Below, piece after piece: positions 1 to 64,000 of a DNA stretch of 64,000 nucleotides (position 1 is the stretch's first letter; each line of letters starts with the position of its first letter). This DNA comes from Ginsengibacter hankyongi (GTDB lineage Bacteria > Bacteroidota > Bacteroidia > Chitinophagales > Chitinophagaceae): NCBI RefSeq assembly GCF_008710285.1, contig NZ_VYQF01000012.1:1-64000 (forward strand), in the 5' to 3' direction. A program made the position numbers and the translations under genes. The notes below the pieces were generated by a model, which was not told where the DNA came from, searched no databases, and was given only the letters and a program-made list of their open reading frames with translations.

Positions 1-991
1 CCGTTACTGAAGGAGTTGCTCTGTCGATTGTAAATGCCGTAGCAGATGAGCTGGCTGATGTATAGTTACCATCAGCACTTGCAGCTACTGTTGCAGTAAC
101 AGTATAGCTGCCTGCATTGGTTGGCTTCGTTGCACTTGGGCCATAGCTGTTGTTTGCATTATCAGTTCCTGAATAACTGAAAGTATAAGATGTTCCTGTT
201 CCTGTATTGGTAGCTGCCCCTGGCCCCTGTGGTGATCCGCTATAAGTGTAAGTACCTACCGGTGTTACCGTTACTGAAGGAGTTGCTTTACCTATAATTA
301 GGCTTAAGGCATTTGTCGAAGATTGCGTTGAATGTCCATCAGAAGTAGTCGCAGTTACCGTATAGGTTCCTGAGGTAGCAGGTGTGGTTGTTGAAATATT
401 TAAGATTAAATCGAAATTCAATGAATTAGAATTTCCATTAATTGTTATTGAGTTAGCAGTTACTCCGCTTGGCAATAAAGGAGCAAAAGAAAAAGTAACT
501 GTGACATTGCTCGGATTTCCAGTGACCTTCATTGAAGAAGCATATGTAGCCGTTCCTCCAGTTCCATACATAATTGTTGCTGGATTTTGGGCTTCGATTG
601 CCAGATTAGATATTCCAGTGGCATCCGTAAACACCCACTCCGCATGCAAACCCGACCTCTGCCCATCCGCCATCAATTTTAACGTTGCTCCCAACTCATC
701 CGCATCACCTGGAACAAGCCATGAAGAACTAACATTTCCACTTGCATCTGCAACCACCATCCAGGGCTGGTGCGCCAGGCTGGTAGCATCATCGCCGCCA
801 GTCGGGTCATGTAATACCTGCAACGTTACAGTTTCACCGGGCTGAAAGCCGCTGCCGGTAATAATTGCGGTTGAGCCCGGAGGATAATCCAGAGCATCTG
901 TAGCAATCGTTGCTGTTTGGGAAAAGGCGCTTACACTGGCGAGTATAATTGCAAATAATGTAAGCAGGAGGGAGCGTAACCTAAGTTTCAT
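1..991 (-). CDS. Secreted MBG-repeat adhesin-like protein (3' end outside window)
   Basis: The reading frame is open on the minus strand from an ATG at 991 to the window edge (330 codons) without a stop. Residues 1-25 form a signal peptide (MKLRLRSLLLTLFAIILA then SVSAFSQ). Residues about 26-120 carry a beta-rich domain starting with TATIATDALDYPPGSTAIIT, a type seen at the N-terminus of large Bacteroidota surface proteins. From about residue 234 there is a repeat beginning ATPSVTVTPVGTYTYSG, typical of MBG/bacterial Ig-like modules; a second copy starts 267 bp (89 residues) further on, at the window edge. Such proteins are exported and often end in a type IX secretion signal, which would lie outside the window. 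Function is inferred only as surface adhesin or matrix protein. Confidence 0.75.
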   Translation of the reverse strand, partial: MKLRLRSLLLTLFAIILASVSAFSQTATIATDALDYPPGSTAIITGSGFQPGETVTLQVLHDPTGGDDATSLAHQPWMVVADASGNVSSSWLVPGDADELGATLKLMADGQRSGLHAEWVFTDATGISNLAIEAQNPATIMYGTGGTATYASSMKVTGNPSNVTVTFSFAPLLPSGVTANSITINGNSNSLNFDLILNISTTTPATSGTYTVTATTSDGHSTQSSTNALSLIIGKATPSVTVTPVGTYTYSGSPQGPGAATNTGTGTSYTFSYSGTDNANNSYGPSATKPTNAGSYTVTATVAASADGNYTSASSSATAFTIDRATPSVT

Positions 992-1326
992 AAACAGGTT
1001 TTATTGTTTAGTAAATGGGTAGAAATAATTAAAAAAATCAATTGTGAGGGGTAATGCAAGCAGGTTTAAAATAAATCAAAAGATTTATCATTCAGGGAAA
1101 GTGGATGAAGGCCTAATAGTTATTGGAACGTGAATTGGTCTAAATAGTTATTGGAAAGACGTTAGCTTAAGGGGAATAACCACAAATGTAATCATAGTTA
1201 TTAGTTTAACAAATCTTTTGTTATATATTTTCATGTCCAGTTTTAAAAAGTGCTTTTAAAAAATTTTTATTAAAAAATTTTTATGAACCTAACCTCTTTC
1301 GATTAAAAAATTTATTTTCATTCCCG
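992..1326. other. Divergent intergenic region with a short direct repeat
   Basis: This AT-rich gap separates the divergent adhesin and rluF genes. A 15-base sequence, taatagttattggaa (1114-1128), recurs with one change at 1142-1156, giving a period of 28 bp. A second near-duplication of A/T runs lies at 1255-1282. Two operator half-sites are possible, but no promoter consensus is convincing and I see no coding potential. Confidence 0.4.
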
Positions 1327-2061
1327 ATGAACATCAGCCTCAATAAATATATAAGTGAAACCGGTTTTTGCAGCAGGAGAATGGCCGATAAATATATTGA
1401 AGAAGGGCGGGTAACTGTCAATGGTAAAGAAGCAAAAAAAGGGAACCGGGTATTTGAAAATGACATCGTCCTTATTGATGGAGAACCTCTAAAAAAGAAG
1501 ATTGCGCCCGTTTATTTAATGTTGAATAAACCTAAAGGGATTACCTGTACTACTGATTTAAAAGATAAAACCAACATCATAGATTTCATAAATTATAAAA
1601 GCCGCATCTTCCCGGTTGGCAGGCTGGACAAGCTTTCTGAGGGATTGATTTTCTTAACGAATGATGGGGATATTGTAAACAAAATTCTTCGTGCCGGCAA
1701 TATGCATGAAAAGGAATATGTGGTTACCACCGATAAACCCATTACCATTGATTTTATAAACAAAATGCGAAATGGTATTCCAATGCTTGGCACCGTTACC
1801 AAAAAATGTTTTGTAAAACAGGAAGGAGAAAAAAGATTCAGGATCATACTAACCCAGGGGCTTAACCGCCAGATACGGCGAATGTGTGCAGCTTTGGATT
1901 ATAAAGTAACTTCCTTAAAGCGGGTGCGCATTATGAATATAACTTTACAGGGATTGGCGCCCGGTAAATGGAGACATTTTTCCAAAGATGAAATTGAAGA
2001 AATTAATGCAATGGTTATGCACAGCAGTAAAACTGCAGATAGTGAAAGTATGGGCGAATAA
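1327..2061 (+). CDS. rluF: 23S rRNA pseudouridine synthase RluF
   Basis: The product (244 aa) isomerises uridine to pseudouridine in 23S rRNA; E. coli RluF acts at U2604. An S4 RNA-binding domain covers residues 1-55 (NKYISETGFCSRRMADKYI). The RsuA/RluB/E/F catalytic domain follows, with the motif GRLDKLSEGLIFLTNDGD, whose Asp (about residue 101) is the family nucleophile, and the RluF-like segments ILRAGNMHEKEY, LGTVTKKC and GLNRQIRRMC. Length and segment order match RluF rather than RluB or RluE, but the C-terminal basic tail of the E. coli protein is absent. The gene is monocistronic and the ATG at 1327 fits the start of the S4 domain. Confidence 0.9.
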   Translation: MNISLNKYISETGFCSRRMADKYIEEGRVTVNGKEAKKGNRVFENDIVLIDGEPLKKKIAPVYLMLNKPKGITCTTDLKDKTNIIDFINYKSRIFPVGRLDKLSEGLIFLTNDGDIVNKILRAGNMHEKEYVVTTDKPITIDFINKMRNGIPMLGTVTKKCFVKQEGEKRFRIILTQGLNRQIRRMCAALDYKVTSLKRVRIMNITLQGLAPGKWRHFSKDEIEEINAMVMHSSKTADSESMGE

Positions 2062-2181
2062 AAGCATTATAACATCCTGAACAACCTTTGCATCTTTCAA
2101 AAATCTGAATCGGAGAAAATGTTATTACAATAACAATTAAATCTGAAAAAGGATCAGATACTAAATACTTTTATAACCCGT

Positions 2182-3435
2182 TTACATTTTCATTCCCGCC
2201 ATGGGATCTGATCCATGTTGGAATATATATTCACTATTGAGCAGATAAGCGCCGCTGGTTACTACTACATCACCGGCAGCAAGCCCTGAAGTTATTTCAA
2301 TTTCATTATTATTGGTAATACCGGTTTGCACCATGCGTATTTCATAATCACCTGGTTTTGTCTGCACCCAAACAGTTGAGCCTTTGCTGTCTGTTAACAC
2401 TGCGTCAGGCGGAAGCGTAATTGAATTGTGTTGTTGATTATCGGCGATAATATAAACAGGCATACCGGGATGGAGCTGATTGTTTTTATTTTGAATCGTA
2501 ACACGAACAAGATTTATTCTTGTATCAGGATTTATTTCAGGATTTATAAAATCAATCGTTCCATTAATTGTTTGATTATTGATGCCAGGAATTTGAACAG
2601 AAACTTTTTCATGTTCACGGATAGAAGACATTTGTGTTGTATAAACCTGCGCCTCCGCCCAAAGTGTTGAAAGGTTGGCAAGTTCCACAACACTTCCACC
2701 TTCCATTACATAATCACCTTCTTTTATATTGAGTGAGGTAATGTATCCTGTTTCGGTGCTGTTGAATGTGGTGTGTGTTGAAGACTGTTTGCTTTGAGCC
2801 AACTGGTTAATTTGTGCATTCGTAATTCCCCATAACAATAATTTATTTTTTGCACTTTCCACTAATGCTCCATAATTAATTAATGAATTGCCCATTGAAT
2901 TTTGTTGCTGCAACGCATTGATGTATTCCTGTTTGGCATTGTTAAGTTGCTCACTGTATAAATCATACAGCTTATCTCCTTTTTGAACATAGTCACCCAC
3001 ATTTTTAAAATAAAGCCTGTCAACTCTTCCTTCCACTCTTGCAGTTACTGAAGAAAGTTCGTTTTGATTGAAATTTAAAGTGCCTGTAAGAACAAGTTTA
3101 TCGCCAATAATTCCTTTTCCTACTGTATCTGCCTGGATATTTCCTAACGTGATTTGTTCTGCATTTAAATGAATTTGAGTAGACGCACTGTTGCTTTTTT
3201 TAGAAACGGCAATCAGCTTCATACCGCAAATAGGGCAATCGCCGGGATGCTCTTCATGTACCTGCGGATGCATGCTACATGTATAATAGACATCTTTATT
3301 TGCGCTTGTAACTGTTCTCTGTTTTTGTTCTTTGCAGGAGGCCAAAAGAAATACAGTTAACAGTGTTCCGCATAATATAAATACAACAATGTTATTGCGC
3401 TGTTGAAAATATTTATTGAAATATTTTTTGCTCAT
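2182..3435 (-). CDS. RND efflux periplasmic adaptor with heavy-metal-binding domain (CusB-like, copy 1)
   Basis: This 417-aa membrane-fusion adaptor links an RND pump to an outer-membrane channel. The N-terminus has a hydrophobic segment ending in a lipobox (LLASC, about residue 34). A heavy-metal-binding domain follows at about residues 50-75 (YTCSMHPQ, CPICGMKL). Next come a barrel-sandwich hybrid (VEGRVDRLYFKNVGDYVQKG), a short helical hairpin rich in Gln/Asn, and a beta-barrel and membrane-proximal domain ending in ASGLAAGDVVVTSG-type sequence. It is the last gene of the minus-strand efflux cassette, 5 bp downstream of a second adaptor. CusB/CzcB homologues bind Cu(I) or Ag(I) and pass it to the pump. 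Metal specificity here is inferred from the Cys/Met/His-rich motif. Confidence 0.88.
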   Translation of the reverse strand: MSKKYFNKYFQQRNNIVVFILCGTLLTVFLLASCKEQKQRTVTSANKDVYYTCSMHPQVHEEHPGDCPICGMKLIAVSKKSNSASTQIHLNAEQITLGNIQADTVGKGIIGDKLVLTGTLNFNQNELSSVTARVEGRVDRLYFKNVGDYVQKGDKLYDLYSEQLNNAKQEYINALQQQNSMGNSLINYGALVESAKNKLLLWGITNAQINQLAQSKQSSTHTTFNSTETGYITSLNIKEGDYVMEGGSVVELANLSTLWAEAQVYTTQMSSIREHEKVSVQIPGINNQTINGTIDFINPEINPDTRINLVRVTIQNKNNQLHPGMPVYIIADNQQHNSITLPPDAVLTDSKGSTVWVQTKPGDYEIRMVQTGITNNNEIEITSGLAAGDVVVTSGAYLLNSEYIFQHGSDPMAGMKM

Positions 3436-3440
3436 ATAAA

Positions 3441-4676
3441 TTATTTTGAAACTGTTTGTATGAAACTTTCACTGTCCACCAGGTACTGTGCATTTACGGC
3501 TATGGTATCCGTTAGAGTAAGCCCGGAAAGTATTTGCACTTTATTACTAGTACGGATGCCCGTTAGTATCTTATGTGCCATAAATCCATCGCCGGATTTA
3601 ATAAATGCAGCATCGCTCATTCCCAGCGAGAGCACTGCTGTTTGTGGAATCCACAAACCCTCTTTACCTGCCGTGTAGATGTTTGCCGTTACATGGCTGC
3701 CAACAGCTAGCATTTCCATATTGTGAAAATTTACCCTTGCTGTGAGGGTTTTATTGTTGCCACGAAAGAAGGGTTCAATAAAATCAATTTCTCCTTTTAT
3801 AACGGCATTAGTATCTGTTTCCGGAATGATTTCTACTGCATCTCCTTTTTTTACAGCAGGCTGGTCATTCGGAAAAATCTGCAATGCAGCCCAGGCTTTA
3901 TGATGGTTCATTATCATAAATAATGTTTGCCCTTTGGTTACATACATGCCTTCCTTAACCGATAATTCCTGCGTTACCGGCGCCGTATAATTTGATTCGT
4001 TTTCATTCAAATCGTGCTTCATTCCTGCATCATGAACATGACCACTATAATGGCTATAGATCCCCACACTATACGATGGTTTGCCAGACCGGGTGACTTT
4101 ATTTAAATCTGTTTCACTCATGCCAAGCAATAACAATTTTTGCCGGGCTGCGGTTATGAAAGAAGTATTCTCTGCATCACGCTTTAACAGGAATATTAAA
4201 TTCTCCTGCGCCGTTAATAATTCCGGGCTGTATATTTCCATTACTTTTTGTCCCGCTTCCACTTTTTGATAACGGTAACGCAGGTACAATTTTTCAATGC
4301 GACCCGATACATTTGTGGAGATGATACCTGACTCCCTTGTATCAGATTCAATGGTACCGTGAGCTTTCACAGGAATATTGACATTTCCTTGCTGCGGTGT
4401 AGTAACAGGCAGCGAAGCCACCACATATTCATTAGTTGGCTGAAGCAAAGTTTCCAGTTCAATGTTAGTTACAGCAACAGGTTTTGCATTCTTCTTAATG
4501 AGCTTCATACCACAAATGGGGCAATTGCCGGGATGATGTTCAAGCACCTGCGGATGCATGGCACAAGTGTATAAATCTTTTGATGATGCAATTTCACTTT
4601 TATTGTTTTGCTTGTTATTACACGCTGAGAGAATAAGCAATAAACAAAAGACAATAAGCAATAAAAACTTTTTCAT
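3441..4676 (-). CDS. RND efflux periplasmic adaptor with heavy-metal-binding domain (CusB-like, copy 2)
   Basis: The ATG at 4676 (MKKFLLLIVF) gives a 411-aa lipoprotein with lipobox LILSAC and avoids the overlap with the upstream channel gene that an earlier in-frame start would cause. A heavy-metal-binding domain (YTCAMHPQ, CPICGMKL) follows the lipobox. The remainder is a membrane-fusion adaptor with ISTNVSGRIEKLYL and VKEGMYVTKGQTLF lipoyl-like halves. A His/Met-rich insertion (SHYSGHVHDAGMKHD) between the halves is absent from copy 1 and may bind metal. It lies between the TolC-like gene and copy 1. The two adaptors are only distantly similar, so they are probably distinct subunits, perhaps forming a mixed adaptor ring. 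This last point is inference. Confidence 0.88.
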   Translation of the reverse strand: MKKFLLLIVFCLLLILSACNNKQNNKSEIASSKDLYTCAMHPQVLEHHPGNCPICGMKLIKKNAKPVAVTNIELETLLQPTNEYVVASLPVTTPQQGNVNIPVKAHGTIESDTRESGIISTNVSGRIEKLYLRYRYQKVEAGQKVMEIYSPELLTAQENLIFLLKRDAENTSFITAARQKLLLLGMSETDLNKVTRSGKPSYSVGIYSHYSGHVHDAGMKHDLNENESNYTAPVTQELSVKEGMYVTKGQTLFMIMNHHKAWAALQIFPNDQPAVKKGDAVEIIPETDTNAVIKGEIDFIEPFFRGNNKTLTARVNFHNMEMLAVGSHVTANIYTAGKEGLWIPQTAVLSLGMSDAAFIKSGDGFMAHKILTGIRTSNKVQILSGLTLTDTIAVNAQYLVDSESFIQTVSK

Positions 4677-4686
4677 AATATTCCTT

Positions 4687-5964
4687 TTAATCGTTAAATC
4701 CAGGGTCATCATTTATTTTTATTTCCATTAATTTTTCAAGATCAACCTGCATGCTTAAGAGCTGTTGAAGCTGATCAAGGTATTCAAGCTCTGTGTTATT
4801 CAATGTATCCCATGCATCGTATAACTCAAATAATTCTTCTGTGTTTTGTTCATATCCGAGTTGCGTGCTTTCATAATTTTTTTGAAGAGCAGGAATGATG
4901 TTTTTTTCAAATAACTGTACCTGTTTTTTCTTTGCTGCGATATCCTGCTGAAGCTGATAAGCCATGCCTGCGTATTCATTTGTCATGGATACTTTCTGCT
5001 CTTCTAACGCTTGCGATTTCCAGCGCAGGCTTTCAATGTTTGCTTTATTAGTTTTGGTTGACCAGTTCATTGGGATTTTTACCATGCCCATTAAATTATA
5101 TTGCATCGGAAGCCCGCCAAAACCAAACATGTGATCGTACCTTATTCCAAACTCAGGTTTCAGGTTTGCACGTTCTATGTTTTGCCGCAGGTAAGTAAGC
5201 TCAATATTCTTGTCAATCGCTTTTATATCACTCCTGTTGCTATAAAAAAGTGAACTGTCAAATGTAGCAGTGGAGTAATCTTTTATTACATAATTGGTAT
5301 CTATCGAAAAATTGGAGAGCTTACCGGTATTCATTAAAGTGTTTAATGCAATGCGTTTTTGAACAATTTCGTTTTCCAGTGAAACCCGCATATTTTCGAT
5401 ATTACCAAGAGATGCTTTTGCTTTATAATAAGCGCTTATCTTTCCCAAACCATTCTTATATCTCGTTTCTGCATTAGTGATCATGAAGTGCAACAGCTTT
5501 TCGCTTTCATCCAGGGTTGATAATTTTTTCTCAATAATTATCCATTCGTAATAATTTTTTTTGGCAGCAGCAAACACTTCATTTAACGTAGCCTGTTTAT
5601 TTTCTTTTTCTACTGAAGACATTGCATTCATATAGGCTTCGTTTGCCTCATTGGCTTTTTTATTTGGAAAAAATTGTTCGGCGCTTATCATGTACTGGCC
5701 CATTCCTGTAGTCCCCGGCCCATTGGCTTTCCACAACTTTGTATTATAAGGCGCCATCCAAAGGCCGGTTGAAACCTGTGGTGCCATCCAGCTTTTTGCT
5801 CCCTTTGCTGCCGCATCCAATGATTGAATTTCTGCATCATACATTTTTAATGATGGATAAGAATGTTGAATAGTATCTAAAATATCATGCAGTTCTAACG
5901 TTTGTGTTTCTCCTGTTTTATGCAGCAGAAATATGAATAGTGTAGTTGTTATAAATCGTTTCAT
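4687..5964 (-). CDS. TolC-family outer-membrane efflux channel (CusC-like)
   Basis: The start ATG at 5964 (MKRFITTTLFIF) precedes a signal peptide cleaved near residue 20, giving 425 aa. The sequence shows the long amphipathic helices of TolC proteins, with an internal two-fold repeat of helical hairpins (about residues 90-200 and 310-415), FFPNKKANEANEAY and NYESTQLGYEQNTEELFELYDAW. TolC/CusC homologues trimerise into an outer-membrane channel and periplasmic tunnel. The gene begins 10 bp after the stop of the RND C-terminal half, so it is clearly in the same operon. No N-terminal lipobox cysteine is seen, unlike E. coli CusC. Confidence 0.85.
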   Translation of the reverse strand: MKRFITTTLFIFLLHKTGETQTLELHDILDTIQHSYPSLKMYDAEIQSLDAAAKGAKSWMAPQVSTGLWMAPYNTKLWKANGPGTTGMGQYMISAEQFFPNKKANEANEAYMNAMSSVEKENKQATLNEVFAAAKKNYYEWIIIEKKLSTLDESEKLLHFMITNAETRYKNGLGKISAYYKAKASLGNIENMRVSLENEIVQKRIALNTLMNTGKLSNFSIDTNYVIKDYSTATFDSSLFYSNRSDIKAIDKNIELTYLRQNIERANLKPEFGIRYDHMFGFGGLPMQYNLMGMVKIPMNWSTKTNKANIESLRWKSQALEEQKVSMTNEYAGMAYQLQQDIAAKKKQVQLFEKNIIPALQKNYESTQLGYEQNTEELFELYDAWDTLNNTELEYLDQLQQLLSMQVDLEKLMEIKINDDPGFND

Positions 5965-5974
5965 AATTTTTGGT

Positions 5975-7921
5975 TTAATGCTGAACATCCGGCACTTCAA
6001 TCTTGCCATATTTTTTTAATTCATATTCTTTGCTCATTAAAAAAATAAGTGGTGTTACCAGTAAAATATAAATGGCCGAGGTAATAACACCACCCACCAT
6101 CGGCAGTACAATTGGCTTCATTACATCGCTGCCCACACCATTGCTCCATAAAATGGGAATCAGTGCAAATAAGGATACACTTACGGTCATAATTTTTGGC
6201 CGCAACCTTTTGGCTGCACCCATTATGGTATATTCCCGTAAATCTGTTTTTGTAATGGTTTCCTTTGAGTTCCCCTTTTTTGCAATGAGTTGTTGCATTG
6301 CATCATTGAGATAAATAACCATAACGATATTGGTTTCCACTGCAAGGCCAAACAAAGCAATAAAACCAACTGCTACTGCTACGGATAAATTAACACCCCA
6401 GAAGTATATCATAAAAGCGCCACCAATGAGTGCAAAAGGCAGGGAAATTAAACTCAGGAATGCTTCACGTATTGAATGAAATGCAAAATACATGCTCATT
6501 AAAATAACAATCAATACAAAAGGCATTATCAGTTTTAAAGTTTTTTCACTCCGAATAAGATTTTCGTATTGCCCGCTCCAGTCAATGAAAAATCCTTTCG
6601 GCATTTTGCCGATAGCGCTGTTTAATTTTTGCTGTGCTTCTGCTACGGTACTACCCAAATCTCTTTCCCTTACATTAAATAAAACGGTGCCACGTAATAA
6701 AGCATTTTCAGAATTTATCATTGGCGGCCCTTCTGTAATTTTTATATCGGCAAGTGCGCCAAGCGGCACCGGACCAAAACCCGCTGTTTGAATCTGAAAA
6801 CGTTTTAATGCTTCTATATTATTTCGGTAGTCCTGCCCAAACCTGGCGTTCACCGAAAAGCGTTGCCTGCCCTCAACCGTTGTTGTTATCTGAGCTCCGC
6901 CTAATGCACTTTCTATTACAGCATTCACATCATCCACACTTAAATTATAACGTGCAATTTCTTCGCGGTTAATATTGATGTCAATGTATTTACCGCCTGT
7001 TATAGGTTCTACATATAAATCTTTTACACCGGGAATGTCTTCCAGTTCTTTTTTTATAACCTGTGCAAAAGCATAAATACTGTCAAGGTTTTGGCCATAC
7101 ACTTTTACACCCACATCTGTTCTTATGCCTGTTGAAAGCATATTGATGCGATTAATAATCGGTTGTGTCCAACCGTTAGTTACGCCTGGTATTTGCAATT
7201 TGCTGTTCAGTTCGTTTATGATGCTGTCTTTAGTTATTCCTTTACGCCATTCACTCCTGGGTTTAAGCATTATTATTGTTTCAATCATGCTGATCGGGGA
7301 ATTATCTGTTGCTGTATTGGCCCTTCCTGCTTTGCCTAAAACGGATTTTACTTCCGGTTGTGAAGCAAGTATTTTATCCTGTACCTGCAATATTCTTTTT
7401 ACTTCACTGTTGGATACGTCGGGTAAGGTAACCGGCATAAAAAGAATACTTCCTTCATCAAGCGGCGGCATAAATTCCGTTCCTAAACTCATTACCATTG
7501 GCACGCTGATGGCAAGAGCAACGAGCATAACGCCGATGGTAGTTTTGCGCCATTTAATACAGGCGCGAATAGCAGGTTCATACATTCTTTCCAAAAAGCG
7601 ATTGACCGGGTTAGCACTTTCCGGACGAAACCTGCCACGCATAAAAAATGAAATCAGCACAGGTGCAAGTGTTACAACAAGAATTGCATCCACCGCCATA
7701 ATGAATGTTTTCGTGTATGCCAGCGGGTGAAATAATTTTCCTTCCTCGCCGGTGAGTAAAAACACAGGGAGAAAAGATGTGATGATGATAATAGTTGAAA
7801 AGAACACGCCACGGGAAACCTGTTTGCACGCACGTTCAATGATGCTCATTCTTTCGGCTTCAGGTATTTTGTAATAATCCTGTTTCCACCATTTCTTATT
7901 TATGTCTTTTTCTTTGTTCAT
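5975..7921 (-). CDS. Heavy-metal RND efflux pump, C-terminal part (CusA/CzcA-like)
   Basis: The ATG at 7921 encodes 648 aa (MNKEKDINKKWW onwards). This matches CusA/CzcA pumps from just after transmembrane segment 4. It contains GVFFSTIIIITSFLPVFLLTG (shortened motif GEEGKLFHPLAYTKTF), the porter-domain region MPPLDEGSILFMPVTLP, a second periplasmic porter half and the last membrane bundle (LISLPFALIGGAFMIYFWG, FGLAVETNIVMVIY). Its ATG overlaps the TGA of the N-terminal gene by the ATGA arrangement, allowing coupled translation. CusA pumps are normally a single chain of about 1,040 residues; here 428 plus 648 residues reproduce that total. Whether the split is natural or a frameshift in the assembly cannot be decided from this sequence alone. 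Confidence 0.85.
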   Translation of the reverse strand: MNKEKDINKKWWKQDYYKIPEAERMSIIERACKQVSRGVFFSTIIIITSFLPVFLLTGEEGKLFHPLAYTKTFIMAVDAILVVTLAPVLISFFMRGRFRPESANPVNRFLERMYEPAIRACIKWRKTTIGVMLVALAISVPMVMSLGTEFMPPLDEGSILFMPVTLPDVSNSEVKRILQVQDKILASQPEVKSVLGKAGRANTATDNSPISMIETIIMLKPRSEWRKGITKDSIINELNSKLQIPGVTNGWTQPIINRINMLSTGIRTDVGVKVYGQNLDSIYAFAQVIKKELEDIPGVKDLYVEPITGGKYIDININREEIARYNLSVDDVNAVIESALGGAQITTTVEGRQRFSVNARFGQDYRNNIEALKRFQIQTAGFGPVPLGALADIKITEGPPMINSENALLRGTVLFNVRERDLGSTVAEAQQKLNSAIGKMPKGFFIDWSGQYENLIRSEKTLKLIMPFVLIVILMSMYFAFHSIREAFLSLISLPFALIGGAFMIYFWGVNLSVAVAVGFIALFGLAVETNIVMVIYLNDAMQQLIAKKGNSKETITKTDLREYTIMGAAKRLRPKIMTVSVSLFALIPILWSNGVGSDVMKPIVLPMVGGVITSAIYILLVTPLIFLMSKEYELKKYGKIEVPDVQH

Positions 7922-9204
7922 GAAGATTGATTTGTGGGTCGGCTGTTCTGCCACTCCGATAAACTCCGGTATGCATTTTCACTCATGATAATTCCGTTGT
8001 CAACAATAACACCGATGGCTAATGCAACTCCCGTTAACGACATGATGTTGGATGATAAACCAAATGCATTAAGCAGGATAAAACTAACGGCTACGGTTAT
8101 AGGTATTTGTATAATGATACTTAATGCGCTGCGCCAATGCAGGAGAAAAACGATAACGATAATGCAGACAATGCTTATTTCTTCTACCAGTTTGTTTTTG
8201 ATGTTTGCAATTGCGGCTTCGATCAAATCACTGCGGTCATAATCTATTTTAAACGAAACGCCTTCGGGAAGCCCCTTCTGCAAATCAGCCATTTTTTTCT
8301 TTACCGCTTTAATTACATTATCAGCATTCTCCCCATAACGCATTACAACGATACCTCCTACAGCTTCGCCTTCCCCGTTAGTATCAAAAATGCCCAAACG
8401 TAAATCACCGCCCATTTGCACGGTACCAATATCTTTTACTCTCACTGGGATGCCATTGTTATTGCTTAATGCAATATTTTCTATGTCTTCTTTGTTTTTA
8501 ATGTATCCAAGCCCCCGAATGATATACCCCATGCCAGCCATTTCCAGTTTTCTTCCGCCAACATCATTGTTATTGGCTCTCACTTTGTCCATTACATCTG
8601 TCATAGAAAGGTTGTAGAACTGCAACTTTATAGGATCAATCACTAACTGGTATTGTTTTTCAAAACCCCCGAAAGATGCTACTTCTGCAACGCCCGGCAC
8701 TGTTTGTAAAGCAAATTTTACATACCAATCCTGCAATGCTCTTTGTTCGCCTAGGTCCATTTTTGGCGCATCCAAATGGTACCAGAAAATGTGCCCTACA
8801 CCAGTTCCGTCGGGGCCAAGTGTGGGCGTTACACCTTGCGGTAATAACCGTTGTGCATAATTTAATTTTTCGAGTACCCGTGTACGTGCCCAGTATATAT
8901 CCACATCGTCATCAAATACAATATACACGAAGCTCATCCCGAACATGGAGGTACCCCGGATGTTTTTTACCTTCGGCACACCCTGCAGGTTACTAACCAG
9001 GGGATAGGTAACCTGGTCTTCCATAATCTGTGGGCTTTGGCCCTCCCATTCTGTAAAAACAATTACCTGGTTTTCGCTCAGGTCAGGAATGGCATCGACC
9101 GGGTTACGCTGTATATTATAAATGCCCCACACCAATAAACCCACCGCAATTAGCAGTACGATGAAACGGTTGCGAAGTGAAAGTTCAATTAGTTTATTAA
9201 CCAT
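7918..9204 (-). CDS. Heavy-metal RND efflux pump, N-terminal part (CusA/CzcA-like)
   Basis: The ATG at 9204 (MVNKLIELSLRNRF) is preferred over an in-frame TTG at 9234 that lies inside a repeat hairpin; it yields 428 aa. The sequence covers transmembrane segment 1, the first porter domain (NPVDAIPDLSENQVIVFTEW, VRANNNDVGGRKLEMAGMGY) and segments 2-4 including GVALAIGVIVDNGIIMSENA, where the Asp is at the proton-relay position of CusA/CzcA. The frame ends after SEWQNSRPTNQSS with a TGA overlapping the next ATG. In full-length homologues the chain continues through a short cytoplasmic linker into segment 5. The break therefore falls in a loop, where a two-chain pump could still assemble. Confidence 0.82.
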   Translation of the reverse strand: MVNKLIELSLRNRFIVLLIAVGLLVWGIYNIQRNPVDAIPDLSENQVIVFTEWEGQSPQIMEDQVTYPLVSNLQGVPKVKNIRGTSMFGMSFVYIVFDDDVDIYWARTRVLEKLNYAQRLLPQGVTPTLGPDGTGVGHIFWYHLDAPKMDLGEQRALQDWYVKFALQTVPGVAEVASFGGFEKQYQLVIDPIKLQFYNLSMTDVMDKVRANNNDVGGRKLEMAGMGYIIRGLGYIKNKEDIENIALSNNNGIPVRVKDIGTVQMGGDLRLGIFDTNGEGEAVGGIVVMRYGENADNVIKAVKKKMADLQKGLPEGVSFKIDYDRSDLIEAAIANIKNKLVEEISIVCIIVIVFLLHWRSALSIIIQIPITVAVSFILLNAFGLSSNIMSLTGVALAIGVIVDNGIIMSENAYRSLSEWQNSRPTNQSS

Positions 9205-9213
9205 TTTTTTAGC

Positions 9214-9246
9214 CTCATCCCAACCCTTCTCCAAAAGGAGAAGGAC
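9214..9246. repeat. REP-like hairpin repeat
   Basis: The sequence CCTTCTCC (9225-9232) and its complement GGAGAAGG (9237-9244) make a perfect 8-bp stem with an AAAA loop, preceded by cctcatcccaac. The same pattern (cctca, ccc, aaccct, then a ctcc/ggag hairpin) occurs at 15087-15117. It sits just upstream of the RND ATG, inside the operon, and could act as an RNA hairpin between the small metal protein and the pump. Confidence 0.55.
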
Positions 9247-9337
9247 AAGATTGTTTTGAGATTTTTAAGTTAAATTGTTTATTTAATTGCGTATTGAATA
9301 TGCATATTGCTTTTGCTCTTTGTTTATTTGCCCACCT

Positions 9338-9589
9338 TTACATAAGTACCTTCGTCCCAAAGCTTTTTTGCCGTTCTGTCATCTTTTGTTTTTCTAAATT
9401 CATTCTACAAACCGGGCATTTACCCGGCTTTTCACTCATAACATTTTGGTGCATTTTGCACGTATACGTTTCGTCCTGTGCTAAGGTGCCTGTTTGCAAG
9501 GTTGTATTTTTTCCTGTTTTATTTCCATTGCAAGCTGTGAAGCCGGTTACGAATAACATAACCAGCATTATTAAAATAATTCTTTTCAT
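9338..9589 (-). CDS. Small heavy-metal-binding domain lipoprotein
   Basis: This 83-aa protein has an N-terminal hydrophobic segment with lipobox FTAC (Cys about residue 20) and one heavy-metal-binding domain: YTCKMHQNV followed by CPVCRMNL. The usual CPICGM core is altered at the Gly (Arg here), and HPQ is HQN. It stands between the HYC_CC_PP gene and the pump, in the same direction, so it is probably the periplasmic metal chaperone or sponge of the cassette. The same motif is also found at the N-termini of both adaptors, giving three copies in the operon. Confidence 0.78.
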   Translation of the reverse strand: MKRIILIMLVMLFVTGFTACNGNKTGKNTTLQTGTLAQDETYTCKMHQNVMSEKPGKCPVCRMNLEKQKMTERQKSFGTKVLM

Positions 9590-9682
9590 GATTACAACTT
9601 AAAAGTCAATAAATAGAAAAGGAGACGACAACAGAAATGCGTCTAGCCCGGGAATACCAGGCCAACAATGAGAATTGAAATA

Positions 9683-10066
9683 TCAAATACGAAAAACGCG
9701 GTTAGCAATATAAGCGGCGATACCCGTGTAAAGAGGCGGGCCATGAATGTTTTCATTCCTGCTTTGAAAACTTAGATAGGGCCTTACATCATAAGAATAA
9801 TGATAGTGAGGTAAAAAGGAAAAATTGCCGAAAGAATTTATTAAGACAATTGATGCAATGTGGCCGTCTTTTACCTTTTGAAAATGGAATTTGTTCTTGC
9901 AGCAATCACTTTTGCTATTGACCTTACCAAAATTATTGCTTTCGTTTACCGCGAGCGTTAGAGATACGGATTTCAATTTACCGCAACAATAAAATTCTTT
10001 CAAACTGAAACCCATTGTTGCAAATGAGTAAATGAAAAGAAGTAATATGGCTGCAGTTTTTTTCAT
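9683..10066 (-). CDS. HYC_CC_PP-type small exported protein
   Basis: The ATG at 10066 (MKKTAAILLLFIYSFATMG) gives 127 aa; an in-frame TTG at 10096 is a poorer start because it displaces the signal peptide. After the signal come FYCCGKLKSVSL and SDCCKNKFHFQKVKDGH, fitting the HYC_CC_PP family name motif (His/Tyr-Cys, Cys-Cys, Pro-Pro), with GPPLYTG near the C-terminus. The family is common in Bacteroidota beside copper or other heavy-metal efflux genes; its function is unproven. Here it is the first gene of the minus-strand efflux cassette, so it may sense or sequester metal in the periplasm. Confidence 0.72.
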   Translation of the reverse strand: MKKTAAILLLFIYSFATMGFSLKEFYCCGKLKSVSLTLAVNESNNFGKVNSKSDCCKNKFHFQKVKDGHIASIVLINSFGNFSFLPHYHYSYDVRPYLSFQSRNENIHGPPLYTGIAAYIANRVFRI

Positions 10067-10298
10067 TCCAACATCAAAAGTAATGAAGGTTTTCAAGGAT
10101 TATATTATAAAATCATATAAATTATTTGCGAAATTTTAGGTTCTGTATCACCAAAGTCATAAGATATGCTGTTTCTCCAGGCTTAATGGATTAACTCCGT
10201 TAAGTTGTTTGTAATTATTTATATTTGGGGCAAAGGCATTTTCCCCGGTAATTTTTTTAGTAAAAAAAATCAAAAAATTAAACAAAAACAACTTTTAT

Positions 10299-10985
10299 AT
10301 GCTTAAACAATCTTTCTTTTTAATTTTATTAATAATGATTTTTCCTTTTTTCTCGGAAGCCCAAGATTGGCCAAACCTTGCACGTTATAAAGATGCAAAC
10401 GCAAAGCTTAGCGCACCTGCTCCTAATGAAAACCGTGTTGTGTTCATGGGCAATTCAATTACAGAAGGATGGGTAAGAATGGACTCTGCATTCTTTGCAG
10501 AAAGATCATACTTAGGCCGCGGCATCAGCGGGCAAACGACACCTCAAATGCTGATAAGGTTTAAGGCTGATGTTATTCATTTACAACCCAAAGTTGTAGT
10601 AATATTAGCGGGCACTAACGATATTGCCGGCAATACCGGCCCTTCCACTTTAGAAATGATAGAAGATAATCTTTCTTCAATGGCAGAAATTGCCAAAGCT
10701 AATAATATTAAAGTTGTTCTTTCGTCTGTGCTTCCTGCCTACGATTATCCCTGGAAGCCCGGATTGCAACCTGCTGAAAAAATAATAGCGTTAAATAAGT
10801 GGATAAAAAATTATGCAGCCAGGCATGGTTGTATTTATCTTGATTTTTTCACTTCACTGGTTGACAATCGTAACGGGATGAAGGCTGAATACTCACCAGA
10901 CGGGGTGCATCCAAATTTAGCGGGCTATAAAATAATGGAACCGCTTGCAGAGAAAGCAATTGCGCTTGCGTTGCATAAAAAGTAA
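10299..10985 (+). CDS. Secreted SGNH/GDSL-family hydrolase
   Basis: The protein has 228 aa with a signal peptide (LILLIMIFPFFSEAQ, cleavage near residue 22). The four SGNH blocks are visible: GNSIT with the nucleophile Ser (about residue 53), the Gly of GRGISGQTT in block II, GTND with Asn in block III (about residue 108), and the Asp/His pair of DGVHP in block V (about residue 205). Members of this type are periplasmic or secreted esterases, often acetyl-esterases acting on polysaccharides or platelet-activating-factor acetylhydrolase-like proteins. The convergent neighbour is a carbohydrate deacetylase, which fits a carbohydrate-ester substrate, but this is inference. Confidence 0.88.
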   Translation: MLKQSFFLILLIMIFPFFSEAQDWPNLARYKDANAKLSAPAPNENRVVFMGNSITEGWVRMDSAFFAERSYLGRGISGQTTPQMLIRFKADVIHLQPKVVVILAGTNDIAGNTGPSTLEMIEDNLSSMAEIAKANNIKVVLSSVLPAYDYPWKPGLQPAEKIIALNKWIKNYAARHGCIYLDFFTSLVDNRNGMKAEYSPDGVHPNLAGYKIMEPLAEKAIALALHKK

Positions 10986-11038
10986 TATAATGGTGATCTA
11001 CTTTAATAGATAACGCAAGTGTTCTTGCTGTATCTTTT

Positions 11039-12361
11039 TTAGCGCTTGGTTAATTCTATTTTACCTTTATTTGGATTTGCCTGGAATAAAACATACTTAC
11101 CGTTATCATCTTTTAATATTTCAGATTTTCGTGTTTTATTATTTTGATGAACATTTACACCTTTCCACGAAGCCGGAAGATATGTTTTTAAGGTAAGAGG
11201 CAAATTATATAAGCTTGTATCAAGCGAATGAAGCAGCGTGAGTGTAATTTTATTTTCACTTTTTTCTTGAGTTACTTTTACGGCCATTCTTTCACGCATG
11301 TATTTAGTAACATCTTTAAATGTGGCCACCCAAAGGCTGTCTTCTTTATTTTTTATGTATTGAAAGTACTCTACAAGTTCTTCATGATTTATGGGTTCCC
11401 ATCCAAGAGTGTCTATACCATGAAATACCAATACCAGCCAGATATTATTATGGGCCAACAGTGTATCTACCCACGATTTCATTACACTTAACTGCGTTTT
11501 AGATAGCGGCCCTCTTTGCCATTGCACATATTCTTTTTTTGACAAACCCGGTTGTTCTTTATATCCCCTGTTTATTTCCTGCAAATAAGGTTCAGGCATT
11601 TTATTTCTTAAAGCCGGGAATAGTTTTGATTGAAGTACGTATTCCATTACCCGCTCATCTTCCGTGCCGAAAGGAACTTCAGCAGAGAATGTATTTTCAT
11701 CTCCTAAATGAGTACGAATATCTTCTTTGCATTTTTGCAATTCGTAATACATATTAGGCGTATCAAGTATTGCCATATATGGGTGCGAAAGGGAATGGCA
11801 CGCAAACTCATGCCCCTGGGCGGCATAGCGTTTAAAATCGCTCCATGAGTTCTCAGCGCTTAATCCTGCTTCGTATGTTGTATCAATTCCGGGCTTAAAT
11901 AATCCGGCTAACGCCATGGTGTAAACGCTGTCTATAATTTTATAAGCTGCCTTCGGTTTTCCTTCTTCATACAATGAGCCTGCTCTGAAAAAATAATCCG
12001 TGGTTCCTTTATAACCGAGAAATTTTGCGGCGGAAGCCCTTTCGAAAAAATTATTTTTATTGGTGGAAACAGTTTTTGTTTCATTCATTATTTCTTTTAC
12101 CGGCCTGCCAATAAATTTTGCATGATACCGGGAACCTTTTATATCTCCTGTAACAATAAAAAATGTGCCTGGAAATTGAAGCCTGTTCATAATAGGTATG
12201 GCCTCTGTAAACTGAGTTGGAATGCCATCATCATATGTAATTGACACAGCCGCTTTTTTATCAAACTGCCATTTGGTGATTGTTGTCTGGCAGTAGCTTT
12301 CTTCATTTAGAAATAAAATACCTAAGAAACACAGACACGCTTTAACCGATAAAATATTCAT
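11039..12361 (-). CDS. Secreted polysaccharide deacetylase (NodB domain)
   Basis: This 440-aa protein has a signal peptide (LSVKACLCFLGILFL) and a NodB homology domain at about residues 35-260. The metal-binding elements of carbohydrate esterase family 4 appear as SITYDDGIP (Asp pair) and ACHSLSHP (His pair), and a large insertion separates them. A C-terminal beta-rich region (about 350-440) has no recognised domain. Such enzymes remove N- or O-acetyl groups from chitin-, peptidoglycan- or exopolysaccharide-type polymers in the periplasm. The gene stands alone, convergent to the SGNH hydrolase and divergent from the ABC transporter with about 195 bp between. Confidence 0.85.
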   Translation of the reverse strand: MNILSVKACLCFLGILFLNEESYCQTTITKWQFDKKAAVSITYDDGIPTQFTEAIPIMNRLQFPGTFFIVTGDIKGSRYHAKFIGRPVKEIMNETKTVSTNKNNFFERASAAKFLGYKGTTDYFFRAGSLYEEGKPKAAYKIIDSVYTMALAGLFKPGIDTTYEAGLSAENSWSDFKRYAAQGHEFACHSLSHPYMAILDTPNMYYELQKCKEDIRTHLGDENTFSAEVPFGTEDERVMEYVLQSKLFPALRNKMPEPYLQEINRGYKEQPGLSKKEYVQWQRGPLSKTQLSVMKSWVDTLLAHNNIWLVLVFHGIDTLGWEPINHEELVEYFQYIKNKEDSLWVATFKDVTKYMRERMAVKVTQEKSENKITLTLLHSLDTSLYNLPLTLKTYLPASWKGVNVHQNNKTRKSEILKDDNGKYVLFQANPNKGKIELTKR

Positions 12362-12555
12362 ATCCTGAAGTTTATTATGATCAATTGCATCTTGCGCTAA
12401 ATACTTCGAAAAAAAAAATGGACAGAGCCAATCTTATTTTCAATAGTTTAAAAATAAGTTTTATTACATTTTTAAAAAAGAGTTCTTCAGCTGGCTAAAC
12501 CCATCTCTTTTAAATTTCATATTTTTAATAACATTCTTAATGAAAAAATTATGCA

Positions 12556-13521
12556 ATGATTGTTGTTGATAGTGTTGTAAAGAAATTTGGAAATATAGCA
12601 GCAATTGACACTGTTTCATTTAAAGTAAATGAAGGAGAAAACGTTGTACTGCTTGGGACCAGTGGCTGTGGAAAAACAACGATGCTTCGCATGATCAACA
12701 GGCTTACAGAAACAACTTCAGGAAATATTTATATTAATGAGAAAAATATTAAAAACGTTCCGCCTGAGGAATTAAGAAGAAATATCGGATATGCATTGCA
12801 GCACAACGGGCTTTTTCCTCATTACACTATTGCTGAAAATATTGCGATAGTTCCCGAGTTGTTAAATTGGCCGAAAGAAAAAATCACTAAAAGAACTTCG
12901 GAATTATTAGAGCAACTACATCTTCCTCAAAATTATTTATCACTTTATCCGCAGGAGTTAAGCGGAGGTCAGCAACAGCGTGTAGGCCTTGCAAGAGCAT
13001 TGGCAGCTGATCCTCCTTTACTGTTAATGGATGAACCTTTTGGTGCGCTCGATGCAGTTACCCGTGCAAACATTACCAATGAATTCAGTAAGCTTGAAGT
13101 ACTGAAAAATAAAACGATTGTTTTGGTCACTCATGATATCCGTGAAGCATTTCAACTAGGTAACAAAATTTTATTGATGGATAAAGGGAAGGTAGTGCAG
13201 GAAGGCGCTGCGCCCGATTTGCTGTTTAATCCTGTTAATAATTTTGTCACCTCTTTTTTTGAAGATCAACGGATGCAACTTGAGTTAAACGCTGTTTTAC
13301 TAAAAGATATTTGGAACTATCTCCCGTCAATTAATCAGGAGGAAATAACAGACGGCATCATTGATATTGATAATAATATATGGCAGGCGCTTTATCTTTT
13401 ATTAAATAAAAAAAATAAAAGTATTGTATTGCATAATGCTTTAACAGCAGAAATGAAAACTGCGAATTACGATTCTTTGTTCACGGCGTTCAGCAATTAT
13501 AAACAACAGAGATATGAATGA
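12556..13521 (+). CDS. Betaine/ergothioneine-type ABC transporter ATP-binding subunit (OpuCA/EgtV-like)
   Basis: The 321-aa ATPase has Walker A GTSGCGKTTM (about residue 35), Q-loop, signature LSGGQQQRVGLARAL, Walker B LLLMDEPFGALD and switch His (VTHDIREAF). The sequence IAAIDTVSFKVNEGENVVLLG and QHNGLFPHYTIAENIA resemble the quaternary-amine (OpuCA/ProV) group. A C-terminal region of about 90 residues replaces the usual CBS pair and shows no clear CBS motif. It overlaps the permease gene by 8 bp. The downstream egtB-egtD pair raises the possibility that the substrate is ergothioneine or hercynine, as for the EgtV-EgtU transporter, rather than glycine betaine. Confidence 0.85.
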   Translation: MIVVDSVVKKFGNIAAIDTVSFKVNEGENVVLLGTSGCGKTTMLRMINRLTETTSGNIYINEKNIKNVPPEELRRNIGYALQHNGLFPHYTIAENIAIVPELLNWPKEKITKRTSELLEQLHLPQNYLSLYPQELSGGQQQRVGLARALAADPPLLLMDEPFGALDAVTRANITNEFSKLEVLKNKTIVLVTHDIREAFQLGNKILLMDKGKVVQEGAAPDLLFNPVNNFVTSFFEDQRMQLELNAVLLKDIWNYLPSINQEEITDGIIDIDNNIWQALYLLLNKKNKSIVLHNALTAEMKTANYDSLFTAFSNYKQQRYE

Positions 13522-15085
13522 ATCAACTCAATCGCTCTTTAGTTTTATGCGTGAACAATCTGGTAAAATTTTGGATCAATTGCTCGCGCATATTGGCCTT
13601 ACTTTTATTTCCTTATTAATAGCAGTAGCCATTGGTGTGCCTTTGGGAATTTTTATTGCAAAAAGAAAGAAACTATCCGGTACCGTTTTAGGTTTTGTTG
13701 GTGTATTACAAACCATACCAAGTATTGCATTACTTGGTTTTATGATTCCAATTCTCGGTATTGGACCAAAACCGGCGATAGTTGCTTTGTTTTTGTACGC
13801 ACTATTGCCTATTGTAAGAAATACCTTCACGGGAATTATGGGTGTGGATGCATCGGTAAGAGATGCAGCAAAGGGAATGGGCATGAGCGGTAAACAAATT
13901 CTTACGAAAGTAGAACTGCCTTTATCCTTGCCCGTTATACTCGCGGGAATTCGTACTGCAACAGTGATAAATGTAGGCGTGGCAACACTTGCAGCTTATA
14001 TAGCTGCAGGGGGCCTGGGAGAATTTATATTTGGGGGCATTGCATTAAACAATACCAATATGATTCTTGCAGGCGCAATTCCTGCAGCGTTACTTGCTAT
14101 CGTTCTTGATTTTATTTTATCAAAGGTTCAGAAGATTAATCTTAAAAAACTGCGGGCCGGTTTTTGGTTACTTCCGCTCAGCGTTATTCTTTTATCTTCT
14201 TTTTATTTATTGCCTGACATTTATGGAACTAAAATGCTTGCGGGTTTTACCCCTGAATTTATGGGAAGGGAAGATGGTTATCTCGGCCTTGAAAAAGTAT
14301 ATCATTTGCATATCAGGAATGTTGTTATCAGTGATGCTGTGATGTACAAAGCTGCTTATGAAAAAAAGTTAGATGTTATCAGCGGGTATAGCACCGATGG
14401 ACGCCTGAAGGCTTTTAATCTCGTTGTGTTGGATGATGATAAAAAAATATTTCCACCTTATTTTGTCGCACCGGTCATCCATGAAAGTATTTTACAGCAA
14501 CATCCTGAACTTGAAAATGTATTAAATCAACTAGCTGGTCGTATCAATGATTCTGTGATGACGGAATTAAATTATCGTGTTGATTATTTAAAGCAAAGTC
14601 CTGACAAAGTTGCCAAAGATTTTTTGATGGAACAAAGTTTGTATAAAGAACCACAAAACGGGAATGGAGAAGTAATAAGAATCGGGTCAAAAATATTTGG
14701 TGAACAATATATACTTGCATCAATGTATGCCATGCTGATTAAAGGCAATACCAATTTGCAGGTAGAAACAAAAACCGGGTTAGGAGGAACAAAAATTTGT
14801 TTTGATGCTTTAACGAATAACCAAATTGACATGTATCCTGAATACACGGGGACGGCATTATTGGTAATATTACAAGCTCAGGATTCCGTTCTAAAAAACC
14901 TGGGAGCGAATGAACAAAATATTTATGATTATGTGCAACAGAAGTTCCATGAGAAATATAATTTAAAATGGTTAAAACCTGTTGGGTTTAATAATTCGTA
15001 TTGTTTAATGATGCGAAGAGAACAATCGAAGCGAATAGGTGTTAATAGTATTTCCGGGCTTAAAAAATATCTTGATAAAAAATAG
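13514..15085 (+). CDS. Betaine-type ABC permease fused to a circularly permuted substrate-binding domain
   Basis: Residues about 15-235 form a six-helix permease (ASVRDAAKGMGMSGKQ contact loop, IRTATVINVGVATLAAYIAA). Residues about 240-523 form a ProX/OpuCC-type binding domain, but in reversed lobe order: the segment that is normally C-terminal (GFTPEFMGREDGYLGL, GYSTDGRLKAFNLVVLDDD, PELENVLNQLAGRI) comes first, and the normally N-terminal segment (IRIGSKIFGEQ, GLGGTKICFDAL, MYPEYTGTALL, LKWLKPVGFNNSYCL) comes last. A hydrophobic segment at about 215-232 anchors it to the inner membrane. Permease/binding-protein fusions are known in OpuC/EgtU-type transporters. The permutation is directly visible in the motif order. 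Cognate ATPase: the overlapping upstream gene. Confidence 0.85.
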   Translation: MNESTQSLFSFMREQSGKILDQLLAHIGLTFISLLIAVAIGVPLGIFIAKRKKLSGTVLGFVGVLQTIPSIALLGFMIPILGIGPKPAIVALFLYALLPIVRNTFTGIMGVDASVRDAAKGMGMSGKQILTKVELPLSLPVILAGIRTATVINVGVATLAAYIAAGGLGEFIFGGIALNNTNMILAGAIPAALLAIVLDFILSKVQKINLKKLRAGFWLLPLSVILLSSFYLLPDIYGTKMLAGFTPEFMGREDGYLGLEKVYHLHIRNVVISDAVMYKAAYEKKLDVISGYSTDGRLKAFNLVVLDDDKKIFPPYFVAPVIHESILQQHPELENVLNQLAGRINDSVMTELNYRVDYLKQSPDKVAKDFLMEQSLYKEPQNGNGEVIRIGSKIFGEQYILASMYAMLIKGNTNLQVETKTGLGGTKICFDALTNNQIDMYPEYTGTALLVILQAQDSVLKNLGANEQNIYDYVQQKFHEKYNLKWLKPVGFNNSYCLMMRREQSKRIGVNSISGLKKYLDKK

Positions 15086-15086
15086 G

Positions 15087-15117
15087 CCTCACCCCCAACC
15101 CTCTGCGGGGGAGAGGG
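15087..15117. repeat. REP-like hairpin repeat
   Basis: Immediately after the permease stop, cctcacccccaacc is followed by CCCTCT (15099-15104) and AGAGGG (15112-15117), a 6-bp stem with a G-rich loop. It resembles the element at 9214-9246 and separates the transporter genes from egtB; it may stabilise the transporter mRNA or be a dispersed repeat. Confidence 0.5.
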
Positions 15118-15187
15118 AATAAAATTACCGGGCAAGTTTATAATAACTTGTAAACTTTAGTTTGGTGAGAACGATAAAAGATAATTT

Positions 15188-16342
15188 ATGGATTTATTAA
15201 AAAAATATATAGAAGTAAGAAACCATTCGGAAGAAATATGCAAGCCGTTGCAGACTGAAGATTATGTTGTTCAGCCAATAGTTGACGTAAGTCCACCTAA
15301 GTGGCACATTGGGCATACCACCTGGTTTTTTGAAACCTTCATTCTGAAACCGAATATGGAAAAGTACGAGGAGTTTGACCCACAATATAATTATGTATTC
15401 AACAGCTATTATGAGACAGTTGGCGTCAGGGTAATACGAACAGACAGGGGAAATTTAAGCAGGCCGACTGTGGAAGATATTTACAAATTTCGCAGACATG
15501 TTGATAATGCTATGAATGAATTTTTGCAAAAGCCACTGACGAAGGAACTGGAAGAATTAATTGAACTGGGCCTCAATCACGAACAACAGCACCAGGAACT
15601 TTTAGCAACTGATATTAAATATATTTTAGGAAATAATCCGTTGTTTCCTCCCTATAAATTTGAGGTTGGTAAAAGTCAAAATAATATTCAGACAAAAAAT
15701 AATGATTTTCTCAAGGTCAAAAAAGGTATTTATAAAATCGGGTATGAAGGAGATGATTTTTGTTTCGATAATGAATTAAGCAGGCATGAAGTACTGTTGC
15801 AGGACTTCAGTATTGCAAATAATCTTGTTACCAATGGAGAGTTTATGGAATTTATGGATGCGGGCGGTTATAAAAATTTTAATTACTGGCACGCTGAAGG
15901 TTGGGACTGGGTTAAGACCAATAATATCAATTCGCCGCTTTATTGGCATTTCATTAATGGCGAATGGTTTAATTACACTTTACAGGGTTTGCAGAAAATC
16001 GCTTTAAATAAACCCTTATGCCACATAAGTTTTTATGAAGCATCGGCGTATGCATCATGGAAGGGAATGCGCCTGCCTACTGAGTTTGAATGGGAAATTG
16101 CCGCGCAACAATTTGAGTGGGGACAAAGGTGGGAATGGACTGAAAGTGCTTACCTGCCTTATCCTGGTTTTTCAAAAGCACCAGGCGCAATTGGAGAATA
16201 CAATGGAAAATTTATGGTGAATCAACAAGTGTTACGTGGAGCATCGGAAGTAACTCCCGAAGGACATAGCAGAATAACTTATCGTAATTTTTTTCATCCC
16301 CATTTACGCTGGCAATACACAGGGGTAAGATTGGCACAATAA
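15188..16342 (+). CDS. egtB: Ergothioneine biosynthesis sulfoxide synthase EgtB
   Basis: EgtB is a mononuclear non-haem iron enzyme that couples hercynine with a thiol donor (gamma-glutamylcysteine or cysteine) using oxygen. The 384-aa sequence has an N-terminal DinB-like helical domain with the iron ligands in WHIGH (His43) and NHEQQHQE (His131, His135), plus the WFFETF motif. The C-terminal half is a formylglycine-generating-enzyme-like (SUMF1) domain: ANNLVTNGEFMEFM-like sequence, FYEASAYASWKGMRLPTEFEWE and LRWQYTGVRLA at the end. It lies 16 bp upstream of egtD. No EgtC glutaminase is nearby, so the thiol donor cannot be assigned. Confidence 0.93.
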   Translation: MDLLKKYIEVRNHSEEICKPLQTEDYVVQPIVDVSPPKWHIGHTTWFFETFILKPNMEKYEEFDPQYNYVFNSYYETVGVRVIRTDRGNLSRPTVEDIYKFRRHVDNAMNEFLQKPLTKELEELIELGLNHEQQHQELLATDIKYILGNNPLFPPYKFEVGKSQNNIQTKNNDFLKVKKGIYKIGYEGDDFCFDNELSRHEVLLQDFSIANNLVTNGEFMEFMDAGGYKNFNYWHAEGWDWVKTNNINSPLYWHFINGEWFNYTLQGLQKIALNKPLCHISFYEASAYASWKGMRLPTEFEWEIAAQQFEWGQRWEWTESAYLPYPGFSKAPGAIGEYNGKFMVNQQVLRGASEVTPEGHSRITYRNFFHPHLRWQYTGVRLAQ

Positions 16343-16358
16343 TATGTTATGAAGTAAA

Positions 16359-17309
16359 ATGAATGTGATGAACCAATTTTTACAGGATGTCTTAAAGGGA
16401 TTACAATCATCTCCAAAATATTTACAATCGAAATATTTTTATGACAAGAAGGGCGATGAATTATTTCAAAAGATTATGCAATGCGAAGAATATTATCTTA
16501 CCAATTGTGAGATGGAAATATTCTCTACACAAACTGCCGCACTTGCTGATATTATTATTGACCAGCATAACAGTTTTGATGTAGTTGAATTAGGTCCGGG
16601 TGATGCGGTAAAATCATTATATCTTTTAAAAGAACTGGCCGGTAAAAATGCAATTGATACTTATTTTCCTGTTGATATTTCTAATAATATAATTGATCTT
16701 CTTCAAAAAAAGCTTCCTGAACAATTGCCAAAACTCAATATTCACGGGCTTAACGGGGAATATCTTTCGATGCTTACTTCTGCAAAAAAAATTTCTGATA
16801 AAATAAAACTGGTATTATTTCTTGGTTCTAATATTGGAAATATTCCAAAGGAAGAGGTGAATGAATTTTGCAGGCAAATACGCAGCCAGCTTTCCATTGG
16901 CGATATGGTTCTAATTGGAATTGATCTTAAAAAAAATCCAAAGCAAATTCGTTTAGCCTACGACGATAGTAATGGATATACACGTGAATTTAATCTTAAT
17001 CTTTTAAGGAGAATTAACAGGGAATTAGGCGGCAACTTTGTAATAGAAGATTTCGAGCACTATGCAACTTACGATCCTATAACCGGCGCTTGTAGGAGTT
17101 TCCTGGTTTCTTTAAAAGATCAGCAAGTGACTATCGGCAACCATGCATCGTTTAATTTTTTAAAAAACGAAACGGTCTTCATGGAAATTTCTCAAAAATA
17201 TTCTATTGAACAAACTGATGAAATAGCCAGCCAAAGCGGTTTTGAACCTGTAGCTCATTTCTTTGATAAGAATAAATGGTTTACTGATGTAATTTGGAAA
17301 TGCGTTTGA
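16359..17309 (+). CDS. egtD: L-histidine N(alpha)-methyltransferase EgtD
   Basis: EgtD makes hercynine (trimethylhistidine betaine) from histidine and three S-adenosylmethionine, the first step of ergothioneine synthesis. The 316-aa sequence shows the family opening SPKYLQSKYFYDKKGDELF, CEEYYLTNCEMEI, the AdoMet motif VVELGPGDAVKS (about residue 77), PVDISNNII, and LVLFLGSNIGNIPKEE. The C-terminal lobe carries the histidine-binding region (FNLNLLRRINRELGG, YDPITGACRSFLVS). It follows egtB with a 16-bp gap and has no partner gene downstream; egtE-type PLP lyase is not in the window, so the last step must be encoded elsewhere. Confidence 0.94.
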   Translation: MNVMNQFLQDVLKGLQSSPKYLQSKYFYDKKGDELFQKIMQCEEYYLTNCEMEIFSTQTAALADIIIDQHNSFDVVELGPGDAVKSLYLLKELAGKNAIDTYFPVDISNNIIDLLQKKLPEQLPKLNIHGLNGEYLSMLTSAKKISDKIKLVLFLGSNIGNIPKEEVNEFCRQIRSQLSIGDMVLIGIDLKKNPKQIRLAYDDSNGYTREFNLNLLRRINRELGGNFVIEDFEHYATYDPITGACRSFLVSLKDQQVTIGNHASFNFLKNETVFMEISQKYSIEQTDEIASQSGFEPVAHFFDKNKWFTDVIWKCV

Positions 17310-17349
17310 AAATATGAATTATGAGTTACGTAAATTCTTTTTAACGTTG

Positions 17350-18237
17350 CTAACTGTTCTTTACCAAAAGGTTTAACTGAGAGGGAATAATTTTCGCAAT
17401 TACTTTATCAATCTTCCCTTTATATTCTCCATCAATCTGGAAATGAGTTTTTCTCTTTAACGTTATAGTTGCATTTTTTGTTTGAAAAACCTCCACCTTT
17501 TTCGGGTTAAACTTTTTATAGCTTAAGAGCATCTTAAATAATTCCCAAACGGGAAACTTCCGGAACACTACAATTTCAAATTGGCCATCGCCTAAAAGGC
17601 CTTCAGGGTTAACCAGAGCGCCCGTGCCGTATTTGCTTGCATTTGCAATTACCACCATGTAGGCGTTCGTTCTAAAATCTTTATCATCTGTTACAATGTG
17701 TGCGCTCAATAATTTTTTTCGCCATAGTACTTTAATTACCATTCTTGCATAGCCCCACATTCCCCGCAATGGGTTTTCCTCAAAATATTTTATCAGTTGA
17801 GCGTTCATTCCAAAGTCACTTAAATGGAGGCTGATATCGTCGTCGTTTATTTTTATTATGTCACAACATTTTATCTTTCCATTTATAATAATATCCAATG
17901 CTTCTGCAGGGTCTTCAGGAATGCCCAATTCTTTCGCCATACCATTTGCAGAACCCGCAGGCAAAATACCCATGGTTAAATTTGTTCCAAATAATTGTTT
18001 TGCTAATAAAGAAACGGTGCCATCTCCGCCTACCGCTACAATCCTGTTAATTTGTAATTTTTCAATCCAATACTTAATTGATCCGGTATCATCTTTGTCT
18101 TTTAAAATATAAATTTCTATGGTATGCTTAAGATTTTTAAAATAATCCCGTATGGCAGTTTCCCAATTAATTTTTTTCTTTCCTCCAGACACCGGATTGA
18201 GAACGAATAATATTTTGAGATTAGCCGGATTTTCCAT
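17350..18237 (-). CDS. Diacylglycerol-kinase-family lipid kinase
   Basis: The 295-aa protein matches YegS/BmrU/DgkB lipid kinases. The nucleotide-binding signature VAVGGDGTVSLLAKQL (about residue 70) and MGILPAGSANGMAKELGIP are intact, and NPVSGGKKK forms the N-terminal phosphate loop. The second domain (ADFGMNAQLIKYFEE-like, YMVVIANASKYGTGALVNP) is typical. These enzymes phosphorylate diacylglycerol or sphingoid lipids at the cytoplasmic membrane. The gene is divergent from an App1-type phosphatidate phosphatase with only 20 bp between the two start codons. Confidence 0.9.
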   Translation of the reverse strand: MENPANLKILFVLNPVSGGKKKINWETAIRDYFKNLKHTIEIYILKDKDDTGSIKYWIEKLQINRIVAVGGDGTVSLLAKQLFGTNLTMGILPAGSANGMAKELGIPEDPAEALDIIINGKIKCCDIIKINDDDISLHLSDFGMNAQLIKYFEENPLRGMWGYARMVIKVLWRKKLLSAHIVTDDKDFRTNAYMVVIANASKYGTGALVNPEGLLGDGQFEIVVFRKFPVWELFKMLLSYKKFNPKKVEVFQTKNATITLKRKTHFQIDGEYKGKIDKVIAKIIPSQLNLLVKNS

Positions 18238-18257
18238 AATATCTTTCAGACTGATTA

Positions 18258-19346
18258 ATGAATTATAAATTGAAGTATAAAGAAAAGAAACTTTCGTGGG
18301 TTAAAAGGATAAAACAAAAAATATTGTTTTTGTTCAGGCTTAACCACCATCCTGTAATTGTGGTTTATAACGGTTACGGAAGCTCAGATAAAATATTTGT
18401 TTTTGGGCATGTGTTGAAGTTAAGCCCGTATATGCGTAAAACATACCGGCAAAATTGGGTAGTTAATATTTTTTCAATGTTACGTTTGTTTATGGTGAGG
18501 CCTTATGAACATGCAAAGGTTTCAATGCAGTGGGAGGGCAGAATCTTTCATGCACAATCGCAGGATGATGGTTTTTTTAGATTCGAAATAAATGCGGTTG
18601 TTTCGTCATCACCGGGCTGGCACAATGTTGTAGTTCGCCTGGGAGAGCCAAAGTACCAGGCTCAAAAAATCTGCGGCGAAGGAGAAGTATATGTTCCGTT
18701 TGATTCCAAATATGTTTTTGTTTCTGACATTGATGATACTTTTTTAATATCTTATTCATCGAGGCTTCGCAAGCGATTGTACGTATTGCTCACAAAAAAT
18801 GCACGCAGCCGAAAGCCTTTCCAGGGTGTGGTTAAACATTATTATTTGCTGGCATCTCACGGGCAACATATTGATGAAACCAATCCGTTTTTTTATGTAT
18901 CGAGCAGCGAGTGGAATCTTTTTTATTTTATAAAAGAGTTTATTAATAAAAACAATCTTCCGAAGGGGGTTTATCTTTTAAACGTATTAAAGAGATTTAG
19001 CGAAGTGCTGCGCACGGGCCAGAGCAAACATGCAACAAAATTTTTTAGAATAGTAAGGCTGATTGAAGCCTATCCCAAAAGGAATTTCGTTTTGTTTGGC
19101 GATGATTCACAGGAAGACCCGAATATTTATGCTGCACTGGTGGAGCATTTTCCGGGCAGAATTTATGCTATCTATATCAGACGGGTTCAGAAAAATAACT
19201 ATTCACCGGTAAAGAAAGTTATTGACAAGATTATTACTTCGGGTACGCATTGCTGTTATTTTATTCACAGCGAAGAGGCTATTACCCATTCTGTAAGTAT
19301 AGGCCTTATCAGTGAAAATAAAATCGATATTCAGCAAACATTATAA
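18258..19346 (+). CDS. App1-type phosphatidate phosphatase (DUF2183)
   Basis: This 362-aa HAD-superfamily protein resembles yeast App1, which removes phosphate from phosphatidic acid. The catalytic motif DIDDTFLISYSSRL (about residue 160) has the DxDxT nucleophile. Motif II is FYVSSSEWNLF, and VLFGDDSQEDPNIY provides the acidic motif IV. An N-terminal beta-rich domain (residues 30-150) is the usual companion, and basic N-terminal residues suggest membrane association. It is divergent from the lipid kinase and its stop overlaps that of the next, convergent gene by 6 bp. The pair could interconvert diacylglycerol and phosphatidate; this is inferred from adjacency. Confidence 0.87.
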   Translation: MNYKLKYKEKKLSWVKRIKQKILFLFRLNHHPVIVVYNGYGSSDKIFVFGHVLKLSPYMRKTYRQNWVVNIFSMLRLFMVRPYEHAKVSMQWEGRIFHAQSQDDGFFRFEINAVVSSSPGWHNVVVRLGEPKYQAQKICGEGEVYVPFDSKYVFVSDIDDTFLISYSSRLRKRLYVLLTKNARSRKPFQGVVKHYYLLASHGQHIDETNPFFYVSSSEWNLFYFIKEFINKNNLPKGVYLLNVLKRFSEVLRTGQSKHATKFFRIVRLIEAYPKRNFVLFGDDSQEDPNIYAALVEHFPGRIYAIYIRRVQKNNYSPVKKVIDKIITSGTHCCYFIHSEEAITHSVSIGLISENKIDIQQTL

Positions 19347-21920
19347 GGTAAGGCTAAACCGGAATTGTAACATCTGGTCTTCTTTAGAAAATCCATAAGT
19401 AATATCTGCGGCGACTTTATCAAACGGCGCCAGGAAAATCCCTCCACCATATCCTACATGTAACGTGTTGGAAGTTTCGCCGGGCATCCATACCCTGCCA
19501 TCATCAACGAATGCCAGCAAACCGGCTTTGCCACTATAAAAATAATTTTTTATGTTACTGATAAACCGGAGTTCGTTACTGTTATAAAAAGCGGTTTTGC
19601 CATAAAACCGTTGCCGGAGAAATCCTCGTAAATCCTGCCCGCCACCAATGGATGGATATTGATAAAATTCGGGGTTGCCATCCACAGTTTCGAGTCCGCC
19701 TGAGGTAGCAATAGAAAATTTGTAGAACAACGGAATGTACAATTGCAGACGGCCACCATATTTCCAAAAAGATTGACTGCTTTTTTGTGTATTCTGATAG
19801 TATGATCCGTTAGCGGTAATAGTGATTCCCGCTGTTGGAGAAACAGGATCGTTTAATTTTTTAAACGCATAAATTGCCTGGGCTCCTGCAAATGATTTCT
19901 GGTCAAAAACGGCCGGGTTTTGTGGTTGAATTTTAAGTGCGACATATCTCTCATCATCATTAACTATTTTAATAGTTTGGTAAAAACCGTCGAGCTCGAA
20001 ATAATTATTTTTTATCTTTTTGTTTAACCCGACGCCAGCCAAAAATTCACGGGAGCGCATTCTGTTGTAATCAATATTGGTTGTGGTAAGTACCGTCTCA
20101 TTTCCAAACCCAAAGAAGTTAGTCCATTGTATTGCGTCGTAATTTGCAAGCAAGTTTAGACTCCATTTTCCAATTGTATTTGGAAATATGCCGAGGTAAG
20201 TAAAACTTAAAGCCCGTTGAGAAAGGGAATAATTTGCGCCAATAGTTTGCTTAAAAACATAAGGCCACTTTCTCCACGCATGATGTTCCCATTTATATCC
20301 AAGCCCAAGATAAAAGCGGTCCGCATCACTATAAAAAAATATTGGAGATAATCCTCTTTTATCGTACACATAGTCCATGTATTGATATTTATGAACACCA
20401 CTGTCGCTATACATTTTTTGTTTTACCCTGGCTTCGGATTGGATAAAATTATTTTTATCATCATAAATAAATGTTTTAGTGCTGTGCCCTGCCATTGAAT
20501 TGATCGTCATTGAATCTTTATCATCCCCGCCAATAATTCTTATTCTAATCCCATCATTTACTTTACCCCTCGTAGAGTATACATCTTTTCCTGATATGCC
20601 GAAAATCCGGATTTCTTTTGTTTCATTGGTGAAAAAAATTCTTGAATAATAAGGAGTGTCTTCTTTCTGTCCGTCTTTCTTAATGTTAATAACGTTTACA
20701 GAAGTTTCATTATCGTTTAACCGGTTTATATTAAAATAATCTGTGCCTTTCGTGCCAATAATTTCTACCTCTTTTGAAAGAAATAAATAATATTGTTCAG
20801 CATATTCCAACAAATGATTTCTTCTTGATTCTAAATTTGAAATTATCGTTTTTCCAGATATAGCAAAGATTTCCGGCGGCAATTGCTGAACTGCATTTTC
20901 GATTACGCCATCCGTTAGTGACTGCTGAAGACTTTTTGCAATTGAGTCCCATTGAATTTTGCTCAGTTCATTAAGAAAGAACCTGTCAAGTCCACGTTCT
21001 TCATAATTGAGGGTATTTACATTTTTTATTTTGCCGGAAAAGCTCTGCATATAATGAATGCCGGCAGCGGACATTGCCAGGTTAAGCAATACTCCGTTGT
21101 GCTTGGAAAATACCTGGTCTCTATCTTGCGGAACGGGAACAAAAGTTTTCCTGTCGCCTTCTTTTCTTTCACCCCACTTCCATTGGTCTTCATGCCTGTC
21201 CCAATCGCCAAGGAACATATCAAACAATCGTGCTTTCAAAAAAGATTTTTGGTCTGCCCTGTCTTCCGTATCATCCATCAGCTTTTTCATTACCTCCTGC
21301 GTGTCATAAAATTTATCGAAGTTTCCAAGATTGTCGGCATTGCTCCAGTCACCGCTAAGTTTTTGCTCAAAGAGATAAACCTTACCAGCGAGTTTATTAT
21401 TTAAACTATCCAGTGCATCCTGCCGTGGTAAATAAACAAACCGGGGATTGGTATGATAAATCCCTGCGTTTTGTGCCATTAAAGGAACTGCAGCTGCACC
21501 ATATGGATCAGACATCGAAACTTCGTCATTTGCAAGACTCTCTATAAATGTGCCTTTAAAATTTCCAGGTAAAACTTTACCGAGTCTTTTGTCAACCGAA
21601 CGTAGGGTATATTTTTGCCCATTCCCGGCTTCTAAATGCAAGGACGTAGTTTGATGACCGCCCCCTAACTTGTCCTCGCGAAGGCCGCCTTCAGTACTAT
21701 CTAATAAAAAAAATGGCAGGTGAAGAGGTGTGCTCCATTCTTTGCGGTAATTTTTCCCCCAGAAAAACTGGTGCCACCCTGACCGCTTATACTGTGGGCC
21801 GGCACTTATAGTCTTATAGTACCGTGCTGTATGGTTTGCATCATGTTGTTGTGCTAATGCCACAGTGGCCAACAGAAGCCCTGTTGCGAAAAGTAAAGCT
21901 GTTTTAAACAAATGGTTCAT
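19341..21920 (-). CDS. BamA/TamA-type outer-membrane barrel with kinase-like N-terminal region
   Basis: The 859-aa protein has a signal peptide (LLFATGLLLATVALAQ). Residues about 540-859 form a surface-antigen (Bac_surface_Ag/BamA) beta-barrel, with the conserved PSIGGGQDLRGFLRQRFYG near residue 765 and a terminal aromatic-rich strand (LQFRFSLTL). The N-terminal 500 residues are unusual: GGGHQTTSLHLEAGNGQ then YTLRSVDK (86-111) look like a glycine loop and strand-3 basic residue, and FLGDWDRHEDQW (about 237-248) and VPVPQDRDQVFS (about 262-273) look like the catalytic loop and metal-binding Asp of Fam20/HipA-like kinases. Such regions occur in other Bacteroidota barrel proteins; kinase activity is a hypothesis. 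The gene is monocistronic. Confidence 0.8.
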   Translation of the reverse strand: MNHLFKTALLFATGLLLATVALAQQHDANHTARYYKTISAGPQYKRSGWHQFFWGKNYRKEWSTPLHLPFFLLDSTEGGLREDKLGGGHQTTSLHLEAGNGQKYTLRSVDKRLGKVLPGNFKGTFIESLANDEVSMSDPYGAAAVPLMAQNAGIYHTNPRFVYLPRQDALDSLNNKLAGKVYLFEQKLSGDWSNADNLGNFDKFYDTQEVMKKLMDDTEDRADQKSFLKARLFDMFLGDWDRHEDQWKWGERKEGDRKTFVPVPQDRDQVFSKHNGVLLNLAMSAAGIHYMQSFSGKIKNVNTLNYEERGLDRFFLNELSKIQWDSIAKSLQQSLTDGVIENAVQQLPPEIFAISGKTIISNLESRRNHLLEYAEQYYLFLSKEVEIIGTKGTDYFNINRLNDNETSVNVINIKKDGQKEDTPYYSRIFFTNETKEIRIFGISGKDVYSTRGKVNDGIRIRIIGGDDKDSMTINSMAGHSTKTFIYDDKNNFIQSEARVKQKMYSDSGVHKYQYMDYVYDKRGLSPIFFYSDADRFYLGLGYKWEHHAWRKWPYVFKQTIGANYSLSQRALSFTYLGIFPNTIGKWSLNLLANYDAIQWTNFFGFGNETVLTTTNIDYNRMRSREFLAGVGLNKKIKNNYFELDGFYQTIKIVNDDERYVALKIQPQNPAVFDQKSFAGAQAIYAFKKLNDPVSPTAGITITANGSYYQNTQKSSQSFWKYGGRLQLYIPLFYKFSIATSGGLETVDGNPEFYQYPSIGGGQDLRGFLRQRFYGKTAFYNSNELRFISNIKNYFYSGKAGLLAFVDDGRVWMPGETSNTLHVGYGGGIFLAPFDKVAADITYGFSKEDQMLQFRFSLTL

Positions 21921-22247
21921 TTAATATATGGATATACTAAAAATCCTGCCAAGGAGTTTTCATTCTTAAAATTCTCAATTTTTTTTACCGCTTTCTAAAG
22001 GCTGGGATTATTTTCTGGTGGCATGCAGTTGTAAACTACCGAAATCTGAATTCTTATACTTTGCAAAATTCCGTGTTCATATCTGTCAAAAAAATGTTTG
22101 TTTTACCGCTTACGTTGTATAAATTCAAATCAGATATAAGGATGAATATCGTTTATTCCTTTCATGTAAAATTCTATAAAAATATTATATTAACACTTGT
22201 AATTTTTTATACTGAAATTTGAACATCTCTAAGCTAAAAATAAAACT
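21921..22247. other. Divergent intergenic region
   Basis: These 327 bp lie between the barrel protein and the EamA gene. The sequence is AT-rich and has no coding potential, hairpin terminator or clear promoter box that I can support. Confidence 0.4.
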
Positions 22248-22661
22248 ATGTGGTGGATATATGCTTTGCTCTCTGCTTTCTTTGCGGCACTTACAGCTAT
22301 CTTTGCCAAGGTTGGAATTAAGGGTGTTAATACAGATCTTGCTACCGCTATACGCACCGTTGTAATATTAATTATTGCCTGGGGCATAGCATTTTTCAGA
22401 GGCGGAATAACATCCATCCATTCTCTTACAAAACAAAATATTATTTTTCTTTGTTTATCGGGAATTGCTACCGGCCTTTCCTGGATCTTTTATTTTAAGG
22501 CTCTGCAACTTGGGGAAGTTTCACAGGTGGCACCTGTAGATAAATTGAGTGTAGCCTTAGCAATTATTTTATCTGCGATTTTCCTGGGAGAGGCGATAAC
22601 TCCCAAGATAGCCATTGGCGCTTTACTCATAATCGCTGGTACTTTCGTCCTTATTTTATAG
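22248..22661 (+). CDS. EamA-type half-transporter (small DMT family)
   Basis: The 137-aa protein has about five hydrophobic helices and one EamA repeat (YALLSAFFAALTAIFAKVG, FKALQLGEVSQVAPVDKLSV, FLGEAITPKIAIGALLIIAG). Full DMT exporters have two such repeats in tandem; single-repeat forms work as dimers. The substrate is unknown. It ends 74 bp before the arsR gene in the same direction, but the arsR operator lies between, so it is probably not part of the arsenic operon. Confidence 0.85.
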   Translation: MWWIYALLSAFFAALTAIFAKVGIKGVNTDLATAIRTVVILIIAWGIAFFRGGITSIHSLTKQNIIFLCLSGIATGLSWIFYFKALQLGEVSQVAPVDKLSVALAIILSAIFLGEAITPKIAIGALLIIAGTFVLIL

Positions 22662-22711
22662 CATTAAATTTTATCCCAGATTTCTGAAAATAATTTTTTT
22701 ATTCCAAATGG

Positions 22712-22731
22712 TAATCGTAATATTGCGATTA
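22712..22731. promoter_or_regulatory. Candidate ArsR operator 1
   Basis: TAATCG (22712-22717) and CGATTA (22726-22731) form an inverted repeat around an AATATT centre; the 20 bases are palindromic except for one pair. The core is ATCG-N8-CGAT. It lies 4 bp before the arsR ATG, the usual place for autoregulation. A second site of the same geometry precedes arsM. Confidence 0.65.
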
Positions 22732-22735
22732 GATT

Positions 22736-23068
22736 ATGGGAATAACTAAGTCACATATATTTACTGTAAAAGAAAATAAACTTGCTAAGTATGCGAAGGC
22801 ACTGGGCCATCCTGCAAGAATTTCAATTTTGAAATTACTTGCGAAAAAGCAAGCATGCGTTTGTGGCGATATAGTTGATGAATTACCGCTTTCGCAGAGT
22901 ACGGTTTCGCAACATTTAAAGGAATTAAAAGAAGCAGGGTTAATCAAGGGAGATATAGAAGGTGCATCAGTTTGTTATTGCATTGATGAAAAGGAGTGGA
23001 AAAACGCACAGGCAAGCATCAACCAGCTTTTTGACTCTTATAAAGATAAGGTAGGCAGTTGCTGCTGA
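22736..23068 (+). CDS. arsR: ArsR-family metalloregulatory repressor
   Basis: The 110-aa protein is a winged-helix ArsR/SmtB regulator: [20 protein letters not shown] then the recognition region [19 protein letters not shown] (about residues 52-70). The potential metalloid site is [13 protein letters not shown], a CxC pair near the start of helix 3 as in classic As(III)-sensing ArsR, and the protein ends in SCC. It heads the arsenic cluster arsR-arsM-acr3-phosphoesterase, and the palindrome overlapping its leader is a likely operator. Release of the promoter on As(III) binding is inferred from the family. Confidence 0.88.
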
Positions 23069-23085
23069 TTTTTTTTAACAAATCC

Positions 23086-23103
23086 TATCGGTATATAACG
23101 ATT
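23086..23103. promoter_or_regulatory. Candidate ArsR operator 2
   Basis: ATCG (23087-23090) and CGAT (23099-23102) face each other across 8 bases, the same ATCG-N8-CGAT geometry as the arsR site. It lies 28 bp before the arsM ATG, so arsM may have its own ArsR-controlled promoter. Confidence 0.5.
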
Positions 23104-23129
23104 ATCTATAAAATTTAAAAAGAAATAAA

Positions 23130-23978
23130 ATGGAAACAGAAAGCGATTTAAAAGAACTTGTAAAACAGAAATATTCAGAAATAGCTTTACAGGATAAAGA
23201 AACCAATGAATCTTCCTGTTGCGGCTCAGGGTGTTGCAGCACCGAAGTTTATAATATTATGTCAGAAGATTATAATGAACTTGATGGATATAATCCTGAT
23301 GCTGATTTGGGTTTAGGCTGCGGACTACCAACTCAATTTGCAAAAATTAAAAAAGGGGATGTGGTGATTGACTTAGGGAGCGGTGCAGGTAATGATGCTT
23401 TCATAGCAAGGCATGAAACTGGTGAAACAGGTAAAGTAATAGGAATAGACTTTACGCCGGCCATGATTGAAAGAGCAAGACAAAATAATGAAGTAAGAGG
23501 TTTCAATAATGTTGAGTTCAGACAAGGCGACATAGAAAAGATGCCCGTTACGGCAAATACTGCAGATGTTATTGTCAGTAACTGTGTACTAAATCTTGTT
23601 CCCAACAAAGACGGTGTAATAAAAGAAATATACAGGGTGCTAAAGCCAGGCGGCCACTTTTCCATTTCAGATATTGTATTAGAAGGTGAATTACCCAAAC
23701 AAATTAAAGAAGCTGCAGAAATGTATGCGGGCTGCGTAGCGGGAGCCATTCAAAAACAAGTGTATTTGGAATTGATAGAGACTAACGGTTTTAAGAATAT
23801 TGCCCTTCAAAAAGATAAACCGATCATTATCCCGGACGATATCTTAGGCAATTATTTATCAAAAGAACAAAGTGAATCTTTTAAACTATCAGGAACGGGT
23901 ATTCGCAGTATAACGGTATATGCTGAAAAGCCAACTGCAGAAAAAGCAGCTTGTTGTGGTCCTGATTGTTGCAATTAA
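23130..23978 (+). CDS. arsM: Arsenite S-adenosylmethionine methyltransferase
   Basis: ArsM methylates As(III) in steps to mono-, di- and trimethyl arsenicals. The 282-aa sequence has the AdoMet motif [13 protein letters not shown] (about residue 78) and the three family cysteine positions: [22 protein letters not shown] and [10 protein letters not shown]. Extra cysteine clusters flank the core: [11 protein letters not shown] near the N-terminus and [11 protein letters not shown] at the end, which may collect thiol-bound arsenite. It follows arsR by 61 bp with a second operator between them, and precedes acr3. Confidence 0.92.
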
Positions 23979-24001
23979 TTAATATCTACTTAAACAGAAT
24001 T

Positions 24002-25081
24002 ATGTCAGCAAACGACTGCGCCCCGGCGAACCAAAGAAAAAAATTAAGTTTTTTAGACAGGTACTTGACTCTATGGATATTTTTAGCGATGGGGATAGGC
24101 GTAGCCATTGGTTACTTATTTCCATCTTCATCCAACTTCATCAATTCATTTTCTTCCGGTACCACCAACATTCCGTTAGCTGTAGGTTTAATATTGATGA
24201 TGTATCCGCCATTTGCAAAAGTGAAATACGATAAGCTTAAAGAAGTATTTAAAAACACAAGAATATTAGGCGTTTCTTTATTGCTTAATTGGGTGATAGG
24301 CCCGATATTAATGTTTTTCCTTGCTATTGTGTTCTTACATGGTTATCCGGAATATATGGTTGGATTAATTTTGATTGGCTTAGCCCGGTGTATTGCCATG
24401 GTAATTGTCTGGAACGAACTGGCAGAAGGCAGCAGGGAATATGCGGCGGGTCTGGTTGCATTGAACAGTATTTTCCAGGTATTGCTGTACAGCGTCTATG
24501 CTTATGGGTTTGTTACCCTGCTTCCCCCGTTATTCGGCATTCATGGGTCCGTCGTTGATATCACCATAGGTCAAATTGCAAAAAGCGTTGCTATCTATTT
24601 GGGTATCCCTTTTGCCGCTGGTATTATCACCAGGATTGCATTAAGAAAAGCAAAAGGTGATGACTGGTATCAAAATAAATTCGTTCCTCTTATCTCCCCA
24701 ATTACTTTAATAGCTTTATTATTTACTATAATTGTAATGTTCAGCCTTAAGGGTGAATTGATTGTACAGATTCCCTTCGACGTAGTTCGAATAGCCGTAC
24801 CGCTAGTCATCTACTTTGTCATCATGTTTTTGGTGAGCTTTTTTATCGGTAGGAAAATGGGAGCAGATTATTCAACCAATACCTCTATTGCCTTTACAGC
24901 AGCAGGCAACAATTTTGAATTGGCTATAGCAGTTGCTATCGGAGTATTTGGAATCAACAGCGGCCAGGCTTTTGCTGGTGTTATTGGCCCTTTGGTTGAA
25001 GTGCCCGCATTAATATCCTTAGTTAATGTGGCATTTTGGTTCAGAAAAAAATACTACACAAAGCAATTACAAAACATTTAA
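24002..25081 (+). CDS. acr3: Acr3-family arsenite efflux permease
   Basis: The ATG at 24002 ([14 protein letters not shown]) is preferred to an in-frame ATG at 23966, which would overlap arsM; it yields 359 aa. Ten hydrophobic helices are present, with [20 protein letters not shown] at the start, [19 protein letters not shown] (containing the conserved Cys of Acr3 transporters, about residue 128) and [20 protein letters not shown] near the C-terminus. Acr3 proteins export As(OH)3. No arsC reductase is present in the cluster, so it handles arsenite directly or relies on a reductase elsewhere. Confidence 0.92.
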
Positions 25082-25091
25082 TATTTATCTT

Positions 25092-25865
25092 ATGAGAATT
25101 GCATTGTTCAGTGATATACATGCCAACCTTCCTGCACTGGAAGCATGTTTAAAAAGCATAGACGAACAAAAGCCAGATGCCATTTACTGCCTGGGGGATT
25201 TGGTAGGTTATAACATCTGGCCGAACGAAGTGATAAACGAAATAAGAAAAAGAGGCATCCCAACTATAGCCGGCAATTACGACCAGGGCATTGGCTTAAT
25301 GAGTGATGATTGCGGTTGTGCCTATAAAGAAGAACATGAAAAAGACCTGGGTAAGATCTCCATTGGCTTTACCAATTCCATTGTGAAACCAGATGAAAGA
25401 AAATATCTAAGAACCTTACCGGCACATATCAAAGTAGAGTTTCAGTTAAATAATGACAAGCTCAATTTGTTGTTAGTACATGGTAGTCCAAGAAAGATAA
25501 ATGAATACTTATTTGAAGACAGGGATGAAAAAAGCATGTTGAGAATAATGGAAGGTGCAGATGCAGACATTATGTGTTTCGGGCATACTCATAAACCTTA
25601 TCACAGAATACTACCAAAAGAAGAAACAGATAATCCCCATTACCGCCATGCTATTAATATCGGTTCCGTAGGCAAACCAAAAGATAACAATCCTAAAGGT
25701 TGTTATGGAATGCTTACAATAACCGCAGATAGTTCAATCACCAATAAGGATTCCGTTCAGGTTGAGTTTATAAGATTTGATTATGATATAGAGAAAGCAG
25801 CAAAAGCAGTAGAAGACAGCCCGCTGCCCAACGAATATGCTGACATGTTAAGAAGAGGCTTCTGA
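25092..25865 (+). CDS. Calcineurin-like metallophosphoesterase in arsenic cluster
   Basis: The ATG at 25092, 10 bp after the acr3 stop, gives 257 aa starting MRIALFSDIHANLPAL. The metallophosphoesterase motifs are intact: DIHAN, GDLVGY, GNYDQG, LLVHGSP and FGHTHKP. The length and overall arrangement fit the YfcE/DevT-like phosphodiesterase group, but the substrate is unknown. A CGCA motif after the GNYD motif (SDDCGCAYKEEH) is an unusual cysteine pair. It ends the ars operon. It could remove arsenylated or phosphorylated by-products or be a passenger; nothing in the sequence decides this. Confidence 0.85.
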   Translation: MRIALFSDIHANLPALEACLKSIDEQKPDAIYCLGDLVGYNIWPNEVINEIRKRGIPTIAGNYDQGIGLMSDDCGCAYKEEHEKDLGKISIGFTNSIVKPDERKYLRTLPAHIKVEFQLNNDKLNLLLVHGSPRKINEYLFEDRDEKSMLRIMEGADADIMCFGHTHKPYHRILPKEETDNPHYRHAINIGSVGKPKDNNPKGCYGMLTITADSSITNKDSVQVEFIRFDYDIEKAAKAVEDSPLPNEYADMLRRGF

Positions 25866-25922
25866 GCCTAACATTAAAGACTAGCCAGGTCTTGATATGG
25901 CGCATTTTAAATCATCTTTTTA

Positions 25923-26729
25923 TTAAGTTAAATCACGTGGTTCAGTGAATATAGCAGTAGGAGGACTTTGATTGAAAATTTGCACCATCATATTATACAA
26001 GTCGGCATGCTTTTCTTTAAAGAGGTCCGGCCTTTCAAAAAAATATTCGGAAGCTACTGCAAAAAATTCAGCTTTATTGGTTGCTCCATAAACATTAATA
26101 TCGGAATTACCTTCGATTATAGCGCTGATATTTTTATTCATTAATTCAAGCCAGGGAATGGTGTATTGCCTTTTTAGCAGTGCTCCTGGTAAACCATCTA
26201 CATCGCCATCTTCTTTATCAAGCAAATGAACGAATTCGTGTATCCCGGTATTTTCTCTTCCCGGCTCATTTGCAAAGCCGGCATGCAGCGCAGGTTTCGA
26301 TAAAATCATAACACGTTGCATAGGACCGTTCCCCACCATTCCCAAAGTATTTCGTTCATTAGTTTTGGCTAAAAATTCTTCTTTATTAAACGATTGAGGA
26401 TATAATAATACTTCGCGTAAATTATAATACTTCCATGCAGGGAACCCAAAAATCGGAATTACAGCACTTGCAGCTACTAACAAACGGTCAATGTCTGTAA
26501 CAGTAGTATCAACTCCTGTAATGAGTATATAACCGAGAAATTCTTTTAACTTTTCTTCAAATCTTATTTTTTCTTCATCGTTCAGAGAACGATAAAATGC
26601 AACATGGGTTTGTAACAGCTTTTTGTAGCCTATAGGTAAATCAACTTTCTTTACCGGGCGTTTATAAAAAAGCACAATAAACGCAGTAACAACTATTAAT
26701 ATTAAAACAATCCATGCGCCCATACTCAT
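25923..26729 (-). CDS. MtfA-like zinc-dependent peptidase (M90)
   Basis: The 268-aa protein has one N-terminal membrane helix (WIVLILIVVTAFIVLFY). The zinc motif HEFVHLLD (about residue 158) matches HExxH, and the downstream NKAEFFAVASEYFFERPDLF supplies the third ligand Glu seen in MtfA. E. coli MtfA is a soluble peptidase that inactivates the repressor Mlc; this membrane-anchored type is common in Bacteroidota. The target is unknown. The gene stands alone, convergent to the ars cluster. Confidence 0.87.
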   Translation of the reverse strand: MSMGAWIVLILIVVTAFIVLFYKRPVKKVDLPIGYKKLLQTHVAFYRSLNDEEKIRFEEKLKEFLGYILITGVDTTVTDIDRLLVAASAVIPIFGFPAWKYYNLREVLLYPQSFNKEEFLAKTNERNTLGMVGNGPMQRVMILSKPALHAGFANEPGRENTGIHEFVHLLDKEDGDVDGLPGALLKRQYTIPWLELMNKNISAIIEGNSDINVYGATNKAEFFAVASEYFFERPDLFKEKHADLYNMMVQIFNQSPPTAIFTEPRDLT

Positions 26730-26916
26730 TCAAAAAATTGTGTTTGATATTTATACAAATATCACGTTATATCCTCTTATAGCTTTATTAAAATATTTAA
26801 TAATTTATTACTTATAGCATGATTGTTGTTGATCTTTATTTTAGTCCGAAATAGAATAGCTGATGTTCATCATTAAATTGTTGCGATAATTAACTATAAT
26901 TTTTAAAACATAGGTT

Positions 26917-27393
26917 ATGAATGCTCATTCCAATTTTCAACACAGTAACCACTTTTACAGCGGTAATGATGAAACAAACTATCGGCAAGGTTTCCAGGGT
27001 AACCCGGAGCTGGTAAATTTCCCTTCTACCTCAGAAATATTTCATGCCGTACTCGAAAATTCATTTTATGCGAATTTTATAGGTAACGGTGAGGGAAAAA
27101 CGCTTGAGGCTAATGAAACGGTTTGCAGAGTTTTTGGATATACCACAGATGAGATGACAAGGCTTACAACTAAAGACCTTTTTGACACTACAGAAAAGAA
27201 TTATAAAGATTATTTATTTCAACGCAAGTCTTATGGAAGGGCAAAGGCACAAATAACAGCGATAAGAAAAAGCGGCGAACACTTTGCCTGTGAAATTACC
27301 TCGCTTATTTATGTTGATGATACCGGTGAGAGGCGAAGCCTAAATACTATTATTGATATCAGTAAAAATTATTCAAGATCGTTATTTGATTAA
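26917..27393 (+). CDS. Single PAS-domain protein
   Basis: The 158-aa protein consists of one PAS fold at about residues 40-150, with ENSFYANFIGNGEGKTLEANE, VFGYTTDEMTRL and the PAC segment IRKSGEHFACEITSLIYVDD. No output domain is attached, so it would act through partners. It is convergent with an orphan receiver protein 5 bp away. A signalling link between the two is possible but not shown. Confidence 0.8.
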   Translation: MNAHSNFQHSNHFYSGNDETNYRQGFQGNPELVNFPSTSEIFHAVLENSFYANFIGNGEGKTLEANETVCRVFGYTTDEMTRLTTKDLFDTTEKNYKDYLFQRKSYGRAKAQITAIRKSGEHFACEITSLIYVDDTGERRSLNTIIDISKNYSRSLFD

Positions 27394-27398
27394 AAATG

Positions 27399-27788
27399 TT
27401 AGTTGCTAACGGTTCCAGGTTTTTCTTTACAATTGTTTAATACCAATTCTATCTTGTCTACTAAATTATTTATACCAAAAGGTTTTTCTAAAGAATCATC
27501 TGCGCCAAATGAAGCATAATTTTCAAGAGCTTTCGGTGAGGCCGAAAATATGATGATGCATAAATATTTATTCACAATTGATTTTCTGAGTTCTTTACAC
27601 ATTTCCCGTCCGTCTTTACCGGCAAGAAAAATATCTAGAATTAAAAGGTCTGGATTAAAGTCACGTATTTCATTAAAAATGGAATTGCAGTCCTGCAATG
27701 TTTTTACCAGGTATCCCTTTTGTGAAAGGATGATCTCCATTGCCTCTAATAAATCCGTAGAATCATCTACCACCAGCAGTTTATTCAT
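27399..27788 (-). CDS. Stand-alone response-regulator receiver
   Basis: The 129-aa protein is a receiver domain only: acidic pocket VVDDS (residues 6-10), phospho-acceptor Asp in LLILDIFLAGKDG (about residue 53), switch Ser in FSASPKA and Lys in LEKPFG. No DNA-binding or enzymatic output is present, as in CheY/Spo0F-type proteins. No kinase is adjacent; the nearest is at 45723. Its gene converges with the PAS gene. Confidence 0.87.
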   Translation of the reverse strand: MNKLLVVDDSTDLLEAMEIILSQKGYLVKTLQDCNSIFNEIRDFNPDLLILDIFLAGKDGREMCKELRKSIVNKYLCIIIFSASPKALENYASFGADDSLEKPFGINNLVDKIELVLNNCKEKPGTVSN

Positions 27789-27990
27789 ATGCAGTTTTGG
27801 GTGTCTTAGGTACGTAAATATATAAATTTTTAATTATAATTCTTATTTTAAGGTAAATGGATAAATTAAGTATTTCAGCTATAATAAGGAATAAATCCCG
27901 GAGTAACTTATGTGAAAAAATTAATTAAGTGGCCGTGTAAAGTTATTTCTCTTATAAGTCTTTTAATCAGCGGGAGAAAATGATTGGTTG

Positions 27991-28019
27991 TAAATAAAAA
28001 GCCCGCATTGCTGCAGGCT
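27991..28019 (-). terminator. Intrinsic terminator on minus strand
   Basis: AGCCCGC (28000-28006) pairs with GCAGGCT (28013-28019) with one mismatch, giving a 7-bp stem. Read on the minus strand it is followed by TTTTTATTTA, a good U-tract. The nearest minus-strand gene ends at 28490, nearly 500 bp upstream, so the terminator may belong to an unannotated RNA. Confidence 0.5.
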
Positions 28020-28489
28020 TAAAAATTTTAATTCCAGGGTAGGTTATTACAAAAGGATTATCGGATGGATGGATTTCGTTGGTTTAGCTATCCTCAGGTA
28101 TTGGATAAAAGTAGAAGTTGACTGACATCGGATTATTGATTTTCTATTGGATAATTGGATGCTGATTCTTTCAACGGATTTGGATATTTTGATTAATGTT
28201 TGTTTTAACATCAATCAACTTCTGGAACAAAGATAATTGGGCCTCGGCCAATGCGCAAGGGCAGCATTACTCAATCTTTGGTATACTGAATTTACTGAAT
28301 TAGTCGTATAATTACGAAGCAGGAAAATGAAATTATACGTCATTAATAAATAAGGCCATCGCTTCTCCGTTAGCGATAGCCTTTGAAAATTACAATTGAT
28401 TAATGATAAACCGGCAAATTTATACAGAGGTCAGTAATTGATTTGCTTAGGATAAACCTTCGTTTTATTGTATAAATAGATAAATATTG
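28020..28489 (-). other. Gene-free structured region, possible non-coding RNA
   Basis: No open frame of interest is seen. Two inverted repeats lie here: CGTATAATT (28305-28313) with AATTATACG (28331-28339), and GGCcATCGCT (28354-28363) with AGCGATaGCC (28372-28381). Together with the minus-strand terminator at 27991-28019 they outline a possible minus-strand RNA of about 390 nt. The hairpin at 28354-28381 could alternatively end the carboxymuconolactone decarboxylase transcript. I recognise no known RNA family motif. Confidence 0.3.
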
Positions 28490-28960
28490 TTACCCGTTAA
28501 CCAGTTCAGATTCCCTTACTTTATAATTTCCGGGTACTGTACCAAATGATCTTGTAAGCCTGTTCCAGGAATTTATTTGTGCTATAGCCAAAGTGAGGTA
28601 CGCGATTTCCTGCCTGGAGAAATACTTATTGAGCTCATCATGAATACCGTCGCTTTCTTCGTCAGGCGGCAGTTTGGTTAATGTTTCGGCAAAGGCAAAT
28701 ACTGCTTTCTCTTTTGGAGAATAATAAGGCGTTTCTCTCCATGCAGATAAAGAGTAAAGCCTTTTTTCATCTTCACCGGCATGCAGGGCTTCTTTAAAAT
28801 GCATATGCAGGCAATAGGCACAGCTATTAATTTGCGATACCCGGAAGCGCAATAATTCAAGAAGCTTTTTGTCGAGGCCGCTTTTATTTATAAACTGCTC
28901 AACGTTTGTCATAACCTGCGCCATACCTGTGGGCGCATCGCTGTAAGAAATCCTTTCCAT
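28490..28960 (-). CDS. Carboxymuconolactone decarboxylase/AhpD-like protein
   Basis: The ATG at 28960 (MERISYSDAPTGM) gives 156 aa; the earlier in-frame codon at 29017 is TTG and lies across a promoter-like motif. The family signature SCAYCLHMHFKEALHAGED (about residues 50-68) has the CxxC redox pair and the His of AhpD-like peroxidases. It lies directly downstream of an ECF41-type sigma gene. In many genomes the only consistent neighbour and target of ECF41 sigma factors is exactly such a carboxymuconolactone decarboxylase-type gene, so this is its probable regulon. The physiological substrate is unknown. Confidence 0.88.
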   Translation of the reverse strand: MERISYSDAPTGMAQVMTNVEQFINKSGLDKKLLELLRFRVSQINSCAYCLHMHFKEALHAGEDEKRLYSLSAWRETPYYSPKEKAVFAFAETLTKLPPDEESDGIHDELNKYFSRQEIAYLTLAIAQINSWNRLTRSFGTVPGNYKVRESELVNG

Positions 28961-28989
28961 AATCTTTAAATTTTTTGATTCTTTATAAA

Positions 28990-29016
28990 AACAGGTAAGA
29001 GAAAGAAAACGTGACA
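28990..29016 (-). promoter_or_regulatory. Candidate ECF41-type promoter
   Basis: On the minus strand TGTCACG (29016-29010) is followed after 16 bases by TGTT (28993-28990). ECF41 promoters are described as TGTCACA then about 16 bases and CGTC. The -35 element fits in six of seven positions; the -10 element is weaker. It lies 30 bp before the decarboxylase ATG and after the sigma stop. Confidence 0.5.
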
Positions 29017-29032
29017 AGTTTCAAAATTTTTT

Positions 29033-29861
29033 TTAAAGAGATTGCAATTTGTCCGGGTTGCGGATAAAATAAATACGGCTTATATGTCCGTTTTCGAAAT
29101 TAAAAACCTGGCAATTAACTAACGTATTATCGTGGTAATATAACAGAGCGGGTTGATGATTTATATTACTTTTTTTGATGACTATTTCGTTTTTGCTATA
29201 AAACTTCTTATTTATCCCCAATATAAATTTCACAACCTGAGCCCTGCCGGAAACGGGGTTGAGGGCTGCTGAAACTTTGCCTCCGCCATCAGAAATGAGA
29301 ACAATGTCTTTTTGCAATAAATTTTCCAGTTGCCTGGTATCTGCTTTATAAATAACTTCTATATATTTTTCAAGATAGTCATTGGAGATCGAAGCACTAT
29401 CGGTTAGTTTGGGCTCTTTTAATTCTTCTTTGGCCCTGCTAAATATTTTTCGCGAATTTTCTTCAGTTATGCCAAGAACGCTAGCTATCTCTTTATGGTC
29501 ATAATCAAACGCTTCTTTCAAAATGAAAACCGCACGTTGTTTTGCATTAAGATTTTCAAGGAGTACCATTAAGGAATAAGAAAGAATTTCTTTCCTTGTA
29601 ATGTTTGCATCAGCCTTTTCCGTTGCGATAGGCTCCGGCAACCATTCACCGGGATTGGCTTATCAATCGCTTTTGCTTTTCTTTAAGATTGATAGAAAGG
29701 TTAATAACAGTACGAATGAAGTAGGCTTTTTTATTTTCTATTGCATCAATATCCAAAGAGGAGAGCTTCAGGTAGGCATCCTGCACTATATCTTTTGCGT
29801 CTTCATAAGAGCCTAAAATATTATAGGCATAGGTAGTAAGCAATTTCCGGATGTTCTCCAT
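29033..29861 (-). pseudogene. ECF41-type sigma factor interrupted by a +1 frameshift
   Basis: Two frames together encode one sigma-70 family protein. The first (29861 to a TGA at 29646) holds region 2: MENIRKLLTTYAYNILG, DAKDIVQDAYLKL, YFIRTVINLSINL. The second, open through 29656 to 29033, begins NPGEWLPEPIA and holds region 4 (VFILKEAFDYDHKEIASVLG) and a SnoaL-like C-terminal domain. The three ECF41 hallmarks are visible: WLPEP linker, DGGGK, and terminal NPDKL. One extra base near 29650-29656 separates the frames; removing it would restore a protein of about 275 aa. Everything else is well conserved, so the change is recent, or a sequencing error. It lies upstream of its usual partner gene. 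Confidence 0.75.
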
Positions 29862-30020
29862 AAAAAATAATCTAAGGGATGCAAAGATACGGGGGACATT
29901 ATGTTGCGCCATTGGAAGTCGAACAAAGTTTTATTTCACATAAACACTGGTGACGAAGGAAGTTTTTCAAATCACCGCTTATATACAAAAACTGTTACCA
30001 AGCCCAACAAAGATCCCAAC

Positions 30021-30062
30021 TGTCCGTTTTATCCTCAAAAGTGTTCGAATATGGACACTTTT
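30021..30062. promoter_or_regulatory. Inverted-repeat enhancer-like site upstream of the permease pair
   Basis: AAAAGTGT (30037-30044) and ACACTTTT (30055-30062) are perfect complements around 10 bases. The half-site core GTGTTCG/GTGTCCA recurs a third time as TGTCCG at 30021-30026. The cluster is 50-90 bp upstream of a sigma-54-like promoter, the normal location for an activator of the NtrC type. Confidence 0.5.
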
Positions 30063-30110
30063 AAAAATGGCATTTATAAACAAGTTATTCTTTATCAAGA
30101 AAATATATCA

Positions 30111-30126
30111 TTGGTACATTGGTTGA
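30111..30126 (+). promoter_or_regulatory. Candidate sigma-54 (-24/-12) promoter
   Basis: TTGGTACATTGGTTGA matches the YTGGCACGNNNNTTGC consensus at the -24 TGG.AC and -12 TTG, with GA in place of GC at the last two positions. It lies 39 bp before the permease ATG at 30166 and downstream of an inverted-repeat cluster. Confidence 0.45.
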
Positions 30127-30165
30127 AAAGTATTGGCAGGTATTATCTATTTCAAACAAATATTC

Positions 30166-32523
30166 ATGATCAAAAATTATTTTAAAATTGCCTGGAGAAA
30201 TTTATTCAGGAATAAAGGTTTCTCATTAACCAATCTTTTAGGGCTTACGATCGGGATGACCTGCGCTATTTTAATCTTCCTATGGGTTAAAGATGAATTG
30301 TCTTATAATAAATCTCAAAAAAATTATAATGAGATCTATAAGATAATGGCCAATCGAAATTTTAATAATCAAATCTTTACTGATCCAAGTATGGTTTTGC
30401 CTTTGGCGGAAGCAATAGAAAACAATATTCCGCAGATAAAGCATGCAGTGGTAACTACTTATCCTTCTTCCATAAACATTACTTATGGAGAAATGAAATT
30501 AAAAAAGACCGGCTATACCGTTAGTACCCATTTTTTTGATGTTTTCTCAGTAAAATTTATTGAGGGAAATGCTGCAAGAGCTATTGCTGATCCTTCATCT
30601 ATTGTACTAACTCAATCTGCTGCTAAGGCCATATTTGGCAATGCGGACCCGATAAATAAAGTCGTAAAAATTGATAATAATCATAATGCAAAAGTTACCG
30701 CAGTAGTTGCTGACATGCCGGGTAATACCACAATGCAATTTGGTTACATAATTCCTTTTAATTATTCAAATGAAGATGTGAAGCATGCCATGACTGAATG
30801 GGTGAATTCATCATGGCAGGTGTATGTACAAACTTTACCAGGAGCAAACATTGCAGCAATAGAGAAAAGAATAAATGCCATAAAATATCAACATGATCCT
30901 AACGATAAAAAGATAAGCACCTATTTTGCCTTCCCGATGAGTAGATGGAGGCTGTACAGCGATTTTAAAGATGGAAAAAATGTAGGCGGCATGATAGAAT
31001 ATGTGAGGATGTTTACGATTATCGCGATTATCATTTTACTTATCGCCTGTGTAAATTTTATGAACCTTTCCACAGCCCGCTCAGAAAAGAGAGCCAAAGA
31101 AGTTGGTATAAGAAAAACATTAGGCTCAGGCAAAAAACAATTGGTATTACAATTCTTTTTTGAATCAATAATTCTTACTTTTATATCATTCGCTTTTTCA
31201 ATTCTGGCTGTTTATTTATTGCTTCCATCATTTAATGTTTTAGTTGATAAACAGCTTGCGTTAGATATTGCGCAACCCGTTTTTTGGTTAGGTGCATTGG
31301 CAATTATTTTATTTACCGGCGTTGTTGCCGGTAGTTATCCTGCTTTATATTTATCATCTTTTAACCCTGTGAAGGTTTTAAAAGGAACTTTTGTTGCAGG
31401 AAAAAATGCAGTGTTACCAAGACACGTATTAATTGTTCTTCAGTTTATAATTTCTATTTTATTAATCTCGGGAACCATAATAGTTTACCAGCAAATTAAC
31501 TTGATTAAGAACCGTGATGTGGGTTATAATCCAAATAACCTTATAACAATTCCCGGCACAGACGATACACAAAAGAATTTTACTGTAATAAAACAGGAGC
31601 TGTTGCAAACAGGAATGATCAATTCAGTAACAAGAACGATGTCACCCATTACTGAAGTATGGTGGAAGTCTCCGTCGCCGGACTGGGAGGGTAAACCAGC
31701 TAACACGAATATGATTTTTTCAGGGTTAACAACCGACAATGATTTTGTAAAAACAATGGGCATCAAAATGATTGAGGGAAAAGATTTTTCAGGAACACCG
31801 GCTGATTCATCTTCGATGTTGCTTAACAAAGCGGCTGTGGAAGCTATGGGTTTAAAAAATCCCATAGGTATGAAAATGCATTCCCGCAAAGATTATACGG
31901 TTATTGGAGTAACAGATAATATAGTAATGGAGTCACCTTTCAAGCCGGTTGACCCCATGATGATTTATTATAACCCTGAGAACTCCGGCTTCATAAGCAT
32001 TCGTTTAAATAACGGAGTACAACCTCAAAAAGCACTGGCTTCTATTGAAACAATTTTTAAAAAATATAATCCGGCTTATTCGTTCGAATACCAGTTTGTT
32101 GATAAGGAATTTGGAAAGAAATTCCTGGCGGAAGAATTAATCAGTAGGCTTAGTAACATTTTTGCAGCATTAGCTATTTTCATTTGTTGCATTGGTTTGG
32201 CCGGCCTCGCAGCTTTCACCATTGAAAAGAGAATACGTGAAATCGGGATAAGAAAAGTATTAGGAGCCTCGGTACAACAATTGTTATTGCTTATTTCAAA
32301 AGAATTTTTAAAACTTGTTTTAATCGCTTTTGTAATTGCAGTTCCGCTAACATGGTGGTTTATGCATAACTGGTTGCAGAAATATGAATATCGCACCACC
32401 ATTAGCGTGTGGATGTTTACTATAGTTGGATTGGTTATTATGGCATTGACATTAATTGTGGTAAGCATTAATACAATGAGTGCTGCATTGCGTAACCCTA
32501 TTAAAAGTTTAAGAACAGAATAA
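30166..32523 (+). CDS. MacB/FtsX-type ABC transporter permease (copy 1)
   Basis: The ATG at 30166 (MIKNYFKIAWRNLFRNKGF) gives 785 aa. The layout is an N-terminal membrane helix, a MacB periplasmic core domain, three helices with the FtsX motif (RAKEVGIRKTLGSGKKQLVLQF at about 310, shortened here to RAKEVGIRKTLGSG), a second periplasmic domain, and a final FtsX block (IREIGIRKVLGASVQQLLLL, TMSAALRNPIKSLRTE). This doubled form is frequent in Bacteroidota and needs a separate ATPase, none of which is adjacent. Substrates are unknown; homologues in MacB-type systems move peptides or lipoproteins or act as mechanotransmitters. A candidate sigma-54 promoter precedes it. Confidence 0.88.
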   Translation: MIKNYFKIAWRNLFRNKGFSLTNLLGLTIGMTCAILIFLWVKDELSYNKSQKNYNEIYKIMANRNFNNQIFTDPSMVLPLAEAIENNIPQIKHAVVTTYPSSINITYGEMKLKKTGYTVSTHFFDVFSVKFIEGNAARAIADPSSIVLTQSAAKAIFGNADPINKVVKIDNNHNAKVTAVVADMPGNTTMQFGYIIPFNYSNEDVKHAMTEWVNSSWQVYVQTLPGANIAAIEKRINAIKYQHDPNDKKISTYFAFPMSRWRLYSDFKDGKNVGGMIEYVRMFTIIAIIILLIACVNFMNLSTARSEKRAKEVGIRKTLGSGKKQLVLQFFFESIILTFISFAFSILAVYLLLPSFNVLVDKQLALDIAQPVFWLGALAIILFTGVVAGSYPALYLSSFNPVKVLKGTFVAGKNAVLPRHVLIVLQFIISILLISGTIIVYQQINLIKNRDVGYNPNNLITIPGTDDTQKNFTVIKQELLQTGMINSVTRTMSPITEVWWKSPSPDWEGKPANTNMIFSGLTTDNDFVKTMGIKMIEGKDFSGTPADSSSMLLNKAAVEAMGLKNPIGMKMHSRKDYTVIGVTDNIVMESPFKPVDPMMIYYNPENSGFISIRLNNGVQPQKALASIETIFKKYNPAYSFEYQFVDKEFGKKFLAEELISRLSNIFAALAIFICCIGLAGLAAFTIEKRIREIGIRKVLGASVQQLLLLISKEFLKLVLIAFVIAVPLTWWFMHNWLQKYEYRTTISVWMFTIVGLVIMALTLIVVSINTMSAALRNPIKSLRTE

Positions 32524-32534
32524 TATTTTGAACC

Positions 32535-34970
32535 ATGATAAAAAATTATTTCAAAATTGCCTGGCGTAACCTGGTGAAATATAAATTCATCTCGTTCATT
32601 AATTTGTTTGGACTAACGGTTGGGCTTACCTGCTGTTTGCTGATAACAACCTATATATTGAATGAATTAAGCTATGACCGTTACAATAAAAATGCAGAAA
32701 ACATTTATCGTGTTACGCGAAGTTTTAATAATAAGGATGGGGTTGTTTCATTGAACCTGAGTACCATATCACCACCGTTTGGATACTATTTTCCAACAGA
32801 TTTTCCCGAGATACAAAAAATGACGAGGCTGTTGAATAATGGAACAACGCCATTAAAGTATAAAGAGAAACTTATTAATGAGCCTGATGTTTATTTTGCT
32901 GATGAAAACCTGTTTGATGTTTTTACGCTCAAAGTTTTGGAAGGTGATCCAAAAACTGCATTGAAAGAACCTTTTAGTGTAATGATGAGCGAAGATGTTG
33001 CGAAAAAATATTTTGGCAATGAAGATCCCATGAACAAAGTTTTAAGAGCTAATAACCAGTTCGATGTTAAGGTTACGGGTGTCTATAGGGCATTTCCAAC
33101 AAATTCTCACATGCATCCGGGTATATTGGTTTCATTCAATACGTTGAAAGATTCTGCGGTATATGGAGCTGAAAACCTGCGAACCAACTGGGGTAATAAT
33201 TCTTTTTTTACTTTTATCGTTTTGCCTCAGCATTATGATCCGAAAAAACTGGTGGCACAATTTCCTGCATTTGTTGACCGTCACATGGACCATAAAGATT
33301 ATAACGGCGACCTGCCTTCCAAATACACGAAAATCGGTTTACAAAAATTAACTGATATTCATTTATACTCGCATACTGATTATGAGGCAGAGCCTAACGG
33401 CGATATTAACCGGGTTTATATTTTCTCCGCAATAGCCCTGTTTATTTTATTAATTGCATGCATTAATTACATGAACTTATCAAGCGCACGTTCGGCATTG
33501 CGTGCCAAGGAAATAGGAATAAGAAAAGTAATTGGCGCAAGAACAAAAGAATTGATATTCCAGTTCCTCAGCGAATCTGTTTTAATAACATGGGCATCTA
33601 TATTAATAGCATTTGCGCTTTTATACTTTACACTTCCGTGGCTTAATAAAATTTCAGAACAGCAATTGTCTGTTTCGATTTTAATGAAGTGGCAGGTGTT
33701 AATTCCATTATTTCTTACACCATTTATTGTAGGCATTATATCAGGATTATATCCTGCATTATTTATGTCATCTTTTCAACCGGTAAAAACATTAAAAGGA
33801 TTATTTAAAGCAGGCGGACGCAGCATATCATTCAGGAAAGTTTTGGTGGTTACACAGTTTGCTATTTCTATTGTGCTTATTATAACAACCATTATTGTTT
33901 TTCAGCAGTTGCACTACATGCAGGAAACTTCACTTGGTTACGATAAAGAACATATCATTACGTTACCCTATTATAATTCTATCAATAACCAATATGAAAC
34001 ATTCAGGAATGATTTGATGCAGAACCCTGATATCAAAGATGTCACTCGTTCATCGCGAACTCCTACAGGCAGGTTGTTAGATGCGATGGGCGCTTCTACT
34101 ATGGTTGGTGATTCAATGACTCCTGTTACTGCGAACATAAAGTATGTAGCAGCCGATTATGATTTTATTCCCACCTATCGAATTCATGTAATCGCGGGAA
34201 GAAATTTTTCAAGGGCTTACGGTACCGATACGTCTAATTTTATTTTGAATGAGGCGGCAATCAAAGCAATAGGCTGGAAGTCGCCACAGGAAGCGGTTGG
34301 CAAAGATTTTAAATATGCGGGTATAACAGGTCATGTAATTGGGGTTATCGGAGATTTTCATTTTGAATCTTTGCGGCAAGCAATTGTTCCGATCGTTTTA
34401 ATAAATCCTCCAACTACACCTACACAATCTTTTTTTAATGCGTTGTCTATAAAAGTTTCCGGTCATAATATGCCGGCAGCATTGGCATCCGTTCAAAAAA
34501 CCTGGCAAAAGTATCTTCCTGAAATACCATACCAATATACTTTTCTCGACGAAAGGTATTCAAAGTTGTATGAGGCGGAACAGCGTCAGGGAACCATCTT
34601 TACCATCTTTGCCTGTATAGCCATTTTCATTGCATGCCTGGGGTTATTTGGCTTATCTGCATTTGAAATTACACAACGTATAAAGGAAATTGGAGTTCGT
34701 AAAGTGTTGGGTGCAAATGTAAGTTCTATCATTACATTGCTTGCAAAAGAATTCATAAAACTAATACTAATTGCTGCTGTTTTAGGGTGTGCTATTGCAT
34801 GGTATGCAATGAGGCATTGGCTGCAGGATTTTGCTTATCGTGTTAGTATTCATTGGTGGGTATTTCTTTTGTCAACCTTTCTTGCACTAATTGTTGCATT
34901 ATTTACCGTTAGCTTCCAGGCAATAAAGGCCGCGGTTGCAAACCCTGTGAAGAGTTTGCGAAGTGAGTAA
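32535..34970 (+). CDS. MacB/FtsX-type ABC transporter permease (copy 2)
   Basis: The 811-aa protein starts MIKNYFKIAWRNLVKYKFI, 11 bp after copy 1, and has the same domain order: membrane helix, MacB core, FtsX block with LRAKEIGIRKVIGARTKELI, second periplasmic domain and a C-terminal FtsX block (IKEIGVRKVLGANVSSIITL, KAAVANPVKSLRSE). The two share organisation and end motifs but differ throughout, so the duplication is old. They could form a heterodimer. The gene is the last of its transcript. Confidence 0.88.
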   Translation: MIKNYFKIAWRNLVKYKFISFINLFGLTVGLTCCLLITTYILNELSYDRYNKNAENIYRVTRSFNNKDGVVSLNLSTISPPFGYYFPTDFPEIQKMTRLLNNGTTPLKYKEKLINEPDVYFADENLFDVFTLKVLEGDPKTALKEPFSVMMSEDVAKKYFGNEDPMNKVLRANNQFDVKVTGVYRAFPTNSHMHPGILVSFNTLKDSAVYGAENLRTNWGNNSFFTFIVLPQHYDPKKLVAQFPAFVDRHMDHKDYNGDLPSKYTKIGLQKLTDIHLYSHTDYEAEPNGDINRVYIFSAIALFILLIACINYMNLSSARSALRAKEIGIRKVIGARTKELIFQFLSESVLITWASILIAFALLYFTLPWLNKISEQQLSVSILMKWQVLIPLFLTPFIVGIISGLYPALFMSSFQPVKTLKGLFKAGGRSISFRKVLVVTQFAISIVLIITTIIVFQQLHYMQETSLGYDKEHIITLPYYNSINNQYETFRNDLMQNPDIKDVTRSSRTPTGRLLDAMGASTMVGDSMTPVTANIKYVAADYDFIPTYRIHVIAGRNFSRAYGTDTSNFILNEAAIKAIGWKSPQEAVGKDFKYAGITGHVIGVIGDFHFESLRQAIVPIVLINPPTTPTQSFFNALSIKVSGHNMPAALASVQKTWQKYLPEIPYQYTFLDERYSKLYEAEQRQGTIFTIFACIAIFIACLGLFGLSAFEITQRIKEIGVRKVLGANVSSIITLLAKEFIKLILIAAVLGCAIAWYAMRHWLQDFAYRVSIHWWVFLLSTFLALIVALFTVSFQAIKAAVANPVKSLRSE

Positions 34971-35154
34971 ATAAATTATTAAATGTTGCTGCGATTCTGA
35001 AGCTTATAACTAACGCTAATGGGCAACCGCAATAAATAAACTGTTTCATTAAGCTAAAACTATTTATTTAAACGGTGCATGCAGAAGTTTAATTCGCGTT
35101 TGGAATTATACAATTATTAATATTGCGGATTGAGTATTGAACGAATCTTTGGAT

Positions 35155-35760
35155 TCACTTCTTCTTCAACTCCTCTATCCGGATGTTTTTCCAGCTCACT
35201 TTTATGCCGCCGCCTTCATGTATCTGTAAAGCGATAAAGCCTTCGCCCTGCCCGATCTTTTCATCTTTTATATAACACATGCGGTGCCCGTTGAGCCAGG
35301 TGGTTACTTCATCTCCATCGGCTTTTATTTTATAGGTATTCCACATGCCCATTTTCAAATATTTCTCATCTTTTTTTTTAGGCTGAATAAGCCAGCCTCT
35401 TCCATACGATTCATAAATACCACCTGTGTGCATGCCGGGTGGTGCCACTTCTGCCTGCCAGCCGCTGATTTTTACACCCTCGGGTATTTGCGAACGGAAA
35501 AAGACGCCACTGTTACCATTCGCATCTTGTTTAAACTCCAACGTAAGAATGAAGTTTTTATAATTTTTATCAGTAGATAAATAACCGTATTGCTTATCGG
35601 GCCCGCTTTCACAAATTAGCAGCCCGTCTTTTACATACCACTTTTCAGTGCCATGAATGGTCCACCCGTTAAGGTCTTTACCATTAAAAAGTTTTTTATT
35701 TTGCTGGGCATTTGTACAAAAACCCAGACAAATAAATGCGTAGAGAAAGATAAATTTCAT
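35155..35760 (-). CDS. Secreted DUF1080 (3-keto-disaccharide hydrolase-like) protein
   Basis: The ATG at 35760 (MKFIFLYAFICLGFCTNAQ) supplies a signal peptide, giving 201 aa; the earlier in-frame start would bury it. The DUF1080 fold is clear: LFNGKDLNGWTIHGTEKWYV, FRSQIPEGVKISGWQAEVAP, GMWNTYKIKADGDEVTTWLN, and IALQIHEGGGIKVSWKNIRI at the C-terminus. The fold is a concanavalin-like beta sandwich. Some members cleave 3-keto-glycosides, acting after glucose-3-dehydrogenases; many are unassigned. No dehydrogenase of that kind is beside it. Confidence 0.88.
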   Translation of the reverse strand: MKFIFLYAFICLGFCTNAQQNKKLFNGKDLNGWTIHGTEKWYVKDGLLICESGPDKQYGYLSTDKNYKNFILTLEFKQDANGNSGVFFRSQIPEGVKISGWQAEVAPPGMHTGGIYESYGRGWLIQPKKKDEKYLKMGMWNTYKIKADGDEVTTWLNGHRMCYIKDEKIGQGEGFIALQIHEGGGIKVSWKNIRIEELKKK

Positions 35761-35857
35761 GGAAAATGTTTTTACGAATATAAGGAAAGGAGCGCTTGTT
35801 GTACACAGATAGGGTTGAGTCGCCATCAGGATCTTTAATTCCGTAAATTTTTACTTT

Positions 35858-36055
35858 TTAAATCTTAATAAACAATCCATCATAAGGATAGCCTTCTTCT
35901 TCATGAGTCTCAAGCAGAATTAAAGATTGTTTATAAAGGTTTTTACATGTATTCGTGCATGTTAGTTTGCATATTGATGATTCGCTTTTAATGATCAGGC
36001 TGGTGAAACAACAAAAAGTAAGAATGAACACGCGTAACCGGAATATCTTTTTCAT
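35858..36055 (-). CDS. Small exported protein of unknown function
   Basis: The ATG at 36055 (MKKIFRLRVFILTFCCFTSL) encodes 65 aa with a signal-peptide-like N-terminus. The mature part has paired cysteines in SICKLTCTNTCKNL, which could form disulfides. No family is recognised. It is transcribed toward DUF1080 and divergently from the MocR regulator. Confidence 0.45.
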   Translation of the reverse strand: MKKIFRLRVFILTFCCFTSLIIKSESSICKLTCTNTCKNLYKQSLILLETHEEEGYPYDGLFIKI

Positions 36056-36194
36056 AACAATAGGTTTAATTAGGCTTTGGTTTGTGCTGCACGAATGCAA
36101 TTATGCAAATAATATTTCAAAACCCAATGCAAACCTATTATAATAATGGGTAATTTTACAGGTCATTATTCATATATATTATAGAACCATTATT

Positions 36195-37703
36195 ATGCCT
36201 AAATCATCATTACATATTAATATTCCCGGACTTGTAGTTAATAGAAAAAATAAAACACCGGCGTATCGCCAGATATATGAGGGACTACGCAACATTATAT
36301 TAAATCGTCAAATACGGGAAGGGCAAAGGCTTCCCTCCTCCAGGATGTTAGCGGAAGATTTGAAGGTCTCACGCAATATTGTTTTGCTGGCTTACGAGCA
36401 ACTTGCACTGGAAGGGTATATCAATTCCGGTGTGGGCTCAGGATCGTATGTTTCCAAAAGCCTGGATCAGATTATAACTTACCCAAAACAAAAAGTATTA
36501 ACACCTAACATTAAAGTGAGTGAAACAAAGTCATTCGTAAATTTGAAGCACCCACTTTCTGAAAATATCATCAATACAGAAAGTGCAAAATCTTCGGTTA
36601 TACCTTTTCAAAATGGGATTCCTTCTTTTGACCAGTTTCCTTTTAAACAATGGGTTAAATGTGCTAACAAAATCTTCAGGGAATTTGAATTTTTGCATCT
36701 CGGTTATGATGATGCACAGGGCTTTTACCCGCTTCGCCAGTCTATCGCTGCATATTTAAGAACTAACCGTGCCTTGCAATGCGAGCCCGAACAAATAGTT
36801 ATTACGAACGGGGCGCAGCAGGCAATAAATATGATAGCCAAAATGCTGATTAAAAAAAATGATTTGTTCTGGATGGAAGACCCAGGCTACGCCAATGCCA
36901 AAGCTGCTTTTATGGAGGAAGGTGCATTACCCTGTTATATACCTCTTTCAAAAAATGGAATAAATGTAGATTGGGCAATAAAGCATTATCCAAAAGCAAA
37001 CCTCGTGTACGTTACCCCTTCTAATCAATTTCCTACGGGAGGAACTTTACCTCTTCCCAAAAGAATTCAATTACTTAACTGGGCACATAAAAATGACATG
37101 TGGATTATTGAAGATGATTACGATAGCGAATTTCGTTATTTTAAAAAACCTGTTGCCTCGTTACAGGGTTTAGATAATTTTGGAAGAGTGATTTACCTGG
37201 GTACGTTTAGTAAGATTTTATTTCCTGCTTTGCGAATTGGCTATCTTGTTTTGCCTTCCGTAGAAATTGCAAAAACATTTTCCAAAGCCAAGTCCTTTTT
37301 TGACCGGCAAAATTCAATAACCGACCAGGCTATATTACATGAATTTATGAAACAGGATTTTTTTGCTTCACACTTAAGAAAAATGAGGATACTCTATAAA
37401 AAAAGGCAGGACTTTCTTTGCAGCCAAATTCATAAATATGGCAAAGGAGTAATAAGAGTAGAAAAGCAGGATAGTGGTATGCATTTAATTGGATGGCTTC
37501 CCGATGGAATGGATGATAAAGTAATTTCAGAGTTCCTGCACTCGCACAATATTATTAGCACACCGTTGTCGCGTTACGCAAACAAGTTTGAAACGAAACC
37601 AGGGTTAATATTGGGCTATACCAGTTTTAACGAGAAGTATTTAAAGGACTATAGTATTAAATTAATTTCTTTTTTAAAGAAGATTACAGGAAGTTCCACA
37701 TAA
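36195..37703 (+). CDS. MocR-type transcriptional regulator (GntR + aminotransferase)
   Basis: This 502-aa protein has a GntR winged helix at residues about 15-85 (YRQIYEGLRNIILNRQIREG, LPSSRMLAEDLKVSRNIVL) joined to a class I aminotransferase-like domain from about 120. The PLP pocket shows ITNGAQQAINMIAKM, SNQFPTGGTLPLP, IIEDDYDSEF and the Schiff-base lysine in GTFSKILFPALRIG. MocR proteins such as PdxR and GabR sense vitamin B6 or an amino compound with PLP. No pyridoxine or GABA gene is adjacent. It is divergent from the small exported protein, and a terminator follows. Confidence 0.9.
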   Translation: MPKSSLHINIPGLVVNRKNKTPAYRQIYEGLRNIILNRQIREGQRLPSSRMLAEDLKVSRNIVLLAYEQLALEGYINSGVGSGSYVSKSLDQIITYPKQKVLTPNIKVSETKSFVNLKHPLSENIINTESAKSSVIPFQNGIPSFDQFPFKQWVKCANKIFREFEFLHLGYDDAQGFYPLRQSIAAYLRTNRALQCEPEQIVITNGAQQAINMIAKMLIKKNDLFWMEDPGYANAKAAFMEEGALPCYIPLSKNGINVDWAIKHYPKANLVYVTPSNQFPTGGTLPLPKRIQLLNWAHKNDMWIIEDDYDSEFRYFKKPVASLQGLDNFGRVIYLGTFSKILFPALRIGYLVLPSVEIAKTFSKAKSFFDRQNSITDQAILHEFMKQDFFASHLRKMRILYKKRQDFLCSQIHKYGKGVIRVEKQDSGMHLIGWLPDGMDDKVISEFLHSHNIISTPLSRYANKFETKPGLILGYTSFNEKYLKDYSIKLISFLKKITGSST

Positions 37704-38050
37704 GCATTAAGTTACGGTTATCAGATTTACCGGGGATTGAATTAAAATTTAGTTTATTTTCAAAACGCATCAATTTAATTAATTTCAATTATTATTCATA
37801 TCATTAATTATTTTATCTTACATGCAATTGTAAGATTATTTTTTCTCTCCCACCCGTTGAATCAGATGCTACCCTTTCAGTTTTGTTTATTGGTAAATGA
37901 TTTTATTATTTAACCTCATTCCTTTGAACAAATTCGATCGGTTTCCCGGCATAGTAAGATAAGAATAGATCAGGTGCAGATTTTTATATCTCGGGATTTT
38001 ATTGAATTAATTGCCAAGCAAAGAAATTTCTAATACTAAAAAATACAATT
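37704..38050 (+). terminator. Intergenic region with terminator after the MocR gene
   Basis: ATCTTACA (37815-37822) and TGTAAGAT (37829-37836) make an 8-bp stem with a 6-base loop, followed by TATTTTTTCT on the plus strand: a convincing intrinsic terminator about 110 bp after the stop codon. The rest of the 347-bp gap shows nothing further. Confidence 0.6.
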
Positions 38051-38311
38051 ATGCCAACAGTAATTATTCGTCACAAAGTAGGTGATTTCGATACATGGCT
38101 TAAAGGCCACCAAGACAGGGTGAATTTATTTGGTCCTGTAACATCCGGTTTACAGGAATTCCAGGATACAAATGACCCTAACTCGGTTGTGCTGGTAGTG
38201 GAGGTAACGGACATGGATAAACTAAATGAAATGATGAAAGATCCCGAAGTGCAGAAAAAGAAAGACCAGCACACAGTGATCGATCCGCTTATTATTTCAA
38301 TGCCGGTATAA
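38051..38311 (+). CDS. Small ferredoxin-like-fold (ABM-type) protein
   Basis: This 86-aa protein has alternating strands and helices (PTVIIRHKVGDFDTWLKGHQ, SVVLVVEVTDMDKLNEMM, TVIDPLIISMPV) like the dimeric alpha/beta barrel of antibiotic-biosynthesis-monooxygenase or DUF3764 proteins. No catalytic residue can be assigned. It stands alone between the MocR and sugar dehydrogenase genes. Function unknown. Confidence 0.7.
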   Translation: MPTVIIRHKVGDFDTWLKGHQDRVNLFGPVTSGLQEFQDTNDPNSVVLVVEVTDMDKLNEMMKDPEVQKKKDQHTVIDPLIISMPV

Positions 38312-38433
38312 TTTACAGCGTTTGCGTTTATGGCTTCCCGTGATGCGTCTCAATTTGTCATATAAAGATGACAATGGATTAATGCAAAACATTGAAATAT
38401 TAAATTACTTTCAATAAAATTTAAACTACTACT

Positions 38434-39663
38434 TTGCTAAGACCATCGGTTGGTGCCGTTATACTTTTATTTATTACTTGTCTCGTAGCATGTCATCCTT
38501 CAGTGGGAAAAGAGTTGGCAGATAAAAATAATCAACCGGCAAACGATTCAATTGATGTAAAGCTGCAATTAGTCACCGATGCCGCTGAACTTCCGGTTGA
38601 AGTAAAAGCGTCTCCCGATACTACACACCGCTTGTTCATTACCGATAATAAGGGAAAGATCCTGCTGCTTAAAAATGATTCATTACTTGCAAAGCCTTTT
38701 CTTAATATCTATGATAAAGTGGGGCAGCAGGATAAAAACTCGCCGGTTGGTAAAATCTTCAGCTTTGCATTGCATCCGCAATTTTCGGCAAACCGCAAAT
38801 TTTATGTTTGCTATACTGCGCCGACAAAAGTTCATGGGAACGCCTGTAAATTGGTTATTTCAGAATTTATGGTAAGTAAATCAAATCCTGATTTGGCGGA
38901 CCTTTCATCTGAGCATAAGGTAATGGAACTGGAAGGAAAAAATATTCAAAACAATGGAGCACAAATAATGTTTGGTCCTGGTGGTTATTTATATATTTCT
39001 ATCGGCGATGACGGGTTAGGCGACAGCAACTACATCCATCATGCGCAGGACTTAAAATCTTTAAATGGCAAATTGCTTCGCATCAATGTAAATAAATTGC
39101 CCTATACTATACCGGTAGATAATCCATTTGTGGCCACAAAAAATGCAAGGCCGGAAATATGGGCATATGGCTTTCGCAAATTATGGCACTACAATTTTGA
39201 TTCAACAACGAACGAGTTATTTGGCGGTGATGTAGGACAGGATAGGGAAGAAGAAATTGATATGGTGAAGAAGGGCGCCAACTATGGCTGGCCTGTAATG
39301 GAGGGTGACAGCATTTTTGTAAAAGGTAGCGTTATAAATGAATCGGCCTATACAGCGCCCATTAACTGTTACAGTCACAAAATCGGTATTTGTGTTATCG
39401 GTGGAAGTTTCTATTACGGAAATGAATTTCCTTCATTAAAGAATAAATATATTTTTGGTGATTTTAATGGCAGCATGTTTGCCCTTATGAAAAATACACA
39501 GGGTAACTGGATGAGGCAGCCCATTAAAATAATTAATAAACCTGCAGCTCCATTATTAATATGTGGATGTAATATTGATCCGGCCAACAACGTGTTTGTA
39601 ATGGGCATATTAAATACTAAAACAGGACCAAAGGGTGCAGTTTTTAAGATCGTCAAAATCTAA
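38434..39663 (+). CDS. PQQ-dependent sugar dehydrogenase-like lipoprotein
   Basis: The start is a TTG at 38434, because the frame is closed by a TAA 10 bp upstream and no ATG precedes the lipobox (LVAC, about residue 20). The 409-aa product has the six-bladed propeller of soluble glucose/aldose sugar dehydrogenases (GSDH/YliI/HHIP): IFSFALHPQFSANRKFYVCY, NNGAQIMFGPGGYLYISIGDDG, GKLLRINV, EIWAYGFRKLWHYNFD, GDVGQDREEEIDMVKKGANYGW. Homologues oxidise sugars using PQQ. PQQ synthesis genes are not in the window. A TTG start lowers certainty on the first residues only. Confidence 0.85.
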   Translation: MLRPSVGAVILLFITCLVACHPSVGKELADKNNQPANDSIDVKLQLVTDAAELPVEVKASPDTTHRLFITDNKGKILLLKNDSLLAKPFLNIYDKVGQQDKNSPVGKIFSFALHPQFSANRKFYVCYTAPTKVHGNACKLVISEFMVSKSNPDLADLSSEHKVMELEGKNIQNNGAQIMFGPGGYLYISIGDDGLGDSNYIHHAQDLKSLNGKLLRINVNKLPYTIPVDNPFVATKNARPEIWAYGFRKLWHYNFDSTTNELFGGDVGQDREEEIDMVKKGANYGWPVMEGDSIFVKGSVINESAYTAPINCYSHKIGICVIGGSFYYGNEFPSLKNKYIFGDFNGSMFALMKNTQGNWMRQPIKIINKPAAPLLICGCNIDPANNVFVMGILNTKTGPKGAVFKIVKI

Positions 39664-39841
39664 AGCAATTTATCGCGGAAACATTATTTCCAACTAATGA
39701 CAGCGTTTATGTCAGAACTTAACAGGAGGTTATATAGAATCCTTCTTCAGAACCATTTATATTTACAAAAAAAGCACGATCGCTCTTCCAGCTAATTTTT
39801 TTACCTGCAAAAAGAAATTGTTACTTAACTATTCGCGTAGT

Positions 39842-41557
39842 ATGCATTATCAGCTTCACATACAATTGAAAAATCTAAATAACAGATCTTCTTCCGTACT
39901 TATTATACTCGGTATAGGATTGCTTTGTTCATTTAATGTAACAGTAAGGCATATACGAAATATTAAAAGCGGAAAGTTGCATCCCAAAATTGTTAACATT
40001 GTAAATTTTATTCGTTTACTGGAACCAAGAGATAGCGCGGTTACGGAAGAGGTTTTGTATGAAACGGTAGTGAAGCAGGTAGCCACCATGAAAAAATATA
40101 AACTGGGTGGCACTTTCTTATTACAATATGATGCGTTACTTGATCCCCGTTATCAAAAATTATTAAAAAGCCTTTCCCGTGATTCCTTTGAAATTGGTGC
40201 CTGGTGGGAAATTCCGCAGCCGCTTGTTGAGAAAGCCGGGCTAAAATGGAGAGGCCGTTATCCGTGGGACTGGCGGGCAAACATAGGCTTCTCTACAGGC
40301 TATACCCCTGCTGAACGTGAGAAACTTGTGGATGTGTATATGAGCGATTTTAAAAAGATTTTCGGCTACTACCCTAAGTCAGTTGGTTCATGGTTTATTG
40401 ATGCGCATACGTTAAATTATCTTTATAAAAAGTATAAGATTGTTGCCTCCTGTAATTGTAAAGATCAATACGGCACTGATGGCTACACATTGTGGGGCGG
40501 TTATTGGAACCAGGCATATTATTCCAGCAAAATAAATTCGTACATGCCCGCCCAGCATGAACGCAACCAGGTTGCTGTACCTGTGTTCAGGATGCTCGGA
40601 AGTGATCCTGTACGACAGTACGATAATGAGCTTGGAACAGGCAGGCAGGGAGTTATTACACTGGAGCCTGTTTATCCCGATGCCGGCGGCGACTCAGCAT
40701 GGGTTAACTGGTACTTTAAAGAGTTCATCAATGGCAGTGATATGGAATATGCTTATGTGCAGGCAGGGCAGGAAAATTCGTTTACATGGAAAGCAATGGC
40801 AAAAGGATTCCAAATGCAAATGGCTTTAATTGCCTGTTTACGTGATGAAAAGAAATTAAAAGTTGAAACACTGGCGCAATCTGGGCAATGGTTTAAGGAA
40901 CATTATAAAGTTACTCCCGCAACTTCGGTTACTGTTACAAAAGATTTAAAAGGAAGCGACAACAAGACTGTATGGTTCGATAGCCGGTTTTACCGTGCCA
41001 ATTTATTATGGGAGAAGGGCACTTTGCGTTTCCGCGATATTCATTTATTTAATGAAAATTTTCCTTCCGTTTATACCAATGAAAAAGCTACTTCAAACGA
41101 ATGTTCATTTTTTACACTTCCTTTCGTAGATGGGTATGCCTGGAGTGCTCCCGGTAAAATTGCCGGTTTGCGTTTTAAAAATATTGTGGATGGAAAAGAA
41201 GTATTGATGAAAGGTGGCAACCCGGCTATAACCGACTCCATTGCAGGTAAATTGCGTATATCGTGGCCACTGGAATCGCTTAAGGATACTCTTGTTATTG
41301 ACATAGATGAGCAGCAAATAAAGATGAAACTTGAAGGAGTAGAATCCGTCACCTGGTTTCTTGATTTAACCACTGATGATAATGCAAAACTGCCTTTTAA
41401 AAAGATAATCTCCACCCGGGTGGATTGTGAATTTGAAGGAATGAAGTATCCTGTTAAAGCGGTAAAAGGTGCTTTTTCCAAATTAAATAGTGGTGTTTTT
41501 AGAATTACCCCGCATAACAATACTTTAATATTAAACCTTGCAGCGGGTAAGCTTTAA
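39842..41557 (+). CDS. Large secreted protein, NodB/glycosidase-like fold, function unknown
   Basis: The ATG at 39842 (MHYQLHIQLKNLNNRSSS) gives 571 aa; an upstream in-frame TTG at 39818 is less likely. A hydrophobic stretch (SVLIILGIGLLCSFNVTV) serves as signal or anchor. Residues about 55-330 look like a polysaccharide-deacetylase/glycoside-hydrolase barrel: TFLLQYDALLDPRYQKLLKS, FEIGAWWEI, GYYPKSVGSWFIDAHTLNYL. The last 200 residues are beta-rich with no recognised domain. Homologues known to me in Bacteroidota are uncharacterised. The HEW-type metal triad of NodB is not evident, so activity cannot be claimed. Confidence 0.7.
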   Translation: MHYQLHIQLKNLNNRSSSVLIILGIGLLCSFNVTVRHIRNIKSGKLHPKIVNIVNFIRLLEPRDSAVTEEVLYETVVKQVATMKKYKLGGTFLLQYDALLDPRYQKLLKSLSRDSFEIGAWWEIPQPLVEKAGLKWRGRYPWDWRANIGFSTGYTPAEREKLVDVYMSDFKKIFGYYPKSVGSWFIDAHTLNYLYKKYKIVASCNCKDQYGTDGYTLWGGYWNQAYYSSKINSYMPAQHERNQVAVPVFRMLGSDPVRQYDNELGTGRQGVITLEPVYPDAGGDSAWVNWYFKEFINGSDMEYAYVQAGQENSFTWKAMAKGFQMQMALIACLRDEKKLKVETLAQSGQWFKEHYKVTPATSVTVTKDLKGSDNKTVWFDSRFYRANLLWEKGTLRFRDIHLFNENFPSVYTNEKATSNECSFFTLPFVDGYAWSAPGKIAGLRFKNIVDGKEVLMKGGNPAITDSIAGKLRISWPLESLKDTLVIDIDEQQIKMKLEGVESVTWFLDLTTDDNAKLPFKKIISTRVDCEFEGMKYPVKAVKGAFSKLNSGVFRITPHNNTLILNLAAGKL

Positions 41558-41859
41558 TGTTAGAGATACTATAAATAAATCCACCAGGATATTTCTCATC
41601 ACGCACAGGGGAGGGGTCGGGTCCTGCTGCTTTTCATGCTGTCCAAATCTTTATCGGTTTAGGAATATACATTCCTGCAAAAATTGTTTGCGCTTACATT
41701 TGAATTAATTTTATTTTTGACTGTTGGTTTTTTATAATGAAATTAAAAGTTTATTGTAGCGATATATTAACTACTTCTTCTAACGGCCTCAACATTTTCT
41801 TTCAGTGTGCCAATATTTATCGTTACCTGAATTAAAATCAACCCCGTTTTGTTTTACTA
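41558..41859. other. Intergenic region with REP-like fragment
   Basis: A fragment at about 41606-41628 (acaggggaggggtcgggtcc) resembles the inverse of the cctcaccccaaccctctcc repeats at 9214 and 15087, without a complete hairpin. Nothing else is supported. Confidence 0.3.
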
Positions 41860-42279
41860 TTGGATACAAGAAGAGAATTTATTAAGAAAGCAAGTCTGTT
41901 GTCTGGTGGTGCAGGCATATGGACAGTTTGCCCGCATCGATTCAAAAAGCAATTACAATTAATCCTGATCCCGGAGCTACTTACGAGATGCAGAACACGT
42001 TGTTTTCCTGATGCAGGAAAACCGTTCTTTTGATCATTGTTTTGGTACGCTGCAGGGTGTAAGAGGTTTTAATGATCCGCGTTTTATAAAGGTGTGCGCA
42101 CTATTGTTTTAGAAAAAGCGGGTGCTGCAGTAATTACTTTTGACTTACGGGATAGTTTTAATTGGTACGATATCACAGTTGCAATAAAAGGTAATAGCTT
42201 ATTTGAGAAAAGATATGCCGGCCGGGTAGAAACGTGTAAGCCTGGTAAAAGCGATCCATTTATGGGAAAGCAGTTGTAG
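41860..42279 (+). pseudogene. Phosphocholine-specific phospholipase C remnant
   Basis: The start of a Tat-exported phospholipase C is recognisable: REFIKKASLLSGGAG from 41860, then, after a shift of frame, [17 protein letters not shown], then another shift and [16 protein letters not shown], the invariant metal-site region. At about 42093 the sequence jumps to the family's C-terminal domain (FDLRDSFNWYDITVAIKG, FEKRYAGRVETCKPGK) and stops at 42279. About 700 codons are missing and at least two frameshifts are present, so no product is possible. Intact enzymes hydrolyse phosphatidylcholine in the periplasm. Confidence 0.85.
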
Positions 42280-42424
42280 GAAGTTGATGCCAAAAGCAAT
42301 AATTGGCTTCGGATTACACGAGGGGTATGGTAAATATCGAGGTGAACGTATTGTAGCAAATGCATTGCGAGACTTCTGTACAGCTACCATCAACAAGAAA
42401 AATAAAAGATTGCCGACCTCAGGC

Positions 42425-42444
42425 AGCGGGTAGCGATACCCGCT
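42425..42444. repeat. Short perfect hairpin (REP-like)
   Basis: AGCGGGTA (42425-42432) and TACCCGCT (42437-42444) form a perfect 8-bp stem with loop GCGA. It lies between the phospholipase remnant and the convergent UpxY gene. Without a U-tract on either side it is more likely a repeat element than a terminator. Confidence 0.45.
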
Positions 42445-42514
42445 ACGAAAAGATATTATAACATATTAATTATGCTCCCAGAAACGCGGGCTACAGTATA
42501 GCGTACTATTTAAA

Positions 42515-43054
42515 CTATCCTCTTATGGTGGAATCCAAAACTTCTTTATCCAGAAGTAGTTCTCTGCTCCATCTGCCGGTATCTTCTGTGTGAGCTACCA
42601 TTGTATAGCCCAAAGAAGGAAGATTAACTTTTATAACCCTGTTTTTTATAATCCAAATTTTGCCATCCATCTGGTACAAGTTATCACCAAGGATGCTGCC
42701 TTTAAAGTACGAATCTATGTGACACTTTTCTAAACTAATTTCCAGGTGATTACTTGAAAATTCCTTTATGGCATCTATCTCATCAATGCTAATAATGGCG
42801 GGCTTGCTGCCATAATAGACTATATTTAAAACATTATCCACTTTTTTGCAAAGCGCTGCAATCTCGCTTTCAGTCGTTTTTACGAAAACATAAGAAGGAA
42901 ATAAAGGTTCCTTTTTATATTTAATCCGCATAAACGATTGAGATTTCCTGCCCACTTGTGGACAGAAGTTTTCAACTTTTAATTTAGAGAGTGAACCAGT
43001 TACCTTGATTTCACAATGTGGTTTCGTGTAAAGAACATACCAATTTTTCTGCAT
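42515..43054 (-). CDS. UpxY-type NusG-family antiterminator (orphan)
   Basis: The 179-aa protein has a NusG NGN domain at the N-terminus (NWYVLYTKPHCEIKV, CPQVGRKSQS, EPLFPSYVFVKT) and a KOW-like tail (FKGSILGDNLYQMDGKIWII). UpxY proteins let RNA polymerase read through capsule or exopolysaccharide operons in Bacteroides. Normally they head such an operon; here nothing that follows on the minus strand is polysaccharide-related, since the next DNA is the phospholipase remnant. The original operon may have been deleted or the protein acts on a distant locus. Confidence 0.82.
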   Translation of the reverse strand: MQKNWYVLYTKPHCEIKVTGSLSKLKVENFCPQVGRKSQSFMRIKYKKEPLFPSYVFVKTTESEIAALCKKVDNVLNIVYYGSKPAIISIDEIDAIKEFSSNHLEISLEKCHIDSYFKGSILGDNLYQMDGKIWIIKNRVIKVNLPSLGYTMVAHTEDTGRWSRELLLDKEVLDSTIRG

Positions 43055-43628
43055 AAATATTCAATTTGAATGTAATGTTGCAGAATTTCAAAGGATGATA
43101 TGACGTATTTTAATGATGCAGAATTTCAAAGGATGGAGTGAAGCATTAAGATGCGGAGGTTGTACCCTTCAGCTTAAAGTCTTAATTGATTACTTATCAA
43201 CAACTTTATTGCCAAAAAACCGGGTATGCCATTTATTCATCAAATAATGTTTGTAGAATAGGACGCGATAAAGGTATTACATTTTTTAATACAAAGCAAG
43301 TCCTTATGTGTCGTGCATTATCATTGGATTGTTATAATTAAAAACATGGCTGGCTCTTTATTATCTTTTCGTTATTACTTTTAACCGAGCAAAATTTACG
43401 GGGAATCTCTTCCCAAGTTGATGATTTTCATACCCAATAACAATGCAATCCCATTCCCGGTATTGTAACATAAAATGTTTTAACCGATTTGTTTCGAACA
43501 ATATATTGCCGCAGAAAGATTCAACAGTATTTGTCCAAATCAGCCCGGCAGAAAGTCTATTTCATACCCTGCAGCCACCAATTTAGGCATGTAATTTTGT
43601 TTCTTTCAAAATCATAAACTGTAATACG
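43055..43628. other. Gene-free stretch with a direct repeat and a decayed frame
   Basis: The 18-base sequence gcagaatttcaaaggatg occurs at 43080-43097 and again at 43118-43135, with one mismatch just outside each copy. Further on, the minus strand from about 43561 to 43361 holds an open frame with protein-like composition (LIWTNTVESFCGNILFE, FMLQYREWDCIVIGYENHQL, RFPVNFARLKVITKR) but no start codon at its head. It may be the 3' remnant of a lost gene of unknown family. Confidence 0.35.
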
Positions 43629-44120
43629 ATGAATACGCCAGATTTTAAAACTACTCTACTTGTAGACCAAACTCCAAAAGAAGTATTTGAGGCTATTAAT
43701 AATGTTCGTGGGTGGTGGTCCGAGGAAATTGAAGGTAGCACTTGCAAACAAAATGAAGTATTTGACTATCATTACGCAGATGTTCATCGTGCCAAAATGA
43801 AAATAACCGAACTCGTTCCCTACAAAAAAGTAGTTTGGCTTGTGCTGGAAAACTATTTTAAGTCTACAAAAGACAAAAACGAATGGGGTGGCACAAAAAT
43901 TATTTTTGAAATTGATGAAAAGGACAGCAAAACGCAGCTCGTTTTTACTCACCATGGACTGGTTTCCGAATATGAATGTTTTGATATCTGCAGGGAGGCG
44001 TGGACCAATTATATCCAAAACAGCCTGCGCAACCTGGTGTGCACCGGTAAAGGCCAGCCCAACGCAGCGGGCAAACCGCAAACCGAACATGAAAAGAAAC
44101 TAGGGTCCCTGTATAAATGA
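43629..44120 (+). CDS. SRPBCC/AHSA1-family protein
   Basis: This 163-aa protein has the START/AHSA1 fold, a helix-grip that binds small hydrophobic ligands: TTLLVDQTPKEVFEAINNVR, GWWSEEIEGSTCKQ, MKITELVPYKKVVWLVLENY, and TQLVFTHHGLVSEYECFDIC. Family members act as activators of Hsp90-like proteins, polyketide cyclases or unknown binders. Directly downstream lies a decayed paralogue, so the gene was duplicated in tandem. The role is unknown. Confidence 0.85.
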   Translation: MNTPDFKTTLLVDQTPKEVFEAINNVRGWWSEEIEGSTCKQNEVFDYHYADVHRAKMKITELVPYKKVVWLVLENYFKSTKDKNEWGGTKIIFEIDEKDSKTQLVFTHHGLVSEYECFDICREAWTNYIQNSLRNLVCTGKGQPNAAGKPQTEHEKKLGSLYK

Positions 44121-44172
44121 AGGCCCTTGGTTTGCAACAGCGCAATTTTTCTATTAGCGAACAACTTATTAA

Positions 44173-44480
44173 ATGAAAGAACAGGATTATGGTACAGGAA
44201 TTAGCATAAATACTTCTTTAGAATTATTAGCATTAATAATGGTGCAAATCGATGAAACTTCTATAACGATGCAAATTGGTTGAATTAATTCCTACAGGAA
44301 AATTGCCTTGGCATTTGATTGATTTTTATAAGCACTGGCTAAAGATAAGCAGGAAGGAAACAAGAATATTTCGACGAATTTAGCAGCAAAGAATGCCACA
44401 CATATCACTTTCACACACGTTGGCATTGCCCATTCAAGTTCTGCGGTAAATGATACCGGGGTAAACATTAGCGTTATCTG
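44173..44480 (+). pseudogene. Decayed AHSA1/SRPBCC paralogue
   Basis: A translation across three frames recovers the family in order: MKEQDYGTGISINTSLELL from the ATG at 44173, then ELIPTGKLPWHLIDFYKHWL (cf. ELVPYKKVVWLVLENY in the intact copy), then THITFTHVGIAHSS (cf. LVFTHHGLVSEYE). A deletion of about 40 residues and frameshifts remove function. It is the inactive second copy of the tandem pair. Confidence 0.75.
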
Positions 44481-44556
44481 ACCCTTGCCTATCATTGTCG
44501 GGCCTCTACAAAGGTAATATACCAAAAAAGAGGAGGGAAGCAATGAAAGGGTTTTC

Positions 44557-45402
44557 TCACTCTATCTTCCCGATAATACTCCAGTCATCCGGGCCATGCC
44601 CTTTTTTTATCCATTTATCCATCAGGTCGGCTACCGGAGGAATTACAGTTAACGGGATGTTCTTGCTTGCCGCTTCCTGCATAAACAGTCCGGTATCTTT
44701 TCTTGCCATATCCAGTCTCCATGATGGGTTACTGAAATCGTCAGCTGTCATTCGTTTTAACCTGGCCGGTAATGCGCTGGCCGGGTTCCATTCACTAAAT
44801 AATTGTAACAATTCGCTAACGGAAATACCGGACGCATGTGCAAAAGAAATCATATCAGCAATGGCTCCTGTAAAGGCCACCAGAAAAAGGTTTCCGGTCA
44901 GTTTCATTGCCGCGGCTTTGCCTGGTTCTTCACCCAAATTGATCAGCTTTCCGGTTAAAGCGGATAACTGAGGTTCTAGTTTTTTAACCAATCGCTGGTC
45001 CCCGGACACTAACATAAAACCCGTACTTTCCAGTGCATTCTGCGGACCCATAAATACCGGCGCATGCTGGTATAAAAATCCCTTGCTTTGCCATTCGGCT
45101 GTTCTTTTTTTGGCACCTTCCACTGACGTAGTTGTGTGGTCCACAATAATGGTTCCCTTTGCGAGTCCCGGTTCAGCTTCGCTTAATGCTACATCTACAG
45201 TAGCGTCGTCTTTTAGTGCAAGATGAACAATCTCTGCATTACTCACTGCGGCAGCGATGTCCTCCAAAGCCTTTGCGCCATATTGTTCCAGGTCCTTCGC
45301 TTTGGAGGCAGTGCGGTTCCAAACCTGCACCGTTTCTCCTTTGCTGATCATAGCTCTTACAAAACCATGTCCCAACAGCCCGGTTCCTAAAAATGCTTTC
45401 AT
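44557..45402 (-). CDS. NAD(P)-dependent oxidoreductase (beta-hydroxyacid dehydrogenase family)
   Basis: The 281-aa protein has a Rossmann start (MKAFLGTGLLGHGFVRAMI, glycine motif GTGLLG), VWNRTASKAKDLEQ and HLALKDDATVDVAL, followed by the helical substrate domain with the catalytic lysine in PGKAAAMKLTGNLFLV (about residue 165). It belongs to the 3-hydroxyisobutyrate dehydrogenase/GLYR1 group, which reduces succinic semialdehyde, glyoxylate or related compounds. No partner gene indicates a pathway, so the substrate stays open. The gene is transcribed alone. Confidence 0.87.
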   Translation of the reverse strand: MKAFLGTGLLGHGFVRAMISKGETVQVWNRTASKAKDLEQYGAKALEDIAAAVSNAEIVHLALKDDATVDVALSEAEPGLAKGTIIVDHTTTSVEGAKKRTAEWQSKGFLYQHAPVFMGPQNALESTGFMLVSGDQRLVKKLEPQLSALTGKLINLGEEPGKAAAMKLTGNLFLVAFTGAIADMISFAHASGISVSELLQLFSEWNPASALPARLKRMTADDFSNPSWRLDMARKDTGLFMQEAASKNIPLTVIPPVADLMDKWIKKGHGPDDWSIIGKIE

Positions 45403-45722
45403 ATTCTTATGTTTTTTTGTAAAGTTAAGTGGGATGTGCCACTTTAGCCATTGGCTATTGACGGCATCTCGCCAATATTGTTCTTCATTTTATAAAAGAT
45501 ATGCAATCAGCAAAAATACTAAAGCAGTAAATTACTTTTTGAGCCCGGACCTGTGGCTAGCGGGTAAGGCTATACGACAATATTTTTCCGTTCAACCTTA
45601 GATATATCAATACAAATAGAGCAGCGATATTTTGGTTGTAAACTTGCCTTGAACAGAAGATCTTTTAAACCAAATACAACGCACAAAACTATACGACGAT
45701 GACGTCTGCGGGAAAGACTCCT
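45403..45722. other. Intergenic region without recognised features
   Basis: These 320 bp lie between the oxidoreductase start and the histidine-kinase stop, both minus strand. No reading frame, hairpin or promoter could be supported. Confidence 0.4.
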
Positions 45723-46820
45723 TTATTCCTGGCTCGCTGGAGGGTGGTTATCTGCTAGGTACACTTTAAATTCAGAACCTTTTCCTGCTTCACTTTCCAC
45801 AGTAATTCTGCCACCTGCATTACTTACAATTTCTTTTGCCAGGAACAGGCCAATGCCTGAGCCCTCAATTTTCTCTTCATTTCTAAAGTACTTCGTAAAT
45901 ATTTTTTCGTAATCGCGCTTTTCAATACCGATGCCATTATCTTTTACTGTAATTACAATCTCATCTTTAATCCTTTCGGTTTTGATCCAAATTTCCGGTA
46001 TCCTTTCAGGAGCGCAGAATTTGATGGAATTATTTACAAAATTATAAATAACACTTCTAAGTTTTCTCCTGGAAAAGCTTATCTCGGATACATTTATTTC
46101 CGTATGAATAACCACGTCAGTTTTTATAACGCTTTCTGCAAGAGTAAGGCGCACGTCTTCAAGTATATTTTCAAAATTCAAGAGTTCTTCCTGTTCTTTG
46201 TATTTATGCTTCTGCTTTCTTGTCTCCGTAAGTTCGCCTATAAGCAACTGCATCTTCTTAATGGAATTTTCGAGTAATTTAAAGAGTGACTTAGATTTTT
46301 CAAACTCTTCCAGTGGTACATCTTTTAATAATTCAATCCCAATGAGCAAATTGGTGAGAGGCGTTTTTATGTCATGAGAAATGGTATCTAATAAAATTTC
46401 ATGATCGGAGATAATTTTTTCCTGCTCTTTTAAATCTGTTATGCGTAAAGTTATCTCAACAAAGGTGATGATGACGCCGTTTGTCTTTTTGCTTTTTTGT
46501 TCCACATAGGGCAGTATATTCATCTGGAACCATCGCCGGTCAGTAGTTTGTACCTCCTTTTCCAGTATTTCATTATTATCAATAACGTATTGAATATTTT
46601 CCATTATGCCCGCAAATCGAAAATTATCTTTCACGTTTTCAACCGGCTTTCCCAGGTCACTTAACGATAATTGAAACTGCGTCATTGCCGGTGGAGTAAA
46701 TTTGCGCAACACCAGGTCTGCATCTACAAATAGCTGCGGTATGATTGTATTTTTGAAATAGTTTTCTAATAGATCGTTTTTGTCAACGAGGTCTTGTATT
46801 TTCTCATCATCGATAGCCAT
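45723..46820 (-). CDS. PAS-domain sensor histidine kinase
   Basis: This 365-aa kinase has an N-terminal PAS domain (about residues 20-135: LFVDADLVLRKFTPPAMTQF, RRWFQMNILPYVEQ), a HisKA dimerisation helix with the phospho-acceptor His in LLDTISHDIKTPLTNLL (about residue 155) and an HATPase domain with N-box FVNNSIKFCA, G1 DNGIGIEKRDYEKIF and G2 GSGIGLFLAKEIV. It has no membrane segment, so it senses something in the cytoplasm. No response regulator is adjacent. Confidence 0.9.
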   Translation of the reverse strand: MAIDDEKIQDLVDKNDLLENYFKNTIIPQLFVDADLVLRKFTPPAMTQFQLSLSDLGKPVENVKDNFRFAGIMENIQYVIDNNEILEKEVQTTDRRWFQMNILPYVEQKSKKTNGVIITFVEITLRITDLKEQEKIISDHEILLDTISHDIKTPLTNLLIGIELLKDVPLEEFEKSKSLFKLLENSIKKMQLLIGELTETRKQKHKYKEQEELLNFENILEDVRLTLAESVIKTDVVIHTEINVSEISFSRRKLRSVIYNFVNNSIKFCAPERIPEIWIKTERIKDEIVITVKDNGIGIEKRDYEKIFTKYFRNEEKIEGSGIGLFLAKEIVSNAGGRITVESEAGKGSEFKVYLADNHPPASQE

Positions 46821-47110
46821 TTGTAAAAAATTTAAGAAAGTGGTTTATGAGTCGTGCATTTTCAAATGCAGCGTTACAGTTCGACGTTCTCATTTATTCA
46901 TTTCCGGAAGCCCATGGATTAAATGCAAGGTATAATTAAAAAAACAATACCGCGTGCCGGTTTGCAGTCAAGCGGCGAACAACCTGCCATCGGAAGAAGA
47001 GTGCTGGCAAACACGCATGTCCCCATTTTACTTTCAACTATACTATTCCGGGATTTGCCGTTCATAAAATTGAAGGATGCAGGCTTTCTTTTGGTAATTA
47101 TCTTTATGTA

Positions 47111-47299
47111 ATGTTTACATTTATTGCCTGGCTCATCTTATTTGTACTTTGCTGGCCGCTGGCCATCCTGGCCCTCGTGCTCTACCCGGTCTTTTGGATA
47201 CTCACGTTGCCATTCAGATTGGCGGGGATAGCTGTTGATGGAATTTTCAGTTTGCTCAAAGGCATCATCATGTTGCCCGGCAGATTACTACATCGTTAG
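47111..47299 (+). CDS. Small two-helix membrane protein
   Basis: The 62-aa protein is almost wholly hydrophobic: WLILFVLCWPLAILALVLYP, then FWILTLPFRLAGIAVDG, ending in basic residues (LLPGRLLHR-like). Similar short proteins are frequent in Bacteroidota but have no known role. Its ATG overlaps the stop of a doubtful 62-codon frame at 46923 by one base. Confidence 0.6.
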   Translation: MFTFIAWLILFVLCWPLAILALVLYPVFWILTLPFRLAGIAVDGIFSLLKGIIMLPGRLLHR

Positions 47300-47657
47300 T
47301 TTTTTCCCGAAATAATGTTTATGATGATTAAAGAGTAGGGGAAAGTCTGCAATTTTTTTATAATCTTAGTGGGCATTGCCGATAAACCGGCCAGGAAATA
47401 TAATGTTCCCGTCATTGATGAAAAGGAGTGGCTATAACGCCCAGGCCTAATCGATAAAGTCTGGAGCTGGCGAATTCTCCATATACCGGCCCAACGGGCA
47501 TTATTCATCGGTCTATAAAAATTAATGTGGCTACCGGTAAAAATTTGCAATCGGTAAAGACCACCTAATTAATAATCGTTTAACGATTATGGCAGTAATG
47601 GTCTGCATACTTATAACTTTTTAATTATCTCCTCAATTTTTTTTACTAAACTTGTAA
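47300..47657. promoter_or_regulatory. OsmC upstream region with a 19-bp palindrome
   Basis: ATAATCGTT (47572-47580), a central T and AACGATTAT (47582-47590) form a perfect 19-bp palindrome 67 bp before the osmC-family ATG. It is a strong candidate operator for a dimeric repressor; half-sites TAATCG/CGATTA match those of the ars operator but with a 5-base spacer. The remaining sequence has no open frame worth reporting. Confidence 0.5.
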
Positions 47658-48167
47658 ATGCATGCAACTGAACTCAAAAACTTACAAGCGCCTCTTAAAG
47701 AGAAATACCGCGAAAAACCGGAATCTGCAGTTATTACGTTAAAAGCAGAGGGGAAAGTAGGCGAGGGAATATCGTGCAAAATTGAAACAGGTCGGGCAAT
47801 GGCGGAAGCCGGCCTTCATCCTGCCACAGGCGGAACAGGTATGCTCGCCTGCTCGGGCGATATGCTTTTGGAAGCCTTGGTTGCCTGCGCCGGTGTAACA
47901 CTGCAGGCGGTAAGTACGGCCATCGGGGTTGAAATAAGAAGTGGAACCATTAAGGCTGAGGGAGATCTTGATTTCAAAGGAACCCTGGGAGTTTCAAAAG
48001 AAGTTCCTGTCGGCTTTAAAAATATCCGCCTATACTTCGACCTGGATACCGGAGCTACCGATGAGCAAATGGCCAGTCTCAAAAAACTCACTGAAAGATA
48101 TTGTGTGGTTTATCAAACACTCACCAAAGGTGTTGCAATAGAAACAAAATATAATTCTTCAATTTGA
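47658..48167 (+). CDS. OsmC-family peroxiredoxin-like protein
   Basis: The 169-aa protein has the OsmC/Ohr fold with the two reactive cysteines in MLACSGDMLLEALVACAG (about residues 62 and 77), and the usual helix and beta strands before and after. OsmC and Ohr proteins reduce organic hydroperoxides using dihydrolipoyl partners. A 19-bp palindrome precedes the gene and a terminator follows, suggesting single-gene regulation. Confidence 0.88.
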   Translation: MHATELKNLQAPLKEKYREKPESAVITLKAEGKVGEGISCKIETGRAMAEAGLHPATGGTGMLACSGDMLLEALVACAGVTLQAVSTAIGVEIRSGTIKAEGDLDFKGTLGVSKEVPVGFKNIRLYFDLDTGATDEQMASLKKLTERYCVVYQTLTKGVAIETKYNSSI

Positions 48168-48226
48168 CGTAAGCCACAGAGCAGGAACAAAATGTCATGC
48201 ATTATAGAATAAGAAGTTTATAAAGA

Positions 48227-48252
48227 AACTGCTCCGAAGAATCGGAGCAGTT
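48227..48252 (-). terminator. Strong hairpin terminator
   Basis: AACTGCTCCGA (48227-48237) and TCGGAGCAGTT (48242-48252) form an 11-bp perfect stem with a 4-base loop. On the minus strand it is followed by TCTTTAT and lies 35 bp past the stop of the lipoprotein gene; on the plus strand it lies 60 bp past the OsmC stop, so it may serve both convergent genes. Confidence 0.75.
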
Positions 48253-48286
48253 AAAAAGGGGAACATGAGAAAAATTGTAAAGTTGA

Positions 48287-48937
48287 TTAATCCAGGTCCA
48301 CGGATGGGTTGGTCCAGTTAAAGACGCCAGCGGGATTATATTTCCAAACCCATGCATGCACCAGCCAAAAAGGGAATCCTGAAGTACCGTTCCATACATC
48401 ACCTGAACCGGTAAAACCTTCTGGCAGCGGTTGATCAAGCGGTACCGCATATTCCACAGCTACCAATATAGGGTTTCCTGTATCAAGTCCGTTGTACACC
48501 AGTATTTCGGGGTGCCGTATGTCGAATGTAGCATCAATTAAGGATGTTTTCATAAAATGATGCCCCATATTTGACACATCGACATTTATGTTCGAATAGC
48601 CGTCCCTGATAGCATTTCTAATATCCCTGTACCTGGCTGTTGCGGCACGTGCCTGTTGCAGTTCCCATATTGTTTGACTGCTTAGGCCGCTATACATATT
48701 TACGACCTCTGCATACTGACTGTTTCCATTATTATCTGTAGAAATTTGGTTTGAGTTTCCGATGAATAATGGATCGATACTTTTAACATCACTGGAAACC
48801 TCCTTTTGACAAGATGTAAATAAAATACCTGTAAAAATTGTTATACACAAAAACAAGATAAGACTGTGAGCAATGCCATAATGTATGGCAATAGATTTCT
48901 TCTTGCAGCGCAAAGCGCTGCTAAATGAATTTTTCAT
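48287..48937 (-). CDS. Hypothetical lipoprotein
   Basis: The ATG at 48937 (MKNSFSSALRCKKKS) gives 216 aa. A hydrophobic segment ends in FTSCQKEV, a lipobox. The mature part contains ARATARYRDIRNAIRDGYSN, MGHHFMKTSLID and IVAVEYAVP-like sequence (LVAVEYAVPLDQPLPEGFTG). A heme- or metal-binding role could be imagined from GHHFM and HAWVW, but this is speculation; I do not recognise the family. It is cotranscribed with or just downstream of the DUF4242 gene. Confidence 0.75.
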   Translation of the reverse strand: MKNSFSSALRCKKKSIAIHYGIAHSLILFLCITIFTGILFTSCQKEVSSDVKSIDPLFIGNSNQISTDNNGNSQYAEVVNMYSGLSSQTIWELQQARAATARYRDIRNAIRDGYSNINVDVSNMGHHFMKTSLIDATFDIRHPEILVYNGLDTGNPILVAVEYAVPLDQPLPEGFTGSGDVWNGTSGFPFWLVHAWVWKYNPAGVFNWTNPSVDLD

Positions 48938-49012
48938 ATTTCTTTTTTTAGGAGTGAAAAAATAAAAGTCAATAAGGCACGAATCTGTAATGTCCATTAA
49001 AATGGCCTGTGA

Positions 49013-49411
49013 TTAATTGACTTCGGCGGTAGCCGTTGCCGGGCTGATCTCCGTATCAACTTTGGTGATCTTATTGGCAGGAAAACCACCTTTTTTAGCA
49101 TGTTCCCTTATGAGTTCTTCGTTCTCGGCTTTGTAAACACAAAAGATCCTATCTCCCGTTACATAGCTTTGTATCCACTGAATTTGCGGACCCATGTCTT
49201 TAAGTACACTACATGATTTTTGCGAAATAGCTTTTAATTGAGCAGGCGTTAAATTACCTGCGCCCGGGATGTCCCTTTCGATAAGATACGTTTTCATAGA
49301 TGCTGTTTTAGTGGTTGTTGAAATGTTTGATGCCGTGGTTTGTGCTGCCGAAGCATAACCCGTGAATAACACGATAGTGCAAATCAGAATGCGATTGGTA
49401 ATTGATTTCAT
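49013..49411 (-). CDS. Exported DUF4242 (nickel-binding-like) protein
   Basis: This 132-aa protein has a signal peptide (ILICTIVLFTGYASAAQ) and one DUF4242 domain at about residues 39-125 (MKTYLIERDIPGAGNLTPAQ, VTGDRIFCVYKAENEELIRE). SCO4226 of Streptomyces, a DUF4242 protein, binds nickel. The same domain forms the N-terminus of the regulator gene that lies upstream, so the two may be regulator and target or share a ligand. Confidence 0.82.
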   Translation of the reverse strand: MKSITNRILICTIVLFTGYASAAQTTASNISTTTKTASMKTYLIERDIPGAGNLTPAQLKAISQKSCSVLKDMGPQIQWIQSYVTGDRIFCVYKAENEELIREHAKKGGFPANKITKVDTEISPATATAEVN

Positions 49412-49555
49412 GACATTTAATTTTTTAGAAATTAGGAATACTTAAAGATAGTATTGACAATAAGCGGAGTGTTATCACAAATCATTCAATAAATGGAAAA
49501 CGACATAGAACAAATCGTTCAATAAATAGTAAAATTAAATCGCAGAAGAAATGAA

Positions 49556-50656
49556 TTAATGAAGGAGTTCAACATACGTCATGGGCAGCAGGCCGTACAT
49601 CTTTTTAAAGCACTTGGTAAAATAGGAAGCGCTGGTAAAGCCTGAATCGAATGTTATTTGTGCAATATTATAGTGCTTTTTTCTCATGAGATCTTTAGAT
49701 TTTTCAAGCCTGAATTCTTTTAACAGCGCATTGGGTGATAAGCCTGTGAGTGAAATTGTTTTCCTGTACAACTGCGAGGTACTCATAGCCGTTAGCTTGC
49801 AATAATCAGTTATATCGAAACTTGTATTGCGCCAGTTCTCTTCCAGTTTACTGAATAACAATTGCAGCAAACTTTCGTCCTGCGGTGAAAGGGTTAAAAA
49901 ATTTTTCGATTTATTTTGAAAAAAATCTTTTGATACCAATTCTCTCACTGACGAAGCTATAGCAATTTGAAAATTGCCCGCAATGCTACACATATTCGAT
50001 GCAAATTGGATAGTATCTCCAAACAGTTGGTTGCTTTTTTCAACAGGTTCGCCTGCATTGAGAGCTATCCTGAAACTAAAGGCATCTTTATGCGCATCCT
50101 GCATCTCTTTTTGAATGGATAAAGCACATGCCACCGCTTTTTGTGCCGAAGAGAAGGAAATAATAAATCCGCTCCCTTCGTATTCCGCTTCCCGTCCTCC
50201 GTGTTGCAATATGTTTCTTCTTACAATATTATTATGACTTTCCAGCAGTTCACCGGCTTGTTCGCTCCCGAGTTTATGCCCGAGTAAATTTGGGTCTGTG
50301 GTCTTTGTTACTAATAAAATGCGAAAGGACGGATCAGCGAAAACTTTCAATCCATCATCTGAAATTACTGCTGATTCAGGATCATATATGCGCCCTAAAA
50401 AAGAAGCGACGAGAGTGCTATCTACTTCTATTATTTTATTGGCTATCAAGCCATGTGCTTTTCTGTGCATCTCATTCACGGCCTGTTTATCAGGAGCCTC
50501 AACAAGGCAAAATATGCTTTCACGTTCTTCATCTATCCAATAGGTCATGCATTTGCAACGATGTTCTACCTGGTGAAGCAAATCTTTGCTGTGCGCCTCA
50601 GCAACATCCTTTGCTTTGACGCCCGGCACAATATGTACGTCCATATAAATAGGCAT
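49556..50656 (-). CDS. DUF4242-degenerate class III cyclase-AraC fusion regulator
   Basis: The 366-aa protein has three parts. Residues 1-85 form a DUF4242 domain (PIYMDVHIVPGVKAKDVAEA, IDEERESIFCLVEAPDKQAV). Residues about 108-245 follow class III nucleotide cyclases (LLESHNNIVRRNILQHGGRE, FRIALNAGEPVEKSNQLFGD), but the metal-binding Asp positions are replaced (VTKTTDP for FTDIVGS; EGSGFIISF for GDGFLAxF), so it is a sensor rather than an enzyme. Residues about 265-366 are an AraC helix-turn-helix pair (MSTSQLYRKTISLTG, AQITFDSGFTSASYFTKCFK). It probably controls the DUF4242 gene it neighbours; the ligand is unknown. Confidence 0.85.
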   Translation of the reverse strand: MPIYMDVHIVPGVKAKDVAEAHSKDLLHQVEHRCKCMTYWIDEERESIFCLVEAPDKQAVNEMHRKAHGLIANKIIEVDSTLVASFLGRIYDPESAVISDDGLKVFADPSFRILLVTKTTDPNLLGHKLGSEQAGELLESHNNIVRRNILQHGGREAEYEGSGFIISFSSAQKAVACALSIQKEMQDAHKDAFSFRIALNAGEPVEKSNQLFGDTIQFASNMCSIAGNFQIAIASSVRELVSKDFFQNKSKNFLTLSPQDESLLQLLFSKLEENWRNTSFDITDYCKLTAMSTSQLYRKTISLTGLSPNALLKEFRLEKSKDLMRKKHYNIAQITFDSGFTSASYFTKCFKKMYGLLPMTYVELLH

Positions 50657-51145
50657 AACCAGTGGATTGAAGACTTTCCGAAGATAAATATTTTTTAATA
50701 ATGATTCTAACTAAAATTCAGTAGTATTTCAGCAACCCGGTAAGTACTGTTAACCTACTTATACACTTTCTTTTTTTTCGATTGGCGTTTACGATTTTCT
50801 ATAACGATAAATTTGTTTTTACCACAAAACCTCCGGAATAAACCCCATAATAAAAAATATGCGAAGGCTACCGAAGTTGAATTAAGAGAAAATATGGACA
50901 ACGAATTTTAATTCGAGACAGTAGGACCTGCACCGGCCGGGAATAACAGGAGTTTTAAAATTTAAATTTATTAATTACTTCGGTTAGCCGATACTGTTAG
51001 TTATAAAAATCCGGGTTATATTGCGAATGCATAGTTTAAGATTGTTTATTAAAGAACTTTTTGTTAACAGATATTTTAGACTCATCACTGGTTTCTATCT
51101 CTTCCAATTGCCTTTTGTCTTCCCTATCTTTGTAAAAAATATTTT
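50657..51145 (+). promoter_or_regulatory. Intergenic region with Bacteroidota -7 element
   Basis: TATCTTTG at 51125-51132 matches the TAnnTTTG -7 element of Bacteroidota promoters, 13 bp before the ATG at 51146, but no TTTG is found 19-21 bases upstream. The rest of the gap has no open frame or repeat that I can support. Confidence 0.4.
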
Positions 51146-51619
51146 ATGGCCGAAGACCTGGATATTGTAAAAGGAACCAAGGAAGAAGAATATCAGTCAC
51201 TAATTCCGCAGGTAAAAGGACTACTAACAGGCGAGATCGATTTAATTGCTAATATGGCTAACCTGGCAGCAGCACTTAAAGAACAATTTGGATGGTTTTG
51301 GGTTGGCTTTTATATAGTAAAAAATAATGAACTCGTCTTAGGTCCTTTCCAGGGACCGGTTGCCTGCACGAGAATTCAAAAAGGCAGGGGTGTTTGTGGA
51401 AGCTGCTGGCAACAGGCTGTAACTTTGATCGTATCCGATGTTGAAAAATTTCCCGGCCACATTGCGTGCAGCAGTTTATCAAAATCGGAAATAGTAGTAC
51501 CGGTCATAAGAGATGGCGAAGTTGTTGCTGTTCTGGATGTCGATAGTGAAGCATATAACTCTTTTGATGATACTGATAAGAAATATCTTCAGGAGGTCGT
51601 GGAACTGATAGATTTTTAG
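51146..51619 (+). CDS. msrC: Free methionine-R-sulfoxide reductase (GAF type)
   Basis: The 157-aa GAF protein fits fRMsr (MsrC), which reduces free methionine-R-sulfoxide. The three cysteines of the family are present: PVACTRIQKGRGVCGSCW contains two (about residues 73 and 83) and HIACSSLSKSEIVVPV one (about 117). The FGWFWVGFYIV and VLDVDSEAYNSF segments are also typical. It stands alone. Confidence 0.88.
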   Translation: MAEDLDIVKGTKEEEYQSLIPQVKGLLTGEIDLIANMANLAAALKEQFGWFWVGFYIVKNNELVLGPFQGPVACTRIQKGRGVCGSCWQQAVTLIVSDVEKFPGHIACSSLSKSEIVVPVIRDGEVVAVLDVDSEAYNSFDDTDKKYLQEVVELIDF

Positions 51620-51635
51620 TGAGGAGTGTATAAAC

Positions 51636-52291
51636 CTATCTTATTAAAGCCACTATTCCTTTTCGCCGGATAATGGTTCCGTTGTAAGAAACACCTTCTG
51701 CTATCCATACATAAATATCCGCGGGCTGCGCCTTTGAATGATAAATGCCGTTCCAGCCAATGCCAGCGTCAGTAGTTGAAAATACCAATTTGCCAAGGCG
51801 GTTGTAAATACTGAATAACCTAAATTCTTTCAGGCCAACTGGTCTTGCCTCCAGGATATCATTTATAGCATCACTGTTAGGGGTAAACGCAGTTGGTACA
51901 TAAATCTCCGGATGGCTGAAAACTTTAATATTGATCCTGGCTGTACCCGCACACCCATTAACGGTAGTAATCGTTAGCAGGTAGGTTATGTCGTTACCTG
52001 GCGTGGCAATGGGATTCGCGATGTGTGTATTATTAAGCCCATTAGCCGGCGACCAGGAATAGGTGGACATGCCTGAATTATTGAGGTCTGTGCCATTCAA
52101 TTGCAGGGGTTGATTAATAAGGCAGCCCCGAAATAAACGATGTTGCCGGCGGTGGTTGGGCTAAAGCCTGATCCTTTGATGGTAACTGTTGTGCCGACAG
52201 GACCCGAAACAGGGGTGAAGCTACTTATGGAAGGTTGTGCAAAAATGCGGGAACCCTGTAGTATTATCAATAATAGAAAGAATAACCGCAT
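51636..52291 (-). pseudogene. Truncated type IX secretion (CHU_C) protein remnant
   Basis: Two frames cover one relic. The N-terminal part (ATG 52291) has a signal peptide and the start of an IPT/TIG domain (ISSFTPVSGPVGTTVTIKGS), then breaks near 52100. The C-terminal part, reading from LQLNGTDLNNSG on the other frame, holds a PKD-like piece and the CHU_C tail (FTPNSDAINDILEARPVGLK, LFSIYNRLGKLVFSTTDAGI) used for export by the type IX system. The IPT domain is cut after GNIVYFGA, so much of the protein was deleted and the remaining frame is shifted. It is presumably not made. Confidence 0.7.
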
Positions 52292-52772
52292 GTTAGTTTT
52301 GATTGGGTGTCTTTAATATCAGGCTATAATACTACGATTTAGTTTGGAAAAAACTAAGCTCTTAGCTGAGTTCCCTTACTCTTCTATTTTTCCAACTTCG
52401 ATTGCACATGTCACCGTTTTTTTCAATTTCTAATCTCCGGAAAAATAATTAGCAGATATTCTCCCGTTTAATCAAAAATACACGCCGGATATACAGTGCT
52501 TATTTTTTACTTGACAAATTAGAAAAATATTTGAAAGGCTTTTTCAAATTCATTCCTTTGATTCCATCCATAAAATTCAGGATAGCTACTAAAGCTTTTC
52601 GGGTATTGCTAAGGCGAAATCAAACGACGGTTTCTGTTTAGTTATCTTCAAAAGAAAACTTTGGCAGAAATATCTTTTTTGCTGCTGCTTTTATTTCGCA
52701 TTTATCCTAACTCCGAAACCTGCAATTGATTTAACGACCAAACACCGTCATTCATTAAAAAATAATGTATTT
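52292..52772. other. Intergenic region without recognised features
   Basis: The 481 bp between the remnant and the tail-fibre-like gene are AT-rich. An imperfect palindrome around 52355-52372 (AAGCTCTTAGCTGAG) is too weak to name. No open frame or promoter box is supported. Confidence 0.35.
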
Positions 52773-54527
52773 ATGAAAAAGTTTATGATCCTTATGTTCG
52801 TGTTTCTAAGCATGTCAAAAAGCTACGCTCAAAGTGTAGGCATTGGTACCACCACTCCAAATACCAGCTCTATGCTGGATGTAAGTGCAACAGATAAAGG
52901 CATGTTAGTACCCAGGATGACGACAGTGCAGCGTACTGCCATCACTTCTCCGGCAAAGGGATTATTGGTTTTTGATAACGATGTAAGCAGTTTCTTTTTC
53001 TATAACGGTACCGCCTGGACGCAACTCTCCGCTGGTTCTTCAACAAACTTCTGGAGTGCCAACGGAAGTGATATCAGTAATACTAACGGCGGCAAGGTAG
53101 GTATTGGTACTGCCGCACCCCTTTCAGCACTTGGGGTGCAAACGCCTACTGGTAATTATGGATTTACCCACACCGATGGCACAGTTACAATAGGATCCTA
53201 TGTTAATGCCAATTTCGGTTGGTTCGGCACAAGGTCAAATCACCCGCTTACTTTTTTTACTGCCGATGGCGGGCCGCAAATGACGCTCCTTCAAAATGGT
53301 AACTTTGGAATAGGAACCATTACACCCCAGGCTAAACTGCATGTGGCGGGTAATATAAAAGTAGATGCTGCCAATACCATTGAACTCGGAGCAGGAGTTA
53401 CCGGTAAAGAAAGTAACGCAGGAAAAATAGGTTATGAAACCTATACGCCCGATGCGCTGGATATTATAGGTGCAGGCACTTTAGGCTCCAACCGTAAAAT
53501 AACGTTCTGGAACGAAGGTAGCGCCCAGTTCAGGGGAAACGTTGGTATTGGCGTTGCCAACGCTAATAATAAATTACAAATTGGTTCTGTGGGATCAACT
53601 GGTTTTAGTGGAAATGATATTGTCGTTGGCAATGGTACCAATGCAACCGGGCTTTTTCAAACGAATTCCTTTTTGCAGATGGTTTCTTCTACCGATATCG
53701 TTTTGTTCCCTCGTAATAATGGTGCCGGAAGAGTTGGTATTAATACAAGCACGCCAAGGGCTGCCTTGGAGGTTGATGGTAATGCTACCGTAGCAATTCC
53801 CGGTAACGGATACGGCGGGTACGCTTTTTACGCGATAGGTTACGGTTCTGACGGTAAGCCTGCCACCAACACAGGCGGTATTTATACTGCTACCGATGGC
53901 CTTGTATCCATTTATGCTTCTGACCGGGTATTTGCAGCTGAATTTAATGCTTTTTCAGATGCACGCATAAAAGCTATTACCGGCGTTAGCGACAACTGGA
54001 AAGATTTACAAACATTGAATGCCTTACGCATAACAGATTATACCATGAAGGATAAAGTAAAGTATGGCAATAAATCATTTAAAAAGGTAATAGCACAGGA
54101 GGTTGAAAAAGTATATCCCCAGGTTGTATCAAAGCATACAGATTTTGTTCCTAATGTGTACCAGTCAGCCAGTAAGATTGAGAAGACTTCCACCGGGTAC
54201 ATTTTGCATTTTGATCATGAGCATAAAATCAGCAGCACAGCAAAAAAACTGCAGTTGCTTCTTTCAGGGAAAAACCAAATGCAGCAATGCAATATTGTTG
54301 CAATACCCAACGATAAAGATGTAATTATTGAAACTACTGATTTAAACGCTGATAAAATATTTGTGTATGGTGAAGAAGTAAATGATTTCAGAACGGTAGA
54401 CTATGAGGGCCTGACAACACTCAATATTTCCGCTACCCAGGAATTAAGCAAAATAATTGCTATGCAGAATAAAAAAATAGAAGCTATGGAGCAGGAAATA
54501 AAATTACTTCAAAGTAAAAGGGATTAA
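52773..54527 (+). CDS. Tail-fibre-like protein with S74 intramolecular chaperone
   Basis: The 584-aa protein has a signal peptide (LMFVFLSMSKSYAQ) and repeated segments of the form VGIGTxxP (SVGIGTTTP, VGIGTAAP, FGIGTITP, VGINTSTP), a beta-rich surface-fibre design. Near residue 393 it reads AFSDARIKAITGVSDNW, the SDxRxK motif of S74 self-cleaving chaperones that trimerise phage endosialidase fibres, followed by ITDYTMKDKVKYG, VIAQEVEKVYPQVVS and a C-terminal coiled coil. It is exported, probably to the outer surface. It precedes a two-component system, but a link is not shown. Confidence 0.82.
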   Translation: MKKFMILMFVFLSMSKSYAQSVGIGTTTPNTSSMLDVSATDKGMLVPRMTTVQRTAITSPAKGLLVFDNDVSSFFFYNGTAWTQLSAGSSTNFWSANGSDISNTNGGKVGIGTAAPLSALGVQTPTGNYGFTHTDGTVTIGSYVNANFGWFGTRSNHPLTFFTADGGPQMTLLQNGNFGIGTITPQAKLHVAGNIKVDAANTIELGAGVTGKESNAGKIGYETYTPDALDIIGAGTLGSNRKITFWNEGSAQFRGNVGIGVANANNKLQIGSVGSTGFSGNDIVVGNGTNATGLFQTNSFLQMVSSTDIVLFPRNNGAGRVGINTSTPRAALEVDGNATVAIPGNGYGGYAFYAIGYGSDGKPATNTGGIYTATDGLVSIYASDRVFAAEFNAFSDARIKAITGVSDNWKDLQTLNALRITDYTMKDKVKYGNKSFKKVIAQEVEKVYPQVVSKHTDFVPNVYQSASKIEKTSTGYILHFDHEHKISSTAKKLQLLLSGKNQMQQCNIVAIPNDKDVIIETTDLNADKIFVYGEEVNDFRTVDYEGLTTLNISATQELSKIIAMQNKKIEAMEQEIKLLQSKRD

Positions 54528-54666
54528 GACTAAATTTATTTTCCTCTGAAAACACGGTAACTTCATTGTGATATGGTTATTTTCAAAACTATTCTTTGTA
54601 GCTTCTTTATCGGATACGATAGTTACCTGAATTGCATTCTGTATAGTTTGAATCAAAACCAATAAT

Positions 54667-57600
54667 ATGATTCGCCTGCTGCTTTCCGCTTTATTATGTT
54701 ATTCCTTACCTGCACAGGCGCAACAGAACAATCAATATATCTTCAGGCATATCGATCAGCGGGATGGATTGTTGCATAATTCGGTTTTTGCTATCACGCA
54801 GGATCAACAAGGCTTCATGTGGATCGGCACTCCTAACGGTTTGCAACGGTACGATGGATTACGTTTTAAAAATTATGAAAGAGAATTGACGTCACTTTCT
54901 TATGCTATTCCAATAAAAAATATCTATGCCGATAATGAAAATAATATCTGGGTCACCACCACGCAAGTTGCCCGCATCAATACCTTAAAAAATAATGCAA
55001 CAGTATATAATGAAAAAGATCTTTTAAAAAAACCGGGCGAAAAGTTTGTTGCGTATACGGATAAAAATAATAATAAATGGCTGCTAAGTAATTATGGACT
55101 TTATTTTACGGACACGCTAACGGGTCAACTAAAATTATTTGGCCTTTATACTCCCAAACAATCTTCCAAATTGGGGAACGTGGTTTATCATGATAGTGTT
55201 CGTAAATGTACATGGGTTACCAACTTTAATGAGTTGATGATGCTCGATGAAAAGACAAGAAATATTTACACCTCCCGCTATAATCCTATTAACAATCCTG
55301 TATTAAAAGCCTTCGCTGGTAAGATTATTTCGTTTATGCTGGTTGACAGTAAGGAAAATATATGGGCGGCAACATGGGGCAGCACAATCTATAAATACGA
55401 TGTGCAACAAAAAACATGCACACCGTATCAAACGGTCCCAAAATCAAGGAAAAATGAAGGATCATTAAAAATGAAAGAAACAATTACAACGCTTTGTATG
55501 TACGGGGACAGCCATGGAACAATTTGGGCTGGCAACGACCATAACGGGCTTTTTCGGTTTGAAGAAATTAAAAATAATTTTGAAACTATATCCGGCAAAA
55601 ATAATGATCAAAAAGGATTGCAATATAATTATAGCTTTCTCTGTATTAGTGAAGACCACGACGGAAATCTCTGGCTGGGGACAGACAGAGGTATCAATAT
55701 TTTTAATCCATACAACCAATATTATTATAGTATAACACACGAGGAAAATAATTCATCGTCTCTTCCAAAAAATGAGGTAACTTCTTTTATTCAAGGTAAC
55801 AATGGCGGGCTATATATCGGTACCTGGGGAGGAGGCTTCAGCATTTATGACAGCCTGGGATACTTCAAGAAGACCATATCGCCAAAAGGCGAATATGAGT
55901 GGCCGTTAGTATGGGCTTTTGCTGAAAACGATAAGGGGACAATTTGGGTGGGGACCCAGCATGGCTACATTCATATCTACGATCCTTTAAGCGGAAAACT
56001 CAAAACCATTCATCCGCCACAAATGGAAAATTCAACTGCCCGTTCTATGGTTAAAGATAGAACGGGGAATATTTGGATTGGATTACACAATGGAAAAATA
56101 GTGGAGTGGGAAAAACAGTCAGCCAGTTTTATTGCAGAAGATAAAGGCGGCCTTTTAAATGAATTCCCGGTAAAAAATATTTTTATTGATAACGCCAATC
56201 AATTATGGATAAGCACAGATAATGGGTTGCTGCAATTTGATCCTTTAACTCACCGGTATGTTGCACAGTACTTCATTTCAAAAACCAATGCGTACAATAA
56301 TTGTAGCGATGAAATAAATGGCATAGAACAACAAAATGATTCAGTACTTGTTGCCGGAACTATGCGCTATGGTTTTTTCTTTTTTAATACCAGGTCCAAA
56401 CAGTTCACGAGGTATAACGCATTCCCGGATGTAACAGCCATAAACATATATGCTATAAAAAAAGATGCTCATGAAAATGTATGGATGACTTCTGATTATC
56501 ATATTTACCAGCTACAGGCGAAGGATAATAAATTATTAAAGTATGATTTGCCACCCGGACTTATGAATGCTTCCTTTGAAATGCTGAACATATATCCTTT
56601 GCAAAACGGAAACTGGATTACAGGTTCCAAAACGGAAGCTATTGTGTTTAACCCCGCAAAAATGGCTGCTGCCCAAAGGCAAGACAGGAGTGTAGTCATT
56701 ACCGGCTTTAAAATTTCTGACCGTGAGATGAATATCGATTCTCTTTTCCATAATAAAACTATACGGTTAAAGCCCGATCAAAATTTTCTCACAATAGAAT
56801 TTACCATCCAATCTTATGCGGGTATTGCAAAAGATATTTTTTATAAGTTATCAGGCATGAACAGCAACTGGGTAAAAGCAAATGAAAAGGACATTGCCAC
56901 CTATACAAATCTTGCGCCCGGCGATTACGGGTTTATTTTAAAAGCAGGTGCAGAAGATAGTAATGCTCCGCTGACAACGCTAAACATAGTGATTATTCCG
57001 CCTTTTTATTCCACCTGGTGGTTTAAAGCCTTAATGGGTTTATTGGTTGCATTTATTATTTATTTTTTTGTAAAGCGCCGCATACAAAATATAAGATACA
57101 AAGCTGAGTTGCGCCATAAGATTTCCGAAACTGAAATGCTGGCGCTTCGCTCGCAGATGAATCCTCATTTTATTTTTAACTGCCTCACCGCAATAGATAA
57201 TTTAATACAAACCAACCAGCCCGATAAAGCAACGACGTACCTCGCAAGATTTGCCAAATTAATCCGATCCGTTTTGGAAAGTACCAAACATAACGTGGTA
57301 CCTTTCTACAAAGATTTTGAAACACTTCAATTGTATATAGAACTGGAACAATTCAGGAGCGGAAATAAATTTGCCTATACGATGAACGCCGATGAAGAGT
57401 TAATGGATGGTGATTATAAAGTACCCCCGCTACTGGTGCAGCCATTTGTTGAAAATGCGATTCATCATGGCTTAATGAATAAATTAATTGGCGAAAGAAA
57501 TTTAGTAATCAATGCATCTCTGCAAGCAGCCACTATACAGTACATCATAAAAGACGATGGCATTGGCAGGAAAAGAGCACAGGATATAAAACAGCAAAAT

Positions 57601-57762
57601 AAACCGGAGCACAATTCTTACGGGATAGAAATTTCTTCGCAAAGGATACAATTACATAACCAAAACGGCAGGCAAAACAATATAACGGTTACTGATCTTT
57701 TATGCGATGGACAGGCCGCCGGTACAGAAGTTGCCGTAAACATCAAAATTGACAACCCTTAA
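54667..57762 (+). CDS. Two-component propeller sensor kinase (LytS-type)
   Basis: The 1,031-aa protein has a signal peptide (LLLSALLCYSLPAQAQQ), a Reg_prop ligand-binding propeller over about residues 25-680 (GFMWIGTPNGLQRYDG, GNLWLGTDRGINIFNP, GNIWIGLHNGKIVEW), a Y_Y_Y domain, a single membrane helix at about 780-800 (ALMGLLVAFIIYFFV) and a His_kinase (PF06580) domain with the phospho-acceptor in MNPHFIFNCLTAIDNL (His about residue 834). These kinases sense periplasmic ligands, often sugars or peptides. The stop overlaps no gene; the LytTR regulator begins 10 bp later. Confidence 0.9.
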   Translation: MIRLLLSALLCYSLPAQAQQNNQYIFRHIDQRDGLLHNSVFAITQDQQGFMWIGTPNGLQRYDGLRFKNYERELTSLSYAIPIKNIYADNENNIWVTTTQVARINTLKNNATVYNEKDLLKKPGEKFVAYTDKNNNKWLLSNYGLYFTDTLTGQLKLFGLYTPKQSSKLGNVVYHDSVRKCTWVTNFNELMMLDEKTRNIYTSRYNPINNPVLKAFAGKIISFMLVDSKENIWAATWGSTIYKYDVQQKTCTPYQTVPKSRKNEGSLKMKETITTLCMYGDSHGTIWAGNDHNGLFRFEEIKNNFETISGKNNDQKGLQYNYSFLCISEDHDGNLWLGTDRGINIFNPYNQYYYSITHEENNSSSLPKNEVTSFIQGNNGGLYIGTWGGGFSIYDSLGYFKKTISPKGEYEWPLVWAFAENDKGTIWVGTQHGYIHIYDPLSGKLKTIHPPQMENSTARSMVKDRTGNIWIGLHNGKIVEWEKQSASFIAEDKGGLLNEFPVKNIFIDNANQLWISTDNGLLQFDPLTHRYVAQYFISKTNAYNNCSDEINGIEQQNDSVLVAGTMRYGFFFFNTRSKQFTRYNAFPDVTAINIYAIKKDAHENVWMTSDYHIYQLQAKDNKLLKYDLPPGLMNASFEMLNIYPLQNGNWITGSKTEAIVFNPAKMAAAQRQDRSVVITGFKISDREMNIDSLFHNKTIRLKPDQNFLTIEFTIQSYAGIAKDIFYKLSGMNSNWVKANEKDIATYTNLAPGDYGFILKAGAEDSNAPLTTLNIVIIPPFYSTWWFKALMGLLVAFIIYFFVKRRIQNIRYKAELRHKISETEMLALRSQMNPHFIFNCLTAIDNLIQTNQPDKATTYLARFAKLIRSVLESTKHNVVPFYKDFETLQLYIELEQFRSGNKFAYTMNADEELMDGDYKVPPLLVQPFVENAIHHGLMNKLIGERNLVINASLQAATIQYIIKDDGIGRKRAQDIKQQNKPEHNSYGIEISSQRIQLHNQNGRQNNITVTDLLCDGQAAGTEVAVNIKIDNP

Positions 57763-57772
57763 TTTATTCCAT

Positions 57773-58519
57773 ATGCTACATGCAATACTGGTTGATGATG
57801 AAGAAAGCAATGTAAGCTCATTAAAAGAAAAGATAAGCCGTCATTGCCCGGAGTTGAACATCGTTGCGCTTTGCTACAGCGCAGCCGATGCTATTAAAGC
57901 AATCAATTCATTACAACCCGATGTGGTTTTTCTCGACATTGAAATGCCGGTGATGAATGGTTTCCTCCTTTTACAAAACTTATCTTTTAAAAATTTTGAG
58001 CTGATATTTACAACGGCTTATGACCACTATGCCATTAAAGCCATACGCTTCAGCGCACTGGATTACCTGGTAAAACCTATCGAAATTGAAGAATTAAAAA
58101 CAGCAGTGGAAAGGGCAACCGAAAAAAGATCCAATATGACATCGGCCCGTCAACTTGAAATCTTACTGGAGAATTTACCCGCCAGGAAAACAAGCTTTCA
58201 AAAAATTGCAGTACCCACTACAGATGGTTTACAATTTATAAAAATTAACGATATTCTTTATCTCGAAGCAAATACGAATTACACCCATCTCATCCTCACA
58301 GATTCAAGAAAATTTGTTATATGCCAAACCCTTAAAACTTTTGAAGACATATTGCCGCCCGATACGTTTATACGAATCCATAATTCATTTATTATTAATA
58401 AAAATTTTGCCGAAAAATATATCCGCGGCGAAGGCGGTCAGGTGGTATTAAGTAACGGGATAGTGCTGGATGTGTCCAAACGAAAGAAAGCGGAGTTTCT
58501 AAAAGCTATTGGCCACTGA
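57773..58519 (+). CDS. LytTR-family response regulator
   Basis: The ATG at 57773 (MLHAILVDDEESNVSSLKEK) gives 248 aa. The receiver has acidic pocket VDDEE, acceptor Asp in VVFLDIEMPVMNGF (about residue 55) and the DYLVKP switch Lys. The LytTR DNA-binding domain (about 140-245) has YLEANTNYTHLILTDSRKF and FIRIHNSFIINKNFAEKY. It forms the partner of the kinase upstream, with 10 bp between. Target genes are probably nearby, possibly the tail-fibre-like gene, but no repeat operator is seen. Confidence 0.92.
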   Translation: MLHAILVDDEESNVSSLKEKISRHCPELNIVALCYSAADAIKAINSLQPDVVFLDIEMPVMNGFLLLQNLSFKNFELIFTTAYDHYAIKAIRFSALDYLVKPIEIEELKTAVERATEKRSNMTSARQLEILLENLPARKTSFQKIAVPTTDGLQFIKINDILYLEANTNYTHLILTDSRKFVICQTLKTFEDILPPDTFIRIHNSFIINKNFAEKYIRGEGGQVVLSNGIVLDVSKRKKAEFLKAIGH

Positions 58520-58718
58520 AGCGGGGCAAGCTTACAGCATTAGGTACGTATCTTTTTACTGAACGCCCGTTATTAGCAAGCATTCCTAACGCACAAGGGC
58601 TATGCGACAAGGCCTTCGCCAGGGAACCTTTCATATGCCCGGACTAAATAACGTTATAAACAACATTTAACCGTAACCGTTAGTTAAGTCAATTTGGAAA
58701 GCTACCAGGAAAGTTTTA

Positions 58719-59756
58719 TTAATTATGCGCCTGTTGCTCAATATATAATTTATCTACTACTGTCATTATGATGGCAACAACCGGTACTGCCAGTAATACG
58801 CCCCAAAAACCTGCCAGCAAACCCATCGCTACCTGTGCAAAAATGGTAAGTACAGGCGGTATATTCAACATTTTTTGTTGAATTAATGGTTGCGTTACCG
58901 CACTTTGAATTACCTGCACAAATGTGTACATGCCCAAAACTATAAGTGCCGTCGCGGGGCTAATAGTAAGCCCCAGCAGGCCCGCAGGAATTAACGCTAT
59001 TAACGGCCCGAAGTTCGGAATGAAATTTAATATGCCTGCCATAACCGCCAGTGTAAGCACCAACGGCATTCCAATGATCCACAGGCCGACACCCGTAAGC
59101 ACCGCGATAAAAAAGAAACCAAATATCTCTCCCTTTAGCCAGTTTTTTAAAACGCCATTTATGTCATTTAACAAAGCTTCACCTTTTTCTTTCGCTTTCG
59201 GCGGCAGCAACTTAATGAAACCTTTTTTATAAATAGAAGGTGTAGCAGTAAAAAACGCAGCCATCAAAAGAACTATATACAGGTCGCTTAAAATCCCAAA
59301 GCCTGATGAAAAGAATTTTGTTGCAACAGCCATCGTTTTTTCAGTAGTGCCGGAAGATTTCATATAATCCAGTATTTTACCTCCTATGGCTGTGCTGTCC
59401 ATTTTACTTTCTGCGCTCCTGATAGTTTTTGGCAAAGTATCAGACAATTGCGATACCTGGCTTTGCAACCTCGCCCCTGTAAACCAGAAAAAAGCAACCA
59501 TCAAAAGCACATTGAAGGTAATGGCAATAGCAAGGCTCCATCCATTTGATAAATGTAGTTTCCTGCGGATGATATTAGCCGAGCCATGAAAATAAATGGC
59601 AATTAATATCCCGGCAAGCGCAAGAAGCAACACACTGAACAAAGTTTTGAACAGGAGAAAAAAAACCAGGAAGGTTAATGCAATGCCACCCGTGATCCAC
59701 ACCTTTTTAATTAATAAGGACTGGTCAACATGATTGCTTAATTTTTCTTCGGCCAT
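58719..59756 (-). CDS. AI-2E-family permease
   Basis: The 345-aa protein shows eight hydrophobic segments of the AI-2E transporter fold: WITGGIALTFLVFFLLFKTL, IYFHGSANIIRRKL, LMAAFFTATPSIYKKGFIKL, LTLAVMAGILNFIPNFGPLI and VQSAVTQPLIQQKMLNIPPV. Family members include TqsA-type AI-2 exporters and Na/H or unknown-substrate carriers. The gene is monocistronic, and its substrate cannot be assigned. Confidence 0.87.
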   Translation of the reverse strand: MAEEKLSNHVDQSLLIKKVWITGGIALTFLVFFLLFKTLFSVLLLALAGILIAIYFHGSANIIRRKLHLSNGWSLAIAITFNVLLMVAFFWFTGARLQSQVSQLSDTLPKTIRSAESKMDSTAIGGKILDYMKSSGTTEKTMAVATKFFSSGFGILSDLYIVLLMAAFFTATPSIYKKGFIKLLPPKAKEKGEALLNDINGVLKNWLKGEIFGFFFIAVLTGVGLWIIGMPLVLTLAVMAGILNFIPNFGPLIALIPAGLLGLTISPATALIVLGMYTFVQVIQSAVTQPLIQQKMLNIPPVLTIFAQVAMGLLAGFWGVLLAVPVVAIIMTVVDKLYIEQQAHN

Positions 59757-60256
59757 TAAAAGAGGGTTTTAAAATAAGATGAATAAAAGGCTTAGCATAA
59801 AATGTACCCAATTATATCCAAATAGCGGTAAATTATTTCTACGAAGCTAAAAATGCCTCTTTCCTGCAGGACGAACGCACCCGGCACCTGGTGACATAAA
59901 TCCCTAGCTGGAGCTAAATGAGTTTATCCGAAAGCGAGGCTATCCGAAGTTTGCAATAGTTACAAACTCGGCATAGCCGGGAATTGTAAATTATATTATT
60001 AGCGATTAAGATCACTATAAAGCATGTACGAAAACTGACTGCAAAACATTCGGGGTAGCATCCCGCCCATGAGCCGGAAAAACTACAGCCTAAAACGGGC
60101 AGCTGTTTTATTATATATTAACCACTGTTAGAACCGCTATACATAAGACCTAAATGTCGCTCGCTATTACAGGCCGTGCAAAAAACCTGAATAAAAATTA
60201 ATTATAAATATCCAAACCTTACAGGTATAAGACTATTAGGGTTTTGTCTGTTGTAA
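59757..60256. repeat. Intergenic region with a long hairpin
   Basis: GGCTATCCGAAGTTTG (59938-59953) and CAAACTCGGCATAGCC (59963-59978) form an imperfect 16-bp stem with a 9-base loop, much stronger than chance, with no U-tract. It resembles a dispersed palindromic repeat. Nothing else in the 500 bp is supported. Confidence 0.5.
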
Positions 60257-60700
60257 TCACTTTTTGACATAGAGTGTTTTAGATAAATCTTTTATGCCGG
60301 CTTCGTAACTCATAGCTTTGTAATTAAATTTGTTCTCAAATTTGATTGATTCAAAATAATAATCCTTGTCGTACTGATAGTACATTTCAACAGACTCCTT
60401 CACAACTTTTTTAAAAAGACCAAACGAACGCAACATTAAGTTATTAATAGAACTGTATGCAGGCTTAACATTGTATACTTATGCCGCCAATTGTATCAGC
60501 TGTTCACCCGTTAAAGCTTTGGCAGTAGGTAAATGCCATAACTGGTTGTCAGCTTCTGTATGTTGCCCTAATATAGCAAGCCCTTTGCCCAGATCCGGAA
60601 CATAAGAAAAACTATGCAGCTTTTTTGCATTACCTACCCATTGTGCTTTTTGCCCTTTTGAAATTTATCCAATACCATCAAGCAGAACCTTTACCCTGGC
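60257..60700 (-). pseudogene. NAD-dependent epimerase/SDR remnant
   Basis: One minus-strand frame runs from about 60700 to a TGA at 60257, but carries two internal stops: TAA at 60667-60665 and TAA at 60481-60479. Between them the sequence is that of an extended SDR/NmrA protein: QWVGNAKKLHSFSYVPDLGKG, HTEADNQLWHLPTAKALTGE; after the second stop, LRSFGLFKKVVKESVEMYYQ and YDKDYYFESIKFENKFNYK. The N-terminal Rossmann half is missing. The stops are simple substitutions (lysine codon likely changed), so the gene died recently. Confidence 0.8.
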
Positions 60701-60768
60701 GAAAAAAGGCAAAGGTTTAAAACAGACCGCTCCACGCGGTATTACCTAACGAGAAGTTGAACAAATAT

Positions 60769-60948
60769 TTACTCTTCTGACATAGCTACCTTTTTAGCTT
60801 TGGCAAACACATCTGTAACATGGTGGGAGTGCGGCTCAGGCTCTGTGCTATCGTTTAGGTCATCATTTACAGTTATTGATTTTTTATAAAGAGCATATAT
60901 CAAAAAACTCAGAGCGAGTGTTGCAGTAAATACGGATAATCTTTTCAT
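60769..60948 (-). CDS. Small single-pass or exported protein
   Basis: The ATG at 60948 (MKRLSVFTATLALSFLIYALY) gives 59 aa with an N-terminal hydrophobic segment, then an acidic and His-rich part (NDSTEPEPHSHHVTDVF). No family is recognised. It starts 91 bp from the divergent AsmA-like gene. Confidence 0.55.
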   Translation of the reverse strand: MKRLSVFTATLALSFLIYALYKKSITVNDDLNDSTEPEPHSHHVTDVFAKAKKVAMSEE

Positions 60949-61039
60949 AGTCTTTATTTTAAACCATACAATTGATATGCCAGCATGCAACTGAAAATTA
61001 AATTCGCAGAAACTGGCACGTATTTTATGTTTTATAATT

Positions 61040-62785
61040 ATGCGCTTACCGGGCTTCTATAAAAAGTTTATCGTTGTGTTTTCTGTGGTTTTGTTCATTA
61101 TCATTTCTGCTTACGTCTACACCAGGTATAATTTTTTGAAAGCAAAAAATTTCAAGCCCGATCAATCCAGGGCTAAAAATATATTAGACTTAAGACCGGC
61201 AATAATTGCCAAACTGCAACAAGTGGTGAAAGACGGTTCAGACGGCTTATATGTTTTATCCATTCAAAAATTAGGTATTGATGTACTTGCTGCAAAACTT
61301 GACGCGGCGAATGCAAGCATTACAGTTGACACAGTGGCGATGCTGCAACTTGATAAACTAAAAAAGCTTCCTGATGATATTTTTAAAATAAAATTTGCCA
61401 GCCTGCATATTGACGGAATCGGCCTTGAAGATTTGATCAATAAAAAACACATTGCTATAAGCGCAATTTATTGCAACAGCCCGCTCATTGAAGTATATCA
61501 TAAGAACCGGACCTATAACAAAGCTATAAGAAAAGCAAGCGATACGTTATCGTTATACCGCCGCATAAAAGGTCAGGCAACATCAATTGTAATTGGTAAA
61601 ATTAACATTGGGAAAGGTACATTTATTAATCATAACCTTGACAAAAAGCCGCACCTCACACAATTTAATGTTCTTTCAATTGTTATGAAAGATTTGCTGA
61701 TAGACAGTACTACACAGTATGATACCAACAGGTTCCTGTTTACAAAGTACACGGCTATTGAATGCAATAATTATTTTTTTCGCACCCCCGACAGTTTATA
61801 TTTTTTTAAAATCGGTTCAATACAGGTTTCAGGCGAACAACATAAAATTATTGCCACAGATGTGGAATTGACACCCCGTGGCAATAAACGGCAATTTGAA
61901 AGCAGGTTATCAGTAAGAAAAGTGATGCTTCACTTAACTTTTCCTAAAATTGCGCTTAGCAATATTAACTGGTGGTCTATGATAAATCGTGAAAGATTTA
62001 TAGCAAAAGAGGCAACTATTAATCATGGAAGTTTTTATGTGTACCTCGACAGATCTTTACCATTTGGGCCTTTTAAAATAAATAATTTTCCACAGCAGGT
62101 TTTAATGAATATACCTGTTCCTGTATCTGTAAGAAAACTCACCCTTCATCACCTTGATGTGTCTCTTGAAGAATTCAACCCTGATAGTAAGGAATCGGGA
62201 ACCACATTTTTTGATGACATAAATGGAACCGCAGAGAATATCTCAAACGTACGTGCAGAAATAAAAAAAGCGCGGTATCTCACTGTCAACGCAAAGAGCT
62301 TATTCATGCATAAAATTCCCATGGCTGCTAAGTTCAGGTTCGATCTTTCAAGGTATCGGACAGGAGAATTTACAGCGGATATATTTATGGATACACTGAA
62401 TAATACAATTGTAAATCCCATTGCAAAACCACTCGGGCTTTTTAATGTAAGAACCGGGCAAATGCAGACAGGCTTTGCGCATTTGGAAGGAAATGATTTT
62501 ACCATTAAGGGAACAGTTGCATTAAATTACACCAATCTTCATATCGATCCGCTTAAAAAAAATAAGAATAATGGCGGTAAGTTAAAAAAGAAAACATTTA
62601 CTGGTTTATTTGCAAATATCTTCTTAATAAAAAATTCAAATCCGGGAAAAGGAAATGACCTGCGCAAACCAACTTTTTCTGTGTCGAGGGGAAAGCATTC
62701 CAATTTCATTAGCTTTATCTGGTTTTCTATTCTTACAGGAATTTTAAAAACGATAGGTATACCTGTGAAGCTCGTATTGAACTAG
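61040..62785 (+). CDS. AsmA/DUF748-like membrane-anchored protein
   Basis: This 581-aa protein has one N-terminal membrane helix (FIVVFSVVLFIIISAYVYT). The rest is a long beta-rich periplasmic region with repeated short strands (GLYVLSIQKLGIDVLAAKLD, FKIKFASLHIDGIGLED, IKGTVALNYTNLHIDPLKK), a layout like AsmA/TamB-type proteins that may carry lipids between membranes. The C-terminus has a short hydrophobic stretch (FIWFSILTGILKTIGIPVKL). I recognise no closer family and assign no substrate. Confidence 0.72.
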   Translation: MRLPGFYKKFIVVFSVVLFIIISAYVYTRYNFLKAKNFKPDQSRAKNILDLRPAIIAKLQQVVKDGSDGLYVLSIQKLGIDVLAAKLDAANASITVDTVAMLQLDKLKKLPDDIFKIKFASLHIDGIGLEDLINKKHIAISAIYCNSPLIEVYHKNRTYNKAIRKASDTLSLYRRIKGQATSIVIGKINIGKGTFINHNLDKKPHLTQFNVLSIVMKDLLIDSTTQYDTNRFLFTKYTAIECNNYFFRTPDSLYFFKIGSIQVSGEQHKIIATDVELTPRGNKRQFESRLSVRKVMLHLTFPKIALSNINWWSMINRERFIAKEATINHGSFYVYLDRSLPFGPFKINNFPQQVLMNIPVPVSVRKLTLHHLDVSLEEFNPDSKESGTTFFDDINGTAENISNVRAEIKKARYLTVNAKSLFMHKIPMAAKFRFDLSRYRTGEFTADIFMDTLNNTIVNPIAKPLGLFNVRTGQMQTGFAHLEGNDFTIKGTVALNYTNLHIDPLKKNKNNGGKLKKKTFTGLFANIFLIKNSNPGKGNDLRKPTFSVSRGKHSNFISFIWFSILTGILKTIGIPVKLVLN

Positions 62786-62958
62786 TAAAGCTCATCATAA
62801 AAACTGTGTATTAAGAAAATCTTATTCTTAATATTATTTTGTCTGATGACAGCATTCCCCGGTCAGTCGTACTATTGAAATATTGTGATTGCGGGTAAGC
62901 TTTAAAAAAGATTTGGAAAACTAAAGGCAGGGATTTTTTTTGCATGGTATGAAACAGT

Positions 62959-63594
62959 TTATAATATTCGTAAAACAAATATGAAGTAAATGGCGGCGCC
63001 AAAGCCCAATATCAAAACAAACCATCCCCAACGGTATCGTTCTCTTATTTTAAACCACATGATCCAGCTGCTTATGCATAATAATAAAAGCCCTGTCGCT
63101 ATTCCATCCATAGATAATCTCCATATATCAGTAATTATCCAGTTAGGCTGCCTGCCAGGATTGTTTTTATCAACTCCATTGAATGAATGAAGGGTGCGTA
63201 TTTTACCTGCTAAATTGTATTGCAGCTCTTTTTGAGTACAAACACCGGTTATAAAGTTTACTTCCATGTTTCTAACCTCACCTGGTTTCGACACGCGGAA
63301 ATAGATACTATCCGGCCACATTTTCACATCGCTTATTTCACCTGCAATTTTAAGCTGAGACATAATATCTTTCAACCTGGTACTACTGTCGCTGCTGGTT
63401 GAAGCATGAATGGGCGTTACTATTTGAGTTTCTTTTCTTTTATCCCAGAAGTTGGATATTTTCCAATCTCCGTGGTTTAGGAGAAGGCCTGAAAAAGAAA
63501 ATAACCAAATAAATAAAAGCAAAAACAGGCCAAGATGAATATGTACCTTCCTGCCCCAGAAATTCAGCTCTTTAGATAATCTTTGAGATTGCAT
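62959..63594 (-). CDS. PepSY-associated membrane protein
   Basis: The ATG at 63594 (MQSQRLSKELNFWGRKVHIH) gives 211 aa. HIHLGLFLLLFIWLFSFSGL is a PepSY_TM helix with its conserved His; a periplasmic PepSY-like domain (about 50-150) follows, with LHSFNGVDKN, and two C-terminal helices (GIATGLLLLCISSWIMWF, FVLILGFGAAIYFIFVL). PepSY_TM proteins often act in iron uptake as reductases or siderophore-linked partners; here that is only a suggestion. It lies 17 bp after the stop of the related upstream gene. Confidence 0.78.
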   Translation of the reverse strand: MQSQRLSKELNFWGRKVHIHLGLFLLLFIWLFSFSGLLLNHGDWKISNFWDKRKETQIVTPIHASTSSDSSTRLKDIMSQLKIAGEISDVKMWPDSIYFRVSKPGEVRNMEVNFITGVCTQKELQYNLAGKIRTLHSFNGVDKNNPGRQPNWIITDIWRLSMDGIATGLLLLCISSWIMWFKIRERYRWGWFVLILGFGAAIYFIFVLRIL

Positions 63595-63610
63595 ATTATC
63601 GGCTAGCGGC

Positions 63611-64000
63611 TTAAAAAATGAATAATAAAATACTAATAAAGAACAACACACCCAAAGCGATGGCGTACAATCCTATAACTCTTTCTGCTTTTAACATATA
63701 CCACAAAAAAACTCCGCTAAACGTCAGGAACAGGAGTACATAAACTACTGCATCCGTTAATATTCGCCAGATTTTTAAGAATACCGAATTGCCACGAATA
63801 CTTGCGTTATGCGGGCCAGGCATTGAGTGTAAATATGTAGTGGCTCGCAGCGTGCCTTCCTGTTTCCGGGTAATTAATACACTATCATTAATTGTGTTTA
63901 CGGCAATAAAAGTTTTTAGCCCGGGCTTGTTTACCGGGAAAGAAATAGAACTGTCCGATTTAGAAATAAAATCTATTTCTCCGTTAATATTCAGTTTTCT
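63611..64000 (-). CDS. PepSY-associated membrane protein (5' part outside window)
   Basis: The frame is open from the window edge to a stop at 63611. It encodes a periplasmic part (REGTLRATTYLHSMPGPHNA-like sequence with HSMPGPHNASIRG) and two membrane helices (AVVYVLLFLTFSGVFLWYM, VIGLYAIALGVLFFISILLF). The His motif and helix pattern match PepSY_TM proteins, as for the next gene, so this is a tandem pair. No start is seen; it lies beyond 64000. Confidence 0.68.
   Translation of the reverse strand, partial: RKLNINGEIDFISKSDSSISFPVNKPGLKTFIAVNTINDSVLITRKQEGTLRATTYLHSMPGPHNASIRGNSVFLKIWRILTDAVVYVLLFLTFSGVFLWYMLKAERVIGLYAIALGVLFFISILLFIF

What the first reader, a model, noticed from the sequence alone, without database searches (positions are those of the whole stretch)
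12556..17309. Betaine-type ABC transporter directly coupled to egtB and egtD
The ATPase and permease/binding-protein fusion are followed on the same strand by egtB and egtD, with only a 100-bp gap carrying one repeat. EgtU/EgtV transporters for ergothioneine have the same two-gene plan, a QAT-type ATPase and a fused permease-binding protein. Ergothioneine and its precursor hercynine are betaines. The simplest reading is that this operon both makes and imports ergothioneine, or recovers hercynine; in most bacteria the two functions are separate.
Basis: partly seen in the sequence, partly recalled or inferred. Interest (0 to 1): 0.72.

Follow-up and report, generated by a model that had tools for sequence, protein, structure and literature searches.

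The report
Ergothioneine operon with its own importer
A Bacteroidota bacterium keeps the genes that make the antioxidant ergothioneine in one conserved gene cluster with an importer of the betaine-uptake type, whose binding domain has its two halves in swapped order and lacks key residues of the known ergothioneine importers, so its cargo is probably ergothioneine or its precursor hercynine but remains to be measured.

Summary
In 394 genomes of the family, all 51 with this transporter also have egtB (65 have it overall); egtB follows within 1 kb at 42 of 52 transporter loci. In a second, partly overlapping collection egtB lies downstream at 78 of the 80 closest relatives. A functional tie to the ergothioneine (ET) pathway is well supported. 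Calling it EgtU is not. At the published ET-specificity positions (G244, F293, Y337) the protein has F, Y and F, as in the glycine-betaine binder AfProX; none of 112 distinct relatives has the EgtU pattern, while three Firmicutes controls do. AlphaFold models it well (pLDDT 91); its best full-length structural match is OpuAC, itself a known permutant. A second arrangement exists in other Bacteroidota and is sometimes next to egtB too. Best reading: an ABC importer of a histidine betaine (ET and/or hercynine) in cells that make ET. Sequence cannot say which ligand, or at what affinity.

The parts
12556..13521 (+). ATPase of a betaine/QAC-type ABC importer (321 aa)
   Evidence: Pfam ABC_tran 127.6 bits; best NCBIfam match proV 289.6 bits, under its 326.6 cut-off; Walker A, LSGGQ, Walker B and switch motifs; best PDB match 7ahc, a glycine betaine transport ATPase
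13514..15085 (+). Permease fused to a circularly permuted substrate-binding domain, 523 aa, order TMD - C-half - N-half
   Evidence: Pfam; permuted alignment to EgtUC; halves searched apart; 24-member alignment
13514..14149 (+). Transmembrane domain, residues 1-212
   Evidence: BPD_transp_1 at residues 41-214; hydrophobic segments
14228..14647 (+). C-half of the binding domain (residues 239-378), encoded first; carries E248, R252, Y292, Y316
   Evidence: residues 241-378 match EgtUC chain residues 139-276, 131 bits
14675..15070 (+). N-half of the binding domain (residues 388-519), encoded last; carries K393, F395, G425, T426, Y444, T447, F492, N494, Y496
   Evidence: best PDB match AfProX 1sw1, 84 bits; wild-type EgtUC 66 bits
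15086..15187 (+). Gap with a single-copy hairpin; RNA of 15083-15190 folds better than its shuffles (z -3.35)
   Evidence: no Rfam match in 12300-17600 at gathering score
15188..16342 (+). egtB, hercynine sulfoxide synthase
   Evidence: TIGR03440 548 bits; PDB EgtB 8qf6/6qki/6o6l (Cabther) about 433 bits; H.GHT and HEQQH motifs
16359..17309 (+). egtD, histidine N-alpha-methyltransferase
   Evidence: Methyltransf_33 322 bits; PDB EgtD 7scf/4uy6 about 124-127 bits; TIGR03438 just under cut-off

Best explanation
A conserved Bacteroidota gene cluster: a type I ABC importer with its betaine-binding domain tethered to the permease, encoded with egtB and egtD. The binding domain catches a trimethylammonium carboxylate in an aromatic cage (four Tyr and an Asn), with K, T, E and R placed to hold the carboxylate and the rest of the ligand. 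It closes on the permease, and the ATPase drives uptake. The cargo is most likely a histidine betaine: ergothioneine recaptured from outside, or hercynine (trimethylhistidine) fed to EgtB, or both. Shown: gene order, conservation, co-occurrence, pocket residues by alignment, permuted order, a confident model of the permuted domain. Inferred: co-transcription, direction of transport, ligand.
For: 51 of 51 transporter genomes have EgtB, against 65 of 394 overall. EgtB within 1 kb downstream on the same strand at 42 of 52 loci. In a second collection, partly overlapping (12 of 80 proteins identical to ones already seen), EgtB is downstream at 78 of 80 loci, those 80 being the closest relatives; the other two are a contig end (L158) and Flavobacterium sp. 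NRK1 (L136), whose genome carries egtB-egtD elsewhere. The tie survives rearrangement: egtD-egtB or egtB-egtD upstream (L168, L170, L171; L198), and egtB on other contigs. Pocket positions K242, T275, T296, N339, Y341, E375, R379 and Y443 are kept in 112 of 112 distinct relatives. SBD model pLDDT 91.1, pTM 0.87.
Against: The ET-specificity residues are missing; in SpEgtUC, G244F alone costs about 100-fold in ET affinity (PMC9732360). AfProX, a glycine-betaine binder, is the closest solved protein for the N-half. Genomes are related, so the co-occurrence figures are not independent trials. Among close relatives, G005, G014 and G020 have the ATPase and fusion without egtBD in the stretch fetched. 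Two genomes hold the transporter with an EgtD relative but no EgtB (G496, G771) and one (G540) has only weak EgtB and EgtD relatives. No binding, uptake or transcript was measured.
Confidence: 0.62

Rival explanations
1. A glycine betaine or broad osmolyte importer that shares a gene cluster with the ET genes because ET or hercynine is used as a stress solute; the ligand is not an ET-pathway metabolite.
For: AfProX-type residues at three discriminating positions in nearly all relatives; N-half closest to AfProX among solved proteins. A 2025 paper suggests that ET may act as a compatible solute in C. glutamicum and that BetP may import it (PMC12689799, passages).
Against: An osmolyte importer is useful without egtB, yet 51 of 51 transporter genomes in the family sample have egtB. 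Position 339 is N, as in EgtU and the choline-type sensor precursor, where AfProX has D.
Confidence: 0.22
2. A true EgtU ortholog: a high-affinity importer specific for ergothioneine, as in Firmicutes.
For: Same two-gene plan; C-half closest to EgtUC among solved proteins; T274G and I243P mutants of SpEgtUC were crystallised with ET bound (PDB titles), so the T274-to-G change seen here is tolerated.
Against: G244, F293 and Y337 all replaced, while three Firmicutes homologues read with the same models show G, F, Y; permuted domain order; permuted proteins form their own clade, local support 0.993.
Confidence: 0.1
3. Neighbourhood without function: the transporter and egtBD travel together but serve unrelated tasks.
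For: Gene clusters can move as a block between Bacteroidota (recalled); 14 of 65 EgtB genomes do without the transporter.
Against: Co-occurrence holds where the genes are on different contigs (G014, G020, G082, G134) and where the order is changed; a second domain arrangement is also next to egtB in several genomes.
Confidence: 0.06

Closest known systems
EgtU (EgtUA/EgtUBC) of Firmicutes, ergothioneine importer (PMC9732360; PDB 7txl)
   Same: ATPase plus permease-SBD fusion; F-III aromatic cage; C-half about 131 bits
   Different: EgtU is TMD-N-half-C-half with G244/F293/Y337; this is TMD-C-half-N-half with F/Y/F and lies in an ET biosynthesis gene cluster
AfProX (PDB 1sw1), glycine betaine binder
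   Same: GSK.F.EQYIL motif, Tyr at the cage position that is F293 in EgtU; closest solved protein for the N-half
   Different: not fused and in native order; D instead of N at the cage base
OpuAC of B. subtilis (PDB 2b4m) and the related SBD of L. lactis OpuA
   Same: permuted topology; OpuAC is the best full-length Foldseek match (TM 0.64/0.69)
   Different: 14-15% identity; Trp-based cage according to PMC9732360, Tyr here; by sequence this SBD belongs to the ProX/EgtU lineage
Helicobacter pylori EgtU (PDB 8dp6/8dp7, the latter with ET bound)
   Same: betaine-type SBD; PMC9732360 refers to H. pylori work on ET uptake with lower affinity
   Different: its pocket residues could not be displayed here, so the comparison is open

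Membership tests
EgtU ergothioneine importer | ATPase gene next to a permease-SBD fusion | tested here: met
EgtU ergothioneine importer | F-III aromatic cage and carboxylate Lys | tested here: met
   K393, Y444, N494, Y496, Y292, Y316 by alignment
EgtU ergothioneine importer | ET determinants G244, F293, Y337 | tested here: not met
   F395, Y444, F492 in the window; full G/F/Y pattern in 0 of 112 distinct permuted relatives and 0 of 12 NCT proteins (one not scorable at 337); 3 of 3 Firmicutes controls G/F/Y, 0 of 2 Fusobacteriota homologues
EgtU ergothioneine importer | domain order TMD-N-half-C-half | tested here: not met
   TMD-C-half-N-half
EgtU ergothioneine importer | binds ET and rejects hercynine | not testable with these tools
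   needs ITC or an uptake assay
F-III quaternary-amine binding domains (ProX/OpuBC/EgtU) | sequence homology over both halves | tested here: met
   PF04069 188.9 bits; PDB searches by halves
OpuA/OpuAC betaine binders | permuted lobe order | tested here: met
   full-length Foldseek match of the model to 2b4m
OpuA/OpuAC betaine binders | Trp-based cage | tested here: not met
   cage positions are Tyr; Trp use by OpuAC as stated in PMC9732360
EgtB | TIGR03440 above cut-off | tested here: met
   548 against 360 bits
EgtD | TIGR03438 above cut-off | tested here: inconclusive
   288.1 against 290.9 bits; Pfam Methyltransf_33 322 against 23 bits

The most novel reading that the evidence does not exclude
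A dedicated hercynine (trimethylhistidine) importer: cells salvage the precursor released by other organisms and finish it with EgtB. This would explain why the transporter is so rarely found without egtB and why residues tied to ET specificity in EgtU are absent. It uses a circularly permuted binding domain in which the other lobe is tethered to the membrane.
Probability: 0.3. Interest if true: 0.75.

Novelty: new variant of a known kind. Interest (0 to 1): 0.57.

Why it matters
EgtU was described as the way for bacteria that do not make ET to obtain it (PMC9732360). A conserved gene cluster that both makes and takes up a histidine betaine would show that producers also scavenge, either recapturing lost ET or feeding on hercynine from neighbours. 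It gives a ready set of proteins (permuted and native order, AfProX-like pocket) to test how a betaine pocket is tuned between glycine betaine, hercynine and ET, and a natural circular permutation in which the same fold is tethered by its other lobe.

Tried and rejected
EgtU membership: rejected on pocket and domain order. A dispersed repeat in the gap: rejected, single copy. Known riboswitch or other RNA family: no Rfam match in 12300-17600 at gathering score. Another betaine-type importer beside egtBD in family genomes that lack this one: in the fetched egtBD loci without it (L172-L192) tblastn with the window's ATPase and fusion protein gave nothing above 60 bits. The open reading frames of 12 of these loci were only looked at by eye and no family search was run on them, so other transporter types are not excluded. 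Reading the H. pylori EgtU pocket: five PDB searches did not bring 8dp6 into the five (three) printed alignments, so it stays open. The full-length structure model is weaker (pLDDT 75.9, below 50 in parts of the membrane domain) and was not used. Literature: ten searches listed no paper whose title or abstract start describes this gene cluster; the library holds open-licence papers only. The H. pylori EgtUV paper was not among the listings, and I know it only by recall and through PMC9732360. Papers seen: PMC9732360 (abstract, passages, sections 8, 9, 13, 14), PMC2395249 (passages and section 11), PMC2861598 (passages), PMC12689799 (passages), PMC9516567 (passages); all others as search listings only.
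Full report
What is there. Four genes on the + strand: ATPase 12556-13521, permease/binding-protein fusion 13514-15085, egtB 15188-16342, egtD 16359-17309. EgtB resembles the solved EgtB labelled Cabther best and keeps the H.GHT and HEQQH motifs (that these hold the iron is recalled). EgtD falls just under its NCBIfam cut-off but is far above the Pfam one, and its solved relatives are EgtD. The gap before egtB is 102 nt; its 'repeat' is single copy and can form a hairpin.

The cluster is conserved. Among 39 relatives, G007 and G003 (split over two contigs) show the same four genes, while G005, G014 and G020 have the ATPase and fusion without egtBD in the stretches fetched. In 394 genomes of the window's family the fusion protein was found in 51 (52 loci; E up to 1e-30), EgtB in 65 (1e-30) and EgtD in 64 (1e-20). 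All 51 transporter genomes have EgtB and 50 have EgtD; in the exception, G185, the contig ends inside egtB. EgtB lies within 1 kb downstream on the same strand at 42 of 52 loci, median gap 26.5 nt, and EgtD follows within 3 kb at 38. Of the 52 loci one is of the other architecture (G250) and three are cut by contig ends (G067, G261, G356). One search prints 65 genomes with EgtD and none lacking it because of a script artefact; 64, and 50 of 51, are right. Fisher's test gave 1e-51, but it takes genomes as independent, which they are not. By genus, the transporter occurs in 19 of 101 and EgtB in 27 of 101.

In a separate scan with organism names, the 80 best of 561 relatives were kept, from a capped candidate list (Mucilaginibacter, Pedobacter, Chitinophaga, Segetibacter, Parafilimonas, Dyadobacter, Flavobacterium and others). 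EgtB lies downstream on the same strand in 78 of 80 (77 within 1 kb), EgtD in 74, the ATPase upstream in 77, and all four genes in order in 72 (recount). Most gaps are contig ends; L158 ends before egtB, and L136 (Flavobacterium sp. NRK1) has egtB-egtD elsewhere in its genome. This set is not independent: 12 of its 80 proteins are identical to ones of the family sample, and as a top-80 list it leans towards close relatives. Contig lengths shared between the two sets place the family by name: G041:C32 and Parafilimonas terrae, G254:C9 and Segetibacter koreensis; that these are Chitinophagaceae is recalled.

The tie is more than one inherited string of genes. The order differs in several genomes: egtD-egtB upstream of the ATPase (G202), egtB-egtD upstream (G411, G369, G695), egtD upstream and egtB downstream (G317). 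In G014, G020, G082 and G134 egtB sits on another contig, yet it is present. The reverse does not hold: 14 of 65 EgtB genomes lack the transporter.

A permuted binding domain. Against solved structures, residues 241-378 align to the C-half of EgtUC (139-276) and residues 388-519 to its N-half (8-135). So the order is permease, C-half, N-half, called TCN here. I found it in 112 distinct proteins in which all three segments were detected. AlphaFold on the domain alone gives pLDDT 91.1 and pTM 0.87. Foldseek's best match is B. subtilis OpuAC over the full length (TM 0.64/0.69, rmsd 4.7, 14% identity), while EgtUC matches over one half only, at 41-45% identity. That OpuAC and ProX are circular permutants of one another is published (PMC2395249, section 11 read). 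In a tree of aligned segments from 54 proteins (38 of 112 TCN, 11 of 12 NCT, 5 native-order comparators) the permuted proteins form one clade, local support 0.993, so one permutation event suffices. By the published lobe limits of SpEgtUC (D2 = 341-432) the new tether enters lobe D2, where EgtU is tethered through D1; this is inference.

A second arrangement. In G250 the gene before egtB encodes N-half, C-half, permease, after what looks like a signal peptide by eye (NCT), and Pfam confirms binding domain before permease. In a sample of 375 genomes of the phylum, 71 have some match to the fusion protein: 20 are TCN over the full length; 30 have the permease part at 45-57% identity inside a frame of about 490-600 aa, which I class as NCT, eleven of them read in full; the rest are weaker permease matches. 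None has both. EgtB (E up to 1e-40) is present in 17 of 20 and 24 of 30, against 106 of 375 overall; it lies within 10 kb in 13 of 20, all on the same strand, but in only 6 of 30, three of them on the opposite strand. TCN without EgtB: G496 and G771, which carry an EgtD relative next to a DUF427-like protein near the transporter (Pfam run on the G496 one only), and G540, which has weak EgtB and EgtD relatives. NCT without EgtB: six genomes, of which I checked three: G558 has neither gene; G559 and G610 have an EgtD relative, and G610 also a marginal EgtB match. So for NCT the tie is weaker and may partly be shared descent.

The pocket. I read 14 positions named in the SpEgtUC paper (sections 8, 9, 13 and 14 read). 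SpEgtU is K I G T T F T Y N Y E R Y Y. The window protein is K I F G T Y T F N Y E R Y Y. Over 112 distinct TCN proteins: position 244 is F in 108 and Q in 4; position 293 is Y in 112; position 337 is F in 111 and Y in 1; K242, E375, R379 and N339 are kept in 112; Y419 is S in 7. The 12 NCT proteins read F at 244 and Y at 293 in 12, and F at 337 in the 11 that could be scored. As a control, three Firmicutes homologues (E. faecalis, L. mali, Niallia) read with the same models gave G, F, Y at the three positions and native order; two Fusobacteriota homologues, also native order, gave F, Y, F and Y, Y, F. The paper states that AfProX has F in place of G244 and a Y/F pair in place of F293/Y337, that G244F costs about 100-fold in ET affinity, that homologues outside the EgtU subcluster lack these determinants, and that some of the wider cluster carry ET in H. 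pylori at lower affinity. So the pocket speaks against EgtU-like specificity, but not against ET or hercynine as such.

Which ligand. The genomic tie argues for an ET-pathway betaine. An ET importer would be useful without EgtB, as in Firmicutes, whereas hercynine is useful mainly with EgtB; the rule 'no transporter without EgtB' (51 of 51 in the family sample) leans towards hercynine. G496 and G771, with EgtD but no EgtB, do not fit a simple hercynine-to-EgtB route, unless another enzyme adds the sulfur (EanB and MES are known alternatives, PMC9516567, passages; I did not search for them). I therefore leave ET and hercynine side by side.

Noticed in passing
L196 4413-8710 and L195 6614-14388: EgtD relative, a DUF427 (PF04248 in L196) protein and a permuted transporter together in genomes with no EgtB match; DUF427 may belong to an EgtB-free route.
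   Followed up: partly
L167 3837-5309; L203-L213: Second architecture of the same transporter family: N-half, C-half, permease (NCT).
   Followed up: partly
G411 (L170, L172, L173): One genome with two permuted transporters and three egtB-egtD pairs.
   Followed up: no
window 15083-15190: RNA of the gap folds better than all 200 shuffles (z -3.35), two hairpins before egtB; possible attenuation or processing site.
   Followed up: partly
G495:C1:109234-110793; G333:C57:8032-8817: An in-frame TAA in one permuted transporter gene and a TGA in one egtD: decay or sequencing error.
   Followed up: no
L094: Contig with egtB pieces on both strands, probably a misassembly.
   Followed up: no
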